Source of the DNA: Saccharicrinis carchari
GTDB lineage: Bacteria > Bacteroidota > Bacteroidia > Bacteroidales > Marinilabiliaceae
Direction of reading: 5' to 3'
DNA length: 64,000 bases
NCBI RefSeq assembly: GCF_900182605.1
Contig: NZ_FXTB01000002.1
Span: 1-64,000, forward strand
Below, piece by piece: positions 1-64,000 of this stretch (positions within the stretch are counted from its first letter, which is position 1; each line of letters begins with the position of its first letter). The notes under the pieces were generated by a model. The model was not told where the DNA came from. It saw nothing but the letters and a program-made list of their open reading frames with translations, and ran no database searches. The position numbers and the translations under genes were made by a program.

Positions 1-78
<78 letters not shown>

Positions 79-80
79 AA

Positions 81-119
81 AAAGAGCAATCGAAAACTCA
101 TTTCGGTTGCTCTTTTTTT
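81..119 (+). terminator. Rho-independent terminator of the rRNA operon
   Basis: GAGCAATCGAAA pairs with TTTCGGTTGCTC (one A-G mismatch, short loop) and is followed by seven T residues. It lies directly after the 5S rRNA 3' end. Confidence 0.88.
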
Positions 120-435
120 GTTTATACCCCTCCAATAATCGTCCATGACGCACCATATAGAAAAAATGGGATCGATTTGGGTATGCGGAAAAATCAATCC
201 AGCCTCTGAAATCCGGATGACTTATAGTGCAAATTATCTAATATCCTCTTAAAATAAATATTAGTAAACTTGTTAATGCCATAATGGCTTATAAAGCTTT
301 CAAAAGTGCCAATATGACACTCAAAAGCCGTGTATACCCGACTTTGAGTCTTAAAGTTTTGTGTGGTACAGGCTTTGATAAAGTGAGTGAAACAATTAGT
401 AAATAATTATAAAATTTAAATTGGAGGATTTCATT
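120..435. other. Gene-free leader region upstream of hsp20
   Basis: No coding sequence is seen. Two small dyads sit in the middle: GCCATAATGGC at 278-288 and AGTG...CACT at 305-321. They could be regulator sites for the downstream heat-shock gene. No confident promoter was found. Confidence 0.4.
422..427 (+). promoter_or_regulatory. Ribosome-binding site of hsp20
   Basis: GGAGGA, eight bases before the ATG at 436. It decides between the ATG and the upstream TTG. Strong Shine-Dalgarno sequences are rare elsewhere in the window. Confidence 0.6.
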
Positions 436-867
436 ATGACACTAGTAAAAAGAACAAACAGCAATATTGAGTCATTGGTAAACAATTTAATGGGCGGTGA
501 TTTTTTTATGAATCAGCATGGGATGTATTCAGGACAAAAATCGATTCCAGCCGTTAATATTATTGAAAATGATGATCAATATTTAATTGAACTGGCTGCC
601 GCAGGATTAAAAAAGGAAGATTTTAACATCGAGTTGAATAATGGCAGATTGACCATTTCGGCCGAAGGTAAAGAAGCTGAGGATAAAGTGACTTACAGGC
701 AAAGAGAGTTTAATTATGCTGGTTTTACCAGAACATTTGGGGTACCTAAACAAAAAGTGGATGATGCCGCTATTGGCGCGTCCTACGAAAATGGGGTATT
801 GCGTGTTAATCTGCCCAAAAGGGAAGAAGTAAAACCAAAACCTGTACGGAAGGTTGAAGTAGCTTAA
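436..867 (+). CDS. Small heat-shock protein, Hsp20/alpha-crystallin family
   Basis: A 143-residue ATP-independent holdase chaperone that binds unfolding proteins in the cytoplasm. The alpha-crystallin domain runs from about residue 38 to 138 and ends with the family signature GVLRVNLPK near residue 120. The C-terminal tail VRKVEVA contains a V-x-V pair that could serve as the I-x-I oligomerisation motif. An in-frame TTG lies 15 bases upstream, but the ATG at 436 is preceded by GGAGGA at 422-427, an unusually good ribosome-binding site for this phylum, so ATG is preferred. It is a single-gene unit between the rRNA terminator and its own terminator. Family call is secure; the specific paralogue name is not assigned. 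Confidence 0.95.
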   Translation: MTLVKRTNSNIESLVNNLMGGDFFMNQHGMYSGQKSIPAVNIIENDDQYLIELAAAGLKKEDFNIELNNGRLTISAEGKEAEDKVTYRQREFNYAGFTRTFGVPKQKVDDAAIGASYENGVLRVNLPKREEVKPKPVRKVEVA

Positions 868-981
868 TAAAGCCTTTTCACCATTATTCAGTCATAATCT
901 GGCAAAATAATGTAAAGGCTCATGAGCAAAATTCTCAATTCATTGTTGTATAAATACGGAAGTATTAGTTTGTTAAAAATT

Positions 982-1015
982 GGAGGAACGCTCGAAAGGG
1001 GCTTCCTCCTTTTTT
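982..1015 (+). terminator. Rho-independent terminator after hsp20
   Basis: GGAGGAA and TTCCTCC form a perfect 7-bp stem around a 16-nt loop and are followed by a T-run. It lies 115 bases past the hsp20 stop. On the other strand it could not serve as a T-tract terminator for the convergent SprF-like gene. Confidence 0.75.
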
Positions 1016-1033
1016 ATGGCAGATTGTTATTAC

Positions 1034-1092
1034 AGTTAACCCAACTCCTAACCACTAACTCCTAGCACCTAATCCCTAACTCCTAACCCTAA
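1034..1092. repeat. Low-complexity CTAACTCC-type short repeats
   Basis: About seven degenerate copies of a 7-10 base word (CTAACTCCTA, CTAATCCCTA, CTAACCACTA). They end in the stop codon of the minus-strand SprF-like gene. The composition resembles the CTAACCT heptamer array at 58973-59054. Confidence 0.6.
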
Positions 1093-2159
1093 AATACCCT
1101 TCTTTTTTTACGTTTGTATTTACTGTGGCTGCTACTGGATAGTGGATTTGCTGATTCGGAACAAGGCAATGCTGGTCTTTTGCCGCCTAGCCTTAGGTTT
1201 ATTCTTTGGTTAAATTCAAAAACAAGTGATAATTCGTGTGCGCCTTGTGCATTCCATCCCAATCCTGAAACAGATACATCGTAGCTATAGCCAAAACGCA
1301 GAGGGCCGTATTTATACGATAAAAGTGCTACAATGGCATCCTGATTGACTCCTGTGCTGTTTTCTGTTGTGATAAAGGGAATGCCGCGGTACCAAATTCC
1401 TACTTCAATAGGATCGTTAAACCAATAAACACCCATGTCTAATTGTACATCTTTGGCCTGCTGCTGCAGCCTGTAACTTAACGAAAAGGACCGGTGAGAG
1501 GTTTTTTGTCGGCTTCTTTCATTCCATATGTTCATTCCACCAAATAAAACCGTTTTAAGAGGCATTCGCATCCGTTCGTTCATAAACGAATAATTGGGCT
1601 GAGCCAAGTGATCAATGGTGGCACCTATCCAATATTTAGAGCTGTAAAGAAATACGGAGGCGGCAAAATCGATGTATTCTGCTTTTTCGTTATTGAGTCT
1701 GCTCCATGAACCTGAGCCACCCATACCCGCCATTTCATCTCCAAATTCGAGTTTGCTAAAATCGATGGTTTTGTTTCCATAGGTAAATTGAATACCCGGA
1801 ATAATCTGCCAATCATCATTCAGCATTAAATTGTAGCTGTATTGAAACGCCCCTTGTGTGGTAGTTAAACCCGCGCTCCCGGCCTTATCCTGATAAAGCA
1901 TAAAACCCAAGCCGCTGTTGAGTGCACCAAAAAAATTATCGAAAGAGATGGCATAGGTTTCAAAAGCTTTGTTTATCCCGGGCCATTGGTTACGGTAATT
2001 CATTATCAATCTTCCGCCATCAGTAGCTCCGGCAAGCGAAGGGCTCATATAAAGAGGATTGGCATAAAATTGTGAAAAATGGGGATCCTGTGCCGATGCC
2101 TTGTTTAGCATGGCTGCCCCTATAAATAGAGCCAATAGGTAGGTGATTGTTCTATTCAT
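1089..2159 (-). CDS. PorP/SprF family type IX secretion system outer-membrane protein
   Basis: A 356-residue predicted outer-membrane beta-barrel that partners a T9SS type B cargo protein at the cell surface. The N-terminus MNRTITYLLALFIGAAML...ASA-Q is a signal peptide, followed by the family signature QDPHFSQFYANPLYMSPSLAG. The reading frame opens nine codons earlier at 2186, but the internal ATG at 2159 places the signal peptide at the N-terminus and is preferred. Neither start has a clear ribosome-binding site. It lies directly downstream of the 1646-residue PKD/type B protein on the same strand, the classic cargo-partner arrangement. The C-terminal tail is basic and serine-rich (SSSSHSKYKRKKRRVF), which is unusual for a barrel end. 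Confidence 0.9.
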   Translation of the reverse strand: MNRTITYLLALFIGAAMLNKASAQDPHFSQFYANPLYMSPSLAGATDGGRLIMNYRNQWPGINKAFETYAISFDNFFGALNSGLGFMLYQDKAGSAGLTTTQGAFQYSYNLMLNDDWQIIPGIQFTYGNKTIDFSKLEFGDEMAGMGGSGSWSRLNNEKAEYIDFAASVFLYSSKYWIGATIDHLAQPNYSFMNERMRMPLKTVLFGGMNIWNERSRQKTSHRSFSLSYRLQQQAKDVQLDMGVYWFNDPIEVGIWYRGIPFITTENSTGVNQDAIVALLSYKYGPLRFGYSYDVSVSGLGWNAQGAHELSLVFEFNQRINLRLGGKRPALPCSESANPLSSSSHSKYKRKKRRVF

Positions 2160-2186
2160 GTGTTCACAATTGATTTTATTAGCCAT

Positions 2187-2245
2187 ATGGAACTCGCCAA
2201 TAATAACACCCTCTGAATTTTAAGTATATCCATGGCTCGTTTCAT
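2187..2245. repeat. Small inverted-repeat (MITE-like) element, copy 1
   Basis: It begins ATGGAACTCGCCAATAATAAC and ends CATGGCTCGTTTCAT. The ends are imperfect inverted repeats of each other (about 10 of 13 positions). A second copy with a different interior is at 10462-10551. This copy fills exactly the gap between the stop of the PKD protein gene and the upstream in-frame ATG of the SprF-like gene. Confidence 0.5.
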
Positions 2246-5200
2246 CTATCTTATTAAAGTTACATCGCCAGTTAATACTTTTACTTGTCCGGTACTAAAT
2301 CGGCAAGTCGCCTTCCAAATGTACACACCCTGTGTGCAAAGCTGATTTTTATAATAGCCGTTCCAACCTATTTTTATGTTGTCGCTTTCAAATAATAGTT
2401 GTCCCCAACGGCTAAAAATCTTCAACTGATATTCTTCAATACCCTCCTGAACAACAGGATGAAAAATGTAGTTGTTGGTATCTGTTCTGTCGTAGCGACC
2501 ATCGCCTGGTCCTGTTGTGTTAGGGGTAAAGGCATTGGGAAAGGATATGTCGCCCCCCTCTTGTGCAGTAACCGCATTGCGCTGAACATATGTGTTGGTG
2601 CAGCCGAATTCGTTTTTGGCATCCAGGGTAATGCTGTAATCTCCTGCTTTTGTGTAATTGTGTTTTGGGTGCATTTCAATGGACCTTTGGCCATCACCAA
2701 AATCCCATGAAAAGCTATTGGCTCCCATCGATTTGTTACCAAAAGTAACCGTTTCGCCCGGAATGGTAACCACGTTAGGGAACACCTCAAAAAGGGCTGT
2801 GGGTTCGGGATATACGTTGATGATTAAATCATCTTTTATAGTTTGACCGCCTGGTCCTGTTACAGTTAGTTTAACAGTGTACTTACCTTTCGTGTAATAG
2901 GTGTGCGTAGGGTTGGGATCCGATGAACTGTTTCCATCGCCGAAATCCCATAAATAGTTTTCGGCATTTTTGGCAGTGCTGTAAAAATCAACCGTTAATG
3001 CCGGACAGCCTTCTGCCGACGGCCCGTATTCTACCTCAGGCAGATTGGCAATAATGAGAATTTGTTTTTTTAAGCTGTTTTCGCAGTGTTCCGAAAATGC
3101 TTTTAGCTCAATGCTGTAACTCCCGTAATCGGCATAGGTGTGTTGCTTGGGCTGTTTATCCTGCGCTGTGTTTGAATCCCCAAAATCCCAAAAGTACTGC
3201 CAGTTGCTGCCTGTGGTTTGGTTATCTATTTGTACGGTTGAGCGTGGCATTTGCTGTTGTTGTGGCGTAACGCTGAATTGTGGAGCAGGCGTTGCGTATA
3301 CGGTAACCGTTGTATGTGCCGTATCGCTGCATCCGTAGGCCGATTGGGCAACCATTGCTATGTTATATTCTTTGTCGGTATCGGTATCGTTGGTAAAAAT
3401 GTTAAGCCCCAGGTAGCCTGTAGATGAATTGCCGTCGCCATAGTCCCAAACAAAGCTGTTGGCACCTGCCGATTCGTTCCCAAAACTCATCTCTAATGGT
3501 GAGCATCCCTTGTCGCTTCCTGTTATTTTAGCTACTACCTTTGGTTTAACACTGGTAAACCCGTCCATTGAGTCCTTGCATCCAAAACTATTTTCGGTGA
3601 TGAGTTGTATTTTAAAATCTTTAGGTACAAAGTCATCGTTAATGTAGGTATGTTCAACATTTTCGTTGCCAGGTGTTGAGGTGGAAGTGCCATCGCCAAA
3701 CCGCCAAACTGAGTTAATGATATTTTGGGTAAAGTTGGTAAATTTAACTTGCTTAGGTGAGCAAACCGTAAAGTCGTTGGGTTCAAAATAGGTATTGGGT
3801 GAGGGTAGTGCTTTCACGGTAACGCTTGCTGTATCGGAGCAGCCGTATACTGATGAAGCTATCATTTTTATTTCGTAATCTTGTTCGACATCGGTGTTAT
3901 TCTCAAAAATATTTTTACCCAACATTCCTGCCGATGTGTTTCCGTCACCATAATCCCAGAGGTAAGTGTTGGCACCTGTTGTGTTATTGCCAAAGTGCGC
4001 TTCAAAAGGTGCACAATCCGTTGTTGCACCACTTATGGAAGCATTAACTGCCGGATTAACTATGGTAAAGCCATCTATCGAATCTTTACAGCCAAAGCTA
4101 TTTTCGGTAACAAGTCTGACTCTGAAATTACGCGGGGTAAAGGTGTTGTTGATATAATTGTGATTTACATTTTGGTTGCCGGGAGTGCTTATTGTGCTGC
4201 CATCACCAAATTCCCAGTATGATTGAACAGCATCGGTTGAACTGTTGGTGAATAGTACCTCTTTAGGAGCACACACGTTGGTGTTATCCGGTTGAAACTT
4301 TGCTGTTGGCGAAGGCAGTACTGTAATGTTTGTTTCAGTGGTGTCCAGGCAGCCATAAAATGTGGTGGTGTAAAGGGTTACCTTGTGTTTTTGTTTAAGT
4401 TTTGTATTGTTTTCAAAAAGCTTTGCGTTAATGCCGGCACCCGGTATTTTGTGTCCATCACCAAAATCCCATTCATATTTAAATGCGCCCGGATCAGCGG
4501 TGAATGTTGTGTTTAATGGGGAGCATCCGCTGTCGGGGCTTGCCGTTAAGTTAAACTGTTGATTGGGGTAAACCGAAACAAAAAGCCTTGATGTGTCGGT
4601 ACAACTGTATGTGTTAGTAGTAACTAATTGTACTTGGTACGATTGGGTGTAGGTTTCGATATTGGTAAATGTGTGCAAGGCGTCCGTGCCGGCTTCTTGT
4701 GGCGAGGAGTCACCAAATGTCCACGCGTAACTATCACCGCCCTGCGACTTATTGGTGAACTTGGTAATTAAAGGACTGCAACCCGTTTTTTTATCGGCAT
4801 CAAAATAAGAAATAGGTCTAGGTGCCACCTTAACGCTATGCTTAAGGGTGTCGGCACAGCCATTTGTTGTAGTGGCTATCATGCTTATTTCGTAATCAAC
4901 AGCATGGGGTGTTTTGTTTGTAAATATTTGTTGAGGATTTTCGAGATTCGAAATTACCCCATTGCCAAAATCCCAATAATAGCTGTCGGCATCTACCGAT
5001 GTGTTTTGAAAATCAATCTGCATGGGTGTACAAGCCAAGGCTGGGGGGGGTGTTATTTGCGCTGTGGGTACGGTAAAGAAATTAACCTCCAGGGTGTCTC
5101 CTGCAATGCAATGGCCATTATCTTCTACCCAGGCAAATTTATATTTGCCACTTGTGTTAACGCTTACCTGAGTTTTTTCTTTACTACTGTCTGAAAATAA

Positions 5201-7186
5201 TGCATTGCCCGGCCCTTCGGTCTTTACCCATTTACCGCTACCAATATGCTTGTTGGCAATTAGCTGAAGCGAAAGTCCGCATGTGTCCTTGTTGGGCATC
5301 ACGCTTGGCGTGGGCATCTCCACAAAGGTCAGGTTTACGTCCATTGAGTCGATGCATCCCAGGTTATTCTCAGTCCACCGAAGGAAGTAGGTGCCGTAGG
5401 TATCGGCAACCACGTTGGGAGCAGGTATGGTAAACGACTCCAAGGCCAGACTGCCGGGGCCGCTAATAACTTTCCAGGTACCGTTGCCTATGCTGGCATT
5501 GGCTGCCAGTATTGTTTTTAAACCGCATTCAGTAATGTCGGTTCCCGCATCGGCAACAGGTTGCGCATAAACGGTAATGGTAATTGTTTCCGTCCCTTCA
5601 CATCCGTACGAATCCCTAACCGTGTAGTCGAAGGTAAATACACCTGTTTCGTCGGCTGTAAAATCGGGTGTTTGTATATCTGTGGCGGATAGTTTATCGG
5701 TTCGTGCCCCGGTCCATTGGTGAAAAACAAAGGATTCGGAACCTCCGGAAGGATTTGGGTTTAGTGTTACTGCTGTACCCAAACAGGTTTCAATGTTTTT
5801 ATGGGCAAAGGATATGTTAACTTCTGCAACATCCAATTCAATGGTATCTTTACCCCAACAACCATTTTTATCGGTAACCTGATAAATGAGATTGTATTTG
5901 CCTACTGTTGAGGCTTGAAATTCAGGAGCTTGAATAGAGGTGTTGTTTAGGGGCCCGGTTTGTCCCGTCCAACTATGGGTATACGGCGCTTCTCCGTCGC
6001 TGGGGTTACCATCTAAATCCATAACTACACCGGGGCAAAAATTGGTCAGGCCGCTGGGAGTAATATCGGCTTTGGGCGATTCTTTTACAATAATAACAAC
6101 CGATTTTGAATCGGAGCATCCATTACCATCGGTAATGGAATAAGTGATGGTGTGTGTTCCGGGACCTGCTAGTGCGGGGTCAAACATGGAACTTGCAGGA
6201 TCGCTTATGCCCGGCCCCGACCATGTTCCACCACCATCAACAGCTATCAATAAAAATGGTGGCTCTGATTCGCATACATTGGCTACGGGATCTATTGTTG
6301 CATCGGGCAAGGCTACGATTATTGCCATAGCGGTAACTGTTTCCGGCGGATAGTCGCCGTCCGCTGCGTTGGCAGGTGGCCCCGGAATGCTTGGGTCGTC
6401 GTAGGGGTTACACACGTTCCAGTTGCGCAGGGTCACCTCAAAAAATGCACCTACCGGATGATGATTGGGGATGTAAATATCTAAAGAGGTATTATGGGGA
6501 GCAACAGGGCTTTCCACAGGGCCAGGCACATGATTAATATTACCGGCAAAAGGATAAACCCTAACTAAACCATCCACTTCGGCATCGAAAATGTCTGTTC
6601 CGCCGGTTCCATATATCCACTGAACCCAGCGATTCAGATCATTAATCACATCGTTTTCGTACGTGGGGGTGCAGTTCCATTGGCTGTTGTCGGTAAAATT
6701 GAATAGTGCATCGTTGCCCACGCAAATGGGATATACTGCTGGGTCGATTTCAAGCCAGCCACCGTTTTTATCATCGGTGTCCCAAACGGTTACAATTTGA
6801 AATTGCGTAGAGCTGGTGCATACCACCCCATTAACAACTAAGTTTACCCGTGGTTGGTAGTTGCACTTGCTACCTGTATTTGGATATTCATGTTTGTGCG
6901 TTGCCGTCCATTCTCTTGTTACTGCATTGGTTAGCACGGCATCAACAATTTCAACGGGGTTTCCGTCGTCCCAATCATACTGAATTTGAACTGATGCCCC
7001 ATTGTTATTCACCCCTCTATAAATAACCTCCCAATCTACGTTAACCGGGGCACATAGTCCATCGGGTTGTATGTCGTTCGCATTGGACACATAAGAACAG
7101 TCTTGTGCCAAGCTGATATTACCAATCAGCGAGAACAAGAAAGTAAAAATGGCCAGGCGAATGGTTGTGTTGTGTTGATTGATCAC
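2246..7186 (-). CDS. Giant PKD-repeat surface protein with T9SS type B (gliding-motility-associated) C-terminal domain
   Basis: A 1646-residue predicted secreted adhesin or structural surface protein. The signal peptide MINQHNTTIRLAIFTFLFSLIGNISLAQ fits the ATG at 7186. After an N-terminal region of about 280 residues come Ig/PKD-like repeats recognisable by YxWDFGDG or FGDG motifs and a conserved Cys per unit. A two-PKD block of about 170 residues is duplicated in tandem (DNA near 3295-4310). The last 98 residues (about 1549-1646: FPNAFTPN...IFSRWGQLLF...GWNG...GVYIWKA) are the type B sorting domain. SprB-like adhesins have this architecture, but gliding is not shown. It is followed by its PorP/SprF partner 59-86 bases downstream. 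Confidence 0.9.
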   Translation of the reverse strand: MINQHNTTIRLAIFTFLFSLIGNISLAQDCSYVSNANDIQPDGLCAPVNVDWEVIYRGVNNNGASVQIQYDWDDGNPVEIVDAVLTNAVTREWTATHKHEYPNTGSKCNYQPRVNLVVNGVVCTSSTQFQIVTVWDTDDKNGGWLEIDPAVYPICVGNDALFNFTDNSQWNCTPTYENDVINDLNRWVQWIYGTGGTDIFDAEVDGLVRVYPFAGNINHVPGPVESPVAPHNTSLDIYIPNHHPVGAFFEVTLRNWNVCNPYDDPSIPGPPANAADGDYPPETVTAMAIIVALPDATIDPVANVCESEPPFLLIAVDGGGTWSGPGISDPASSMFDPALAGPGTHTITYSITDGNGCSDSKSVVIIVKESPKADITPSGLTNFCPGVVMDLDGNPSDGEAPYTHSWTGQTGPLNNTSIQAPEFQASTVGKYNLIYQVTDKNGCWGKDTIELDVAEVNISFAHKNIETCLGTAVTLNPNPSGGSESFVFHQWTGARTDKLSATDIQTPDFTADETGVFTFDYTVRDSYGCEGTETITITVYAQPVADAGTDITECGLKTILAANASIGNGTWKVISGPGSLALESFTIPAPNVVADTYGTYFLRWTENNLGCIDSMDVNLTFVEMPTPSVMPNKDTCGLSLQLIANKHIGSGKWVKTEGPGNALFSDSSKEKTQVSVNTSGKYKFAWVEDNGHCIAGDTLEVNFFTVPTAQITPPPALACTPMQIDFQNTSVDADSYYWDFGNGVISNLENPQQIFTNKTPHAVDYEISMIATTTNGCADTLKHSVKVAPRPISYFDADKKTGCSPLITKFTNKSQGGDSYAWTFGDSSPQEAGTDALHTFTNIETYTQSYQVQLVTTNTYSCTDTSRLFVSVYPNQQFNLTASPDSGCSPLNTTFTADPGAFKYEWDFGDGHKIPGAGINAKLFENNTKLKQKHKVTLYTTTFYGCLDTTETNITVLPSPTAKFQPDNTNVCAPKEVLFTNSSTDAVQSYWEFGDGSTISTPGNQNVNHNYINNTFTPRNFRVRLVTENSFGCKDSIDGFTIVNPAVNASISGATTDCAPFEAHFGNNTTGANTYLWDYGDGNTSAGMLGKNIFENNTDVEQDYEIKMIASSVYGCSDTASVTVKALPSPNTYFEPNDFTVCSPKQVKFTNFTQNIINSVWRFGDGTSTSTPGNENVEHTYINDDFVPKDFKIQLITENSFGCKDSMDGFTSVKPKVVAKITGSDKGCSPLEMSFGNESAGANSFVWDYGDGNSSTGYLGLNIFTNDTDTDKEYNIAMVAQSAYGCSDTAHTTVTVYATPAPQFSVTPQQQQMPRSTVQIDNQTTGSNWQYFWDFGDSNTAQDKQPKQHTYADYGSYSIELKAFSEHCENSLKKQILIIANLPEVEYGPSAEGCPALTVDFYSTAKNAENYLWDFGDGNSSSDPNPTHTYYTKGKYTVKLTVTGPGGQTIKDDLIINVYPEPTALFEVFPNVVTIPGETVTFGNKSMGANSFSWDFGDGQRSIEMHPKHNYTKAGDYSITLDAKNEFGCTNTYVQRNAVTAQEGGDISFPNAFTPNTTGPGDGRYDRTDTNNYIFHPVVQEGIEEYQLKIFSRWGQLLFESDNIKIGWNGYYKNQLCTQGVYIWKATCRFSTGQVKVLTGDVTLIR

Positions 7187-7628
7187 CTTGGTTGATTTAA
7201 ATGTTGTGTTGCGTTCTTTAACGAAAGTTTTTGAAAATAGTTTTGATTAAGGTCTACTTTCTTTTGACAAATAATGATAAAATGGCCTTTAGTGTTGTGT
7301 AAGCCCCTGTTGTACTTAATAAATGGGTGAGTGAATTACATTATTTGGTTGAAGTGTTTTGTAAGTTTTTAATGGGGAACGTAAGGTTAAAAATTGGAAA
7401 TTCTATGATTGTAGCATACTAAAAGTGCTTTACTGCTTGCCGGCCAAGGCTTCATTGATTGAAATGTGATTTATGGCATTCTTGAGTTGTATGTTAGTTT
7501 GTATTTTGTGAGAATAGTCATTTTTTTCGACGGTAAATAAATAGACTTTTACATTAAGCGGCAACAAATGGCTTGCTGTCTTTAGAGAGGAATCAGAGGG
7601 TGATGTTGGATACTAAATAGGGATAAAC
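7187..7628. other. Divergent intergenic region with no gene seen
   Basis: AT-rich DNA between the minus-strand PKD protein gene and the plus-strand proline dehydrogenase gene; it must carry both promoters. No reading frame, tRNA or strong hairpin was recognised. No promoter could be fixed with confidence. Confidence 0.4.
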
Positions 7629-8549
7629 ATGACAAATATGATTAACAAAGCGATAGCCACGGTGATTCCGTATTGCCCTAAAAAGTTTATCTGGGTATTC
7701 TCAAAAAAATATATTGCCGGAGTATCTGTTCAGGATGCCATTAAAGTGTCGCAAAGCCTAAACGAACAAGGTGTTTGTGTTACCGTGGATTTATTGGGTG
7801 AGTTTATTACAAATATTCGGCAGGCTGACGAGCATCTCGAAGAATATCTGCAGATTATTGCGTCCTTTGAAAAAGCCCAAATCAAAGGGAATTACTCACT
7901 CAAGCCTACCAGCTTTGGTTTATTGATTGATCCGGAAAAATGTTACCAAAATATCCGCGGTATCGTTGCGCTGGCAAGTAAGCATAAAAATTTTGTACGC
8001 ATCGATATGGAAGATGCCCAAAGGGTGGATCAGGAACTGTTACTGTACCTTAGGTTAAAGCGTGCGTTCCCTAATAATGTTGGCTTGGTATTACAGGCCT
8101 ATTTAAAACGGACCCAAGCGGATTTGGAAGAGTTGCTAAAGGAACACACCCCCGATTCTCCCTTAAACTTTAGATTGTGCAAAGGCATTTACAACGAATC
8201 GGCAGACATAGCCTTCAAGGATGGGGAAAAAATAAATCGGAATTACCTGAAGCTCCTGGAGCGAATGCTTTGCGAAGGCGTTTATGTGGGCATAGCTACG
8301 CACGACCAGGCATTGATAAAGGGTGCGTACGAGTTGATTGATAAATACAATGTGCCCAAAGATATGTATGAATTTCAAATGCTGTACGGGGTAACACCCA
8401 AACTACGCAGTAGTATTGTGGCCGACGGCCATAAAATGAGGGTCTATGTGCCTTACGGTGAGGACTGGTTCGGCTATTCTACCCGGCGACTCAAAGAGAA
8501 CCCCAAAATGGCACAACACATCATCAAATCAATATTTGTGAAGGGATAG
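7629..8549 (+). CDS. Proline dehydrogenase (monofunctional, PutA PRODH-domain family)
   Basis: A 306-residue FAD enzyme that oxidises L-proline to pyrroline-5-carboxylate, the first step of proline catabolism; electrons pass to the quinone pool at the membrane. The beta/alpha barrel is complete: LRLKRAFPNNVGLVLQAYL, the FRLCKGIYNE strand, and YEFQMLYGV near residue 247, a family hallmark. Y283 with R286-R287 (GYSTRRLKEN) matches the proline-carboxylate-binding Tyr and Arg pair of PutA. The length is usual for monofunctional enzymes. No pyrroline-5-carboxylate dehydrogenase is adjacent, so the second step is encoded elsewhere. The ATG at 7629 is followed by another ATG four codons on; either could start translation. 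Confidence 0.93.
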   Translation: MTNMINKAIATVIPYCPKKFIWVFSKKYIAGVSVQDAIKVSQSLNEQGVCVTVDLLGEFITNIRQADEHLEEYLQIIASFEKAQIKGNYSLKPTSFGLLIDPEKCYQNIRGIVALASKHKNFVRIDMEDAQRVDQELLLYLRLKRAFPNNVGLVLQAYLKRTQADLEELLKEHTPDSPLNFRLCKGIYNESADIAFKDGEKINRNYLKLLERMLCEGVYVGIATHDQALIKGAYELIDKYNVPKDMYEFQMLYGVTPKLRSSIVADGHKMRVYVPYGEDWFGYSTRRLKENPKMAQHIIKSIFVKG

Positions 8550-8595
8550 CTCGTTTATACAGTAACGAAAAGCTTATAAGCAGTTTATTGTCTTT

Positions 8596-8635
8596 CCACC
8601 GGCGTATCCATCCTTTGGCCTGTGTTTGCCGGTGG
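8596..8635. repeat. Inverted repeat between convergent genes
   Basis: CCACCGGC (8596-8603) and GCCGGTGG (8628-8635) form a perfect 8-bp stem around a 24-nt loop. It lies in the gap between convergent proline dehydrogenase and membrane-protein genes. It has no T-tract, so a terminator role is only possible. Confidence 0.45.
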
Positions 8636-8731
8636 CGAGTAAGCAACTTTACCAACAACCAGATTTCTACTACCGATAGGGGTTGTGATAAATCATATTT
8701 AATTTTCAGCTCCCCGGCATACTCTAATGGC

Positions 8732-9166
8732 TTAGTTCGGATTGTTTGTAGCCTCCGCGGTTGATGTAACGGACATGGTGGTACCATTTATACCAGTAGT
8801 TTGATAAAGTATCGGTTGGGTAGGTTTTTTCTGGGGTTGTCCCGTTTCTCTCTGTTCTTGTTGGCGTTTTTTATTACGCTGCAGATAGCGGAGGTGGGTA
8901 ATTCCGTAGGATATGGCCAACAATATCAAGAAAAGCCAGTTGAGTTTTACGATGATTTTATGCGGGACGTAATAAACTATAAAAAAGGAGGCGATAAAAG
9001 CAATGCCCGCGAACATTACGCCCCAACCCAATATGATGGCTCCTCCCGCCAACATCTGATTTTTCCCTGCGCCAATTAGTATAGGCACATAAACGCCTAC
9101 GATAAAAAACAGGACGAACATTAACAGGTAAAAAGCGATGCTGGCGGGCTTGAGTAGTTTTTTCAT
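8732..9166 (-). CDS. Small integral membrane protein of unknown function
   Basis: A 144-residue protein with three predicted membrane helices (about residues 11-33, 40-67 and 75-92), then a basic, Gln/Thr/Asn-rich cytoplasmic-looking tail (RNKKRQQEQRETGQPQKKP). No family was recognised. It converges on proline dehydrogenase. Its start codon lies only 24 bases from the stop of the IS110 transposase, so the insertion element may have displaced its original promoter. Hydrophobic pattern and clean start support a real gene; function is not assigned. Confidence 0.7.
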   Translation of the reverse strand: MKKLLKPASIAFYLLMFVLFFIVGVYVPILIGAGKNQMLAGGAIILGWGVMFAGIAFIASFFIVYYVPHKIIVKLNWLFLILLAISYGITHLRYLQRNKKRQQEQRETGQPQKKPTQPILYQTTGINGTTMSVTSTAEATNNPN

Positions 9167-9189
9167 ATACTCTAATAATTTACAAGTTT

Positions 9190-10203
9190 TTAAGCCACTT
9201 TTTCAGTGGAGCTATTAATATTATTCTCTCTTGGATCAAGACATATATAATCTCGACTATATGGTGTTTTGTTTTTCACAACACTATATATTGTCCTGAG
9301 CAATTTGTTTGCTACGTTGTTCATGATTAAAAAATGTGGCTTCCCTTCCATCTTTTTTCTCTCGTAATATAAACGGTATTCTTTGTTGTGCTTTACTGCT
9401 GACTTGGCCCCCATATAGAGTAAGGACTTTAGTTCTTTGTCTGCAAACGGGCTTGTTTTAGACTTCCCGACCATCTTTCCGGATGCGTTGGGGAAAGGGC
9501 ATACACCCGCAAAAGAGGCCGCTTTTTTAGCCGTGCCTATGGTTTCAAAGTTACCCGTCCTTATAAGCAAATTCGTGGTTATTACAGGCCCTACGCCCTT
9601 GACCGTGATTGCCAGTTCGTAATTCTCTTTGAGTTCATTTTTTGCCATTATTACTGCCTCTATTTCAGTTTCTACTTCCTTTATCTGGTCATCCAGGTTA
9701 TGCAATACCTTTTGAAGATGTTTGTTTACACTTACGCTTTGCATTGGTAAAATAGAACGCCCATGGTTACCTGTCCTTAATCCCTTGCGGGTCTTTACTA
9801 ATTGAGAACGCAATGTGTAAAGTGATTTCAGCTCTACAATTTCTTCTGTGTCATACTCCTTGAACACTAATTTGTCAAAGAACCTTTCTCCATACTCCCG
9901 GACCCTTCCTGCATCTACAGGATCGCTCTTTCCCTTTGTTATCCCCAAGCTATGCTTTATTGTATAGCCCGGAACCAGGGCTATATGTAGATTTAACTGG
10001 TTACACAGGTAAACCAATAAGTCTCCGTAAGCACCTGTATGTTCCGCACACAAAACATCTCCTTCAGGAACACTTTCTAAGAAATTGGATATAGAACCCA
10101 ATTTGTTTTTTACCAACCAGTGAGTCTCTTTACCGTTTGCGTCAATAAAATTTACATCAAACTTTTCCATTGACAAATCAATTCCATATACTTGCATAAA
10201 CAT
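9190..10203 (-). CDS. IS110 family transposase (DEDD recombinase)
   Basis: A 337-residue recombinase that moves its element through a bridge-RNA-guided mechanism. The N-terminal DEDD RuvC-like domain shows D9 (YGIDLS), E54 (CAEHTG), D94 and D97 (KSDPVDAGR). A coiled-coil linker spans about 160-195. The C-terminal Transposase_20 domain begins with a helix-hairpin VKGVGP near 201-206 and carries S241 in NASGK, the expected serine nucleophile. It appears intact. Its non-coding side is upstream (10204 onward), as in the IS110 group rather than IS1111. No terminal inverted repeats are evident, as expected for the family. Confidence 0.95.
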   Translation of the reverse strand: MFMQVYGIDLSMEKFDVNFIDANGKETHWLVKNKLGSISNFLESVPEGDVLCAEHTGAYGDLLVYLCNQLNLHIALVPGYTIKHSLGITKGKSDPVDAGRVREYGERFFDKLVFKEYDTEEIVELKSLYTLRSQLVKTRKGLRTGNHGRSILPMQSVSVNKHLQKVLHNLDDQIKEVETEIEAVIMAKNELKENYELAITVKGVGPVITTNLLIRTGNFETIGTAKKAASFAGVCPFPNASGKMVGKSKTSPFADKELKSLLYMGAKSAVKHNKEYRLYYERKKMEGKPHFLIMNNVANKLLRTIYSVVKNKTPYSRDYICLDPRENNINSSTEKVA

Positions 10204-10370
10204 CTAGTTTTATGCTCCGTATTGAGTGGCTAACATCGTGATAGTGGGTTCTGCCCTAAATACTCTCTGGCTTTAACTCAATGACCTGCTGTCCTTAATA
10301 TGAAACTTAGATTTTATCTATCTCATTATTTAAGTTAGCGCAGCAGGTGGAGCTTTTTTACCAAGTTAAA
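10204..10370 (-). ncRNA. Candidate IS110 bridge RNA (seekRNA) region
   Basis: The non-coding stretch upstream of the transposase holds nested dyads. ACCTGCTG at 10284-10291 pairs with CAGCAGGT at 10341-10348, and inside it AACTTA at 10304-10309 pairs with TAAGTT at 10331-10336. IS110-group elements encode their bridge RNA in this position. The target- and donor-binding loops were not resolved, so the RNA limits are approximate. Confidence 0.4.
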
Positions 10371-10461
10371 AAATTACGTTTAATTCTTTATTTTCATTGC
10401 GTATTTAAGTCAACTACAAACTAACGATCTCATTATAAATATTTGTTCTTATTGGTATTCG

Positions 10462-10551
10462 ATGGAACTCGCCAATAATGACCTCCCCTGTGCTTACGCT
10501 AAAGCTTCAGCGACACGCGTGTGTGTGACGAATTCGCATGGTTCGTTTCAT
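10462..10551. repeat. Small inverted-repeat (MITE-like) element, copy 2
   Basis: It begins ATGGAACTCGCCAATAATGAC and ends CATGGTTCGTTTCAT, matching the ends of the 59-bp element at 2187-2245 but with a longer, unrelated 90-bp total. The interior contains its own dyads (CACGCGTGTGTGTG, GCTAAAGCTTCAGC). It lies between the insertion sequence and the DUF1828 gene. Confidence 0.5.
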
Positions 10552-10605
10552 ATGATTATGGTTATTCTTTGTTATGCTTTCGTCCTTCTTTCATATCTTC
10601 ATTGA

Positions 10606-11394
10606 TTATGCTACTAATTTAATCTTGTTTATATTTTCAAGGTTATGTCTTTGACTCCAAAGGATGTATTGTGCACCTTTGTTGTCTAGTGCTGATAGAT
10701 ATTCGTCACTTACTTCTCTGTCAATGTCATTTATTACAGCTAACCCAATTATAGCTTTCTGGGTTTGTTGCTCTCGCACTTTTTTAATATCCTCCCAAGT
10801 AAACAAGAAGTGAGGTAGATTCATTTTATTTACTGAGTTGAATGACTTAATCACGATTTCGGTATTTCTATAGGCTATTTGAAAATCAAAAGTAAATTCA
10901 AGTCCTGTACTGCCTTTGGAAATAAAATAAGGTGTATAAATCAGTTCCTGCTCATCCAAATATGATTTTACGTCTTCCCTAAAGACTGAGGCTACAGTAT
11001 GTCTTGCCAAATAATACATATCTGCTGTTTCCAAAATAGCAGATATTAGATGTAGTTTTTTTTGAGGGAAATCTCTCTCTGTAGCTTCGGTTATTAATTC
11101 TTCATTATTTACCCGAACACCATAGTTGATAAGAATTCGGTCAAGTATTTCTTTTCTTTTGGGAGAGCGTGAAATTTCTAGGCCACTTAATTCCAAGTCT
11201 CTAAACGTATTGCCATCATCCGATAGAATAATCCGGTTACCTTCTTTTTTAGCATAGATGTCAACTGTATCGTTAAACAAACCAACAAAAGGTGTACTAA
11301 TTTCTATCCAATCAGACGAATTACTGGTTGTTACTAAAGTTTTTTCCTTTAGAAAAGAGTAATAATCGTCCATTAATGTATTTATCCAATTCAT
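10606..11394 (-). CDS. DUF1828/DUF1829-type protein
   Basis: A 262-residue protein. Residues about 25-115 (WIEISTPFVGLFNDTVDIY, then ILSDDGNTFRDLE and SPKRKEILDRIL..YGV) resemble DUF1828. The C-terminal half (about 140-255: FDFQIAYRNTEIVIKSFN, FTWEDIKKVREQ, IINDIDREVSDEYLSAL) resembles DUF1829, whose fold recalls nuclease-like proteins. Molecular function is unknown. Its ATG overlaps the stop of the upstream gene by four bases, so the two proteins are probably made together. Such pairs often sit near mobile DNA and may be toxin-antitoxin or defence modules, but that is inference. Recognition is from memory of the family pattern. Confidence 0.75.
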   Translation of the reverse strand: MNWINTLMDDYYSFLKEKTLVTTSNSSDWIEISTPFVGLFNDTVDIYAKKEGNRIILSDDGNTFRDLELSGLEISRSPKRKEILDRILINYGVRVNNEELITEATERDFPQKKLHLISAILETADMYYLARHTVASVFREDVKSYLDEQELIYTPYFISKGSTGLEFTFDFQIAYRNTEIVIKSFNSVNKMNLPHFLFTWEDIKKVREQQTQKAIIGLAVINDIDREVSDEYLSALDNKGAQYILWSQRHNLENINKIKLVA

Positions 11395-11912
11395 ATTAAT
11401 CTCATTTGATGGTTAAAGGTGACAATTGTTTTAAGGGTGATTTTTTGAAAAAATGCCTTAAGAATTGGTATGTAATCTTCCCTACCATTAAGTTCTTTTA
11501 CCGCAAAGTCGTCCACCTCCAAAGGTACCGCCCAAGCTAAGGGTTTGTAACCATTTACTACATAATGTATATGACCTGCATAATCATCTAACCATTGCCC
11601 TGCAAAAGGTCTGAACGTTTCAGGCACGGTTTCAGTTATTTCAATCGGGTTAAAGTGACGCCCGTTAAAATCAACTCTTAACAAACCATTTTGAGTGCTA
11701 TTGTCTTGATGATGAAGACTAATCTTTAACGATTTTTTTTCACTTTCTTTAATGTTAATCAATAAATTTTGGTCTAAATCGTCAGGTGCTGAAAGTGTCA
11801 AGCGAATACTCATAGGATGCTGAATATTAATCATAAAGGTGTTTTTTTTTTCACCATTCAGAACAATATATTTGTCAAGTCCAATAAGATATTCAGCTAG
11901 TTCAACCGTCAT
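11391..11912 (-). CDS. Unrecognised 173-residue partner of the DUF1828-type protein
   Basis: First gene of the two-gene module. It is mostly beta-strand-like: HPMSIRLTLSAP, SLKISLHHQD, GLLRVDFNGRHFNP, then GHIHYVVNGYKPLAWAVPL and a helical C-terminal part ending in a histidine-containing TFNHQMRLI. The pattern LLR(V/L)DxNG...H(I/L)Hxxxx(G)Y...WA(I/V)PL recalls the DUF6978 family, which I remember as a neighbour of DUF1828 proteins; this is not verified. No catalytic motif was recognised. It overlaps the downstream gene by four bases (ATGA). The codon composition is AT-rich compared with the gene at 12279. Confidence 0.7.
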   Translation of the reverse strand: MTVELAEYLIGLDKYIVLNGEKKNTFMINIQHPMSIRLTLSAPDDLDQNLLINIKESEKKSLKISLHHQDNSTQNGLLRVDFNGRHFNPIEITETVPETFRPFAGQWLDDYAGHIHYVVNGYKPLAWAVPLEVDDFAVKELNGREDYIPILKAFFQKITLKTIVTFNHQMRLI

Positions 11913-12278
11913 TTTATATTATTTATAATTTTAGATTTCAAATGTACTAATTTTTCAATTATTTAAATTGGCGTGTCGTCATTTAAGGTCAGACATAATG
12001 TTTTGGCTATGCCCAGTATGGAATTTCAAAGCTTTTGCATTTCATTTTATTACTAATGTTTATTATTTGTATTTACTTTCAAATTAAATACTAAAACGCT
12101 TAATAGGCTTAACTGCATTTAAATAAATATTCTTGCCTGTATTGGAAATTAATAATGTGTGTAAAAGATAAGTATTTTAAGGTGAAACCTCCAATAAAAC
12201 TTGACAATCATCCTTTTCTTATCGTAACTTGTATATATATTTAATTGTCTGATTTTTAATCTTCTAAACCCTACCGTC
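11913..12278. other. AT-rich divergent intergenic region
   Basis: No gene was seen. It separates the minus-strand two-gene module from the plus-strand T9SS cargo gene and carries a plausible promoter for the latter at 12201-12232. It contains many AT-rich homopolymer runs. Confidence 0.4.
12201..12232 (+). promoter_or_regulatory. Possible Bacteroidota-type promoter for the ELW-repeat protein
   Basis: TTG (in TTGACA, 12201) and TAACTTGT (12225) are separated by 21 bases, close to the TTTG...TAnnTTTG consensus. The start codon is at 12279. The -7 box matches only in part. Confidence 0.35.
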
Positions 12279-13886
12279 ATGAAAAAGATTCTTGCATTTT
12301 CAATTGTTTTCTTCGGTTTTTTTGTTTTGGGCAGCGCCCAGCTACCGGAGAGGGTCTCTCCCGGACTTACCTTCGAGGTAAGGGGGCAATCGATTGCTGT
12401 TATTGATACCATCCTTTATTTTCCCGGTCATACCGGGGATTGGGACTCTGAACTCTGGCGTTCCGACGGAACAGAAGCGGGAACCTACGAGGTGCTGGAT
12501 CTGAATCCTTCGGGGCGTGCCTATCCACACAATTTTGTGGTTATTAACGATAGGTTGTTCTTCATGGCCGACAGCATGAGTGTGAAGGAGCAGCTTTTTA
12601 TAAGCGATGGCACGGAAGCAGGCACCGAATGGATTGCCGACGTGGATGACGCTGGCATGGAGTTGCACCACATGCTCACGGCCTCGGGCGATCTGCTGTA
12701 TTACCGGACCTATCGGCCCGGAATATACACGGAACTATGGGCTTCGGATGGTACTTCTGCCGGCACTGGCGTGGTGATAAATATATGTGAGGAAGGATCC
12801 TCCTTTCCCCATGAACTGACCGATTTTAACGGCACCCTTATTTTTGCAACCGTAAGTTGTGGTTTCACCTGGAGGGGCCTCAATCGTACCGATGGGACGG
12901 CTGCCAATACGTTAAAGATCAGTGATGGATATGCGGCGGGATTAAAGACTTTTGGGGATACCCTCTATTTCAGAGCCACTTTTGAAGATTACGGAAGTGA
13001 GTTGGCCAGGTCAACAGGCATCCCGGGAAGTGTTGAAATGATCCAGGACATCAACCCGGGTGCCGGGGGCTCCGACCTCTATCATCTCACCCAGGTGGGC
13101 ACAAAGATCTTTTTCAGGGCTTCCCATGTAGATTATGGTGCCGAACTTTTTGTTTACAACCAAAACACCGGCGTGGTAAATCTGGTGAAAGACATTTGGC
13201 CGGGCAGCAGCGGTTCTTCTTTTCCCGACGCCTTGATCAGCTATCAGGGGAAACTGATTTTCCAGGCACACGACGGCGTCTATGGCCAGGAGCTCTGGAT
13301 TTCCGATGGCACCGAAGAGGGCACTAAAATGCTAAAAAACATCAATGTGGAACCTGGGGGTATTCCTTATGGGCACTCTTATCCCAGAAGATTTTACGAG
13401 GCGGCAGGTCTCCTTTTCTTCTCGGCCGATGATGGAATAAACGGCACAGAACTCTGGCAAACCGATGGCACCGAAGAGGGCACGGTGATGGTACATAACA
13501 TCGGGTATAAGTACAACAGTTCATATCCGGGTGGATTTACGGAAATCAACGGGTATCTTTACTTTCATGCCCATTACAACTACAATTCCAGGCTGTATAA
13601 ACTAAAACTACCCGACATTCCAGTCTCGGTTAAACAAGAGCCAACGGAAACCCCGGCGTTCGAAATATATCCTAATCCGGCAGCGGAAGAATTGACCGTT
13701 AAAAGCCAACTAAACCAAAGTTTCAGGTATCGGATAACAGATATTAGGGGCAAAGAAGTCATGAACGGGTTCAACAAGGAAAGCCGGGAATACAAGATCG
13801 ATATCTCGGACCTGAATCCCGGCATTTACTTTATCACATTAGAAAACGGTATCTCTCGGATGACGAATAAGTTTGTGAAAAAATAA
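12279..13886 (+). CDS. Secreted ELWxSDGTxxGT-repeat protein with T9SS type A sorting domain
   Basis: A 535-residue predicted cell-surface or secreted protein. The signal peptide is MKKILAFSIVFFGFFVLGSAQ. The body has about eight beta-propeller-like repeats carrying ELWxSDGTxxGT or degenerate forms (first near residue 63, last two near 345 and 390), with paired (L/I)(F/Y)F strands. The last ~75 residues (EIYPNPAAEEL...ITDIRGKEV...LNPGIYFITL) form the type A sorting domain used for T9SS export and anchoring. The substrate is unknown. Base composition is visibly richer in G+C than the AT-rich module to its left. It ends two bases from the convergent lipoprotein gene. Confidence 0.9.
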   Translation: MKKILAFSIVFFGFFVLGSAQLPERVSPGLTFEVRGQSIAVIDTILYFPGHTGDWDSELWRSDGTEAGTYEVLDLNPSGRAYPHNFVVINDRLFFMADSMSVKEQLFISDGTEAGTEWIADVDDAGMELHHMLTASGDLLYYRTYRPGIYTELWASDGTSAGTGVVINICEEGSSFPHELTDFNGTLIFATVSCGFTWRGLNRTDGTAANTLKISDGYAAGLKTFGDTLYFRATFEDYGSELARSTGIPGSVEMIQDINPGAGGSDLYHLTQVGTKIFFRASHVDYGAELFVYNQNTGVVNLVKDIWPGSSGSSFPDALISYQGKLIFQAHDGVYGQELWISDGTEEGTKMLKNINVEPGGIPYGHSYPRRFYEAAGLLFFSADDGINGTELWQTDGTEEGTVMVHNIGYKYNSSYPGGFTEINGYLYFHAHYNYNSRLYKLKLPDIPVSVKQEPTETPAFEIYPNPAAEELTVKSQLNQSFRYRITDIRGKEVMNGFNKESREYKIDISDLNPGIYFITLENGISRMTNKFVKK

Positions 13887-13888
13887 TA

Positions 13889-14701
13889 TTAATTACAATC
13901 CACATCTTGTGCATCTTCGTTCCAACAATGCCACAGGGCATCGCCATAATGAACTTCATCTTTAACGGTGCCTGTTTTGTTGTTGCGGTTCCATTTAATA
14001 AAGGTCTGCTTTTCCGATAAAGAGATGGTGTAAAAAGCGTCGTAATCCGCATCATTGGTTATTCCGTAGGTAATGTAGCTGCCATTCTCTTTATCGCCGG
14101 GCTTAACTATCTTGTAGCTAATGTCCGAAACGTCCTGTTCCCAATTCTTGTTCCATTCTATGTTCAGCCATGCCACATTGTTGGCCGGGCTCTCGTACAT
14201 GGTCCAATCGGCGTGGGTACGGTCGTAGCGTACAGTGCCCTCGAACCATTTAAAGTCTTCATACGAACCGGCTTTGCTGATGAACATTTCGGCCGTGAAC
14301 TCCGCATTGGATATCCTTGTGGCCACCAGCCTTGCCGAATAAGCATCGGCTCCCTCGGTAACGGTATAGGCCCATTGCCAGGTATTGTCGCCAAGGTATT
14401 GGGGCGTATGATTAAAGGATTCTAAGTAAACGGCAACGGGGATCACCATCGGTACGGTCACCATAACATTCCAAAAGGAAACGGAGACATAGGAATACAA
14501 CGCATTCCCATAGGTATAACCCGCTTTTAATGTTTCATTGTCCGACGGCTCATCGATAAATTGGCCAAAGTCCATCATAAGGGATTCTACCGGGGGAAGC
14601 TCGGGCATGTTACCGGGTTCGTCATTCTTGGTGCACGAGGTGCTTAGCAGTACAAGCAATAATGCGCTTGCCAATACAGAAAATAGTGTGTTTGCTTTCA
14701 T
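13889..14701 (-). CDS. Predicted lipoprotein of unknown function
   Basis: A 270-residue protein with a lipoprotein signal: hydrophobic stretch then LLSTSC with the lipidated Cys at residue 23, followed by TKNDEPGN, a common Bacteroidota export spacer. The remainder is rich in aromatic residues and beta-strands (NTWQWAYTV, FKWFEGTVRYD, WLNIEWNKNW) and looks like a single globular domain, similar in style to small lipocalin-like or DUF lipoproteins of this phylum. No family was named with confidence. It is convergent with the T9SS cargo gene with a two-base gap, leaving no room for an intergenic terminator. Confidence 0.8.
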   Translation of the reverse strand: MKANTLFSVLASALLLVLLSTSCTKNDEPGNMPELPPVESLMMDFGQFIDEPSDNETLKAGYTYGNALYSYVSVSFWNVMVTVPMVIPVAVYLESFNHTPQYLGDNTWQWAYTVTEGADAYSARLVATRISNAEFTAEMFISKAGSYEDFKWFEGTVRYDRTHADWTMYESPANNVAWLNIEWNKNWEQDVSDISYKIVKPGDKENGSYITYGITNDADYDAFYTISLSEKQTFIKWNRNNKTGTVKDEVHYGDALWHCWNEDAQDVDCN

Positions 14702-14804
14702 CTTAAATAAATTTGTTGTGTTTGATTCTTTCAGAACGTTGGTTTATACGCTTTATTGCAAATACGTATCTGTAAAAGTATTGTTACGTGCGCAGGCTAC
14801 CCAA

Positions 14805-16199
14805 CTAAAATTTTATTTCTTTGGTAGTAAGCTCACCCTGCCTCACCTCTACCGTAAATGTTTGGGCAGCTTTGGTTTTATGTTCACCAAGAGGAGCTGC
14901 TTTAACCTCATAGATGCCCGGGTTCAATAAAAACTTTGCACCTTTGGTGTACGTGCGGGAGCTGGCAACTCTCGTACCTGTGCTTGTTTCTTTTACGGTA
15001 ACAACAGCGTCGATGTTTTCATTGCCTGCTTTGGTGTAAATTTGAAAATTGCCCGTTTTAAAATCATACGATACAGGGGTGGATTGTCCTGCTATAATGG
15101 TAAGGTCTTTTATTTGGGTTTTTGTTTCGGTGCCATTCATGGCCAATGCCTGTACCGTAATTTTATAAATGCCTGGATTTACTTCTACTTCTTTGGGGGT
15201 TTGATAAGTGCGAACGTAGGCAGCCATTTTGTTGTTCGCATCGAAGAGTTTTACGATGCAGTCCCAGTTTTTTCCGTTGTTGGTAGTGGTAATGCCCAAT
15301 ATCCCGCCATCGAACGAAATAGTTTGGTGTACCATTTTATCCTCAAAGCTTTCGATGTTGGGGATGGTAATCATATCCACATCACTGCCTCCCAAAGGTC
15401 TTACCTCAAAATTATATTTGCTCGGGGGTAGATAAAAGTAAGCTGTATCGCCATATGTACGAACGCTGATAGGTCGTCGCTTTGCAACAATGTCGTATGC
15501 TTTGATCCAGGCGTCGATGGGTATCCCGTTTTTAATGGCATACACCGAAACATTGCCTTCGGGTTTGTCAATGGTTATTGCAGTGGCCTGTTGTAAAACA
15601 TCGGACAGGCCATCGGCGTCTGACGCATCATAGTAATAGCCGTTGCCGGCTTGTGCGGCGCATTGCAGCTGCCCGGTTTCTCCTGATTTTAACCCAAAAC
15701 CGATGATATGGATTTTAAAGTCGATCCCTTCTTCTTTGGCCGCTTTTATTACATTGCAGATGTTGCCGTCGCACGATTCTATGCCGTCTGTGATCAGGAT
15801 GACGGTAGCGCTAAGTTTTGTTTGGCGCAATTTATCTATCACCTGCGATGCCGAATAGGCCAAGGGCGTCTTACCCAATGGTTTGATGCCTTTAATGGAT
15901 GTTATCACCTCCGCTTTGCTTCCGCTTTCCGCATCCACCAAAAATTCCACGTCTGCACAGTCGCCTTCTTTGCGGTGACCGTAAGCCACTAATCCAATTT
16001 TTTGATTGTCGGGGAGCTTGCTTATGGCGGTAGTCAACACCTCTGTCGCAATTTCCATTTTGGTTTGTCCCTGCATCTGTCCCCACATTGAGCCGCTGGC
16101 ATCGTAAATAAAAATGATTGGCGAAGGGGTAATGTTATTTTGTGCATTAGCTTCCAAAGTAATACAAAAACAGAGGATTAGAGAGAGTGATGTTTTCAT
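14805..16199 (-). CDS. Secreted von Willebrand factor A domain protein
   Basis: A 464-residue exported protein that probably mediates metal-dependent protein binding at the periplasm or surface. The ATG at 16199 gives the signal peptide MKTSLSLILCFCITLEANAQ. The frame extends upstream to 16394, but that extension is not protein-like and crosses an inverted repeat. The VWA domain spans about 27-195 with an intact MIDAS: D33-x-S35-x-S37, T111 and D138 (ITDGIESC). The C-terminal half holds three carboxypeptidase-regulatory-like or PEGA-like beta repeats (about 240-464: GNFQIYTKAG, GIYEVKAAP). Similar VWA proteins sit in Bacteroidota surface loci; the partner is unknown. Confidence 0.9.
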   Translation of the reverse strand: MKTSLSLILCFCITLEANAQNNITPSPIIFIYDASGSMWGQMQGQTKMEIATEVLTTAISKLPDNQKIGLVAYGHRKEGDCADVEFLVDAESGSKAEVITSIKGIKPLGKTPLAYSASQVIDKLRQTKLSATVILITDGIESCDGNICNVIKAAKEEGIDFKIHIIGFGLKSGETGQLQCAAQAGNGYYYDASDADGLSDVLQQATAITIDKPEGNVSVYAIKNGIPIDAWIKAYDIVAKRRPISVRTYGDTAYFYLPPSKYNFEVRPLGGSDVDMITIPNIESFEDKMVHQTISFDGGILGITTTNNGKNWDCIVKLFDANNKMAAYVRTYQTPKEVEVNPGIYKITVQALAMNGTETKTQIKDLTIIAGQSTPVSYDFKTGNFQIYTKAGNENIDAVVTVKETSTGTRVASSRTYTKGAKFLLNPGIYEVKAAPLGEHKTKAAQTFTVEVRQGELTTKEIKF

Positions 16200-16226
16200 G
16201 GCTTTGTTTTTTATATCGTATTTCCG

Positions 16227-16278
16227 GCCTGCCTGAGAAAGGGGCAAAGCCATTCCATCCGGCACCGGCCAGGCAGGC
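16227..16278. repeat. Inverted repeat GCCTGCCTG / CAGGCAGGC
   Basis: A perfect 9-bp dyad with a 34-base interior lies 28 bases upstream of the VWA gene start. Palindromes with this GCCTGCC core are a familiar dispersed-repeat type in Bacteroidota intergenic DNA. Confidence 0.5.
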
Positions 16279-16810
16279 TTCCACCTTAGCGTGGAGCTCA
16301 AAAGCGGGCATGATGGTTTGAAGTAAAAAATATCGGCTCCCAAAGCAGTAGGAATACATCTATAACGTATTAGATAGGTTGCCATTAAGAACAAATTGCT
16401 ATAGGAACCTTTTTATATTCAAATTGTCTCTGCCCAAAAAACCATCTGGCTCGCAGGCGTTTAAATTAAAAATGGATATAGCTTTTGTTTCTATAGGGAT
16501 GCGTACTTAAAAATAACAGGGAAAGCTAAATATAGTTCGGCATGCGGAGTGCTTTGTAGTATAAAAGTCAAGTATGTTTTTATGTACAATCATGCAGTAG
16601 AGGTTTGAGGTAGAATTTATTAGTGGATTATTTATTTTGGGTCAAAGTGCTAAAGGCTAAACAAGGCATCGGTGGGGTCGTGTAGCAGGGCGTACCTCAA
16701 ATCCGAAGCAAAACGTCCCCCGGATAAAGGGGAGGGGATAGGTTGATTTAATAGATAAGCGACATGCTTGGGCAGCATTCATGCTGGCAAAGACTGTCAT
16801 GCAGAATTTT

Positions 16811-16835
16811 AGATTTATTCCTGCGGGAAAAATCT
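16811..16835. repeat. Hairpin AGATTTATTCC/GGGAAAAATCT
   Basis: A 25-base dyad with AGATTT and AAATCT arms and a CCTGCGGG top. It lies in a gene-free region next to other repeat relics, probably a remnant of a dispersed palindromic repeat. Confidence 0.4.
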
Positions 16836-16940
16836 GGATACTCACGTAGCCCATAGAAATATGGGATGAGATAAAAAACAGAGAGCCTGAGCTTTATATG
16901 AATTTAAGCTGTATAGCTTGCCGGGATGTTATCAGCTCTA

Positions 16941-18242
16941 TTATACCAATTTTGCATAAACTGCACGCTTGGCTAAAACGGTTTGCGTTATACCTCTTGA
17001 CAACATAAACAGCAGCATGGACATCCATAGGGCGTGTACGCCCATATAGTGGTAAAAGAAATAGTAGGGCACAAAGAAAAACAGAATGGAGGAGACGAGC
17101 ATGGTGTTACGCATAGCCTTTGATGCGGTGGCGCCAATGTAAATGCCGTCCCATATGTAGGATGCGAAACTGGCGATGGGGATAAAGATCAACCAGGGCA
17201 TATACTTTTCTGCTTCGTCGATCACGCTTTGGTTATTGGTGAATACATTTAACATCCAATTTCCACCAAAATAATAAGCCAGGGTAAAGGAAAGGCCAAA
17301 AAATACACCCCAGTAGAATAATTTTTTTGAAGCTTCAATTAATTTTGTTTTGTTGGATGCGCCAAAATGCTTGCCCACAATTGCTTCGGCGGCATAGGCA
17401 AAACCGTCTAAGAAATACGAGAACAGGAAAAGAAACTGTAGTAAAACACTATTGGCTGCCAGTGCTACATCGCCATATTCTGCCGATTCAGAAGTAAAAA
17501 AGGTAAAAACCGCTACTACGCACCATATACGCACGGATATGTCTCCGCTAATATTTAAAAAGCTTTTTAGTTCGGCGACAACAAAAATAGCTTTCACCTT
17601 AAAGTAGTTGAGAACTGCACGGTACTTCTTGAGGAATAGCCCCGCAGCCAACAGCAAACCGGTGTATTGAGCAATCACTGAACCAAAGGCCACACCCCGT
17701 TCTTCCATACCAAACTCCCGAACCAGTATAAAGCTGCAAGCTATATTAATTAAGTTTATGGTTACGGCAATTAGCATGGGGTATAAAGCATTTTGCATGC
17801 CTAAAAACCAGCCGTTTATTACCATAAGTGCTATGGCGGCGGGGGCAGCCCAAATCCTTACATAATAATAGCTCCTGGCCAATTCCGTTACTTCGGGCGA
17901 TCCGCCCAATAGCGCAAAGCCCAGTTTTTCGATAGCTCCTTGAAACAGCAGTAACAACAAACTACCCAAAACGGCTATAGCCATACCTCGGAACAGTACC
18001 ATGGCCATTTCGTTATTATTTTTCCTTCCATAGGCTTGAGCTGCTATTCCACTTAAGCTCATGCGCAAAAAACCAAAACCCCAATACACAAAATTAAAAA
18101 TTACACCACCCAATGTCACGGCACCTAAAAAAAGCTCCGAATCCAGATAGCCCATCAAGTGCAAATCTACCATGCTGAGTAAGGGGACAGTAATATTGGT
18201 TAAAATATTAGGGATGGATAATTTAAGGATGTCTTTGTGCAC
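16941..18242 (-). CDS. MATE family efflux transporter (DinF-like)
   Basis: A 433-residue inner-membrane Na+- or H+-coupled exporter with about 12 transmembrane helices. The N-terminal signature LKLSIPNILTNITVPLLSMVDLHLMGYL, the AAQAYGRKNNNEM loop and the mid-protein EAIVGKHFGA loop match the MATE fold in its two six-helix halves. The substrate cannot be read from sequence; DinF-like members export drugs or cationic compounds. It is a single gene, divergent from superoxide dismutase across a 258-base gap. Confidence 0.93.
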   Translation of the reverse strand: MHKDILKLSIPNILTNITVPLLSMVDLHLMGYLDSELFLGAVTLGGVIFNFVYWGFGFLRMSLSGIAAQAYGRKNNNEMAMVLFRGMAIAVLGSLLLLLFQGAIEKLGFALLGGSPEVTELARSYYYVRIWAAPAAIALMVINGWFLGMQNALYPMLIAVTINLINIACSFILVREFGMEERGVAFGSVIAQYTGLLLAAGLFLKKYRAVLNYFKVKAIFVVAELKSFLNISGDISVRIWCVVAVFTFFTSESAEYGDVALAANSVLLQFLFLFSYFLDGFAYAAEAIVGKHFGASNKTKLIEASKKLFYWGVFFGLSFTLAYYFGGNWMLNVFTNNQSVIDEAEKYMPWLIFIPIASFASYIWDGIYIGATASKAMRNTMLVSSILFFFVPYYFFYHYMGVHALWMSMLLFMLSRGITQTVLAKRAVYAKLV

Positions 18243-18500
18243 CGTTATCAGTTTTTTTGATGAGGAAAAGGTAGTTAGAATAGTTTAAATCTTGTATCTC
18301 AAAAATTATACGATAGGTTCCGAATAGGCTATGTGAACTATGTTTTGAGAGGCGAAGTTAATAATTTAAAAATTCTTTAAACAATTTTTGTGTGGCAGCG
18401 TTATAATGATGATTTCAATGATAAAGAAATAAAGATGATAAAGTCGCCTATAGGCTTTTTCATTGTAAAATATTGTATAACATTTAATCAAGCAAAAATT

Positions 18501-19100
18501 ATGTCATTTAAACTGCCCGAATTAAATTATGCGTACAACGCACTTGAGCCAAATATTGATGCCCGCACAATGGAGATTCACCATACAAAGCATCATGCGG
18601 GATATACTAATAATTTAAATGCGGCCATCGAGGGCACGGCACTGGCCGGAAAATCAATAGAAGATATTTTATCAGGAGTTTCCAATCATTCGGCTGCGGT
18701 GCGAAACAATGGAGGTGGTTTTTATAACCACGATTTGTTTTGGAAAGTGATGTCGCCCAATGGAGGAGGGTTACCCAGTGGTAAATTATTGCAAGCCATT
18801 GAAAAGAATTTCGGTTCTTTTGACGCATTTAAAGAACAATTCTCAAAAGCTGCCGCCACCCGATTCGGATCAGGTTGGGCATGGTTAGTTAAAAAACAAG
18901 ATGGTAGTTTGGTTGTTAGTTCAACACCAAACCAGGATAACCCCTTAATGGATGTTGCCGAAGTAAAAGGAACACCAATTTTAGGTTTGGATGTTTGGGA
19001 ACATGCCTACTATTTAAAATACCAGAATCTACGTCCCGACTATATTAGTGCTTTTTATAACGTTATTAATTGGGATGAGGTTGCAAAACGATTAGGTTAG
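18501..19100 (+). CDS. sodA: Superoxide dismutase, Fe/Mn family (Mn-type by signature)
   Basis: A 199-residue cytoplasmic enzyme converting superoxide to hydrogen peroxide and oxygen. The metal ligands are all present: H27 (HHTKHH), H77 (YNHDLFW), D164 and H168 (DVWEHAYY). The motifs RNNGGG before H77 and GSGWAWL with PNQDNPL are more typical of Mn enzymes than Fe enzymes, though cambialistic forms are known in this phylum. The frame opens upstream at 18390, but the ATG at 18501 gives the normal family N-terminus [18 protein letters not shown] short GCC-TATA-GGC dyad with a T-run lies in the leader at about 18450-18465. It is monocistronic with its own terminator. Confidence 0.95.
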
Positions 19101-19125
19101 TTTGTTTATTTTGTCTGGGTAATGT

Positions 19126-19160
19126 GGGGTGTCTGTTTTAACAGGCACCCCATTTTTTTT
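19126..19160 (+). terminator. Rho-independent terminator after superoxide dismutase
   Basis: GGGGTGTCTGTT pairs with AACAGGCACCCC (one T-G wobble), followed by eight T residues. It lies 26 bases past the stop. Confidence 0.92.
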
Positions 19161-19328
19161 GTACTGTTTAATAAACAATGGTATTTGCGCTTAGCTACCG
19201 AAAAATACAGAGCTTACAAATTATAATTTTGATGTATGATGCTATTCTCTATGTTTACATATGGATTATCAGTAGGCTAATGCGGCACGAATGTTTAGCT
19301 TTGTGCAAAAACTTAGAGGGACATATTA

Positions 19329-20405
19329 ATGAACAAAGAAATAAAGAAGCACATCAAAAAAACATTATCTGCACTTCCTATACCGGTATCTTTTAAAAAG
19401 ATTAGGTCAATGGCCAACAGAGACTTGTTGGTGCTTAATTACCATAGTATTATGGGTGTGGACTCCGATCCGTTGATTAATAAAAACATATATCGTACGG
19501 AGAAAGAGCTGGAGCAGGATATACTATTTTTAAAAAATGAGTATCACTTTGTTAGTTTGTCCGATATTACTGAGCACAAATTAAACGGTAAAAAATTACC
19601 TCCTCACTCTGTATTTCTTACATTTGACGATGGCTTGGCCGTGAACTACCGTAAGATTAGACCTATTCTTTTGAAACATAATATTCCTGCTGCATTTTTT
19701 ATAAACCCCTTTTTTGTTGATAATAAAGATCTTCATTATCAAAGGAAGAAAAATCTTATTGCGTGCACAGTTTTGCCCGATGAGGTGGATCGTGAAAGAG
19801 GATTGTGGATATCATTGTTTAAAAAGTACGGAATCAATGCAGATAACTTTCATGATGCACTGAGTGCGGTGGGGTACAATAATTCGAATATCTTAGATGA
19901 GTTGGCCAGTTTGTTTAATGTTAATATAGAGCAATATTTGAACGAGCATCAGGTGTATTTGACAAGCCAGCAAATTGAGCAAATGATAAGTGAAGGTTTT
20001 TGGTTTGGGGGGCACAGTATGGATCACCCCAAATACGATGACATTACGCTGCAGGAACAGATAAATCAAACAATGCATAGTGTTGACTGGGTCAAAAATC
20101 GTTTTGGATTGCGGTATTCTATTTTTGCATTTCCCTCGCGCGACCATAAAGTGTCGATGCAGTTATTTGAGGAGATAAAACCTAAAACCGAACTTACTTT
20201 TGGAGTGATAGGTATGGGACATGATATTATCCAAAGCCATGTTCAACGTATCGGAGTAGAGTCATCCGGTGTGCCCATACGTGTGGCTTTAAAACTCGAG
20301 TATCTAAAATATGTTGTTCATAGCTACCTAGGGCGTAAGGTGTATATTAGATCAGGTGAAGTTAAACATAGATATATAACTACACTAAATGTCCGTAGAG
20401 CATAA
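19329..20405 (+). CDS. Polysaccharide deacetylase (NodB-like, CE4)
   Basis: A 358-residue predicted glycan N-deacetylase. The NodB fold is complete in its main motifs: TFDDG at residues 98-102 (catalytic base and metal Asp) and HSMDH at 229-233 (metal-binding H(S/T)xxH). FPSRDHK (about 271-277) probably carries the arginine motif. A large insert between the two motifs is rich in charged residues. No signal peptide was seen, so it may act in the cytoplasm or on lipid-linked intermediates. It is the first gene of a four-gene polysaccharide segment and overlaps the downstream flippase gene by 17 bases. Confidence 0.9.
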   Translation: MNKEIKKHIKKTLSALPIPVSFKKIRSMANRDLLVLNYHSIMGVDSDPLINKNIYRTEKELEQDILFLKNEYHFVSLSDITEHKLNGKKLPPHSVFLTFDDGLAVNYRKIRPILLKHNIPAAFFINPFFVDNKDLHYQRKKNLIACTVLPDEVDRERGLWISLFKKYGINADNFHDALSAVGYNNSNILDELASLFNVNIEQYLNEHQVYLTSQQIEQMISEGFWFGGHSMDHPKYDDITLQEQINQTMHSVDWVKNRFGLRYSIFAFPSRDHKVSMQLFEEIKPKTELTFGVIGMGHDIIQSHVQRIGVESSGVPIRVALKLEYLKYVVHSYLGRKVYIRSGEVKHRYITTLNVRRA

Positions 20406-21948
20406 AAAACAATTAATTGACAATACACTTTGGGTGTATGCGGGTAAAATTATTACGCAGATATTGGGTTTGTTTGCTACCGTATTGGTAATTCGTAAAT
20501 TACCGGTAGAGGTTTACGGAACATACACCTTTATATTTGGTTTGTTTGTTGTTTATCAGCTTTTTATAACCAGTCCGCTTAAAAATGTATTGCTCAGATA
20601 TGTGCCCGAACTCACTCAGGGAGGCCACTTTAATGTGGTGCGAAAGCTGTTGCTGTACGCTTTATCTCTGGCCTCGGCGATGGTGCTGCTTTTCTCGTTT
20701 TTTTTATGGGTGTTTCAGGACAGTTTTTCGGCATTTTTTAATATAGATAGTTTTGATACGCATATAAAAGCATTTTTTGTTTTTGTACTGTGCTATGCGC
20801 TTAAGGTGCTTTCCGAAACCATTATCTCTTCATTCCTGAAACATCCGTTAAGTGCTAAAGCCAATGTTTTGGTGGTGCTGTTTCGGGCTTCTGCTTATTT
20901 AATAATGCTGGATAAGATAACGGTAAATATGCTGCTTTACATCGAAGCGATCGCTTCCCTGGTTTTTGTGGCTTTTGTTTTAACGGGTATTTATCAGCAG
21001 CTTAGCAAAGCCAATAATCCCGATAACCATACCAATGTTTTAACAATAAAAGGTAGGGTGTCGCGGTTTTATCTTTTATCTTTTTTCTCAGAGTTAGGTT
21101 ATGGCATTATTGGCAAAACCAGCGATCACTATATTATAGCAGCCATGTCGTCGCCGTTTTATGTGGGATTATATGCTTTTGCCTTAAAAGTTTTTGAAAT
21201 ATTTTATAAGATTTTGCCTTTTAGAGAATTCGAATCTGTGCTAAAACCTATATTTTTTAAACGTTTTTCGTACTCCGGCAGCCATAAGGAAATAAATGAC
21301 TTTTATATGTTTGCGGTTAAGGTTTTATTGCCTTTGTTTATGTTTCCGGTTTTGTATTTCCTCCTATTTGGCAAAGGGGTTATCATTCACGTATTCGAAG
21401 AGAAATATTTGCCAGCCTATTGGGTTACTTGTGTTTCGTTGGTGGGCATATTAATCAACGGATATTTTTATCCCCTCAACCTGGTAATTCAACTAAAAGA
21501 GCGGGTGGAGATAAATCTGTATTCCAGAGTAATTGTTGTATTTAGTATTGTGGCTGGTATTTATTTTATGAAACTATATGGAATAGTGGGTGTGGCTATG
21601 GCCACTGTTTTAGGAGAGTTCTTTAAAAATGTGTTTATGCTTATCATGTTGCGTAGGTACGTGCCCATTAAATATCCGCTTGCGATAATATCTCGATATG
21701 GTGCTTTATTTTTGTTGATGGGCGCTTTGTGTCTGCCTTTTTACACTTATTTGCAAACATTGGGCGGTTGGTTGCTCGGTAGTGTGGCGTTTGGCATTTT
21801 ATACGCCTTGGTACTTATAAATATTCATCCGCTCAACAAGGAAGAGGCGGGAAGGCTTGAAGGGCTTGTAACTTCGTCAAGCAAGCTTCGTAAAGTATAT
21901 GAGAAAATTGAACCATTTTTCAACAAGTGCAAAGTGTTGTCCAAATGA
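20389..21948 (+). CDS. Oligosaccharide flippase family protein (Wzx-like, MVF superfamily)
   Basis: A 519-residue inner-membrane protein with about 12-14 transmembrane helices that likely flips lipid-linked glycans. The N-terminal segment LIDNTLWVYAGKIITQILGLFATVLVIRKL and the PVEVYGTYTFIFGLF helix are typical of the Polysacc_synt family; the C-terminal half has the usual second helix bundle. The start overlaps the upstream deacetylase gene by 17 bases and its stop overlaps the next start (ATGA), indicating translational coupling. A second flippase is at 42614, so the window may serve two glycans. Confidence 0.92.
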   Translation: MSVEHKKQLIDNTLWVYAGKIITQILGLFATVLVIRKLPVEVYGTYTFIFGLFVVYQLFITSPLKNVLLRYVPELTQGGHFNVVRKLLLYALSLASAMVLLFSFFLWVFQDSFSAFFNIDSFDTHIKAFFVFVLCYALKVLSETIISSFLKHPLSAKANVLVVLFRASAYLIMLDKITVNMLLYIEAIASLVFVAFVLTGIYQQLSKANNPDNHTNVLTIKGRVSRFYLLSFFSELGYGIIGKTSDHYIIAAMSSPFYVGLYAFALKVFEIFYKILPFREFESVLKPIFFKRFSYSGSHKEINDFYMFAVKVLLPLFMFPVLYFLLFGKGVIIHVFEEKYLPAYWVTCVSLVGILINGYFYPLNLVIQLKERVEINLYSRVIVVFSIVAGIYFMKLYGIVGVAMATVLGEFFKNVFMLIMLRRYVPIKYPLAIISRYGALFLLMGALCLPFYTYLQTLGGWLLGSVAFGILYALVLINIHPLNKEEAGRLEGLVTSSSKLRKVYEKIEPFFNKCKVLSK

Positions 21949-22979
21949 TTAAGTATTATTTAAAACTTTTGGCCTTTCGTCTTTCGCCATTTTTGGTTGC
22001 CTTAGGTATAAACAAGCTAGTTTGGTTGTTTACCGGTGCGCGCGGGCACATACTCATGTTTCACAGAGTTGTTCCCAAGGATCAAAGAAAAAGAATACAC
22101 AATCATTTGAGCCTTGAAATCACCCCCGAAAAATTGCGTGAGATCATAAGCTTTTTTATTAAACACAATTATGATGTTATTTCTTTAGATCAAATCGAAA
22201 AGTATCGTCAGAGCAATAAGAAATTTGTAGTCTTTAGTTTCGACGATGGATATAAAGATAATTTGCTTTTTGCCTATCCGATATTTAAAGAGTTCGGTTG
22301 CCCCTTTACTATTTTTGTACAAAATTCTTTCCCTAACGGAGATGCCTTTATTTGGTGGTATTTGTTAGAGGATTTTTTGTTGCAGCAGGATAATATCTCC
22401 ATAAAAACCGAAAAGTTCACCTTAGAAGTATCCGTGGATTCAATCAAAAAAAAGGAGGCCGTATTTTATAAAATAAGGGATGCTATTAACAATGGTAGTT
22501 TACCACTTGATAAGTTTCGCGAAATATTGACAAAAAAGGGGGTGGACTGGAAGGCTCAGCTAAAAGGCTATAGTTTAACCTGGGAAGAAATTATAAGCCT
22601 GTCAAATGATCCGCTTGTTACAATTGGAGCGCATACCGTATCGCATAGGGCCTTAAAAAGTCTTTCTGAAGAACAGGCCTATGCCGAAATATTAAAGTCC
22701 CGGGATGAATTGGAACTCAGATTGCAAAAAAAAGTTCGTCATTTTGCTTATCCGTTCGGTAGCAGAAAGGAAGTGTCGGCAAGAGACGTCATGCTGGTTA
22801 GCCAACTTGGTTTTGATACTGCAGTAACAACAATTCTGGGTAATATTAATAAATATCAGGAAACGACACAGTTGCCTCGAATCACCATAAATGCCCTTAC
22901 CTCGTTAAGTGTTCTAAAGATGCAAGTTTCGGGTTTGTATTCGTTGTTCGACAATGGTTTTAGAGGATATAAGGTATAG
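21945..22979 (+). CDS. Polysaccharide deacetylase (NodB-like, CE4)
   Basis: A 344-residue deacetylase-like protein. The ATG at 21945 overlaps the flippase stop as ATGA and is preferred over an ATG six codons earlier. Motifs: MFHRV near residue 38-42, SFDDG at 98-102, and GAHTVSHRAL (the H(S/T)xxH metal motif) near 226-235, then FAYPFGSR (conserved Arg region). It differs in sequence from the deacetylase at 19329, so the two are not a recent duplication. An N-terminal hydrophobic stretch (about 8-30) could be a membrane anchor. Target glycan unknown; context is cell-surface polysaccharide. Confidence 0.9.
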   Translation: MIKYYLKLLAFRLSPFLVALGINKLVWLFTGARGHILMFHRVVPKDQRKRIHNHLSLEITPEKLREIISFFIKHNYDVISLDQIEKYRQSNKKFVVFSFDDGYKDNLLFAYPIFKEFGCPFTIFVQNSFPNGDAFIWWYLLEDFLLQQDNISIKTEKFTLEVSVDSIKKKEAVFYKIRDAINNGSLPLDKFREILTKKGVDWKAQLKGYSLTWEEIISLSNDPLVTIGAHTVSHRALKSLSEEQAYAEILKSRDELELRLQKKVRHFAYPFGSRKEVSARDVMLVSQLGFDTAVTTILGNINKYQETTQLPRITINALTSLSVLKMQVSGLYSLFDNGFRGYKV

Positions 22980-22998
22980 ATCAATTAGTTTTAACAAT

Positions 22999-24111
22999 AT
23001 GATAGAAAAGGCAGCAGGTAAAAAATCAATTGCCGTTATCGGGCTTAAGGGACTACCCGCTTTTGGGGGCGCTGCTACGGTAGGGCAAAACCTGATTGCC
23101 GGTATGTACAGTTCGTTTAAATTTACCGTATTATCAGTTGCTTCGCATGCCGAGTCCAGATTCGAGATGGGTGATGTAGAACAGATTGTTTTTAAATCTT
23201 TTCCGATAAAAAAATTAAACATCCTTATCTACTACATTAAATCGTGCCTGCATGTGTTGTTTAGCGCAAAATATGATCTGATACATTTGCACCATACCGA
23301 TGGCGCCTTTATTTTGCCGTTTTTGCGATTGAAGTATAAGGTGGTACTTACTTCCCATGCCCGGCCGCAAGAAAATACGAAATGGGGGTGGTGGGTGAAA
23401 TTATTTTTTAGAGTTAACGAAAATATAGCTATCCGTTTTTCTAATGTATTTGCGGTTGTGGCTATGCCTTTGCAGCAAAAATATAACTCTTTGTATAAAA
23501 AGGACATCCTATATATCCCCAATGGTATTGATTTAGACTTACTTCCGGTATTGGATACCGTAGAGGGCAATACAAAAGATGCAATTGTATTTGCTGCAGG
23601 GCGCATTATTCCTGTAAAAGGTTTACATATCTTGTTGCGTGCACTTAAAAACATTGATTTTAAGGGACAATTAATTGTGGTGGGTAATTTGGATCAGCTG
23701 CCAGCTTATAAAAAACAAATTATGGCATTGGCAAATGGTTTAAATGTGGAGTTTGTTGGGATGATTAAAGAAAAGGTTAAATTGCTTTCCTTAGTGAAGG
23801 AATGCAGGCTTTTTGTGTTCCCATCTCTTACTGAGGCCATGTCGATTATGCTATTTGAAGCGGCCATGGTTAAAATACCCATTATTTGTAGCGATATTGC
23901 GGCTAATACCGCCGTGTTTAATACGGATGAGGTGGTTTTTTTTAAATCAGATGATGAATTGGATCTATCTGCCAAAATAAAAGAATTTTTACTGCATAAT
24001 TCGGATGGTGCAATAATGCCAAATAAAGCTTTCGATAAGTTGGCAAATAACTACACATGGACCAAAATAGCGCCAAAATACAGGCAAATATATGAACAAT
24101 TGATTCGGTAG
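22999..24111 (+). CDS. Glycosyltransferase family 4 (GT-B fold)
   Basis: A 370-residue retaining glycosyltransferase. The start at 22999 begins MIEKAAGKKSIAVIGLKGLP, fitting the Rossmann N-terminus; an in-frame ATG at 22954 would overlap the upstream gene by 26 bases and is an alternative. The acceptor-side loop is PAFGGAATVGQNL, the C-terminal domain starts near IPNGIDLDLLP and IVFAAGRIIPVKGL, and the nucleotide-sugar-binding EX7E is E-AMSIMLF-E. It is the last gene of the first polysaccharide segment. Sugar specificity cannot be read. Confidence 0.9.
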   Translation: MIEKAAGKKSIAVIGLKGLPAFGGAATVGQNLIAGMYSSFKFTVLSVASHAESRFEMGDVEQIVFKSFPIKKLNILIYYIKSCLHVLFSAKYDLIHLHHTDGAFILPFLRLKYKVVLTSHARPQENTKWGWWVKLFFRVNENIAIRFSNVFAVVAMPLQQKYNSLYKKDILYIPNGIDLDLLPVLDTVEGNTKDAIVFAAGRIIPVKGLHILLRALKNIDFKGQLIVVGNLDQLPAYKKQIMALANGLNVEFVGMIKEKVKLLSLVKECRLFVFPSLTEAMSIMLFEAAMVKIPIICSDIAANTAVFNTDEVVFFKSDDELDLSAKIKEFLLHNSDGAIMPNKAFDKLANNYTWTKIAPKYRQIYEQLIR

Positions 24112-24528
24112 ATCGATTCATTGCGTAATGTCGTCCGCACATAAAATATTAAGATATAAAGGTGCAAATAGCGATTTATGGGTAAAAAACTAACCGCATG
24201 GCTAAAAAACAGTGCCATTAATCAAATACAATAAAAGAACATTTTATTTTTAGTTAGTTTTGTTTAGGTTTTGTTTAGATTTGAATATGGATTGATAGAG
24301 CAATCTTCAATATCCGGTTGCTTACTTCCTGCGCTTGTGCTTATACAATAAAATTCAATTCCTTTTTAAGCTTGTCAGATGCATGGATTGTGTGACTGAC
24401 CGGACGAAGTCGTGCCGAAAATGAAGCCCTGCTATGTTATTTTGGTCTACCAGGAAAATTACAAAGCCTACCATTTCTCCCCGATGTTTTGATTACACCT
24501 CTGCTCGCATTCTGCAATTGCTATTTTT
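24112..24528. other. Intergenic region with long leader of the adhesin operon
   Basis: No gene was seen. A TAGATTTG (24276-24283) matches the Bacteroidota -7 consensus. If used, the giant adhesin mRNA would have a 5' leader of about 240 bases. Between it and the start codon no strong hairpin was found. Confidence 0.4.
24258..24283 (+). promoter_or_regulatory. Possible -7 element for the adhesin operon
   Basis: TAGATTTG at 24276-24283 fits TAnnTTTG exactly. The nearest TTTTG upstream (24258-24262) is spaced only 13 bases away, shorter than the usual 19-21, so the -33 box is not convincing. Confidence 0.3.
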
Positions 24529-27500
24529 ATGATTTCTACCCATGCCTTCTTAATCGCAAGTATAACAGAAAATAAACTGACAACATTTCTTGTGAGCCTG
24601 GTGTTGCTATTGTTTTCTAATTCATTGCTCGCACAAACAGCTGATTTTACAGCAAATAGAACCACCGTATGTGCAGGAAGTACCGTAACTTTTACGGATG
24701 CTTCTACGGGTATTACAGGGCTGGTACTATATACCTGGGACTTTGGAGCGGGTGCGGATGAGCCATCCGTTCGTACAGGTCCCGGACCACATACAGTAAG
24801 CTATACCGGTTCAGGTTCCAGCACGGTGACTCTTGTAATTACCACGGTTGCTATTCCTGGTGAAGAACTAGCACGAGAGTCTAAAGTCAATTATATTACC
24901 CGGGTACCAAGTACTGCAACGATATTATTGACTTCGGCCAACAACACCCAAACAGTCTGCCGTAATGCGGCTGTCGCCCCTATCACCTATAGCATAGGCG
25001 GTAGCGGTACAGGTGCCACTGTAACCGGACTACCAGCTGGGGTAACGGGCACATTCAGTGGTACTACTTTCACCGTTAGCGGAACACCGACTGCGGCCCC
25101 CGGGAATTATGACTATACGGTTACCACGCTTGGGCCATGCACTAACCCAACGGCTACGGGCAGGATCACGATACGTCCGGATGCCACGATAGCCCTGACT
25201 TCGGGCGACAACACGCAAGCGGTCTGCCGTAACACAGCCATCGACAATATTGTTTACACGGTGGGTGGCAGCGGTACGGGTGCCACTGTAACCGGACTAC
25301 CAGCTGGGGTAACGGGCACATTCAGCGGTACTACTTTCACCGTTAGCGGGACACCGACTGCGGCCCCCGGGAATTATGACTATACGGTTCGCACGCTTGG
25401 GCCATGTGCCAATCCAACGGCCTCGGGCAGGATCACGATACGTTCAGATGCCACGATAGCCTTGACCTCGGGCAATAACACCCAAACAGTTTGCCGAAAT
25501 ACAGCTATCAACCCTATCACCTATAGCATAGGCGGCAGCGGTACAGGTGCCACCGTTAGTGGACTACCCGCAGGGGTAACGGGTAGTTTTAGTGGCAACA
25601 TCTTTACCATTAGCGGAACCCCAACTGCAATTCCGGCGAATTACAATTATACGGTAAGCACCACCGGGCCTTGTGCCAATACTTCGTTAACGGGAACAAT
25701 AGGAGTAGGTCTGGAGGCGACTATTTTGTTGAACTCCGGCAACACTGCACAAACCGTTTGCGTAAATACCGCTATCACGGATATTACGTATACCATTGGC
25801 GGTAGTGCCGCTGGTGCATCTGTTACAGGTCTTCCGGCGGGTGTGACTGGCACATTAAACGGTACTAACTTCACCATTAGTGGCGCTCCCTCTTCAACGG
25901 GGATTTTTAATTACCAGGTAACTACATCGGGCGCATGTTCAGGTCCTTCTGCTACCGGATCAATTAGGGTTCGCCCCAATGCTATCCTTACCTTAACTTC
26001 CGGCAACAACACACAAACTATTTGTGCCAATGCGTCCATCGACAACATCAACTACACAGTGGGTGGTAGTGGTACGGGAGCTTCCGTTACCGGACTTCCT
26101 GCCGGGGTGACGGGTGTTTTTAATGCTGGTGTTTTTACGATTAGCGGCACACCCAGTGTTTCAGTCGGAACATTTAATTACACTGTAACTGCCACTGGAA
26201 CTTGCGCTAACGCTACAGCCACAGGAACCATTACAATGGGGCCGGCGGCTACCATAGATTTGACATCGGGTAGCGATGCACAAACCGTTTGCGTAAATAC
26301 TGCCATCTCGAATATTGCGTACACAATTGGTGGTAGTGCTACTGGTGCATCGGTTACGGGTCTCCCGGCAGGAGTTACCGGATCATTGAGCGGTAGTGTA
26401 TTAACGATTAGCGGCACCCCCTCGGTTGGTGGCGAGTTTAATTATAGTGTTACTACCACGGGACCATGTAAAGGGCCAACGGCTACTGGAACAATTGGGG
26501 TTAACCTTAATCCCACCATTGCGCTGACTTCGGGGAACAACACGCAAACGGTCTGCCGTAACGCAGCTATCGGCAACATTGTTTACACGGTTGGCGGCAG
26601 CGGCACGGGTGCCACCGTAACCGGACTACCCGAAGGGGTAACAGGCACATTCAGCGGTACTACCTTTACCATTAGTGGAGCACCGACTGCGGCCGCCGGG
26701 AATTATGTTTATACGGTTACCACAGTTGGACTATGTACCAAGCCAACGGCCACGGGCAGGATCACGATTCGTCCTGACGCCACGATTACCTTGACTTCGG
26801 GGAACAACACGCAAACGGTCTGCCGTAATGCGGCCATCGGTAATATTGTTTACACGGTTGGCGGCAGCGGCACGGGTGCCACCGTAACCGGACTACCCGA
26901 AGGGGTAACAGGCACATTCAGCGGTACTACCTTTACCATTAGTGGAGCACCGACTGCGGCAGCCGGGAATTATGACTATACGGTAACCACGGACGGCCCA
27001 TGTGCCAAGCCAACGGCCACGGGCAGGATCACGATCCGTCCCGATGCTACTATTACACTAACATCATCTAATAATACCCAAACCGTATGTCGTAACGCGG
27101 CCATCGGCAATATTGTTTACACGGTGGGTGGTAGTGGCACGGGTGCCACCGTAAGCGGACTACCCGAAGGGGTAACAGGCACATTCAGCGGCACTACCTT
27201 CACCATCAGTGGAGCACCGACTGCGGCCGCCGGGAATTATGACTATACGGTAACCACGGACGGCCCATGTGCCAAGCCAACGGCCACGGGCAGGATTACG
27301 ATACGTCCTGACGCCACGATAACCTTGACTTCGGGCGACAACACGCAAACCGTATGTCGTAACACGGCCATCGTCAACATCGTTTACACGGTGGGTGGTA
27401 GCGGCACGGGTGCCACAGTAAGCAGACTACCCGAAGGGGTAACAGGCACATTCAGCGGCACTACCTTCACCATCAGCGGAACACCGACGGCTACAGCCGG

Positions 27501-30500
27501 GAATTATGACTATACGGTAACCACGGACGGCCCATGTGCCAAGCCAACGGCCACGGGCAGGATCACGATCCGTCCCGATGCTACTATTACACTAACATCA
27601 TCTAATAATACCCAAACCGTATGTCGTAACACGGCCATTGCTAACATCATATACATCATTGGCGGCACTGGCACGGGGGCTACGGTAAGTGGCTTGCCTG
27701 CCGGGGTTACGGGAACTTTTAGCGGTACCGCTTTTTCCATCAGCGGCACACCAAGCGCCGTAGCCGGTAGATATGATTTTACAGTAACTGCTACCGGGGA
27801 CTGTGCCAACAGTACGGCAAATGGTACTATTACAGTACGCCCGGATGCCACCGTAAATTTAACTACATCAAATAACACACAAACAGTCTGTCGCAATACC
27901 GTTATATCTACTATCAGGTACGCCATTTCCGGCAGTGGAACGGGAGCCACTGTAAGCGGATTACCGGCTGGTGTTACCGGAAGTTATAGCGGGGGTATGT
28001 TTACCATAGCTGGTAGGCCTACAACCTTTGGAACTTACAACTATACGGTCAGAGCCAGCGGCGGCTCATGTGCTTTGGAAACGGCAACGGGATCAATAAC
28101 CGTTAGTTCTGATGCCTCAATTGAATTAACTTCGGGCGATGCCAACGCAACTTTATGTGTCAATAATGAGCTCCCCAATATTACTTATTCGTTGGGAGGA
28201 AGTGGTACAGGCGGTTCCGTTACCGGATTACCCGGAGGTGTTACCTACGTTGTTACCGACGGAGTTTTGACGATAAGTGGTAGTCCAACTCAATCCGGAA
28301 CATTTAATTATACGGTGACTGCCTCGGGCGGATGCAATCCATCTGAAGCAAAGGGTACCATATATGTTACTACCGATGCTTCCATAAGGTTGACCTCCAA
28401 TTCTGCTGAACGTGCAGTTTGCATTAACAATCCAATAAGTAATATTGAATTTGAGATTGGGCAAACCGCCACTGGATTTTCTGTTAGCGGGTTACCAAAC
28501 GGGGTGAGAGGTGTTCTGGAGGGAAAAAAAATTACCTTAAGTGGTACACCAAGTCAATCGGGTATTTTTAATTATGTTGTTGTCGCCACGGGTATTTGTA
28601 AAGAAGCTACATCAAGCGGCACAATAACAGTATCGCCCAATGCAATCATTACTTTAACTTCGGCCAACAAAAATCAATCGGTTTGTATCAACAATCCGAT
28701 AGCACCTATCAAATTTAACATAGGGGGTAGTGGTAACAATGCTACCGTTACTGGACTGCCCAATGGAGTAAACGCAAGCTTTGATAGTGGTGTTTTTACC
28801 ATTAGCGGCACACCTATCGTTTCGGGAACTTTTAACTATCGCATAACGGCAACAGGAAGCTGCGGGAATTCAACAACATCGGGAGCCATAAACGTACGCC
28901 CTGATGCAAGCATCGCCTTGACATCAGCAAACAACGAACAAACGATCTGCGTAAATAGCGCTATCGACGATATTACGTACACCATTGGTGCCAGTGGTAA
29001 CGGGGCAACGGTAACGGGGCTTCCCACTGGTGTTGTAGCAAATTATAGCAACGCCATGCTTACCATAAGCGGCACACCAAGCGTATCAGGGACTTTTGAA
29101 TACACAGCGATAGCTACAGGTTTATGTGACGATGCCCAAGCTAAGGGTAAGCTAATTGTTAATCCCCTACCGAGGGCTTCTATCAGCGGAACAACAACGG
29201 TCTGCCAATTTGAAGCAGCTCCGGAAGTAGTTTTTACCGGCTCAATGGGTATTGCCCCTTATACTTTTACCTACACCATAAATAGTGGGTCACCTTTAAC
29301 GGTAACAACTTCTATCGGCAATTCCGTTGCCATACCTGTAGCAACCGATGACACCGGTACTTACACTTATTCATTGTTAACCGTGCGCGATAGCGGCCCA
29401 TCCCGATGTGGCCAGGCTCAGAGTGGCAGTGCAACCGTGGTTGTTAATTCATTGCCAACGGCAAACATCAGTGGCTCTACGCAGGTATGCGAAGGGAGCA
29501 GTGCACCCAGCATCTTATTTAGTGGTAATGATGGTACAGCACCCTACACGTTCTATTACAACATTAACGGTGGTTCAACACTCAGCGTTACATCAGCATC
29601 GGGTAAAACAGCTACGTTACCTGTTGCCACCAATACGCCCGGAGTATATACTTATGAGTTGCTTAGTGTTTCCGACGGCAGTACAAGCACCTGCCAACAG
29701 GTGCAGAACGGCAGTGCCACTGTTACGGTAAACGCATTGCCCAAGGCGGAAATTTCGGGCACAAGCACCGTCTGTTTAAACGATGTGCCTGTCGAGGTGA
29801 TGTTTTCAGGTTCCGGGGGAACGCCACCTTATACCTTTAGCTATACCATTAACGATGGCGACCTGAATATGGTATCCACCAACGGAGGAAGTAGCGTATC
29901 GGTGAATGCACCAACCGATGCGGTAGGCGTTTTTGTGTATGATCTTGTTGGTGTTCAGGATCAAAGCAATACAATGTGCGAGAATGTGGCAAGCGGTAGT
30001 GCAACCATAAGTGTTAGTGAACTGCCCTTGGCTTCCATCTCTGGAACCACAGCTGTATGTAGGGGTAGCGCAATGCCGCGCGTAACCTTTGTGGGTTCCA
30101 ACGGAGTTGCCCCATATACCTTTACCTATAGCATTAATAACGGTGACGAACAGGCGATAACTACGCAACGGGGCAACACGGTAAGTGTGGGAGTGCCCAC
30201 AAATGAAGCGGGAGTATATACCTATGCGTTGTTAAATGTACAAGACAGTAAGAGCAATCCGTGCAGCAATTTACAAACAGGCAGTGCAACGGTTCAAATT
30301 GATGAAATTCCGATAGCCAATCCCGGTACAGGGGACAATAATTGCGGGCTTACGTATATCTTCAGCGCCCAACATAGCATTGATGGAGCAACAGGAAAGT
30401 GGACGCTGACCAATGGGCCGGGCAATGCTACTTTTGAGCCTGAAAATGCTGATGTACCCAAAACGGAGGTTACCGTGGATGCATTCGGTACTTATGAATT

Positions 30501-31554
30501 TATGTGGACAGAAGTAAACGGAACATGCGCCGACCAGGCTTCAATTACGGTCAGCTTCGTTCAGCTTCCGAGCGGCAATGCGGGTCAGGATACTTTGGTT
30601 TGCGATCTGGAGCATACCCTGGATGCGATACCCGGTAATGGGGCGGGTAGCTGGCGTATTTCTGAGGGACCCGGGAATGGCCTGTTTAGCCCAAGCAACA
30701 ACGACCCTAACGCAGAGGTTGTGGTTAGTGAGTACGGTACTTATCAATTTCAATGGGAAGAGGTCAATGAGGTATGTCAATCCAGTGATGTGGTAGAGGT
30801 AATATTCCGTGAGGTTCCGGCTTTAAGTGCGGGGCGCGACACCGCTATATGTTTGGGAGATGAGGTGCAACTGCAGGCCATTGGCGAAGGTAGGTTCCTT
30901 TGGTCACCGGCATCCACGCTCGACGATGCGAGTATATACAATCCTATAGCCAGCCCTGTGGAAGAAACAACTTACCAGGTAGTGCTCACTGATGCATATG
31001 GCTGTATAAATACCGACGAATTATTAGTGCAACCATTACCTCTGCCTATTGCTTATGCGGGGGAAGACACCACCTTAACTTATATTTTCGACTATCAAAC
31101 TACAGGAACAGAAATTAGGCCTTACGAATGGGGTAGGTGGGTGCGTTCAGGAGGGACCGCTGTTTTTAGCGACAGTACGAGTATGGTAAACCTTATCTCG
31201 AATTTATCGGTAGGAGAGAATGTTTTTGAGTGGATTGTGAGTAACGGAATATGCCCCGATGCTAACGACTTTTTGTTAATCACCGTAACCGACCTTGTGT
31301 TACCTACCTTGATAACACCCAACGAAGACGGCATAAACGAGCGGTTTGAAATAAGAGGTATTGAAACTTTTGGTAAAACAGAATTTATTGTTTTTGATCG
31401 TAGGGGGTTACAGGTTTATAGCAATAAAGATTACGATAATAGCTGGAACGGTGTAGATCAGAATGGTAGTCCCTTGCCCGAGGATACCTATTATTTTTCG
31501 ATAAAACCGGCCAATAAAAAAGCACTTAGCGGTTACATTGTAATAAGGAGATAG
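24529..31554 (+). CDS. Giant repeat adhesin (2341 residues) with T9SS type B sorting domain
   Basis: A predicted cell-surface filament-like adhesin. Signal peptide about 1-36 (..SLVLLLFSNSLLAQ). A PKD-like domain (about 37-125) is followed by 16 tandem units of about 86-89 residues with the core QTVCRNxAI..I.Y.(V/I)GGSGTGA(T/S)V(T/S)GLPAGV and ISGTP, ending near residue 1545. Then come four ~96-residue units (ISGTTxVC...GxAPYTFTYxIN), two G-x-G-x-W Ig-like units, and a C-terminal type B domain (ITPNEDGINERF...FDRRGLQVY...WNG...LPEDTYYF). DNA of units 7-11 is nearly identical at 267-base spacing. Downstream genes are its PorP/SprF partner and an OmpA protein, as in SprB-type loci. Adhesion or gliding function is inferred. 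Confidence 0.9.
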   Translation: MISTHAFLIASITENKLTTFLVSLVLLLFSNSLLAQTADFTANRTTVCAGSTVTFTDASTGITGLVLYTWDFGAGADEPSVRTGPGPHTVSYTGSGSSTVTLVITTVAIPGEELARESKVNYITRVPSTATILLTSANNTQTVCRNAAVAPITYSIGGSGTGATVTGLPAGVTGTFSGTTFTVSGTPTAAPGNYDYTVTTLGPCTNPTATGRITIRPDATIALTSGDNTQAVCRNTAIDNIVYTVGGSGTGATVTGLPAGVTGTFSGTTFTVSGTPTAAPGNYDYTVRTLGPCANPTASGRITIRSDATIALTSGNNTQTVCRNTAINPITYSIGGSGTGATVSGLPAGVTGSFSGNIFTISGTPTAIPANYNYTVSTTGPCANTSLTGTIGVGLEATILLNSGNTAQTVCVNTAITDITYTIGGSAAGASVTGLPAGVTGTLNGTNFTISGAPSSTGIFNYQVTTSGACSGPSATGSIRVRPNAILTLTSGNNTQTICANASIDNINYTVGGSGTGASVTGLPAGVTGVFNAGVFTISGTPSVSVGTFNYTVTATGTCANATATGTITMGPAATIDLTSGSDAQTVCVNTAISNIAYTIGGSATGASVTGLPAGVTGSLSGSVLTISGTPSVGGEFNYSVTTTGPCKGPTATGTIGVNLNPTIALTSGNNTQTVCRNAAIGNIVYTVGGSGTGATVTGLPEGVTGTFSGTTFTISGAPTAAAGNYVYTVTTVGLCTKPTATGRITIRPDATITLTSGNNTQTVCRNAAIGNIVYTVGGSGTGATVTGLPEGVTGTFSGTTFTISGAPTAAAGNYDYTVTTDGPCAKPTATGRITIRPDATITLTSSNNTQTVCRNAAIGNIVYTVGGSGTGATVSGLPEGVTGTFSGTTFTISGAPTAAAGNYDYTVTTDGPCAKPTATGRITIRPDATITLTSGDNTQTVCRNTAIVNIVYTVGGSGTGATVSRLPEGVTGTFSGTTFTISGTPTATAGNYDYTVTTDGPCAKPTATGRITIRPDATITLTSSNNTQTVCRNTAIANIIYIIGGTGTGATVSGLPAGVTGTFSGTAFSISGTPSAVAGRYDFTVTATGDCANSTANGTITVRPDATVNLTTSNNTQTVCRNTVISTIRYAISGSGTGATVSGLPAGVTGSYSGGMFTIAGRPTTFGTYNYTVRASGGSCALETATGSITVSSDASIELTSGDANATLCVNNELPNITYSLGGSGTGGSVTGLPGGVTYVVTDGVLTISGSPTQSGTFNYTVTASGGCNPSEAKGTIYVTTDASIRLTSNSAERAVCINNPISNIEFEIGQTATGFSVSGLPNGVRGVLEGKKITLSGTPSQSGIFNYVVVATGICKEATSSGTITVSPNAIITLTSANKNQSVCINNPIAPIKFNIGGSGNNATVTGLPNGVNASFDSGVFTISGTPIVSGTFNYRITATGSCGNSTTSGAINVRPDASIALTSANNEQTICVNSAIDDITYTIGASGNGATVTGLPTGVVANYSNAMLTISGTPSVSGTFEYTAIATGLCDDAQAKGKLIVNPLPRASISGTTTVCQFEAAPEVVFTGSMGIAPYTFTYTINSGSPLTVTTSIGNSVAIPVATDDTGTYTYSLLTVRDSGPSRCGQAQSGSATVVVNSLPTANISGSTQVCEGSSAPSILFSGNDGTAPYTFYYNINGGSTLSVTSASGKTATLPVATNTPGVYTYELLSVSDGSTSTCQQVQNGSATVTVNALPKAEISGTSTVCLNDVPVEVMFSGSGGTPPYTFSYTINDGDLNMVSTNGGSSVSVNAPTDAVGVFVYDLVGVQDQSNTMCENVASGSATISVSELPLASISGTTAVCRGSAMPRVTFVGSNGVAPYTFTYSINNGDEQAITTQRGNTVSVGVPTNEAGVYTYALLNVQDSKSNPCSNLQTGSATVQIDEIPIANPGTGDNNCGLTYIFSAQHSIDGATGKWTLTNGPGNATFEPENADVPKTEVTVDAFGTYEFMWTEVNGTCADQASITVSFVQLPSGNAGQDTLVCDLEHTLDAIPGNGAGSWRISEGPGNGLFSPSNNDPNAEVVVSEYGTYQFQWEEVNEVCQSSDVVEVIFREVPALSAGRDTAICLGDEVQLQAIGEGRFLWSPASTLDDASIYNPIASPVEETTYQVVLTDAYGCINTDELLVQPLPLPIAYAGEDTTLTYIFDYQTTGTEIRPYEWGRWVRSGGTAVFSDSTSMVNLISNLSVGENVFEWIVSNGICPDANDFLLITVTDLVLPTLITPNEDGINERFEIRGIETFGKTEFIVFDRRGLQVYSNKDYDNSWNGVDQNGSPLPEDTYYFSIKPANKKALSGYIVIRR
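24908..29160 (+). repeat. Array of 16 tandem coding repeats (about 267 bp)
   Basis: Anchor words (CGTAACxC after CAAACxGTxTG) recur at 26541, 26808, 27075, 27342 and 27609, exactly 267 bases apart. Units 7-11 are close to identical; flanking units are progressively diverged. Unit count could change by recombination without shifting the frame. Confidence 0.85.
29170..30305 (+). repeat. Four tandem coding repeats of the ISGTTxVC type
   Basis: Units start with RASISGTTTVC, TANISGSTQVC, KAEISGTSTVC and LASISGTTAVC, each about 96 residues with an APYTFxYxIN strand and a GSATV end. They are diverged at DNA level, unlike the central 267-base units. Confidence 0.75.
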
Positions 31555-31562
31555 CAGATTGG

Positions 31563-32504
31563 ATGGTACATATGCTTAGGAAATTAATACTCGTATTCGT
31601 TGTTTTGTCAATCTTTTGTGCAGAAAATGCTGCACAAAGTAATTTGGCATTCGCAGAGTATGTGTTCAACCCTATGTCTATCAATCCGGCTTATGCAGGG
31701 GGCCAGGAGGCTTTAAATTTTTCATTGTTCTACGCACAGCAATGGACTGGCATCCAGGGGTCACCTAAAAATATGACCTTCAGTGCCGACGCTCCTTTTA
31801 TGCGTCAGAAATTAGGTCTCGGCCTGATGCTGGTTAACGAACAATATGGAGTGAGCCATGAGAATAAAATCTCGACCAATTATGCGTATAGAATTATTTC
31901 TCCTAAGAGTGTGCTGTCGTTTGGCTTAGGAGCCAATATAAAATTGACCAATTCTACTTATAGCGACTTGATTGCCTTGGATCCCGGCGATGAAATGTAT
32001 TTGCAGGACTCAAAAACCTATGCTTTGACTAACTTTAGTTTTGGTATGCATTACTCGCGTAAGCAGTTTTTTGTTGGTTTTTCCATACCCCGGCTCCTAA
32101 ATCACAGTTTTGATATCGACCAAAAGAAATACGTTTACCAAAACGATTTTAGTAAGTTTCGCTATTTGCTGAATACAGGTTTTACAGTTTGGGCAGGCGA
32201 CAGGTTTAATATTGTTCCTTCTCTATTGTTTCAGTACACATCGTCCGGCACATCAAAAAAAATGTTATATGATGCAAACACATTGTTATGTTACAACGAT
32301 TTTCTCTGTTTGGGCGGTTCCTATCAAAACGAGCGTGCCTTTTCAACCTTATTCCAGGTAAAACCAAACAAACAGATAAGTATTACGTATAGTTTTAATT
32401 TTGAAACCAGTCAGTTAAACACGTACAAGAGCGGCTCGCATCAGATTATGCTCAAGTATATTTTTAAGTATAAAGTGTATGCTCCTAATTCTTTGATTTT
32501 TTAA
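31563..32504 (+). CDS. PorP/SprF family type IX secretion system outer-membrane protein
   Basis: A 313-residue predicted outer-membrane barrel that partners the upstream adhesin. The signal peptide is about 1-24 (..LILVFVVLSIFCAENAAQ), then the family signature FAEYVFNPMSINPAYAGGQEALN and QQWTGIQGSPKN. It starts eight bases after the adhesin stop. GGAG at 31547-31550 lies about 12 bases before the ATG at 31563; an ATG at 31572 is an alternative. It is diverged from the PorP/SprF protein at 1089-2159, so each giant protein has its own partner. Confidence 0.93.
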   Translation: MVHMLRKLILVFVVLSIFCAENAAQSNLAFAEYVFNPMSINPAYAGGQEALNFSLFYAQQWTGIQGSPKNMTFSADAPFMRQKLGLGLMLVNEQYGVSHENKISTNYAYRIISPKSVLSFGLGANIKLTNSTYSDLIALDPGDEMYLQDSKTYALTNFSFGMHYSRKQFFVGFSIPRLLNHSFDIDQKKYVYQNDFSKFRYLLNTGFTVWAGDRFNIVPSLLFQYTSSGTSKKMLYDANTLLCYNDFLCLGGSYQNERAFSTLFQVKPNKQISITYSFNFETSQLNTYKSGSHQIMLKYIFKYKVYAPNSLIF

Positions 32505-32537
32505 GAAACCAAGAGCCATAGCTATCACGTAATCAAT

Positions 32538-34688
32538 ATGAAAATTAAAACTATAATTTTTACAGTGCTACTTTCTGTCTGTACCTCGATGATAAAAAGC
32601 CAATCGAATATGTATGAGGTAAATAAAGCTGCTTTTAGTTCTGCTAGGTTCGATGACTTTTCGCCGGTTTTTTATGAAGGAGGACTGGTGTTTGTTTCAA
32701 ACAGAGGGGGCTCTGCTTTTGTGGATTATTCAGGCGGACAAGAGAAAGGACCTGTAGGGATGTTTTTTGTGGAAAAAGATGCCAAAGGCAATTGGAAAAG
32801 AGCCAAGTTGTTCTCGAAAGACCTAAGTACCAAATTTAATGATGGCCCCATTACGTTTAATGCCACGGGCGATTTGAGTTATTTTTCCAGAAATATGTTT
32901 ATTATTCGGAATCAAAAGAAAAATCCGTTTTACCGCAATAAATTGGGGCTTTTTTGGGCTGTTAAAAATGGCAAGGAGTGGACCAACATAAAGCCCTTTA
33001 GGCACAATAACGATTGGTTTAATATAACCACCCCATATATGGCACCCGATGGAAAGCGTTTGTATTTCTCTTCCGACAAGCCTGATGGATTTGGCGGTGC
33101 CGATTTATACTATTGTGAATGGCAGAATGGCTATTGGGGTGAGCCGGTAAACCTTGGGCCAAAAATAAATACCGATAAAAATGAGGCTTATCCCTTTTTA
33201 AATGAGGTGGGCGAGTTGTTCTTTTCGTCCAATGGGCATCCCGGCTTGGGCGGAAAGGATATTTTTGTGACCAAACGAAAGGGCGATGGCTGGCATCAAC
33301 CAGTTCGGCTCAATTCACCTATCAACTCAGCACACGACGATTTCGGAATTGTTACTGATGCACTACTGGACAGTGGATATTTTTCGTCGCAAAGGGAGCG
33401 TAGTATCGATATTTATGGCTTTAAAACTATGCAGCACCAGGTATGGTTTGCACAGCCGCAAAAAGAAAACAATTACTGTGTGCCTTTTACAAATAAGAGT
33501 GCGATCAAAGTAGATACATTGTTGTTTCAATATCAATGGAGTTTTGCTGACGGGAATACAAGGTATGGGAAAAGTGTGAAATATTGTTTCCCAGAATCCG
33601 GTAGGTATTTGGTAAATATTAATGTTGTAGACAGAGCCTCAAAAGAAATATTTTTTCATGTAAGTACACTGGAAGTAGAAGTTAGGAATGTTGAGCAGCC
33701 TTTTATCAGCGCTGAGGATTACGTATTGCTGGGCGATAGTATCTATATGGATGGATTAAAAACTGAGTTCCCAAATCACGAGATATTAAAGTTTTATTGG
33801 CAGATAGATGATACAACATTTAAACAAGGTGCCCACATTGCCTATCAGTATAAAAGGGCAGGTGAGCATACTGTAAAGCTTGCTGTAGCATTGCAGTCGA
33901 AGGAAACGGGGAAAAAAAGCAAACGGGCCGTATCGAAAGATATACAGGTGTTTGCCAGCGAAAAGGAAAAACAACAGTATATCGAAACAGTAGCTACTGC
34001 CTTAAACGAAGATGTGGTTTCTGAAGAAAAGGGTAATTTTAAAATAAAAACGATTTACCAAGCCGATAAAAATGCGACAAAGGAAAGTGTATTTAGGTTA
34101 CAGCTACTGCGTTCGAATGAAAAAGTGCCTTTTGAAAGTTCTGTTTTTGAAAGGGTTCCCTCCAAATATCAAATACAGGAACGCTTTAATTCTGCGGACA
34201 GTACATTTATCTATTTTATCGATGAGCAAGCGCAACTGCAGTCATTATATCCGGCTTATAAGCATATTGTGTCGAGTGGATTTGAAACAGCAAGGGTAAC
34301 ATACAATTCGCTTACCCACCCAGCCGAAAAGGAGTTGTTTAGAATAAATCAGAAATATGGGGTGCAGTCGGACGAGTTTTTTAACAGCAGAAATACTTTA
34401 ATAACAAACGGTATACTAATGCTCAATAATATTGTGAACTTGCTAAACAAATATCCGGAAATAATCATGGAAGTCCGCGTGCATACAGATAACATGGCTA
34501 GTGCTTCTCAAAGTTTAAACTTATCCAAAATACGAGCTCGTAAAATTACAGACTACCTGGTTAGTAGTGGCATTAGCAACGATAGAATTATTCCGGTTGG
34601 AAAGGGCGAAGCATTCCCGATTCGATCCAATTTATTAGAGAAGGGCAGAAGAATGAACCGTAGGTTAGAATTTAAAATTTTTAAATAA
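32538..34688 (+). CDS. PorE-like PD40/PKD/OmpA outer-membrane-associated protein
   Basis: A 716-residue exported protein that likely ties the adhesin/PorP complex to peptidoglycan. Signal peptide about 1-21. Residues about 30-290 contain PD40 (WD40-like) propeller repeats (LYFSSDKPDGFGGADLYYCE, LFFSSNGHPGLGGKDIFVT). Residues about 310-460 hold two PKD-like domains (YQWSFADG.., FYWQIDD). The C-terminal OmpA domain (about 600-716) shows VRVHTDN...N..LS..RARKITDYLVSSGI and RRMNRRLEF, the peptidoglycan-binding pattern. It is the third gene of the surface operon, the order adhesin, SprF, OmpA known from flavobacterial sprB-type loci. Confidence 0.92.
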   Translation: MKIKTIIFTVLLSVCTSMIKSQSNMYEVNKAAFSSARFDDFSPVFYEGGLVFVSNRGGSAFVDYSGGQEKGPVGMFFVEKDAKGNWKRAKLFSKDLSTKFNDGPITFNATGDLSYFSRNMFIIRNQKKNPFYRNKLGLFWAVKNGKEWTNIKPFRHNNDWFNITTPYMAPDGKRLYFSSDKPDGFGGADLYYCEWQNGYWGEPVNLGPKINTDKNEAYPFLNEVGELFFSSNGHPGLGGKDIFVTKRKGDGWHQPVRLNSPINSAHDDFGIVTDALLDSGYFSSQRERSIDIYGFKTMQHQVWFAQPQKENNYCVPFTNKSAIKVDTLLFQYQWSFADGNTRYGKSVKYCFPESGRYLVNINVVDRASKEIFFHVSTLEVEVRNVEQPFISAEDYVLLGDSIYMDGLKTEFPNHEILKFYWQIDDTTFKQGAHIAYQYKRAGEHTVKLAVALQSKETGKKSKRAVSKDIQVFASEKEKQQYIETVATALNEDVVSEEKGNFKIKTIYQADKNATKESVFRLQLLRSNEKVPFESSVFERVPSKYQIQERFNSADSTFIYFIDEQAQLQSLYPAYKHIVSSGFETARVTYNSLTHPAEKELFRINQKYGVQSDEFFNSRNTLITNGILMLNNIVNLLNKYPEIIMEVRVHTDNMASASQSLNLSKIRARKITDYLVSSGISNDRIIPVGKGEAFPIRSNLLEKGRRMNRRLEFKIFK

Positions 34689-34851
34689 TATGCATGACGG
34701 TTCATCTGTGTCCTGTATAAGAAACAGGTGAAGGTATAAAGTACCGGGAAGATGTGTTCGGAAATAGGTATGTGATGCATATGGTGTTGATCTTCAAATA
34801 AATGGTTAAAAGGGTAATTGGATAGCGATGATAATGAAGGATTGCTTTACC

Positions 34852-34882
34852 TTGTGCAAAATCTTAAAAAATGTTAGTTTAG
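34852..34882 (+). promoter_or_regulatory. Candidate promoter of the exopolysaccharide operon
   Basis: TTG (34852-34854) and TAGTTTAG (34875-34882) are spaced by 20 bases, close to the Bacteroidota TTTG...TAnnTTTG pattern. The palindrome at 34901-34918 and the start of the OPX gene at 34942 follow. Confidence 0.45.
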
Positions 34883-34900
34883 CAAAACTAAAACAAGTTG

Positions 34901-34918
34901 TAATTACTTGAGTAATTA
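34901..34918. promoter_or_regulatory. 18-bp palindrome, candidate operator of the exopolysaccharide operon
   Basis: TAATTACT-TG-AGTAATTA is a perfect dyad, 24 bases before the first gene of the large glycan locus and just downstream of a candidate promoter. The size and AT-rich arms fit a dimeric repressor or activator site. Confidence 0.5.
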
Positions 34919-34941
34919 GCAGCTACTACTCTTATAAGCTT

Positions 34942-35730
34942 ATGAAGACAAAACAGATATTATTTTACATTGCCATGGTGCTGTTCTTAGGTTTAAGTTC
35001 CTGTGTATCACGCAAAAAAATGACCTACCTTAAATATTCGGGTGCATTAAGTAAGGTAGATCCAAGCTCTTTTGATGGAAGAAAGATGGTGAAACCATCC
35101 GAATATAAAATTATGCCTTACGATAACCTGTTCATTAACGTATCCTCCCTTGACCCCAAATGGTCATCGATGTTTAACACCGCATCTGAGGGCTCCCTCA
35201 CCGAGGAAAGTGCCATCCTGCAAGGGTATCTGGTGGATATAGAGGGTAATATCGAAATACCTTTTATTGGTAAGGTTAGAGTAATGGGAGAGACCCTTGA
35301 ACAAATTAAAACTAAACTGGAATCTACGTTTAGTAGTTACGTAAAAGATGCATCCATCACCGTTAGGCTGGTCAACAATCATGTTAGTGTAATAGGCGAG
35401 GTGATGACTCCAGGCAAGTACCAGCTTACCAAGGTGAGGGTAAATATTTTTGAAGCCCTGGCCATGGCCGGCGACCTCAGCAGCTATGGCAATCGTACAA
35501 AAATTCAACTGATTCGTCCAACTCCTTACGGGCCGGTTGTTAAGGAGTTTTCGCTGGGCGACAGAAGTATTTTGAATTCGGAATTTTACTATGTTATGCC
35601 CAACGACATTATTTATGCGCCACCCCTCAAAGGCAAGTCATTCCAGGTAAACTCTTCGGTTTTTGCTATTTTGATTTCGGTAGCAAATGCCGGCCTCGTT
35701 GTTTTTGCGTTACTTAATACAAGTAACTAA
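34942..35730 (+). CDS. Polysaccharide export outer-membrane lipoprotein (OPX/Wza family)
   Basis: A 262-residue OPX protein forming the export channel across periplasm and outer membrane. The lipoprotein signal has LGLSSC with Cys21. The Poly_export domain spans about 50-150 (YKIMPYDNLFINVSSLDP... DIEGNIEIPFIGKVRV), followed by an SLBB domain (about 150-225: VSVIGEVMTPGKYQL). A hydrophobic C-terminal segment (about 238-258) is the membrane-spanning end. It is shorter than Wza, as usual in Bacteroidota. It is the first gene of the large locus and precedes Wzc. Confidence 0.95.
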   Translation: MKTKQILFYIAMVLFLGLSSCVSRKKMTYLKYSGALSKVDPSSFDGRKMVKPSEYKIMPYDNLFINVSSLDPKWSSMFNTASEGSLTEESAILQGYLVDIEGNIEIPFIGKVRVMGETLEQIKTKLESTFSSYVKDASITVRLVNNHVSVIGEVMTPGKYQLTKVRVNIFEALAMAGDLSSYGNRTKIQLIRPTPYGPVVKEFSLGDRSILNSEFYYVMPNDIIYAPPLKGKSFQVNSSVFAILISVANAGLVVFALLNTSN

Positions 35731-35798
35731 AAAAACAAGCTTGGATGAGCTGGCCAGATTTTTTTTAACACAATCCGAAGTAATAGTAAGAGCATACA

Positions 35799-38144
35799 AT
35801 GAAGAACAACAATAAAGCATTGGAGTTTAAAAAAGCTAAGTCAGGATTTATGGATGTCGGTGTCGATCCGGGAGCCATTCTTAAGATATTAAGCAAAAAC
35901 TGGTATTTTTTTGCAGTGTCCATTGTATTGGCCATAATAGGAGCCAGATATTATATAATGCATACCATGCCGGTTTACAGGGTATATACTTCAGTTCTGA
36001 TATACGAAGAGGAAAGCAATACCGGTAACGATAATGATGAGTTGTTAAAAGGATTGGGATTGCCCGGTGGAATGAGAAACCTGGAAAATCAAATAAAAAT
36101 CATTACTTCCCGGGAACTCACTGAGCGGGCAGTGCGTGGTTTGGGTTTTGAGATAGAATATTACTATAAAACCGTTCGCAATCAGATTCCTTTATATCCG
36201 GATATACCGATAGAAATTAAGTATAGTGGTAAAAATCCTTTACCGCATAATGTGGAATTGGGTGTGCATTACATCGCCAACGATGATTTTAAATTATATT
36301 CCGAAGCACAAGGACTTGATATCAGAGCCAAGTTTGGCGAAACCATCAGATTTCCCGATGGCGACATTATCATAATATGTAACAACAAGGATTGGTTTAA
36401 AGAGCACCAGGATATTGATTTAAACTTTGTGGTGCATAGCCCCGAACGTTTGGTAAAATATTTTAACAGCAGAATTAACGTTGACATGTTAACCAGATCC
36501 GGCTCCATCCTCGAAATTAGTATGAACGGGGTAAACAGAGAGCAGGATGTTGACTTTTTAAATGAGTTGACCGCCGTTTTTCAGGATTTGTCGCTCGAAA
36601 AGAAAAATATGGAGGCCAACCGGAGAATCGAGTTCATCGAAAACCAATTGGTTGAGATTAGGGATTCGTTGGTTATTACCGAAAACAGGCTTACACAGTT
36701 TAGGTCGGCACACAGAGTCATGGATCTTTCGGTGCAGGGACAAGCCATCATTTCGCAGGTAACCACACTCGAAAACGAAAAAGCGCGGCTTAGTCTCGAA
36801 GCCAATTATTACGATTATCTGGCTGATTATCTCGAAAAGGACAAAACCGGAGAGTTGCCTATGGTGCCCATCAGCATGGGCATTGAGGATCCGGCGCTCA
36901 CAAGCCTGGTTACGGAGCTGGCTAACCTTAAAGAACAGTTGGGAGGAGCAGGGGCAGGAGAAAAAAATCCCTTACAAAACCTGCTAAACCAAAGGATGCG
37001 AAGTAAAAAGGAAGAGTTGATGGAGACCTTGAATGGATTGCGCCGTGCCAACAACCTGGCTACCAGAGAAAATAACGAACGTCTCTCTCGTATCAACTCC
37101 CAGGCGTCGGCACTACCGGTAACAGAACGTCAAATGCTGGGTATCGAGCGAAAATTTAAGTTGAACGACGATATATATACTTTTTTATTGCAAAAAATGT
37201 CGGAGCTGCAAATGCAAAAAGCTTCAAACCGACCCGATAATGAGGTTATAGATCCGGCAAGTGTGATGTACAGCCAGATGGTGGCACCTAATGCTACCAT
37301 GATATATTTTATCGCCCTGTTTTTGGGTGGTGCAGTGCCTATGCTTTATTTTTATTTGGTTTTTGCCCTCAACAATCGATTCAGAAATGAGGACATCGCC
37401 AGACTGGGCGATTTGCCTGTGGTGGGCAATATTCCGCATATCAAAGGAAATACTTTTACGGATATATTTGAAAGCCCCGATTCGGTTATAGCAGAGTCGT
37501 ACCGACTGGTGCGTTCGCGTTTGCAATTTGTTACTGATGAAAAGAAAAATCCGGTTGTGCTGGTTACCTCACCCATGCCGGGAGACGGTAAAACACTGAC
37601 GGCGATAAATCTGGCAGCCGTGTACAGTTTATTAGGAAAGAAAACTGTTTTGGTGGGCTTCGATTTACGTAACCCTAAGTTTGCCAGGGCTTTTGATCTC
37701 ACTAAAGAGTATGGAGTGTCCACTTATCTGATAGGCGAAAATAAAGTGGATGATATAATTCAGGAAACATTTCATGCCAATCTTTCCGTTATCTCGTCCG
37801 GCCCCATACCCCCCAATCCGTCCGAACTCACGGCATCTGTAGCAACAGCGAAATTATTCGGGGAGTTGAAAGCCCGTTTTGATTATATTATCGTGGATTC
37901 GGCCCCCATAGGTTTAATATCCGACACCCATCATTTAACAGCACATGTTGATTCTGTGCTAATGGTAGTACGTATGAACAAAACGCAGAAAGATATGATG
38001 AAGCAGGCTTTAGAAGAGTGTCTGTCAGGTAACGATCACGTGAGCGTGCTGATAAACGATGCAGATATGAAACCCAAACGATATGGCTACGGGAAAAAAT
38101 ATGGGTATATCAAAGAAACTAAAAAATCAAAAAAAGCAATATAA
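35799..38144 (+). CDS. Wzc-like chain-length regulator and tyrosine autokinase (BY-kinase)
   Basis: A 781-residue inner-membrane co-polymerase that controls chain length and export with the OPX protein. TM1 is about 35-55 and TM2 about 501-524, with the periplasmic Wzz domain and coiled coils (about 270-330, 385-470) between them. The cytoplasmic kinase has Walker A SPMPGDGKT (about 590-599), Walker A' VLVGFDLRNPK (about 617-627) and Walker B YIIVDSAP (about 695). The C-terminal tail has a modest tyrosine cluster (RYGYGKKYGYIKE) for autophosphorylation. No tyrosine phosphatase gene is adjacent. Confidence 0.95.
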   Translation: MKNNNKALEFKKAKSGFMDVGVDPGAILKILSKNWYFFAVSIVLAIIGARYYIMHTMPVYRVYTSVLIYEEESNTGNDNDELLKGLGLPGGMRNLENQIKIITSRELTERAVRGLGFEIEYYYKTVRNQIPLYPDIPIEIKYSGKNPLPHNVELGVHYIANDDFKLYSEAQGLDIRAKFGETIRFPDGDIIIICNNKDWFKEHQDIDLNFVVHSPERLVKYFNSRINVDMLTRSGSILEISMNGVNREQDVDFLNELTAVFQDLSLEKKNMEANRRIEFIENQLVEIRDSLVITENRLTQFRSAHRVMDLSVQGQAIISQVTTLENEKARLSLEANYYDYLADYLEKDKTGELPMVPISMGIEDPALTSLVTELANLKEQLGGAGAGEKNPLQNLLNQRMRSKKEELMETLNGLRRANNLATRENNERLSRINSQASALPVTERQMLGIERKFKLNDDIYTFLLQKMSELQMQKASNRPDNEVIDPASVMYSQMVAPNATMIYFIALFLGGAVPMLYFYLVFALNNRFRNEDIARLGDLPVVGNIPHIKGNTFTDIFESPDSVIAESYRLVRSRLQFVTDEKKNPVVLVTSPMPGDGKTLTAINLAAVYSLLGKKTVLVGFDLRNPKFARAFDLTKEYGVSTYLIGENKVDDIIQETFHANLSVISSGPIPPNPSELTASVATAKLFGELKARFDYIIVDSAPIGLISDTHHLTAHVDSVLMVVRMNKTQKDMMKQALEECLSGNDHVSVLINDADMKPKRYGYGKKYGYIKETKKSKKAI

Positions 38145-38179
38145 TTAGCATTTTATCACTTCCACGCTAAACAGAATTT

Positions 38180-38578
38180 ATGAAACCTGCCTTAATTGAA
38201 TTGCCAAAATATTTAGATATTAGAGGAAATTTATCCTTCGTAGAAGAGGATACACAACTTCCTTTTAAAATAAAGCGCGTGTATTGGATTTATGACGTTC
38301 CGGGTGGCGAAATACGGGGCGGTCATGCCTTTAGAAAAACGCAGGAGCTTATGATAGCGCTCTCTGGCAGTTTTGACCTGGTGCTGAATGATGGCCGTCA
38401 GGATTATAAATACTCGCTCAACAGATCCTATCATGGAGTCTTTATCCCTAATATGATGTGGCGTAAAATCGAAAATTTTTCAACCAATTCATTGGCTGTC
38501 ATTATCTCTTCAACCGATTATGATGCCAACGATTATGTGAGGGACTTTAACGAGTTTAAAAAACTAACGCAATGCTAA
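38180..38578 (+). CDS. WxcM/FdtA-like sugar 3,4-ketoisomerase homologue, one active-site His missing
   Basis: A 132-residue cupin-fold protein of the FdtA/QdtA family, which isomerises dTDP-4-keto-6-deoxyglucose to the 3-keto sugar. Family motifs YWIYDVPGGEIRGGH and GSFDLVLNDG are present. In FdtA the paired histidines of HAH are catalytic; here the motif is H49-A-F51, so one is lost, while the next gene keeps HAH. It may be inactive, act on another sugar, or form a mixed complex with its neighbour. It overlaps the next gene by seven bases. Confidence 0.88.
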   Translation: MKPALIELPKYLDIRGNLSFVEEDTQLPFKIKRVYWIYDVPGGEIRGGHAFRKTQELMIALSGSFDLVLNDGRQDYKYSLNRSYHGVFIPNMMWRKIENFSTNSLAVIISSTDYDANDYVRDFNEFKKLTQC

Positions 38579-38994
38579 GCTATGTTTCTGACATCCACAA
38601 TTGCAATGTGGTAGAATTGAGTAAAATACATAACCCTGCGGGTAATATTACCATCGTTCAAAACAATAAAGATTTACCTTTTGATGTCAAAAGGGTGTAT
38701 TATCTCTATGATGTACCCGGCGGATCGGAGCGTGGCGGGCATGCACACAAAGGATTGTATCAGTTGATTGTGGCCGCCAGTGGCAGCTTCGACGTGATTA
38801 TTGACGATGGCAAGCAAAAAAAAATCATACAGCTGAACCGTCCTAACTTTGGCCTGATGGTAATACCCGGGATATGGCGCGAGATAGTTAACTTTTCGTC
38901 AGGGGCTATCTGCTTTGTGCTCGCATCCGAAAAGTACAGCGAGGACGATTATATTCGTAGTTACGATGAATTCCTAAACTATAAAAAACACTAA
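38572..38994 (+). CDS. fdtA: FdtA-like dTDP-6-deoxy-hexose 3,4-ketoisomerase
   Basis: A 140-residue cupin-fold ketoisomerase, with the catalytic pair intact as H57-A-H59 in GGSERGGHAHKG. Other family motifs are VKRVYYLYDVPGG, SGSFDVIIDDG and MVIPGIWREI. The product, a dTDP-3-keto-6-deoxyhexose, would feed the aminotransferase at 41420. The start overlaps the preceding paralogue by seven bases and its stop lies two bases before the next start, a tight operon. Fdt versus Qdt stereochemistry cannot be settled from sequence. Confidence 0.88.
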   Translation: MLSYVSDIHNCNVVELSKIHNPAGNITIVQNNKDLPFDVKRVYYLYDVPGGSERGGHAHKGLYQLIVAASGSFDVIIDDGKQKKIIQLNRPNFGLMVIPGIWREIVNFSSGAICFVLASEKYSEDDYIRSYDEFLNYKKH

Positions 38995-38996
38995 TT

Positions 38997-39929
38997 ATGC
39001 TGATAGAAGTGGATGAGAAAATTTTTGGGCAATACTTTTACGATGACCCACATCCATTTAACACCAAGGCATTTGTTGAATTAAATAAAGCGAAAGCGGA
39101 AAAAATTATACGCCTGGTTGAGGATACGGAAAAGCCCGAAATCGGATTGCTGGCCGGTATTCATAAAGGTAAGCTACTATCACCTTTTTCGGCACCTTTT
39201 GGTGGATTCCATTTTAAAAAGGAAAATATGTATTCTCATAAGATAGACACTTTTATGCTATCGTTTAAAGAGTATCTACTTAGTCAAAATTACAAGGATT
39301 GTAACCTTACCTTACCGCCCGATATTTACCATCAAACCTTCAATGCCAAATGTGTTAGCGCATTAAATAGAGCCGGTTTTATTAGTAAAACACCCGAAAT
39401 AACCAGTTGGATAGACCTGCAAGAAGTGCAAGATAAATACAAACAGAAAAACAGTAGGGAATATTATCGACAAGCGCAAAGGAACAAGCTTGTTTTTGAG
39501 CAGGTGCAAAGTCAATTGGATAGGGAAGAGGCCTATCGTCTTATATGCCAAAACAGAGCCAAATTTAATCGACCTATCTACATGTCCTTGGACGACTTAC
39601 AACAAATAGAAAACTTATGGCCGGTCGATTTTTTTAAAGTTAGCAATCCGGATGGTGAAATGTTGGCTTCGGCAATATTTTACAGATGGAAACACCAGGT
39701 GGTTTATGCAGTTTTTTGGGGCGATAATGAAAAAGGAAGACCGTTGAGGGCAATGGATTTTTTGTTGCTCAATCTTTGGCAGTTTTATAAACAGCATAAC
39801 TACAGATATGTCGATCTTGGAATTTCTACCGAAGATGGAATCCCAAATTCAGGCTTACTTAGATTTAAGGAAACACACGAAGCGGTTTCGTCCCTACGGT
39901 ATAGGTTTGCTTTAATCAACAGTTTATAA
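38997..39929 (+). CDS. FemAB/GNAT-like N-acyltransferase
   Basis: A 310-residue protein resembling the FemAB-type double-GNAT fold: an N-terminal half with PFSAPFGGFHF and LTLPPDIYHQTFN, and a C-terminal GNAT-like half with DFFKVSNPDGEMLASAIFY, AMDFLLLNLWQFYKQHNYRYVDLGIS and GLLRFKETHEA. Members of this family transfer acyl or aminoacyl groups to amino sugars or peptidoglycan peptides. Being between ketoisomerase and aminotransferase genes suggests acylation of a 3-amino-3,6-dideoxyhexose; an aminoacyl substrate is also possible. Confidence 0.8.
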   Translation: MLIEVDEKIFGQYFYDDPHPFNTKAFVELNKAKAEKIIRLVEDTEKPEIGLLAGIHKGKLLSPFSAPFGGFHFKKENMYSHKIDTFMLSFKEYLLSQNYKDCNLTLPPDIYHQTFNAKCVSALNRAGFISKTPEITSWIDLQEVQDKYKQKNSREYYRQAQRNKLVFEQVQSQLDREEAYRLICQNRAKFNRPIYMSLDDLQQIENLWPVDFFKVSNPDGEMLASAIFYRWKHQVVYAVFWGDNEKGRPLRAMDFLLLNLWQFYKQHNYRYVDLGISTEDGIPNSGLLRFKETHEAVSSLRYRFALINSL

Positions 39930-39945
39930 ACATTTAAATCATGCT

Positions 39946-40860
39946 ATGTTTGTTCTAAATCCCGACCCCTACAGCTTGCCATGTTACCGCATAGGTCCGT
40001 TTAAAACAAAGGACTTATCAATTAATCATCATCTTCCACAAAGCAATAAAATAGATGATTATTTCAACCAGCGGTTTAGCGGACGCGCATATGCTTATAC
40101 CGAAAACGGGCGAAGAGCTATCTATTTGGCTTTACAAAGCTTGAATCTGAAAAAAAATGATGTGGTTACTATTTTAACCACTTCCAATAACTTTTATATT
40201 AGTGGCTGTGTTACTGCCGAAATTGAAAAGTTTTGTCAATGGTCGCGCGAAATGCTTCCGCAAACAAAAGCCATTTTCATAAACCACGAGTTTGGCTTCC
40301 CCTATCCCTACCCCGATAAATTAAGAGACCTCGGTTTGCCCATTATCGAAGATTGTGCCAATGCTTTTTTTTCGGAGGGTATAGGTGTCCCTCCCGGAAC
40401 CGTAGGCGATTTTGTAATCTATAGTTTCCCTAAAACATTTCCCTTGCAGGTAGGTGGACTATTGGTAGCCGATAAACTAAGTGATAAAAACAAAAATTCC
40501 GAAATAGATCAACAACTGTTGCGTCACATAAAAAATGTGCTGTCGGCGTATATTGATAGCAAAGAGGATATAATTAAAAAAAGGTTGCGCAATTATAACT
40601 ATCTGGAAAAGGAGTTTTTAAAGCTGGGGTTCGAACCTCGTTTCCAGGTGGATAAAGGCACGATGCCGGGCGTGTTTATGTTTAAAACAGAAGGACATCA
40701 AATAGACCTGGCCGGGCTAAAAAACCACTTTTACGCGCATGGTGTTCAATGTAGTGTTTTTTACGGCGAAGAAGCTTTTTTTATACCTGTGCATCAGGCC
40801 TTAGTGCAGGATGACCTTGATTATTTTGTAGCTGTGATGGATAATTTTTTAAATAAGTAA
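39946..40860 (+). CDS. Divergent DegT/DnrJ/EryC1/StrS-like PLP protein
   Basis: A 304-residue protein, about 70 shorter than usual DegT aminotransferases. Recognisable parts are the N-terminal NGRRAIYLAL, LPIIEDCANAFF with D136 (PLP pyridine-nitrogen ligand) and IYSFPKTFPLQVGGLLV with K163 as the likely Schiff-base lysine. The lysine loop is shorter than the normal SFYPGKN...GDGG, and the first 45 residues lack the usual opening. It may be a specialised aminotransferase or a non-catalytic relative. It follows the FemAB-like gene by 16 bases. Confidence 0.75.
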   Translation: MFVLNPDPYSLPCYRIGPFKTKDLSINHHLPQSNKIDDYFNQRFSGRAYAYTENGRRAIYLALQSLNLKKNDVVTILTTSNNFYISGCVTAEIEKFCQWSREMLPQTKAIFINHEFGFPYPYPDKLRDLGLPIIEDCANAFFSEGIGVPPGTVGDFVIYSFPKTFPLQVGGLLVADKLSDKNKNSEIDQQLLRHIKNVLSAYIDSKEDIIKKRLRNYNYLEKEFLKLGFEPRFQVDKGTMPGVFMFKTEGHQIDLAGLKNHFYAHGVQCSVFYGEEAFFIPVHQALVQDDLDYFVAVMDNFLNK

Positions 40861-41012
40861 TTGCGATGAAGTTTGCTCATAATACTTTAGCCAGCGGTAA
40901 ATTGGTGTGTTATAATCGCTTCATCCATTCTGCAGCTTGAATAGTTTGTAGTATGCAATCGGCTACTATTCTTGTAACAAGCGTTGCAGTAGCTTTTGAC
41001 CCGTCCTAAATA

Positions 41013-41306
41013 ATGGCTACACAAAATGTAAATATCATGCTGTCCTCCAATCCTAATGAATCCGATCGACAATTAAGGGTATTCCCTATAAAAAAACAAG
41101 TACTTGAAATGAGCACACATTCTTCGATAGGAACGGGTACCGTTACAATGCCTAATGTATTGTGGGGTAATTATTGCGTTGTTGCCCACAATAGCTTTGT
41201 TTACACATCATTCCGCTCCTACTCGATTATAGGAGGTAAACCCGCCAAGTTAATCCGAACTTTTACCGAAGGTGAAATTAACATCATATTGGGTGAGGAA
41301 GAATAA
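41013..41306 (+). pseudogene. Fragment of a hexapeptide-repeat (LbH) acyltransferase
   Basis: A 97-residue reading frame whose C-terminal half reads like the end of a left-handed beta-helix acetyltransferase: SSIGTGTVTMPNVLWGNYCVVAHNSFV and YSIIGGKPAKLIR. Normal enzymes are about 180-220 residues. The frame continues upstream to an ATG at 40866 but is broken by TGA at 40938 and TAA at 41007. It therefore looks like a decayed 5' part with an intact 3' end. It might still make a short protein. It sits between two DegT-like genes, where an N-acetyltransferase for the amino sugar would be expected. Confidence 0.55.
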
Positions 41307-41419
41307 AGTTATTTTTTTCACCCATTTTTTTGTGTGAAGTTTTTACACTTTATGCCAATCCATTCTCTTAACTATTTGAGGATTAAACGGAGGATTAAAT
41401 CTAATTAACAAAGGATACA

Positions 41420-42565
41420 GTGACTAAATTTTTAGACATTCAAAAAATAACCGCAAGCTACCAGCCCGACCTAAGCAACGCGGTAAAAAGGGTAATCGAT
41501 AGTGGTTGGTTTTTATTGGGCGAAGAAACCCAACACTTTGAACAGGAATATGCCCATTATATCGGCACATTCAATTGCATAGGAACTGCCAATGGTTTAG
41601 ATGCCCTTCGCCTGATTCTTAAAGCCTATATCCAACTAGGCATAATGCACGAGGGAGATGAGATACTCGTTCCGGCCAACACCTATATCGCATCTATACT
41701 TGCTATTACTGATAATAAGTTGAAACCGGTATTAGTGGAACCTGAGATAAATACTTACAATCTGGATGTTAGTTTGATAGAGCAAAGCATAACGCCAAAA
41801 ACCAAAGCCATCATGGTGGTTCATCTCTATGGGCAGTTGTGCTGGTCGGAAGAATTGGAGCAGTTGGCAAAAAAGTATCAACTAAAAATAATAGAAGACA
41901 ACGCGCAAGCAGCAGGCGCCCAAATCACCTACACTCCCCTCGGCACTCAGCGTTCAGCACTTGTCCGCAGTGGTGCGTTGGGGCATGCTGCCGGCCATAG
42001 TTTTTATCCCGGAAAAAACCTAGGCGCTCTGGGCGATGGAGGTGCGGTAACCACCAACGATAAGGAGTTGGCCAATACCGTGCGCGCCTTGGGTAATTAC
42101 GGCTCTGCCAAAAAGTATATAAACGATTACAAGGGGCTGAATTCCCGTCTCGACGAAATACAAGCTGCCGTTTTACGGGTAAAACTAAAACGCCTGGATC
42201 AAGACAACCAACACCGGAGGGAGATTGCCCATTATTATATGAAAAATATTAAGCATCGGGATGTAATATTGCCCTTACCGTTCACTCCTCACTCCTCACA
42301 TAATGCTTTGAGTCATGTATGGCACTTGTTTGTAATTCGTCATCCCGAACGTGATCGCTTGCAGCAGTATATGACAGAAAATGGTATCCAAACCTTAATC
42401 CATTACCCCATACCCCCGCATAAACAGAAGGCATATAGGGAGTGGAATGCTCACTCTTATCCTGTTAGTGAGAAGATTCACCGGCATGTGCTCAGCTTGC
42501 CCATTAGCCAGGTGATGAGCATGGAGGAAGTGAAAAAAGTGGTGGATGTAATCAATGGCTTTTAG
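41420..42565 (+). CDS. fdtB: FdtB-like sugar 3-aminotransferase (DegT/DnrJ/EryC1/StrS)
   Basis: A 381-residue PLP enzyme that likely makes a dTDP-3-amino-3,6-dideoxyhexose from the FdtA product. GTG at 41420 gives the family N-terminus [17 protein letters not shown]. Motifs: [34 protein letters not shown] with D160, [15 protein letters not shown] with K199, and [14 protein letters not shown]. About ten extra residues ([15 protein letters not shown], 172-186) lie before the lysine motif, and a [10 protein letters not shown] stretch (near 290) is coded by ACTCCTCACTCCTCACA; both look like inserted low-complexity DNA that keeps the frame. Confidence 0.9.
42281..42300 (+). repeat. Short tandem repeat inside the FdtB-like gene
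   Basis: TTCACTCCTCACTCCTCACA has two copies of ACTCCTC. The same word style occurs in intergenic arrays at 53029-53060 and 54331-54376. It is translated in frame. Confidence 0.55.
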
Positions 42566-42613
42566 CCCACTGTTAAAAAAGGAAGATTAACACGTTAGAT
42601 TTAAAACCCGTCT

Positions 42614-44209
42614 GTGGAAAAAAACTTGAATAATTCCGAAAATTCTGCGCCTTCAAAGCTAGCCTCCCTGGAAAATTTATCCCGGGAGCAGCAAACCAAT
42701 AATGCAAAAACCAATAAGGAAAAAACAGATAAAGAAGATCAATCTTCCTATCGTCAAATATTTAAAGCCACTTCCTTATTCGGAGGTGTACAGGTTATAA
42801 ATATTCTTATTGGCATTATCAGAGTAAAATTTATAGCTGTATTGTTAGGTACAGCCGGAGTAGGTATTCTGGGTTTGTTGAATGCTCCCTTGCAATTGAT
42901 TATCTCCATAGCCGGACTGGGGATTGCTTTTAGTGCGGTGCGCGATATCTCCGAAGCGCAAGGTACAGGAGATAAATCACGTATTGCCAAAACCATACTC
43001 ACCGTTAAACGGTGGACCTGGTTCACCGGATTGTTGGCCGCTGTGATTACCCTTTCACTTTCGCCCTTACTCAGCCAATGGTCTTTTGGCAACAGCGATT
43101 ATACCTGGGCCTTTGTATGGCTATCGGTTACCTTGTTTTTACAGGCCATTAGCGACGGGCAAAAAGCTATACTTCAGGGAATGCGCCGATTGCAGGACCT
43201 GGCAAAGAGTGGTGTAATCGGTTCTGCGCTGGGTTTACTAACCTCCATACCGCTGTACTATTTTTACGGCTTAAAAGGTATCGTCCCTTCGTTTATCGTT
43301 ACCGCTGTTACAGTACTGTTTTTAACCTGGTATTTTTCGCGCAAGGTAAAAACCGATAAAGTAGAATTAACACCCAAAGAAACCTGGAAGAAGGGCCTGG
43401 GCATGGCACAATTGGGTATATCCATGACTTTAGCCGGATTTATTACCACTTTATCCACCTATATCCTTAATGCCTATATCAGTAATACAGGCGGGGTGGA
43501 GCAAGTGGGGCTATACAATGCCGGATGGGGCGTGGTAGGGCAATACACAGGTATCGTATTTACCGCTATGGCAACCGATTACTTTCCTCGTCTTTCTGCC
43601 ATTCAGCACGATAACTTAAAAGTCCGTAAATTGGTGAGTCAGCAGGCCGAAACCGCTCTGCTGATTATGGCACCTCTTTTAGCGCTTTTAATTGTTACCA
43701 TGCCTCTCGCCGTCAGGGTTCTATACACCTCGGCGTTTTTACCCATCGTTATGTTTGCCAACTTAACAGTATTGGGCATGCAGTTAAAAGCGGTTTCGTG
43801 GTCTATGGGATATGTGTTTTTAGCCAAAGGCGATGGACGTTTATTTCTTATTTTAGAGATAGTTTCCGGTGCTTTTATTTTGGGCTTAAACTTGTTGTTT
43901 TATTATTTATATGGACTTAATGGCCTGGGCATTTCATTTATACTGTCCTTTTTATTTGGGGTGGTTTTGTCGTATGCCGTATTAAATAAAAAATACCAAT
44001 TCAGATTGTCAAAAAAATTCTATGGCAGGTTCCTAATCACCTACTCAATCGTGGTTCTGTCCTTTATAACGGTTTTTATTCCTGACGAGATAGTGAGGTA
44101 TGGAGCTGGCACGGGTGTTTTAATTATCGCTATAGTGTACTCCTACTATAAGTTAAACGAGTTAATGGATATTAAGCAGTTGGTGCTCGACAAGCTTAAT
44201 AAACTTTAG
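42614..44209 (+). CDS. O-antigen/exopolysaccharide flippase (Wzx, MVF superfamily)
   Basis: A 531-residue inner-membrane flippase with about 12 transmembrane helices. It starts at GTG 42614 with a hydrophilic N-terminus of about 45 residues rich in Asn, Lys and Glu, which is unusually long for the family. Motifs of the O-antigen translocase branch are ATSLFGGVQVINILIGIIR, TAGVGILGLLNAP and VGLYNAGWGVVGQYTG. The C-terminal helices are complete. In the locus it would flip the lipid-linked repeat unit for the EpsG-like polymerase. It differs from the flippase at 20389. Confidence 0.93.
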   Translation: MEKNLNNSENSAPSKLASLENLSREQQTNNAKTNKEKTDKEDQSSYRQIFKATSLFGGVQVINILIGIIRVKFIAVLLGTAGVGILGLLNAPLQLIISIAGLGIAFSAVRDISEAQGTGDKSRIAKTILTVKRWTWFTGLLAAVITLSLSPLLSQWSFGNSDYTWAFVWLSVTLFLQAISDGQKAILQGMRRLQDLAKSGVIGSALGLLTSIPLYYFYGLKGIVPSFIVTAVTVLFLTWYFSRKVKTDKVELTPKETWKKGLGMAQLGISMTLAGFITTLSTYILNAYISNTGGVEQVGLYNAGWGVVGQYTGIVFTAMATDYFPRLSAIQHDNLKVRKLVSQQAETALLIMAPLLALLIVTMPLAVRVLYTSAFLPIVMFANLTVLGMQLKAVSWSMGYVFLAKGDGRLFLILEIVSGAFILGLNLLFYYLYGLNGLGISFILSFLFGVVLSYAVLNKKYQFRLSKKFYGRFLITYSIVVLSFITVFIPDEIVRYGAGTGVLIIAIVYSYYKLNELMDIKQLVLDKLNKL

Positions 44210-44286
44210 TATAGTGTCAGTAGCAGGATAGTAATTTTTCTTATTCTAATGTATTCAAAAATAATTAATTAGAGTCCTTTAATAAT

Positions 44287-45255
44287 ATGCTTGTATCGGT
44301 TGTTGTTGTAACCTATAATTCGTCGGCCTTTGTGGTTGAAACACTGGATAGTATTGCCAATCAATCATGGGGCGAAATTGAACTAATCATTACGGATGAT
44401 TGCTCGTTGGATGATACGGTCTCAATTTGTAAAAAATGGCTCACCAGGAATGGGCATGTTTTTACAAGAACCGAGATGGTAGAGGCAGATAAAAATACAG
44501 GTGTGCCTGCTAATGTAAATCGTGGGTTGGCAAAAGTAACAGGCCAGTGGGCTTGTTTTCCGGCGGGCGATGATTCACTTAAACCCGATTGTATCAAGCT
44601 AAATATGGAGTGGATAGCATCAAATCCGGAGGTAAAAGTGCTACTTTCGAAGGTGGATGTGTTTCAGGATGTTTTTTGCAATGATAATTTTTTAAATAGA
44701 ATTCCAGGTAAGCCGTTCAGCCCTAAAAGTATAATGGCACCATCGCGTAATGTTGAGTCACAATATCGCATGTTACTGGTTAGTGACAGGATTCATTATA
44801 CCCCTTCCTTATTTATTCATACCCAAACGCTGCGTTCGGTAGGTGGCTTCGACGAGGAATATACCTTACTCGAGGATTATCCCTTATGGCTAAACTTAAC
44901 CAAAAACGGAATCCGGCTTCACTTTATGGATAAAGCAACGGTAAACTATCGTAAGCATAAAAAGGCGATTAACAACAACGAAAAAAAGAACCTTATCAAT
45001 CCAAACTTTTTTAAAAACGAATCCTTTCGTAGAGCCTATACTTATCCCAATCTGCCCTTGGATGTAAGGTGGAGTCAGCGTTATATTTGGTTTGTTTCTA
45101 ATTTATTTAAATTGAGGCTGTTCAGGGCCAATACAAATTTTAACAGTAGTCTGCATTATATTTTGATTACCTACCTGAACCCGTTTAAATATTATATAAC
45201 AATAAAAAAGAGCTTATTTCCTCAGCTTAAAAAACGTGAGTTTTATGAAGAATAG
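44287..45255 (+). CDS. Glycosyltransferase family 2 (GT-A fold)
   Basis: A 322-residue inverting glycosyltransferase. The GT-A domain shows VSVVVVTYNSSAFVVETLDSI, D37-D38 (ITDDCSLDD) for the nucleotide, and FPAGDDSLKP with D95-D96 as the metal-binding DxD-like motif. GFDEEYTLLEDYPLWLNL near 195-212 carries the acidic catalytic region (ED). The C-terminal 90 residues are basic and aromatic and probably membrane-associated. Sugar donor is unknown. Confidence 0.92.
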   Translation: MLVSVVVVTYNSSAFVVETLDSIANQSWGEIELIITDDCSLDDTVSICKKWLTRNGHVFTRTEMVEADKNTGVPANVNRGLAKVTGQWACFPAGDDSLKPDCIKLNMEWIASNPEVKVLLSKVDVFQDVFCNDNFLNRIPGKPFSPKSIMAPSRNVESQYRMLLVSDRIHYTPSLFIHTQTLRSVGGFDEEYTLLEDYPLWLNLTKNGIRLHFMDKATVNYRKHKKAINNNEKKNLINPNFFKNESFRRAYTYPNLPLDVRWSQRYIWFVSNLFKLRLFRANTNFNSSLHYILITYLNPFKYYITIKKSLFPQLKKREFYEE

Positions 45256-45306
45256 TGGTGCCGGTACCCATATAAGCTAAAAAAACAGCACATAATTGAT
45301 GATACT

Positions 45307-46338
45307 ATGATACGTCTTTCAGTAATACTACCCATGTACAACGTTGCACCTCAACTGGAAAGGTGCATACGTAGCCTCCAAGAGCAGGATGTTCCACATC
45401 AGGATTACGAAATCATTTGTGTGAATGACGGATCCCCGGATAACTGTAAGCAAATAGTTCTTGACTTACAAAAAGAGTTTGCCAATATTGTTTTGATCGA
45501 CCAGCAGAATCAAGGCGTTTCCATGGCCCGAAATAATGGTATGGACAAAGCCAGGGGCAAATACTTGCTTTTTGTAGATCCGGATGATTACGTGGATGAA
45601 AACAGTTTTGCACGCATACTAAATCATGCCGAAGAAAATAAGGTAGAGGTTTCTTTTATGGGTTATACTATCTTAAACCAAGATGGTACAGTGCGCCACA
45701 AGGTGTTTAATGAGCATCTGTCAAATAAAGTATATAACGGTACTGAGGCGTATCATTTGGCACGGCCGGATGGAACTCCTGATCCGGATCGTATTTGGGC
45801 TATTTTATTTTTGCGGGAGTTTATTGATGGGCATAAATTGAGGTTTAAGCCAGATATTCCTTACCTGGAAGACGGTGAGTTTTTGGTGCGAATTATGTAT
45901 TTTGCTCAAAAATGTGTGTTCCACGGATCTTCCTTTTTGCAACGCACTTCCCGACCAGGATCCGCTACGCACTCCAACCTGTTTAATTCAAACCGGGCAC
46001 TCAAAGGTTTTATTATTGCTGCATGCAACCTCAATAGTTTTAAAGTAGATCAAAAATCAAAGGGGAAGGAGGTAGAGTTTTTAAACCAGTCTATTGTTAA
46101 GTTTGTTACCCTGGCGTTTACTTCAACAGTAGCCATTTTTAGATTTGCAAAACCATTTAAGGCATGGCGCCTGTTAAGGGTCAATGGATTTGGTAAACTT
46201 GACCTCAAGGGGTGTAATAAATTCTATTATCGTTTGGGTTATTTATATAATATATCCCCCTTTCTTCTTTATGTTTATCTGTGCTTGCTTACACTGCAAC
46301 CACAAGGCAAAAAAATTTTGGCAAAGGTTATGATGTGA
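45307..46338 (+). CDS. Glycosyltransferase family 2 (GT-A fold)
   Basis: A 343-residue inverting glycosyltransferase. It has LSVILPMYNVAPQLERCIRSL, VNDGSPDN with D41, and LLFVDPDDYVD with D91-x-D93 for metal and UDP/TDP binding; LEDGEFLVRI near 190 is the catalytic-base region. A C-terminal amphipathic or membrane-binding segment (about 310-335) is likely. The stop shares its last base with the next start (TGATG), so the next GT4 gene is translationally coupled. Confidence 0.92.
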   Translation: MIRLSVILPMYNVAPQLERCIRSLQEQDVPHQDYEIICVNDGSPDNCKQIVLDLQKEFANIVLIDQQNQGVSMARNNGMDKARGKYLLFVDPDDYVDENSFARILNHAEENKVEVSFMGYTILNQDGTVRHKVFNEHLSNKVYNGTEAYHLARPDGTPDPDRIWAILFLREFIDGHKLRFKPDIPYLEDGEFLVRIMYFAQKCVFHGSSFLQRTSRPGSATHSNLFNSNRALKGFIIAACNLNSFKVDQKSKGKEVEFLNQSIVKFVTLAFTSTVAIFRFAKPFKAWRLLRVNGFGKLDLKGCNKFYYRLGYLYNISPFLLYVYLCLLTLQPQGKKILAKVMM

Positions 46339-47462
46339 TGAATATCCTTTTCGCATATAAAAACTGGTTAAACCCCAATCGTGGAGGAGTGGGCAGGGTG
46401 GCCGATACATTGGCCAGATACTTTGTAGATAATGGAAACCGGGTTTATTACTTGAACCACGAATACGATAAAGAAGACAATTATGTGTTCCCGGCAAAAA
46501 TTTACACGCTCCCCGACACGGATTTTTTTTCTGACCGAAATCTACGATACTATCAAAGTTTGTTGAGAAAATTGTGTATCGATATAATCGTTAACCATGA
46601 TGCTTCGAACCACCGTTCGCCTTTTTGGCTAAATACCGGACTTTATCCGGCAAAAAAAATATCCTTTTATCATACGGATCCTTTACATGGCCTAAGCCGT
46701 GATATAGGCTATGGTAAATTAGCCAATTATATCCTGAGTAAACTCCGTGCCGTTAAATACAGAATAGCCATGCAATCGTTGCTTAAACACAGCGATAAAT
46801 TGGTTGTATTATCGGGCGAGTTTAAAAGAAACTTGCAAAAGAATCTGATGCTGAATACCTCCAGGATTGTTCCCATCAGTAATCCCTGTGTATTCAGGAA
46901 ACCCCAACCCCTAAAAGCCAAAAAAAAACAGATTCTTTTTGTGGGTAGGTTGGATTGGACATCGAAAAGGCCCGATAAAATGTTACGTATATGGTCAAGC
47001 TTGTTCAGGCAGCACCCCGATTGGGAATTGCTGATCCTTGGAGATGGACCTGATAGGCAGAAAACAGAAAAGTTGGCCCGGGAATTAGAATTGAACAACA
47101 TCGTTTTTAAAGGTTTTGTAGACCCGGAACCTTATTACAAGCAAGCTGCTGTTATCTGTTTAACATCCGACTATGAGGGCTTTGGTTTGGCCATGGCCGA
47201 GGCCATGCAGTTCGGGGTGGTGCCTGTGGCATTTAACAATTGGACATCAATAACCGATATCGTAATACATGAGGAAAACGGATTGGTGGCCAAGTCAAAT
47301 GATGGGCATGACTTTACTATTAAGTTAAATCGTTTAATGAGTAACGAAAAGGATAGGATGAGGATGGCCTTAAATGCAATAGAGCATGTGCAAAGGTTTC
47401 ATATTAATGTAATTGGCCCACAATGGATGGCGCTGCTAAATTCCTGTTTAAACAATGACTAA
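46338..47462 (+). CDS. Glycosyltransferase family 4 (GT-B fold)
   Basis: A 374-residue retaining glycosyltransferase. The ATG at 46338 overlaps the upstream TGA by one base and gives MNILFAYKNWLNPNRGGVGRV, with the usual Gly-rich acceptor loop. The frame opens 57 bases earlier, but that part is not family-like. C-terminal domain: ILFVGRLDWTSKRPDKML, LLILGDGPDR, VFKGFVDPEPYY, and EX7E as E-GFGLAMA-E. It overlaps the next gene by eight bases. Confidence 0.92.
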   Translation: MNILFAYKNWLNPNRGGVGRVADTLARYFVDNGNRVYYLNHEYDKEDNYVFPAKIYTLPDTDFFSDRNLRYYQSLLRKLCIDIIVNHDASNHRSPFWLNTGLYPAKKISFYHTDPLHGLSRDIGYGKLANYILSKLRAVKYRIAMQSLLKHSDKLVVLSGEFKRNLQKNLMLNTSRIVPISNPCVFRKPQPLKAKKKQILFVGRLDWTSKRPDKMLRIWSSLFRQHPDWELLILGDGPDRQKTEKLARELELNNIVFKGFVDPEPYYKQAAVICLTSDYEGFGLAMAEAMQFGVVPVAFNNWTSITDIVIHEENGLVAKSNDGHDFTIKLNRLMSNEKDRMRMALNAIEHVQRFHINVIGPQWMALLNSCLNND

Positions 47463-48564
47463 GAAAAAGAAAATATTATTGGTGTCCAATGGGTTTTACC
47501 CGGAGATATCGCCACGTAGTTATAGGGTTACAGAGCTGGCCAAAGAGTATTGCCGGCAAGGCCATGAGGTGACTGTTATCACTAAGTACCGTAATCACAA
47601 CTACAGTAAATTTTTAAACCAACACCCAATCAGGCTGAAAATGTGGGGCAAATCGTTAAAGCCCGTGCCTTCATTTTCAAATAGGCTGGGGGCTTTATTC
47701 AGCAGTATTCTAACACGTTTACTGTTAATGTTTTTTGAGTATCCCGCCATCGGGGATATGTTTAGTGTGAAAAAAATGCTAAAGTACGAAGAGGGATACG
47801 ATCTGCTCATTTCCTTTGCCGTTCCACACCCGGTACATTGGGGTGTGGCCTGGTCACGTTCATCAACACATCCCATAGCGCCCACCTGGGTGGCCGATTG
47901 TGGCGACCCATATATGGGTGATGTGTTAGACACCTATCGGAAACTGTTTTATTTTGGCTATTTTGAGAAATGGTTTGGCAGAAAGGTAGATTATATTGCT
48001 ATTCCTATCGCCTCGGCCATCAATGCCTATTACCCTGAGTTTAAAAATAAAATCAGAATCATTTCACAAGGCTTTCAATTCGATTTAAAAAGAAATAACA
48101 ACAAATGCCCCAACAATCCCATGCCTACCTTTGCCTATGCAGGTGGTTTTATAGCAGGCGTGCGCGATCCACAACCGTTGCTTCAATTTTTAAGTACGCT
48201 GGATAAACCATTTAAATTTTTAGTTTATACCAATTCACACGACATGTTGAATGGATATAAAGAAAAGCTGAAAGGAAAACTCGTTGTTTCGGGATATATA
48301 CCACGTGATGAGTTGATGGAAATACTGCCGGGGATGGATTTCCTGGTCAATTTCGATAACAACACCCAGCTTAATTCACCTAGTAAACTAATTGATTATG
48401 CCATCGTAAACCGTCCGGTTTTAAACATAGGCCGCGATTTCAAGCAACAAAGTATCTTAAACTTTATAAAAGGCGATTACACCGATGCCATGCCTTTGCC
48501 CAACCCGGAGGAGTTTCACATCAGCCATGTGTCAAAACAATTTATTGATCTGTTAAAAGATTGA
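47455..48564 (+). CDS. Glycosyltransferase family 4-like (GT-B)
   Basis: A 369-residue protein. The N-terminal KILLVSNGFYPEISPRSYRVTELAKEYCRQGHEVTVITKY is typical of GT4 enzymes with a Pro-Arg-Ser acceptor loop. The C-terminal half is divergent: IISQGFQFDL, TFAYAGGFIAGVRDPQPLLQFL, and MDFLVNFDNNTQLNSPSKLIDYAIVNRPVLN, where the usual EX7E is not clear but the Ser-Lys helix is conserved as in WcaI-like enzymes. Sugar specificity unknown. Confidence 0.85.
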   Translation: MTKKKKILLVSNGFYPEISPRSYRVTELAKEYCRQGHEVTVITKYRNHNYSKFLNQHPIRLKMWGKSLKPVPSFSNRLGALFSSILTRLLLMFFEYPAIGDMFSVKKMLKYEEGYDLLISFAVPHPVHWGVAWSRSSTHPIAPTWVADCGDPYMGDVLDTYRKLFYFGYFEKWFGRKVDYIAIPIASAINAYYPEFKNKIRIISQGFQFDLKRNNNKCPNNPMPTFAYAGGFIAGVRDPQPLLQFLSTLDKPFKFLVYTNSHDMLNGYKEKLKGKLVVSGYIPRDELMEILPGMDFLVNFDNNTQLNSPSKLIDYAIVNRPVLNIGRDFKQQSILNFIKGDYTDAMPLPNPEEFHISHVSKQFIDLLKD

Positions 48565-48572
48565 AATGCAGT

Positions 48573-49835
48573 ATGAATACACTCTATTTAGATAAATACA
48601 TATATGGCAATCCGGTAAGCAGTAAATACTATCTGGTTTTATTTGTGCTCTGGCCCTTCTTGGCGTTTTTGGTGGCCTTGGCCGATTATAGCCATAAAGA
48701 GGCCAAAAAGGTTGTTTATGTATTTCTTATCTACTATGGTGCCACCACGGTGGTGGATGTGGGTTATTATATCGATGCGGTGGGATATGCGCTCCTGCTT
48801 AAGGAAAAAAGTATTTTACCTTTTTCTGATTTTTTTAAAATATTTAGCAATTTATATTCTAATAGCGACTCCATGGATGTTTTGGAGCCTGTGCTGTCGT
48901 TCCTGGTATCACGTATCACCACCGACCACCGCATGTTGTTTGCTATATTTGCAGCTACATTTGGTTTTTTCTATCTAAAAAGCATCAATTTGCTCCACCG
49001 CAGGTACCTGAAAAGTCCCAATTTGGATGCGCTGATATTTATGGGATTTTTCAGCTTGTTGTTGCCCGTAATGGCCATATCGGGCTTTAGGATGTGGACT
49101 GCCATGTGGATTTTTCTCTATGCTGCCTATCATGTGGTTACAAAACGCGATATGCGATATTTTATACTGGCGTTTAGCGCTGTTTTAGTGCATTGGAGTT
49201 TTGTTTCGGTATGCGGTATTTTGGTTGTTTATTTCTTTGCGCGTAATCGCGATATTATTTATATACCCTTGGCTATAGTTTCGTTTATAGTTCCTTACTT
49301 GATTGCTCCTTTTTTAACGGTTATCTCGCTTAGGATGGGGGGCGTATTTCAGGAACGATACGATATGTATTCCAACGAAGCATATGCCAGTGGTGTACAG
49401 GATCAATTGCAGGAGGCTGCCTGGTTTATGCAAATAGGTAACGATTTGGTAATGTATTTTCTGTTGTTTGCCATCATAATCATAAAGTTCAGGTTCGGCG
49501 ATATGATGAAAGGTAAAACCGAAAGTAACCTTTTTAGTTTTAATCTGCTGCTATTGACCTTTGTTAATGTGGGAAAAACGGTTCCCTCATTGGGGGGGCG
49601 CTTTCAGATGCTTTTTTTCTTATTTGCCACCATGTACGTGTTTTTGTTTTTTGTGAAAAAACCACCCGGCAAAACCATCAGCTACCTTACATTGGTAGGC
49701 TTGTTTCCCATGCTTTTAAATACATTAATTGTAATACGGCAAGGTTCTGATACCATCAACGCATGGATATTTGCGCCCGGCTTGGGAATACCCTTTTTTA
49801 TGCAAGATATAAATCTGGCCAGTGTACTGTTTTAA
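48573..49835 (+). CDS. EpsG-like polysaccharide polymerase (Wzy role)
   Basis: A 420-residue integral membrane protein with about 10-12 transmembrane helices. The frame opens at TTG 48561, but ATG 48573 is preferred; it lies nine bases past the upstream stop. Family-like features: YIDAVGYALL loop after TM3, EPVLSFLVSRIT, a GFRMWTAMWIFLYAAYHV helix resembling the EpsG RxxxA segment, and VLVHWSFVSV with a conserved His. It is the only polymerase candidate in the locus, and its place between glycosyltransferases supports a Wzx/Wzy pathway. Recognition is by topology and motif style, not by search. Confidence 0.85.
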   Translation: MNTLYLDKYIYGNPVSSKYYLVLFVLWPFLAFLVALADYSHKEAKKVVYVFLIYYGATTVVDVGYYIDAVGYALLLKEKSILPFSDFFKIFSNLYSNSDSMDVLEPVLSFLVSRITTDHRMLFAIFAATFGFFYLKSINLLHRRYLKSPNLDALIFMGFFSLLLPVMAISGFRMWTAMWIFLYAAYHVVTKRDMRYFILAFSAVLVHWSFVSVCGILVVYFFARNRDIIYIPLAIVSFIVPYLIAPFLTVISLRMGGVFQERYDMYSNEAYASGVQDQLQEAAWFMQIGNDLVMYFLLFAIIIIKFRFGDMMKGKTESNLFSFNLLLLTFVNVGKTVPSLGGRFQMLFFLFATMYVFLFFVKKPPGKTISYLTLVGLFPMLLNTLIVIRQGSDTINAWIFAPGLGIPFFMQDINLASVLF

Positions 49836-49901
49836 TATCTTTTCTGTAATCTACTACGCCAAATATAACACGCCTAAATATTCATTAGAAAAATATTTGC
49901 T

Positions 49902-51035
49902 TTGATAGGAAAAATAATAAGCCCTTCCGTTCAACGGGATATCTCAAATATGCCGGGTTTCAGGACGAAACGAAAACTGGTGGTCATTGAGTCGGACGAC
50001 TGGGGCAGCATACGCATGCCAAACAATAAGGTGTTTGATAAATTGATTGACGCAGGTATCGATTTGAACGACGAAGGGTTTCGGTTTAATAAGTACGACA
50101 GCCTCGCAACTACCGAAGACCTGACGCGGCTTTTTGATTTACTTTCATCGCATAAGGATGCTGCAGGGCGTCCGGCCGTATTTACACCTGTAGCCGTTGT
50201 GGCCAATCCAGATTTCGACAAGATACGCGATAATAAATTTAAAACATATCATTACGAACCGTTTACCGATACCTTAAAAAAGTATCCGGGTTGCGAGTTG
50301 TCTTTTAAGCTGTGGCAGGAGGGTATCCGTAAAGGCATATTTGTACCGCAGTTTCACGGTAGGGAGCACCTAAACGTAATGCCTTGGTTAAAAGCTTTAC
50401 GTTTGGGGCATAAAAACAGTCACCTTGCTTTTGACAACCGGATGTGGGGTATTTCAACCGCCAACGACAGGGATATTAGGCTTGAATTTCAAGCAGCATT
50501 TGATTTTATTGACCCTCAGGATATTCAATACCAAAAAGAAGTAATTAAATCAGGACTCGATTTATTTGAAGAGTTGTTGGGGTATCGCGCCACTTTTTTT
50601 GTGCCTCCCAATGGGCCGTTTAGTAAACAACTGGAACCGGTATGTGTAGAGAGCGGTATTAAATACCTATCTGCCTCAAAAATTCAAACAGAACCTTTGG
50701 GCAACGGAAAATCCCGAAAGCGAATTCATTGGCCTGGGCAAAAGAGTAGCAGCGGCCTAAGCTATTTGACGCGTAATTGTTTTTTTGAACCAAGCGACGT
50801 AGGTAAAGATTGGGTAAGCAGTTGTTTAAACGAAATATCGAGTGCCTTTAAGTGGCGAAAGCCTGCGGTAATCAGTACGCACCGGGTAAATTATATAGGG
50901 GCATTACATATACAAAACCGCGAAAATGGATTAAAGCAATTAAATACGCTCTTAACGCAAATGATTACCCGCTGGCCCGATGTTGAGTTTGTAACTTCGG
51001 AGGAGTTAGGGCGAATTGTCACAGGCAGAACGTGA
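49902..51035 (+). CDS. Divergent NodB-like (polysaccharide deacetylase-fold) protein, copy 1
   Basis: A 377-residue protein. Start is TTG at 49902; the paralogue at 51243 begins at the same alignment position, which supports it over the internal ATG at 49953. LVVIESDDWGSIRMP (27-40) holds D32-D33 in place of TFDDG, and PQFHGREHLNV (about 148-158) offers H-x3-H in place of the H(S/T)xxH metal motif. HRVNYIG near 327 gives a later His. The two adjacent copies share roughly half their residues over the full length. Likely a metal-dependent glycan deacetylase variant; reaction not established. Confidence 0.85.
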   Translation: MIGKIISPSVQRDISNMPGFRTKRKLVVIESDDWGSIRMPNNKVFDKLIDAGIDLNDEGFRFNKYDSLATTEDLTRLFDLLSSHKDAAGRPAVFTPVAVVANPDFDKIRDNKFKTYHYEPFTDTLKKYPGCELSFKLWQEGIRKGIFVPQFHGREHLNVMPWLKALRLGHKNSHLAFDNRMWGISTANDRDIRLEFQAAFDFIDPQDIQYQKEVIKSGLDLFEELLGYRATFFVPPNGPFSKQLEPVCVESGIKYLSASKIQTEPLGNGKSRKRIHWPGQKSSSGLSYLTRNCFFEPSDVGKDWVSSCLNEISSAFKWRKPAVISTHRVNYIGALHIQNRENGLKQLNTLLTQMITRWPDVEFVTSEELGRIVTGRT

Positions 51036-51242
51036 TTAGCGTAAAGCAAATAGCATAAGGTGCTTTCTCCGGCTGCAATTTTATGCAAATTGTTAATAAA
51101 TTAACAGATTGCTTGTGTGAAGCGAATGAAACAGATGTGTGACATAGTTATTTTAAAAATTGTAATCTACTATCTATGCGGGTGCTTTACCTTATCCACT
51201 GTTCGTCCCTGGCTAATATCAACCTAAACGAAATAAACCCCA
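51036..51242. other. Spacer between twin NodB-like genes
   Basis: It begins with TTAGCGTAAAGCAAATAGC right after the stop, a word repeated after the second twin gene. A palindrome GTTAAT-AA-ATTAAC lies at about 51090-51103. No reading frame was recognised. Confidence 0.45.
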
Positions 51243-52367
51243 ATGTTGTCTAAAATAAAAAGCACCCTATCGCAAAACCTGATTAACCTGCCGGGTTATA
51301 GAACAAAACGTAAAATAGTAGTTATCGAAAGCGACGATTGGGGAAGTATTCGCATGCCGTCGGTGGAAGTGTTCAATAAATTTATCGAAAAAGGGTTCAA
51401 TATTGGGGATTCCGATTACAACCGTTTAGATACCATAGAAAATAACGACGACATGACCATGCTGCTTGACGTGCTGAGTTCGCATAACGATTCCAAAGGG
51501 AATCCGGCAGTAATGACAGCCAATATAGTGGTGGGTAACCCGGATTTTAAAAAGATAAGGGAGTCAGATTTTAAAGAATATTTTGTGGAGCCGGTCACCG
51601 AAACTTTTAAAAGTTATCCGGGAAGAGATAAAGTGTTCTCCTTATGGCAGGAGGGTTACAAAAAAGCTTTGTTTCATCCGCAGTTTCATGGGCGCGAACA
51701 TGTTAATGTGGTACGATGGATGGAAGCACTTCGGAAAAAAACACCCCAAATTATGTTTACCTTCGATTGCAACACCACCTTTTCGGGCAACGGCGACTAT
51801 AATTTTATGGAGGTACTCGATTACAACACGCCCAAGGATATGCACCTGATGAAAGAAAGCTTAACACAAGGACTGGATATGTTCGAGACGTTGTTTGGCT
51901 TCAGATCCAAATCATTTATCCCGCCTTGTTATACCTGGGATAGTAACGTGGAGGAAACCTTAAGCAAAAACAAGGTTAAATATATTCAAGGTTTGTTTGT
52001 CCAGATGGTACCTACCGGCTCTTTTGGTAATTATACCCGCAAGTATCACTTCCTGGGCAGCCACAACAGGCATGGACAGCGATACTTGGTTCGGAATTGC
52101 TTTTTCGAACCCTCGTTAACAAAAATAAGCGACCCGATAGGGGAGTGTTTGCGACGAATTGATATCGCCTTTAAATGGAACAAACCGGCCATTATAGGTT
52201 CGCACCGTATCAATTTTATGGGTGACTTGGATCCCCAAAATAGGGCGGATAACCTTAAATTACTCAACGAGCTGCTCAATAATATCTTGAAAAAATGGCC
52301 CGATGTAGAGTTTATGACCTCCGATCAGTTGGGTGATTTGATGAACGGGGGGTTGAAAAATGAGTGA
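51243..52367 (+). CDS. Divergent NodB-like (polysaccharide deacetylase-fold) protein, copy 2
   Basis: A 374-residue paralogue of the preceding protein. IVVIESDDWGSIRMPS carries D31-D32; HPQFHGREHVNVV (about 146-158) carries the paired histidines; SHRINFMGDLDPQNRADNLKLLN matches the end of copy 1. Differences cluster in the central part (residues about 165-270), where substrate binding is expected, suggesting separate specificities rather than redundancy. Copy 1 has a Phe/Pro-rich FFVPPNGPF and copy 2 FIPPCYTWD at the same place. Confidence 0.85.
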   Translation: MLSKIKSTLSQNLINLPGYRTKRKIVVIESDDWGSIRMPSVEVFNKFIEKGFNIGDSDYNRLDTIENNDDMTMLLDVLSSHNDSKGNPAVMTANIVVGNPDFKKIRESDFKEYFVEPVTETFKSYPGRDKVFSLWQEGYKKALFHPQFHGREHVNVVRWMEALRKKTPQIMFTFDCNTTFSGNGDYNFMEVLDYNTPKDMHLMKESLTQGLDMFETLFGFRSKSFIPPCYTWDSNVEETLSKNKVKYIQGLFVQMVPTGSFGNYTRKYHFLGSHNRHGQRYLVRNCFFEPSLTKISDPIGECLRRIDIAFKWNKPAIIGSHRINFMGDLDPQNRADNLKLLNELLNNILKKWPDVEFMTSDQLGDLMNGGLKNE

Positions 52368-52604
52368 TGAGTGGTGAGATGTGAGTGGGTTAGCGTAAAG
52401 CGCATAGCGATAACTAGTAGTGAGTTTTGAAAATTCTGTTGTATTAAAGGAAGCACGGAACGGTTCTATATAAACACCTTGTTGTACAGAACCGTTCCAT
52501 ATCATTTCTTGAACGGACTACTAGCGTAAAGGGTAAAGGGGGTAGAGATGAGTAGTGCGTATTGCGTAACGAGTTTTGAGTGTAAATAACATTAGGTAAA
52601 TTGT
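52368..52604. repeat. Intergenic repeat cluster with nested palindrome
   Basis: It contains GAGTGATGAGTGGTGAG-type simple repeats, TTAGCGTAAAGCGCATAGC at 52390-52408, and a nested dyad at 52414-52524: outer CTAGTAG/CTACTAG and inner GGAACGGTTCT (52457-52467) / AGAACCGTTCC (52488-52498), both perfect. No gene was seen. Confidence 0.7.
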
Positions 52605-52646
52605 ATGGTTAAAAATTACGTCCACCCATATTTAGGTATTTTATTT

Positions 52647-53021
52647 ATGAATCACGCAAATAGTTTTAGAGATTTGGTTGTGTACCAAAAGGCTTATTCT
52701 TTGGTAACGCAGATTTTTTACAAAACCATGAAGTTTCCTCTTGAAGAAAAGTATTCGTTAACGGATCAGATTAGGCGATCATCCCGGTCTATAACCTCAA
52801 ATATAGCTGAAGCATGGTCAAGAGAAAAGTATTTGAAAGTATTTGTTAACAAATTGACTATTGCATTGGGAGAAGAATATGAAACGGAAGTGTGGCTTGA
52901 TTATTCCCGTGATTGCAAATATATTACGGATGAATTACATGATCAGTTGATGTCAGGATATGACGAAGTAAGAAAAATACTTATATCCATATCTAACAAT
53001 CCTGATAAGTGGTGCTTGTGA
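52647..53021 (+). CDS. Four-helix-bundle protein (23S rRNA intervening-sequence family)
   Basis: A 124-residue all-helical protein. FRDLVVYQKAYSLVTQIFYKTMKFPLEEKYSLTDQIRRSSRSITSNIAEAW is the family signature, followed by FVNKLTIALGEEYETEVWLDYS and a third/fourth helix. ATG 52647 gives the usual MNHANSFRDL start; the frame opens 42 bases earlier at 52605. Function is unknown; the family was first seen inside 23S rRNA intervening sequences and also occurs scattered in polysaccharide loci and other genome sites. It is flanked on both sides by low-complexity repeats, suggesting an insertion. Confidence 0.9.
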   Translation: MNHANSFRDLVVYQKAYSLVTQIFYKTMKFPLEEKYSLTDQIRRSSRSITSNIAEAWSREKYLKVFVNKLTIALGEEYETEVWLDYSRDCKYITDELHDQLMSGYDEVRKILISISNNPDKWCL

Positions 53022-53028
53022 CCAAAGA

Positions 53029-53060
53029 ATCACTCACAACTCACAACTCATCACTATCTA
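53029..53060. repeat. ACTCACA-type simple repeat
   Basis: Repeated CACTCACAACTCACAACTCA words fill the short spacer between the four-helix-bundle gene and the CapA gene, ending just before the start codon at 53068. Confidence 0.55.
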
Positions 53061-53067
53061 CTAAAAA

Positions 53068-54213
53068 ATGAATAAAGAAAAAACAACTCCCATCAACATC
53101 CTCATCACCGGCGACTTTGCCCCAATCAATCGGGTGGAAGAGTTGTCCGTTAAAGGAAACTTTCAGTCGGTGTTTAATGATTTTATCGACGTATTTAAAA
53201 ATAACGATTTAAACGTGGTGGATTTGGAATGCCCTTTAACCCATGCCAATACCACCCGTCCTAAAACAGGGCCCTATCAAAAAGCCCATCCCGATACCAT
53301 CGGAGCATTGCGTTACGCCGATGTTTCGTTGCTGGCTATGGCCAACAACCACATTATGGATTATGGCGAGCAAGGGGTTAAGGATACTTTGGCACTGTGC
53401 CAACAAAATGGAATGGCTACTATCGGTATCGGTTCTTCACACGATGAAGCAGCCAAGCCCTATGTGCTGGAGCAATACGGAAAGAAGATTGCGCTAATCA
53501 ATTATGCCGATAACGAGTTCCTGTCCACCCCCAATGGTAATTACACCTGTAACCCTATCGACCCTGTAAACAGTTATTACGATATTGACCAGGCAGCGCG
53601 CCATAATGATTTTGTAATTGTAATTGTGCATGCCGGAAACGAATTCTATCGTTTGCCCTCACCACGTACTAAAAAGCTATACCGTTATTTGGCCGATCAG
53701 GGAGCGGATGCTATAATAGCGCACCATACCCATGTATTTTCGGGTTATGAGATATATAAAGGCAAACCTATTTTTTATGGCCTGGGTAATTTTGTGTACG
53801 ATTGGCCCGGAAAAATTCATTCCGACTGGAACCGGGGCTATGTGGTCCGGCTTTCCTTTACCGATACATTAGCGTATAAAATAATCCCCTTGAAGCAAAG
53901 CAATACCGAGCCCGGAGTTCATCATCTAACAGATGATGAAAAAGGTGTTTTCGACGCCGACATCCGGACTTTGAATAACATTATTGCAAACGATAATCAA
54001 TTGGAAGCAGAATTTAAAAAGTATTGCCAATCTGTATTCCCGATGTACGATGCTTTTATTGAGCCCAATTTTGGAAGGTATATAACCGCTCTGCAAAAAA
54101 GGGGCTGGTTGCCCAAGCTATTGTCGCGGCAAAAACGGCTGTTCCACCTCAATCTATCGCGTTGCGAATCGCATAGAGACGTTTTGTTGCGCTTGCTCAA
54201 AAAATACGAATGA
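53068..54213 (+). CDS. CapA family protein (PGA_cap metallophosphatase fold)
   Basis: A 381-residue protein of the calcineurin-like CapA/PgsA family. Motifs: ILITGDFAPINR, VVDLECPLTHA, LLAMANNHIMDYG (the NH..D metal motif), VIVIVHAGNEFYRLPSPRTKKLYRYLADQGADAIIAHHTHVFSG and IFYGLGNFVYDW. In poly-gamma-glutamate systems CapA helps synthesis or export; in glycan loci its role is not fixed. No signal peptide or membrane anchor was seen, so it could be cytoplasmic. No capB/capC genes are nearby. Confidence 0.92.
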   Translation: MNKEKTTPINILITGDFAPINRVEELSVKGNFQSVFNDFIDVFKNNDLNVVDLECPLTHANTTRPKTGPYQKAHPDTIGALRYADVSLLAMANNHIMDYGEQGVKDTLALCQQNGMATIGIGSSHDEAAKPYVLEQYGKKIALINYADNEFLSTPNGNYTCNPIDPVNSYYDIDQAARHNDFVIVIVHAGNEFYRLPSPRTKKLYRYLADQGADAIIAHHTHVFSGYEIYKGKPIFYGLGNFVYDWPGKIHSDWNRGYVVRLSFTDTLAYKIIPLKQSNTEPGVHHLTDDEKGVFDADIRTLNNIIANDNQLEAEFKKYCQSVFPMYDAFIEPNFGRYITALQKRGWLPKLLSRQKRLFHLNLSRCESHRDVLLRLLKKYE

Positions 54214-54261
54214 TTCAGATATATGGTGTCCAAAGTAAAACAACGCTTCACGGTATCGGCT

Positions 54262-54315
54262 CTTCCCTCGCCCTTTTTTTAAGGCGGGGGAAGTACTGCC
54301 GCATAGCGGTAGGGA
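54262..54315. repeat. GC-rich hairpin repeat (REP-like)
   Basis: CTTCCCTCGCC (54262-54272) pairs with GGCGGGGGAAG (54283-54293) with one mismatch; the T-run is in the loop, not after the stem. A second small dyad CTGCCGC/GCGGTAG follows. It lies between the CapA and AsnB genes, with simple repeats of the CACTCATAAC type up to 54376. Confidence 0.55.
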
Positions 54316-54391
54316 TGGGGGTGCGCTCACCACTCATAACTTTACGTTTTATGCCGTTCACTCACTATTAAAAATTCAAAACTTATAAAAA

Positions 54392-56317
54392 ATGTGTGGA
54401 ATCACAGGATATATAAATGCCAGCTCAAAGCCAATTACCGATACCTCCAGGATTATTTCGATGCTAAAGGTGCAAAGACACCGCGGCCCCGACGATTCCG
54501 GCATCAGAGCCTTTAATTTAAAGGCAGGCAGCTCCCAAGCTTTAAACAGCCACTCGATAGAAGATATAGATGGCAATTTTAACGGCGTGTTGGGTTTTAA
54601 CCGTTTAAGCATCCTCGATTTATCGGCCATGGGACATCAGCCGATGCTTAGCCCCGGTGGTAAAGTGGCGCTGGCCTTTAACGGCGAAATTTACAATGCC
54701 TTTGATTATAAAAAAGAGCTTGAGGAGTGGGGATATCAATTTAAGAGCACTTCTGATACAGAGGTAGTACTGGCGCTTTACCTAAAATATGGTCTGCATG
54801 AAATGCTTAACAGGCTCAATGGTATGTTTGCCATTGTAATAGTCGATTTAAAAAAACGAAGCTTATATGTAGCCCGTGATCGCTTTGGTATAAAACCCAT
54901 GTATTATGTATCTAACAAAAATGTTTTTGCTTTTTCATCTGAATTAAAATGTTTTAAATATATAAATGACTTTTCGTTTGGTTTAAACCCTGCTAAACTG
55001 GATGAATATTTGCTATTCCGAAATAATATTAACGACACCCTTTTTAGCGACATTAAATCTTTAAAGCCCGGCCATTTCATTACCTATACACATGCAGGGG
55101 AACTTAATGTAGAGCAATTTTTTAATGTGAACCAATATCACAGGCAACACATACACGAAATAAGCCGAAAGCAAGTACAACAAAAGTTGGAGTTGTGCTT
55201 AGGGAATAGCGTACAGAGCCAATTGATGAGCGATGTAAAGCTGGGGTGTCAGCTTTCCGGGGGTGTCGATTCTTCTCTAGTGACCTGGCTGGCCAACAAA
55301 CAAAGCAAAAACGGCAACTTTGAATCTGTTTCCATTGTTTTCGATGATGAGCGGTTTTCAGAGGAAAAATATATCGACCAGGTGAGTCAAACCCTGGGTA
55401 TAACCGCACATAAGTTCTTGTTAGATTCGGAGTATTATCTGGATCATTTTGAGCATGCTACCTGGCATCTGGAAGCCCCGCTCAACCATCCCAACACCAT
55501 TGGAATTTATAAATTGTCGCAGCGGGCTAAAGAGTATGTTACTGTTTTGCTTAGCGGTGAGGGTGCCGATGAGGTGTTTGGGGGGTACGAAAGGTTTTAT
55601 GATATCAAATATCCATATGGCGGATTAAATATTTTGCGACAGATAAAAAACAATGTAAAGCAACCCTCAGAGATACTCGATTATTTTAATGAAGCTAACC
55701 GGGCCATAATGTCAACCGCTTTTATGCAACCTGCCCTGGCAAAAATGCTCTGCCCGCAATTTAACAAACGCAAAGCGGCGTACGATCGTATATCTTTGTA
55801 CAATGGCTTAACGGGTACTCGTTTCGATCGTCAGGTAAAATATGAGATGCAATCGTATCTGCCGGACTTGTTGATACGCCAGGATAAGATGTCCATGGCG
55901 CATTCCATCGAAAACAGGGTGCCCTTTCTGGATAATGAAGTGGTGAGCCGTTCGTTCTCTATCCCGGAGAAATTTTTACTTAGCCGTAAAAATGGCAATG
56001 GTACCAACACCGAGAAATACCTGCTGAAACAGATGACCGCCGAGGTTTTCGGCCATCATTTTGCTTTCCGCGATAAAATGGGTTTTGGAATCCCCTTGCG
56101 CGAATTCTTTTTAAAAGATAGGTTTAACCAATACCTGAACGATAAAGTATTGCCCGGCTTAAAAGGAAGAGGAGTATTCGATGGTAAACTGGTAAATAAC
56201 TGGGTGGGTAATATCAAAGGTTTAAGTCCCCGGGAGCTCGAAGCATTGTGGGTTGTCATCGCTTTTGAAGCCTGGGCATCGGTTTATTTAGACGGAAAAT
56301 ATAAAATGCCGGTATAG
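54392..56317 (+). CDS. asnB: Asparagine synthase (glutamine-hydrolysing) family amidotransferase
   Basis: A 641-residue two-domain enzyme. MCGITGYI gives the catalytic Cys2 of the class II glutaminase; RHRGPDDSG (about 31-39), LGFNRLSILD, AFNGEIYNAF and RDRFGIKPMYY complete the N-terminal half. The synthetase half has the PP-loop LSGGVDSSLVTW near 287-298 and GEGADEVFGGY near 390, then SMAHSIENRVPFLD. Enzymes of this type in surface-glycan loci are thought to amidate uronic acids or attach amino acids to the glycan rather than only make asparagine. The family call is strong; the acceptor is not known. Confidence 0.93.
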   Translation: MCGITGYINASSKPITDTSRIISMLKVQRHRGPDDSGIRAFNLKAGSSQALNSHSIEDIDGNFNGVLGFNRLSILDLSAMGHQPMLSPGGKVALAFNGEIYNAFDYKKELEEWGYQFKSTSDTEVVLALYLKYGLHEMLNRLNGMFAIVIVDLKKRSLYVARDRFGIKPMYYVSNKNVFAFSSELKCFKYINDFSFGLNPAKLDEYLLFRNNINDTLFSDIKSLKPGHFITYTHAGELNVEQFFNVNQYHRQHIHEISRKQVQQKLELCLGNSVQSQLMSDVKLGCQLSGGVDSSLVTWLANKQSKNGNFESVSIVFDDERFSEEKYIDQVSQTLGITAHKFLLDSEYYLDHFEHATWHLEAPLNHPNTIGIYKLSQRAKEYVTVLLSGEGADEVFGGYERFYDIKYPYGGLNILRQIKNNVKQPSEILDYFNEANRAIMSTAFMQPALAKMLCPQFNKRKAAYDRISLYNGLTGTRFDRQVKYEMQSYLPDLLIRQDKMSMAHSIENRVPFLDNEVVSRSFSIPEKFLLSRKNGNGTNTEKYLLKQMTAEVFGHHFAFRDKMGFGIPLREFFLKDRFNQYLNDKVLPGLKGRGVFDGKLVNNWVGNIKGLSPRELEALWVVIAFEAWASVYLDGKYKMPV

Positions 56318-56397
56318 AGGGTTAATCCTTGGTTTTGCCTATGCAAAATTGGCCTTTGGTGCCCTATTCATATAATGTATGAATAGGGCAGGTTTGA
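56318..56397 (+). repeat. Two-hairpin structured element, copy A
   Basis: It follows the asnB stop immediately. AGGGTTAA, a first stem (TTGGTTTTGC / GCAAAATTGG, loop CTAT), CCTTTG, then a 12-bp stem GCCCTATTCATA / TATGAATAGGGC and CAGGTT. Copy B at 57704 preserves both stems with different bases at paired positions. It lies about 105 bases before the ATP-grasp gene. Confidence 0.7.
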
Positions 56398-56429
56398 CGC
56401 ACTAATTAAACAAAGCAAAATTTACCACA

Positions 56430-56475
56430 ACCATCCCTTCCTCACAATTCCTCCTCCATTGGTGGAGATAGAAGG
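56430..56475. repeat. Pyrimidine/purine-rich repeat relic
   Basis: CCATCCCTTCC... CTCC-ATTGGT-GGAG ...GAAGGGGCTG forms weak dyads of the CCCTCC/GGAGGG type seen at 54262, 16711 and 63124. It is in the leader of the ATP-grasp gene. Confidence 0.45.
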
Positions 56476-56501
56476 GGCTGTTTCTTTTTAACCTCATTCA
56501 T

Positions 56502-57533
56502 ATGAAAATAGCTATACATAGTGCCAAAGGATCATTTAGTGACCGTTGGATACCTTATTGCGAAAAAAATAATATCCCATACAAGTTGGTGAATTGTTTT
56601 AGCACGGATATCATGCAGCAGTTAAATGATTGCGATGCCCTGATGTGGCATTTCAACCATAAGGGCGCCAGAGAGAGCAAGTTTGCAAAGCAACTGTTGT
56701 TTGCGGTACAGCATGCCGGTAAAGCGGTATTCCCCAATTACAATACAGCTTGGCATTTTGACGATAAAGTGGCACAGAAGTACTTGTTGGAGGGCATAGA
56801 TGCGCCATTGGCTCCTGCATATGTGTTTTATACTAAACAGGAGGCATTAGATTGGGCCACGCAAACGGAGTATCCCAAAGTATTTAAACTGCGTAATGGT
56901 GCCGGATCGGATAATGTGAAGCTGGTGCGTTCGTTATCACAAGCCAGGCAGCTTATCCTTAAATCGTTTAACAGAGGTTTTAAACAGTACGATGCATGGG
57001 GTAACCTGAAGGAACGCGTAAGGTTATTTAAAGCCGGTAAAACTACTTTTTGGGACGTGAGCAAAGGTATTGGACGTTTTTTTTACACCACCCAATATGC
57101 CAGGGTTACAGGTAATGAAATGGGCTATGTGTATTTTCAGGAATTTATACCGCAAAACGATTCCGACATCAGGGTTTGCGTGGTGGGCGATAAAGCCTTT
57201 GCCATAAAAAGAATGGTGCGCGAAAATGATTTCAGGGCCTCGGGCAGCGGAACCATACTTTACGACAAAAAATATTTCGACGACGAAACCATAAAGGTGG
57301 CCTTTGAGGTATCCGAAAAGTTAAATGATCAATGTATGGCCTACGACTTTGTTTATAAAGACGGCAAAGCTTTGATAGTAGAAATTAGCTATGGATTTGC
57401 CAAAGAAGGTTACGATGATTGTGTGGGGTATTGGGAAAAGGACATGACTTGGCATCCCGGTAAGTTTAACCCCTACGGATGGATGGTGGAGGATATAAAG
57501 AACCAAATGAACCTCCGGAACGGGTCTGTGTAA
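56502..57533 (+). CDS. ATP-grasp domain ligase (RimK-like)
   Basis: A 343-residue carboxylate-amine or thiol ligase-type enzyme. The N-terminal domain (1-100) includes CDALMWHFNHKG and FPNYNTAWHFDDKVAQKYLLEG; the ATP-grasp part has YPKVFKLRNGAGSDNVKLV (nucleotide-binding Lys and Gly loop), YVYFQEFIP, DIRVCVVGDKAFAIKRMV and MAYDFVYKDGKALIVEISYGF (metal-binding Glu). The bulge around 165-205 is large. With AsnB next door it may condense an amino acid or other amine with a carboxyl group of the glycan; substrate inferred from context only. Its last codons form the left arm of a palindrome. Confidence 0.88.
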   Translation: MKIAIHSAKGSFSDRWIPYCEKNNIPYKLVNCFSTDIMQQLNDCDALMWHFNHKGARESKFAKQLLFAVQHAGKAVFPNYNTAWHFDDKVAQKYLLEGIDAPLAPAYVFYTKQEALDWATQTEYPKVFKLRNGAGSDNVKLVRSLSQARQLILKSFNRGFKQYDAWGNLKERVRLFKAGKTTFWDVSKGIGRFFYTTQYARVTGNEMGYVYFQEFIPQNDSDIRVCVVGDKAFAIKRMVRENDFRASGSGTILYDKKYFDDETIKVAFEVSEKLNDQCMAYDFVYKDGKALIVEISYGFAKEGYDDCVGYWEKDMTWHPGKFNPYGWMVEDIKNQMNLRNGSV

Positions 57534-57558
57534 AAGTGCTGTAAATCAGACCCGTTCC
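57517..57558. repeat. GGAACGGGTCTG palindrome overlapping a stop codon
   Basis: GGAACGGGTCTG (57517-57528) and CAGACCCGTTCC (57547-57558) are a perfect 12-bp inverted repeat with an 18-base loop. The left arm codes for the last residues of the ATP-grasp protein (stop 57531-57533). The family resemblance to GGAACGGTTCT/AGAACCGTTCC at 52457-52498 is clear. No T-tract follows. Confidence 0.7.
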
Positions 57559-57871
57559 CTAAGAAACTTTTCAGTCCATTTTGTTTCCGGTTATCTAACC
57601 ATTGCTGTAAATCAGCCCCGTTCCTTAACCGGATAAATGCACGTATTTTTCACTTTCCGCTATAATTGGCGGAAAGCGATAAAGGTTTAAGAAAACTTTT
57701 ACGAGGGTTAAGCCTCGATTTTGCCTATGAAAAATCGGCCTTTGGTGCCGTATTAATAAATTTTATAAATACGGCAGGTTAAAAACTCCGCGTCCAAAAC
57801 CACAAACAACCGCCTTTATTAACACAAAACAGAACCACAAACAATCCCGCTCTACGTTAAATAAAAATTGA
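57534..57871. other. Repeat-rich intergenic region before a GT4 gene
   Basis: No gene was seen. It contains the right arm of the palindrome above, a 21-base direct repeat of its end (57538-57558 and 57604-57624, one mismatch), a TCCGGTTA/TAACCGGA dyad (57586-57593 and 57626-57633), and two-hairpin element copy B. Confidence 0.6.
57704..57783 (+). repeat. Two-hairpin structured element, copy B
   Basis: AGGGTTAAGCC, first stem (CGATTTT / AAAATCG around GCCTATGA), GCCTTTGGT, second stem GCCGTATT / AATACGGC with an inner ATAAA/TTTAT, then CAGGTT. Compared with copy A, the fourth pair of stem 2 is G-C instead of C-G. It lies about 90 bases before the GT4 gene at 57872. Confidence 0.7.
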
Positions 57872-58969
57872 ATGGCAGCAGCAAACAAAAAAACCAAAAT
57901 ATGCCTTGTTATACATTCTCTGCAAGCTGGAGGAATGGAACGGGTGATGTCGGAGCTGGCATCGTATTTTTCCTCTAAAGCCAATGTGGAAACCCATCTG
58001 ATACTATACGGTTTAAACCGAGAGATATTTTATAAGATTCCGGACAATGTAATCGTACATAAACCAAAATTTAGCTTTAACAATAAAAAGCGTTTGGTTT
58101 CTACACTAAAAACAATAGTATATCTGCGTAAAACGATATTACGAATCGCTCCTGATTCGGTGCTAAGCTTTGGGGAGTATTGGAATAATTTTGTATTACT
58201 TTCCATGTTGGGCACTAAATATCCGGTCTATGTCTCCGATAGAAGTCAGCCTGACAAAAGCTTGGGTAAGCTGCAAGATTACCTGCGAAGAAAGCTTTAC
58301 CCAACCGCCAAAGGAGTGGTATTGCAGACCGAAAAAGGCAAAACTATTTTTTTAAAAAGCATTAAGCACCCTAATATTGCGGTAATCGGGAACCCTATTC
58401 GAGAATTAGGCCGGGTGGAACCCAAGCCTAAAAAGGAAAAAATAGTTATTATGGTGGGTCGGCTAATCCGAAGTAAAAATCAGGATAAGTTGATTGAAGT
58501 ATTTGCCGGGATCAATGCACCGGATTGGAAACTGATGTTAGTGGGATACGACCATTTGAAACAGAAGAACATGGATAGACTTAAAATGCTGGCGAAAGAT
58601 TTAGGCGTGGAAAACAGCGTAGTTTTTACGGGAAAGCACGATAAGGTAGAAGAGTTGTATAGGCAAAGTGCTATTTTTGCTTTTACTTCCAGCTCAGAGG
58701 GTTTTCCCAATGTGATTGGTGAGGCTATGTCGGCAGGACTTCCGGTGGTAGCTTTCGATTGTGTGGCAGGCCCTTCGGAAATGATTAACGATGGACAAAA
58801 CGGGTTTTTGGTTCCACTCTTTGATACAACGCAATTTAAGGATAAGCTTTCCTTGTTAATGAACGACAGCAATTTACGCGAAAAGTTAGGAGCTAATGCT
58901 CGCCAAAGTATTCAACGATTTTCAAAGGATTCTATATGTGAAGAATTTTATCGGTTTATCACGAACTAA
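57872..58969 (+). CDS. Glycosyltransferase family 4 (GT-B fold)
   Basis: A 365-residue retaining glycosyltransferase. ICLVIHSLQAGGMERVMSELASYF is the acceptor-side Rossmann start with the Gly-Gly-Met-Glu-Arg signature of GalNAc- or hexosyl-adding GT4 enzymes. C-terminal domain: VIMVGRLIRSKNQDKLIEVF, VVFTGKHDKVEELY, and EX7E as E-GFPNVIG-E. Donor not assigned. It is followed by a heptamer array and the SDR gene. Confidence 0.93.
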   Translation: MAAANKKTKICLVIHSLQAGGMERVMSELASYFSSKANVETHLILYGLNREIFYKIPDNVIVHKPKFSFNNKKRLVSTLKTIVYLRKTILRIAPDSVLSFGEYWNNFVLLSMLGTKYPVYVSDRSQPDKSLGKLQDYLRRKLYPTAKGVVLQTEKGKTIFLKSIKHPNIAVIGNPIRELGRVEPKPKKEKIVIMVGRLIRSKNQDKLIEVFAGINAPDWKLMLVGYDHLKQKNMDRLKMLAKDLGVENSVVFTGKHDKVEELYRQSAIFAFTSSSEGFPNVIGEAMSAGLPVVAFDCVAGPSEMINDGQNGFLVPLFDTTQFKDKLSLLMNDSNLREKLGANARQSIQRFSKDSICEEFYRFITN

Positions 58970-58972
58970 TTA

Positions 58973-59054
58973 CTAACCTCTAACCTCTAACCTCTAACCT
59001 CTAACGTCTAACTTCTAACGTCTAACCTCTAACTTCTAACTTCTAACTTCTAAT
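58973..59054. repeat. CTAACCT heptamer tandem array
   Basis: Eleven consecutive 7-base units (CTAACCT, CTAACGT or CTAACTT) plus a partial CTAAT fill nearly the whole spacer between the GT4 stop and the SDR start codon at 59065. Unit number could vary by slippage. Confidence 0.9.
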
Positions 59055-59064
59055 GCAATAAAAA

Positions 59065-59958
59065 ATGAACATACTAATCATAGGTTCCAAAGGATTTATT
59101 GGCCGCAATTTGGTGCGGTATTATCAACAGAACAATTACAATGTTTTTAAAGCCGATGTAGTGGTGGATTATACCGATGCCGACCGTTACTTTTTAATTG
59201 ATGCCTCCAACTCCGATTACAATACGGTTTTTCATTACCAAAAATACGACTTGTGCATCAATTGTTCCGGTGCAGCCAGTGTACCCGATTCCCTAAGAAA
59301 TCCGATGAGGGATTACTATTTAAATACGGTAAACGTATTTAAAATACTTACCGCCATCAACCAGTTTCAGCCGGAATGTAAGTTCATTAACCTGGGCAGT
59401 GCAGCCGTTTATGGTAATCCACAAAGCCTGCCCGTGGCCGAGCGTGCGCAGCGAGCCCCGCTTTCGCCTTACGGGTTTCATAAGTTGCAGGCAGAGCAGA
59501 TATGCGAGGAGTTTTATAAGTTTTTTAATCTAAAAACCTGCTCCTTACGAATTTTCTCTGTGTACGGAAACGGGCTGCAAAAACAACTGTTTTGGGATTT
59601 GAATCAAAAGGCATTATCGGGCAATCCCATCGAATTGTTTGGAACGGGCAATGAATCAAGAGATTTTATCCATGTGTACGACTTGGCCAGAGCCATCGAA
59701 TTGGTGGCTCTTTCGTCGGAATTTAAAGCAGATATTATTAATATTGGCAACGGACAGGAAGTGAAAATTAAGGATGCCGTGGCCACTTTCTTTGGTTTTT
59801 TTGAAGAGGAGATTAATTACGTATTTTCCGGTACTACCCGAAAGGGCGACCCCCTTAACTGGAAAGCCGACATAAGTAAACTAAAATCGTTTGGGTATGC
59901 ACCTACAGTTAATATGAAAGAGGGTTTGAGGCAATATTATGACTGGTTGCAGGAATAA
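59065..59958 (+). CDS. NAD-dependent epimerase/dehydratase (extended SDR)
   Basis: A 297-residue nucleotide-sugar enzyme. GSKGFIG (7-13) is the GxxGxxG NAD(P) motif; the active site has S112 (LGSAAVYG) and Y136-x3-K140 (SPYGFHK). SRDFIHVYDLARAIELV near 205-221 and INIGNGQEVKIKDAV are typical of UDP-glucose 4-epimerase or dTDP-sugar reductase-like SDRs. The exact sugar cannot be named. It is placed between two GT4 genes of the glycan locus. Confidence 0.9.
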   Translation: MNILIIGSKGFIGRNLVRYYQQNNYNVFKADVVVDYTDADRYFLIDASNSDYNTVFHYQKYDLCINCSGAASVPDSLRNPMRDYYLNTVNVFKILTAINQFQPECKFINLGSAAVYGNPQSLPVAERAQRAPLSPYGFHKLQAEQICEEFYKFFNLKTCSLRIFSVYGNGLQKQLFWDLNQKALSGNPIELFGTGNESRDFIHVYDLARAIELVALSSEFKADIINIGNGQEVKIKDAVATFFGFFEEEINYVFSGTTRKGDPLNWKADISKLKSFGYAPTVNMKEGLRQYYDWLQE

Positions 59959-60026
59959 TCATATTACCTTGGCTATAGACAAGGAGGCTTGTTAATTTAT
60001 TTTTATTAAAAATCGTTTGTTAAACA

Positions 60027-61175
60027 ATGACTTTTCCCAACAAAGATAGACTAAAAATTGGCCTTCTGTTCAATTTTCAACCCACATGGATGGGCGGTAT
60101 TACTTACATTCTTAACCTCATCAAAACTTTTAATTATTTAAGCGAGGAGGAAAAACCCGACATCACACTTTATTATAGTGAACCCTTAAAAAAGTACATC
60201 GGTAATATTGATTATCCGCATATTACATTTGTGCCGTATCCCGAAAAAAAGATTGCAAAGGGGTATCTTATGTCGTGGTTAAAGCGGAAAAACCTATTTA
60301 CCGACGAATTAATAGAGCGCGATGGTTTGGATGCTATTTATCCGGTGAGGGATTGTCCGGTAAAATCCAGAACAAAGGCCAGGGTTATTGCCTGGTATGC
60401 CGACTTACAGCACAAAATTTATCCGGAGTTTTTTACGCGTTCAACCCTGTTGCATCGAACCTTAAGACTCAATCTTATGCTGCGCAATGCCACCGACATG
60501 GTGGTGTCGAGCCGGGCAGTAAAAGACGATTTCGACCGGTTTTTTAAAATCAGAAAGCAATTGGGGTTTCATATTTATCACTTTGTATCTATAAACGACG
60601 AATTTAAGAGTCTGGACATTAACGAACTAAGGAAGAAATATGAATTGCCTGAGAAATATTTTATGGTTTCGAATCAATTTCATAAGCATAAAAATCATAA
60701 GGTGGTGTTGCTGGCATTGGCACGATTAAAAGAGCAAGGCATACACAAGCATCTGGCTTTTACAGGCAGATTTCCGTCTGCTACCGACTCGCCCTACCTT
60801 GCCGAGCTGCATCAAATAATTAACCACAATAACCTGCACAGCCAAATAAGCCTGTTGGGTATCATTCCGCGCAATGATCAGATGCAATTGATGAATCATT
60901 GTCAAGCCGTGGTACAACCCAGTCTTTTTGAAGGATGGAGTACCGTAATCGAAGATGCAAAGTCCTTGCAGGTACCCGTGATAGCAAGTGATTTAAAGGT
61001 AAATATGGAGCAGTTGGAAGATAAAGGGGAATATTTTAAACCCCATGACTACAAAGGATTGGCGAGCATGCTGGCCAATTTTCCGGATCGTAATAAAAGG
61101 GAGCAAATTTACCCCCCTCATACCGAAAGAGTAAAAGGTGCAGCCAGGGAATTATTGAACATTTTTAAGCCATAA
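60027..61175 (+). CDS. Glycosyltransferase family 4 (GT-B fold)
   Basis: A 382-residue retaining glycosyltransferase. LKIGLLFNFQPTWMGGITYILNLIKTF is the N-terminal acceptor region; the C-terminal domain has YFMVSNQFHKHKNHKVVLLAL, AFTGRF, ISLLGIIPRNDQMQLM and EX7E as E-GWSTVIE-D (second position Glu in VIED). The linker KARVIAWYADLQHKIYPEFF is characteristic of mannosyltransferase-like members. A CCTTG/CAAGG dyad lies in its leader near 59972-59990. Confidence 0.9.
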   Translation: MTFPNKDRLKIGLLFNFQPTWMGGITYILNLIKTFNYLSEEEKPDITLYYSEPLKKYIGNIDYPHITFVPYPEKKIAKGYLMSWLKRKNLFTDELIERDGLDAIYPVRDCPVKSRTKARVIAWYADLQHKIYPEFFTRSTLLHRTLRLNLMLRNATDMVVSSRAVKDDFDRFFKIRKQLGFHIYHFVSINDEFKSLDINELRKKYELPEKYFMVSNQFHKHKNHKVVLLALARLKEQGIHKHLAFTGRFPSATDSPYLAELHQIINHNNLHSQISLLGIIPRNDQMQLMNHCQAVVQPSLFEGWSTVIEDAKSLQVPVIASDLKVNMEQLEDKGEYFKPHDYKGLASMLANFPDRNKREQIYPPHTERVKGAARELLNIFKP

Positions 61176-61233
61176 TAATTCAAGAATTTAAAAGGTAGAA
61201 AATAGATTAGAACGAATTATAATTACGAAGCAG

Positions 61234-62364
61234 TTGAGAGAAATCACCATCATAAATCAGGATTCAGGTTATTTAATGATTGATATTGCCAACGATTATG
61301 CGCGCAAGGGGTATCGTACCACTTTAATAGCCGGCCGGATTGTTGAACGGGATGTGCCTTTGGACAGCAGGGTGCAGATATACAAAATTATGCGTTATAA
61401 CCGTTCTTCTAATTTTAAAAGGTTACTAAGCTGGTTTGTTTCTGCAGTACAGATTTGGGTATCGGTATTGTTCAGGTTTCGCAAATCGCATTTGCTTATT
61501 GTCAGCAATCCACCATTTGCTCCCCTGCTCCCCATGTTGTTGTCCAATAGCTACTCCTTGTTAATTTTCGATCTTTACCCGGATGCCTTGAGCGAGTATG
61601 GTTTTGTCAACAAAAAATCGCCCATCGTAAAGTTATGGTCGCTGGCCAACAAAAAAGTATATGCGGGAGCTACAAAAATATATACCTTGACCAATGGAAT
61701 GCGACAGGCGATGAGCAGCTACATCAGTACCGAAAAAATAAACATTGTACCGCTGTGGACCAATAATTCATTTTTAAAGCCGGTGCCAAAGGGCAATAAT
61801 CCCTTTATAAAGCAGCATGGTTTGCAGGATAAATTTGTGGTGTTGTACTCGGGTAATTTTGGATATACACATCAGGTAGATCTGATCATTGACTTGGCAG
61901 CCAAAATTAACCATCCTAAAATTCTATTTGTATTGGTGGGCGGAGGACGAAGCGAGGGGAAATTAAAGGAAAGGCTTGTTAAGGAGGGGATAGGCAACTG
62001 TAGGATACTGCCCTGGCAGGAAGTGGATATGTTACCTTATTCACTTTCCTCGGCCGACTTGTCGATAGTGAGCCTAAGTGAAAATGCCAGTGCTCTGGCC
62101 ATACCCAGCAAAGTTTTTAATTATATGTCGGTGGGGTCGCCTATATTGGCAATAGCGGGTTCCGGATCCGACTTGGAGAGTTTGATATTGGAGAATGAGC
62201 TCGGAAAATCCTTTACTCCCGATCAGTCCGATAGAATAATTGCGTATATCAAGGAGCTGGCGGACAATAGTACTCAGTGCCACTTTTACAGCAACAATGC
62301 ACTAAAGACGAGTGAAAAGCATACCGCACAAAATGTTGAACTAATAACACAATTTGATGTATAA
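61234..62364 (+). CDS. Glycosyltransferase, WcaI-like GT4 (GT-B)
   Basis: A 376-residue enzyme. Start at TTG 61234 gives MREITIINQDSGYLMIDIANDYARKGYRTTLIAG; a later ATG (codon 15) would cut the first beta-strand, so TTG is preferred. FDLYPDALSEYGFVNKKSPIVKLW is the WcaI-type loop; FVVLYSGNFGYTHQVDLIIDLA and ILPWQEVDMLPYSLSSADLSIVSLSENASALAIPSKVFNYMSVG form the C-terminal donor site (Pro-Ser-Lys instead of a classic EX7E). It overlaps the sugar transferase gene by eight bases. Confidence 0.88.
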   Translation: MREITIINQDSGYLMIDIANDYARKGYRTTLIAGRIVERDVPLDSRVQIYKIMRYNRSSNFKRLLSWFVSAVQIWVSVLFRFRKSHLLIVSNPPFAPLLPMLLSNSYSLLIFDLYPDALSEYGFVNKKSPIVKLWSLANKKVYAGATKIYTLTNGMRQAMSSYISTEKINIVPLWTNNSFLKPVPKGNNPFIKQHGLQDKFVVLYSGNFGYTHQVDLIIDLAAKINHPKILFVLVGGGRSEGKLKERLVKEGIGNCRILPWQEVDMLPYSLSSADLSIVSLSENASALAIPSKVFNYMSVGSPILAIAGSGSDLESLILENELGKSFTPDQSDRIIAYIKELADNSTQCHFYSNNALKTSEKHTAQNVELITQFDV

Positions 62365-62947
62365 ATTAATTTTTAAACCGCTTATCGATTTTTTCCTGGC
62401 ACTGATTGCAGCTATTTTATTGATACCGGTTTTTATAGCAGTTGGTATAGCCATAAAACTCGAATCGAAAGGACCGGCCGTATTTAAACAAGCCCGTTTG
62501 GGCAAAAACGGTAAAATATTTACGGTATATAAGTTTAGGTCGATGGTGAGCGATCAAAGCCGGATAAAAAAAAGCAGTACGGTTTACGAAAACGATCCCA
62601 GAATTACACAGGTGGGTGCTTTTATACGCAAAACCAGTATAGACGAATTGCCACAGGTGTTTAATATTCTGAAAGGGGAAATGAGTTTTATCGGCCCCAG
62701 ACCTCCGGTGCCACATTATCCTAAAAAATACAGTGATTACAACGAATTTGAAAAACAACGTTTTAGCGTTAAGCCCGGAATTAGTGGCCTGGCACAAATA
62801 CGATGTCGCGAAATTCACGATTGGGACATTAACATACCCATTGATGTGGAATATGTAAATAACTATTCGTTTACCTACGATGCCAAACTGTTTTTTGCCT
62901 CTTTTTTTACATTTTTTAAACACGATAATATTTATACGAAAGAGTAA
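62357..62947 (+). CDS. Polyprenyl-phosphate phosphosugar transferase (PglC/WcaJ C-terminal type)
   Basis: A 196-residue monotopic initiating enzyme that moves a phosphosugar onto undecaprenyl phosphate to begin the repeat unit. A single re-entrant hydrophobic helix (about 5-33) is followed by [26 protein letters not shown] and the catalytic D96-E97 dyad in [24 protein letters not shown], then [11 protein letters not shown]. It is the small type without the multi-helix N-terminal domain of WbaP. ATG 62357 is chosen; a TTG precedes it by one codon. It is the only initiating transferase seen. Confidence 0.93.
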
Positions 62948-63302
62948 TCAGTAAACAGTTGGAGCGAAGCGACATCCCGTCACCTTATTATTATTTATTT
63001 TTTGACGGGAAAACAGTGAACGGTAATCAGTGAACAGTAATCAGTTGGACCCTTGTCTGTTGACAAACAGGGAAGAGGCAGCGTCCAGGATAGGACATCA
63101 TAAACTAACTATATGCGAAATACAGCTCCCCTCCTTTGTAAGGAGAACCTGTTCTGAACTTGCATTCGGGAGGTGGGTGATATGGAGGCACGAAATACCG
63201 GACGGGGTGCTTGTAAGGCTTTTACATTTAGGATGATATTATGAAAAGACAGAAATACAACCGTCAAACCATAAACCGAAAACCGTCAAACCAAATTGCA
63301 AC
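62948..63302. repeat. Repeat-rich gene-free region
   Basis: It holds AATCAGTAAACAGT-type simple repeats (62947-62962, 63013-63050), a CCCGTCA (62976-62982) / TGACGGG (63003-63009) dyad, a CTCCCCTCCTTT...GGGAGGTGGGTG repeat relic (63124-63190), and AACCGTCAAACC words up to 63300. The 68-codon frame across it is not protein-like. Confidence 0.6.
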
Positions 63303-63998
63303 ATGAACCAAAAAACAATAGCCATTCATCAGCCCAATTACCTGCCTTGGTTGGGTTATTTTTATAAGATCTATCAATCCGATGTGTTTGTATTGTTAGA
63401 TGACGTGCAGTTTTCAAACAAAGGAATGCACAATTACACCTACCTAAAAACATCCAACGGGCCGTTCCGGCTAAAGTACCCTGTAAATCAGAATTTTGGT
63501 GACCAAATAAAGCAAGTATCATCAAAAGATCAAATCAATTGGAAAAAGAAACATCTCGACACGGTAGCTGTTAACTATAAAAAAGCACCCAATTTTGAAG
63601 AGGTGTTTGAAGATTATAAAATAATATTAGAACAGCAATACAAGGATATAGTGGACTTAAATGCTGCTTTTATTTTATTTTACACAAAAAAAATGGGTAT
63701 CGATACCGAGTTTGTGCGCTCCTCGGAGCTAAATATTGCATCGACTCGAACGGAAAAAATAATTGATATTTGTAAGGCATTGGACGGTACGGTGTATTAT
63801 TCCGGCACAGGAGCTAAAGCTTATCAAACCAGTGAGGATTTTGATTCGCAGGGAATCGAATTGAGATACTCCCAATTTAACCCGGTGGAATATCCCCAGC
63901 TCTGGGATGGATTTCAATCCAATGTATCGGCATTGGATTATTTTATGAATTGTGGCTACGATTTTAAAACCATACGCGATAAACAGGAACAGAAATGA
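63303..63998 (+). CDS. WbqC family protein
   Basis: A 231-residue protein of the WbqC family, common in O-antigen and capsule loci; function is not firmly known. Signature IAIHQPNYLPWLGYFYKIYQSDVFVLLDDVQFSNKG at the N-terminus with a conserved HQPxYxPxxGY and DD pair; YYSGTGAKAYQ and IELRYSQFNPVEYPQLWDGF follow. The protein is complete: TGA at 63996-63998. An ATG overlapping that stop (63995) probably starts the next gene, which runs out of the window. Confidence 0.92.
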   Translation: MNQKTIAIHQPNYLPWLGYFYKIYQSDVFVLLDDVQFSNKGMHNYTYLKTSNGPFRLKYPVNQNFGDQIKQVSSKDQINWKKKHLDTVAVNYKKAPNFEEVFEDYKIILEQQYKDIVDLNAAFILFYTKKMGIDTEFVRSSELNIASTRTEKIIDICKALDGTVYYSGTGAKAYQTSEDFDSQGIELRYSQFNPVEYPQLWDGFQSNVSALDYFMNCGYDFKTIRDKQEQK

Positions 63999-64000
63999 AG

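Follow-up and report, generated by a model that had tools for sequence, protein, structure and literature searches.

Copies A and B, two short repeats in the window (the whole 64,000-nucleotide stretch of Saccharicrinis carchari DNA that was analysed), are very probably gene-less MITEs of the Marinilabiliaceae, most likely of the cut-and-paste kind and moved by an IS1380-family transposase that presumably acts in trans. Their copy number, insertion in both orientations, a 4-bp duplication differing from copy to copy, the presence of filled as well as empty sites, and IS1380-like ends and target together lead to this reading. In the proposed mechanism a DDE transposase of the IS1380 family, produced from another place in the genome, would recognise ends of the type CCTG...TATTCAT and insert the element at YTAR sites, duplicating 4 bp. 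The hairpins would be rewritten yet kept paired by template-switch repair of their arms, by selection on the fold, or by both. The element is ordinary in kind and unusual in anatomy, with mirrored half-modules and invariant anchor words around rewritten hairpins. No description of this IS1380-linked MITE family was found in the literature searched, most subscription journals and ISfinder lying outside that search; within this literature, such a family with a modular, YTAR-punctuated anatomy is an apparent addition to those known.

The two copies in the window

Copy B is a full-length element that the covariance model matches with 157 bits over positions 1-158, and its left end reads TTAACCGG (Table 1). 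Copy A, whose first base also completes the stop codon of the asparagine synthase gene, has TTTG as its right flank and is without an intact target duplication; it is probably a decayed relic of the element's 3′ half. The two form a gap-free direct repeat of 78 nt with 85% identity, spaced 1386 bp, and no ORF of at least 90 aa lies within either of them. A preliminary description of this DNA had placed both copies here, on one and the same strand, with a set of shared words, all of which are recovered on re-reading the sequence; the strand is the plus strand. The right half was correctly seen. The start of copy B was set at 57704, where it is really 57625, and since copy A is without the 5′ half, the description covered the right half of the element only.

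Table 1. Features of the window that bear on the element and its neighbours
Feature	Position	Strand	Remark
Copy B, complete element plus the TTAA at either end	57625..57782	+	aligned to 22 other copies
Inner element of copy B, CCGG...CAGG	57629-57778	+	ends read
Target duplication, left 4 bp of copy B (TTAA)	57625..57628	.	
Target duplication, right 4 bp of copy B (TTAA)	57779..57782	.	
Left half-module of copy B: H1 (end hairpin), H2, H3, GAGGG as first arm of the central palindrome	57629..57707	+	
Central GAGGGTTAA of copy B	57703-57711		
Right half-module of copy B: second arm of the central palindrome, H5, anchor CGGCCTTTGGTG, end hairpin H6 to GGCAGG	57712..57778	+	
Copy A, truncated, right half only, GAGGGTTAA to CAGGTTTG	56317..56396	+	
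Asparagine synthase (PF00733)	54392..56317	+	neighbour
RimK-like ATP-grasp protein (PF08443)	56502..57533	+	between copies A and B
Glycosyltransferase group 1 (PF00534)	57872..58969	+	neighbour

Other repeats lie close by. A 26-nt direct duplication (57537-57562 and 57603-57628) has its second unit adjoining copy B, and a 12-nt inverted repeat joins 57517-57528 with 57547-57558; together (57517-57628) they overlap the end of the ATP-grasp gene. At the same gene end in the genome G002 the hairpin is present and the 26-nt unit is single. Far from the element, the window holds a 5S rRNA at 1-75, cut by the window start, and on the minus strand at 9190-10203 an ORF of 337 aa that may encode an IS110-type transposase.

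Architecture of the element

A pattern built from the words shared by the two copies finds a third, diverged copy in the S. carchari genome. The full unit, read outward from copies in G002, measures 158 bp including the flanking TTAA and has the order TTAA, CCTG, H1, H2, H3, central GAGGGTTAACCCTC, H5, CGGCCTTTGGTGCC, H6, GGCAGG, TTAA. It is a quasi-palindrome made of two mirrored half-modules joined head to head at TTAA. From each end a half-module consists of TTAACCTG, a hairpin, ...AAAG(G)CCGA, a second hairpin and TCGAGGG, and the two mirror each other at the anchors CCGA/TCGG and TCGAGGG/CCCTCGA. The terminal inverted repeats of the window's subfamily are TTAACCTG...CAGGTTAA. The left half has one extra hairpin (H2), and between the halves the hairpin sequences show no relation. 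A global trunk fold pairing the mirrored anchors was rejected as less stable than the local hairpins (-42.0 vs -49.9 as DNA; -63.9 vs -76.7 as RNA).

A second subfamily comprises L096 in the S. carchari genome together with L115, L116 and L118, and it also carries an internal TTAR joint ahead of the end hairpin. Three copies (L110, L111 and L113) are the left half-module alone, flanked by TTAA on both sides (TTAT/TTAA at L113); they may reflect either a deletion between GGTTAA repeats or one half moving independently.

Distribution

The genus Saccharicrinis belongs to the Marinilabiliaceae. A slightly longer pattern run over the S. carchari genome and 60 relatives finds 2 copies in S. carchari, 19 in G002 and 2 in G006; the remaining 58 genomes give no match. 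In a genome collection, from which records close to S. carchari may have been left out, the search returns 20 stretches, all from the Saccharicrinis sp. MAGs LH_M88 and LH_M89. A covariance model built from 23 copies matches three of nine genomes of the genus (E 0.01). After overlapping and opposite-strand rows are merged there are 23 places in S. carchari, 34 in G002 and 4 in G006, the weakest of them being fragments, and no match at this threshold in the other six congeners. The preliminary description had proposed such a search; it does bring further copies, and their spread regardless of context speaks against the regulator then suggested.

At the level of the family the model matches 6 of 71 genomes (E 0.001). 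In a sample of the order, for which only 10 candidates per genome were scored, it matches 4 of 295 (E 1e-4), S. carchari included. A total of 449 kb sampled from G152 and G136 yields only the two places already known, plus one match at E 0.23. Lone hairpins that bear the same ends and span 42-54 nt as matched occur in G004, G013, G028, G070 and G075; the lone-hairpin pattern matches 6 of the 71 family genomes, G022 being the sixth. A genome from another family of the order carries, at L271 (G350:C9:1182400-1182597), a chain of hairpin modules separated by TTAA and having the same kind of ends. Among viral contigs, 11 stretches contain TCGAGGGTTAACCCTCG in surroundings that look unrelated, and a longer pattern has no match. 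Plasmids queried with a G002-type copy and phages queried with L269, a distant match from another family of the order, give no match.

Orientation and gene context

Seen from the window, the copies could be taken for leader elements of exopolysaccharide genes that act in cis as RNA (as a riboswitch, an attenuator or a processive antitermination element); the preliminary description had suggested an RNA regulator ahead of the ATP-grasp and GT4 genes. Both copies have the orientation of the coding strand and precede the start codons of tandem glycan genes by about 105 and 90 nt, with flanking genes in the same/same arrangement. Copy A holds a promoter-like hexamer pair, TTGGCC-16-TATAAT (10/12, at 56349-56376), and copy B holds the one terminator-like site of the region. 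However, promoter-like sites number 5 against 4.7 in shuffles and terminator-like sites 1 against 2.3. Rfam has no family for either copy, in agreement with the earlier remark that no known riboswitch was recognised, and in the window only the 5S rRNA fragment reaches a gathering score.

The wider set of copies ignores gene direction. At 61 loci, the window copies being outside the count, neighbouring ORFs of at least 70 aa were called by a crude script; 50 have an ORF on both sides and in 6 an ORF overlaps the element. The 50 are divided into 17 same/same, 14 opposite/opposite, 10 opposite/same and 9 same/opposite, and the downstream gene is on the element's strand in 27 (p 0.67), which argues against a leader function. 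The neighbours are equally mixed. Twelve copies were located in the S. carchari genome, and 20 of the 24 adjoining proteins, around 11 copies, were compared with Pfam at E 1e-8, giving a family around 8 of the 11. These neighbours are pyruvate kinase and an aldo/keto reductase; a GH18 hydrolase; an amidase; catalase and a histidine kinase; NDH-2 and a transporter; a PPDK-type protein and aminopeptidase P; an acyltransferase and a binding protein; and a mechanosensitive channel. Only two of these, the GH18 hydrolase and the cell-wall amidase, are glycan-related; the neighbours are mostly genes of other kinds.

The orthologous leaders disfavour a regulator strongly. G002 (84, 87 and 82% aa identity) and G004 (71, 74 and 75%) have the asparagine synthase, ATP-grasp and glycosyltransferase genes in the same order as the window, and in this syntenic comparison the element is absent from both sites in both genomes. 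The covariance model has no match on the syntenic G002 contig and none in G004, and G002 carries its 34 element places elsewhere despite both window sites being empty. In G003 the asparagine synthase and ATP-grasp genes are adjacent and site A, read by eye, is empty. At site B, G002 reads CCGTTCC-TTAG where the window reads CCGTTCC-TTAA followed by the element; the exact empty-site junction is blurred by the 26-nt duplication just upstream in the window. Orientation, neighbours and empty orthologous leaders led to the rejection of a leader regulator, which is now highly improbable. The other possibility raised in the preliminary description, a mobile hairpin repeat, is borne out by further copies that occur regardless of context and are flanked by target duplications.

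Target duplication

The duplications were assessed in 49 copies, about 20 truncated copies or copies without both recognisable ends (copy A among them) and the left-half-only copies L110, L111 and L113 being left aside. The end 4-mers are identical in 37 of the 49, against 20.7 expected by random re-pairing, and none of 100000 reshuffles reaches 37; in the remaining 12 they are not identical. The count is 35 of 47 without L090, whose right end is not recognisable, and L209, an insertion that a sister genome probably shares as L221. The duplications vary between copies (TTAA, TTAG, TTAT, CTAA) and appear as direct repeats. In 23 copies the ends are other than TTAA/TTAA; of these, 11 have end 4-mers identical as direct repeats and 2 have inverse-complementary ones. 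Identity as direct repeats indicates a target duplication and not a pairing. A search for empty sites by DNA comparison of a G002 region with two copies is uninformative: the matches in S. carchari and G006 are the element itself, and one match of 65 bases in G007 lies off the copies.

IS200-type insertion is not expected to make direct target duplications, and the 4-bp direct repeats thus count against an origin as REP/REPIN-like palindromes that depend for movement on an IS200-like tyrosine transposase (RAYT). Such an origin is very unlikely, even though the copies are short extragenic palindromes in both orientations and all nine genomes of the genus have Y1 transposase matches. Of 30 Y1 loci retrieved, with at most 1.5 kb on each side, 18 were checked and the element is in none of these; in 6 of the 18 there are isolated short words only. 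On this basis the IS200/RAYT origin was rejected. The Y1 gene of S. carchari has, read by eye, a different repeat array of its own. The Y1-type transposase genes at L181 (G000:C8:137307), L186 and L201 likewise lie, by eye, among short palindromes of their own that are unrelated to the element.

A probable transposase partner

A search with PF13701 gives a match in 8 of 15 genomes. The congener G008 carries an intact IS1380 transposon (L226) of 1685 bp that encodes a transposase of 451 aa, assigned to Pfam PF13701 and scoring 363 bits with the NCBIfam IS1380 model against a cut-off of 180. Its ends are CCTGAATAATTCATAAAA and CCTGAACTATTCATAAAT, 15 of 18 terminal bases match, and CTAG stands on both sides. 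The S. carchari genome has an IS1380 transposase ORF of 434 aa that exceeds the NCBIfam curated cut-off, and its flanks, read by eye, seem to be TTAAT. The sole IS1380 copy found in G002, the genome richest in the element, is interrupted by two in-frame stops and carries an internal deletion, in what is a fragmented assembly; its flanks, ATAG and TTAG, are not identical. Congeners in which the covariance model has no match (G004, G005 and G008) show IS1380 matches as well. A recent burst in one genome, with sister genomes lacking the element, offers a testable case of multiplication in which the visible transposase copy is broken.

The first 17 bases of the element were compared with five IS1380 ends. 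For subfamily 2, the right end agrees with the right end of L226 in 17 of 17 bases, and the left end, aligned ungapped, scores 9; a lone hairpin agrees with the end of the IS in G022 in 16. In the window's subfamily, represented by a G002 copy, the right end scores 15/17 and the left end at most 14/17 (with the broken IS of G002); copy B itself reaches 14/17 on the right and 11/17 on the left. No IS1380 transposon with both ends exactly as in the element was found among these five ends. No autonomous copy, with a gene between the element's ends, was recognised in ten places read from searches with the left-end pattern in three genomes and the right-end pattern in five. IS1380 itself makes a 4-bp TCAR duplication. 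For IS1247, a member of the family from Paracoccus, a 5-bp duplication is listed (PMC3281130).

The missing exact parent and the broken copy in G002 could also point to a MITE moved by another DDE family that duplicates YTAR, for example an IS5-group enzyme; these have a YTAR target preference, and the duplication alone does not name the enzyme. The 17/17 and 16/17 agreement with IS1380 ends, together with a similar type of duplication, makes this alternative unlikely, and an IS1380-type enzyme is the preferred partner.

Fold and compensatory changes

The element folds better than its shuffles, with z of -3.9 for copy A and -6.0 for full-length copy B as RNA and -11.8 for a congener's copy as DNA. 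The base changes reported earlier hold on re-reading: in stem 2, GCCC..GGGC of copy A is GCCG..CGGC in copy B, and in stem 1 two G-U pairs of copy A are G-C and A-U in copy B. In the alignment of 23 copies, five pairs are changed on both sides against 0.6 in shuffles. When stem differences are placed randomly in each copy, five compensated pairs stand against 0.49 expected (p 1.5e-4), with the proviso that three of the five are in the window copies and that one change common to both may be a single event. In L269 and L270, two distant matches from other families of the order whose right ends cannot be made out, stems H2, H3 and H5 are rewritten and the anchors CCTGAAAAAT, TTTTTCACTTT, AAAGCCGA, TCGAGGGTTAACCCTCG and CGGYCTTYGGTG are kept. 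In a model-fitted alignment of 21 rows out of 29 (seven opposite-strand rows and one duplicate were dropped), which includes copy A and weak matches and leans toward structure, double changes exceed the maximum of 300 shuffles in H2, H3, H5 and H6, and in H1 and H4 they do not exceed it.

A fold kept with covariation would also suit an RNA regulator, as would the excess of G-T over A-C mismatches in young copies (14 vs 4 as distinct events, p 0.03), a weak RNA-like sign; in old copies, however, the two are even (28 vs 25, p 0.78). Compensatory changes are not proof of a regulator, since template switching yields them without selection. Template switching is described as creating and maintaining hairpins with compensatory changes (PMC8794818). 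Two copies bear what appears from the sequence to be its footprint. At L031 (the same copy as L018) and at L098, one arm of H1 is overwritten by an inverse copy of the element end and host flank. The perfect palindrome runs 10 and 12 bases beyond CCTG, respectively, 4 of these being the duplication, and thus reaches 6 and 8 bases into unique host DNA when read by eye. Such palindromes are not what one would expect selection on the element to favour. Of the selection on a fold proposed earlier, the pairing beyond chance stands, and the same pattern can come from template switching.

Six hairpins and pairing that persists between families of the order are not needed by a plain MITE and weigh against the IS1380-type reading in its simplest form. 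It is conceivable, though doubtful, that the fold and not the letters is kept because a folded strand (single-stranded or cruciform DNA, or RNA) serves the element's own transposition or copying. On the same tentative reading, the mirrored half-modules and the anchors holding hairpins of free sequence would be conserved across families of the order because of this use of the fold. Compensatory changes between two copies are usually taken as strong evidence for a functional RNA and can stem from a MITE with template-switched hairpin arms. Families of this kind could mislead programs that look for leader RNAs automatically.

Comparison with known systems

The element resembles bacterial MITEs, of which one from Porphyromonas gingivalis is reportedly an example, in being short, non-coding and repeated, with terminal inverted repeats, a target duplication and a transposase presumed to act in trans. 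It differs from them in its two mirrored half-modules, six hairpins and invariant anchors, and in an internal TTAA joint and stems that covary between families. REPINs with their RAYT transposases are presented as non-autonomous extragenic palindromes that spread inside genomes (PMC3116915). The element shares these properties; unlike REPINs, it was not found beside a Y1 gene (18 loci checked), has direct 4-bp duplications and is unrelated in sequence.

The ends of the eukaryotic piggyBac elements start with CC, as do those of the element, and both use a TTAA-type 4-bp target. In contrast to piggyBac, the element is bacterial, its target is relaxed to YTAR and its presumed partner is an IS1380-type gene. 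IS1380 transposases serve as the prokaryotic outgroup of piggyBac (PMC10140906). Within the IS1380 family (NCBIfam NF033539, Pfam PF13701), the element stands apart in being gene-less, in measuring 150 bp against 1685 bp and in a left end that matches only partly. It resembles the family in ends that start with CCTG or CCCG and contain TATTCAT or TATGCAT, in a YTAR-type duplication (CTAG at L226), and in occurring in the same genus and the same genome.
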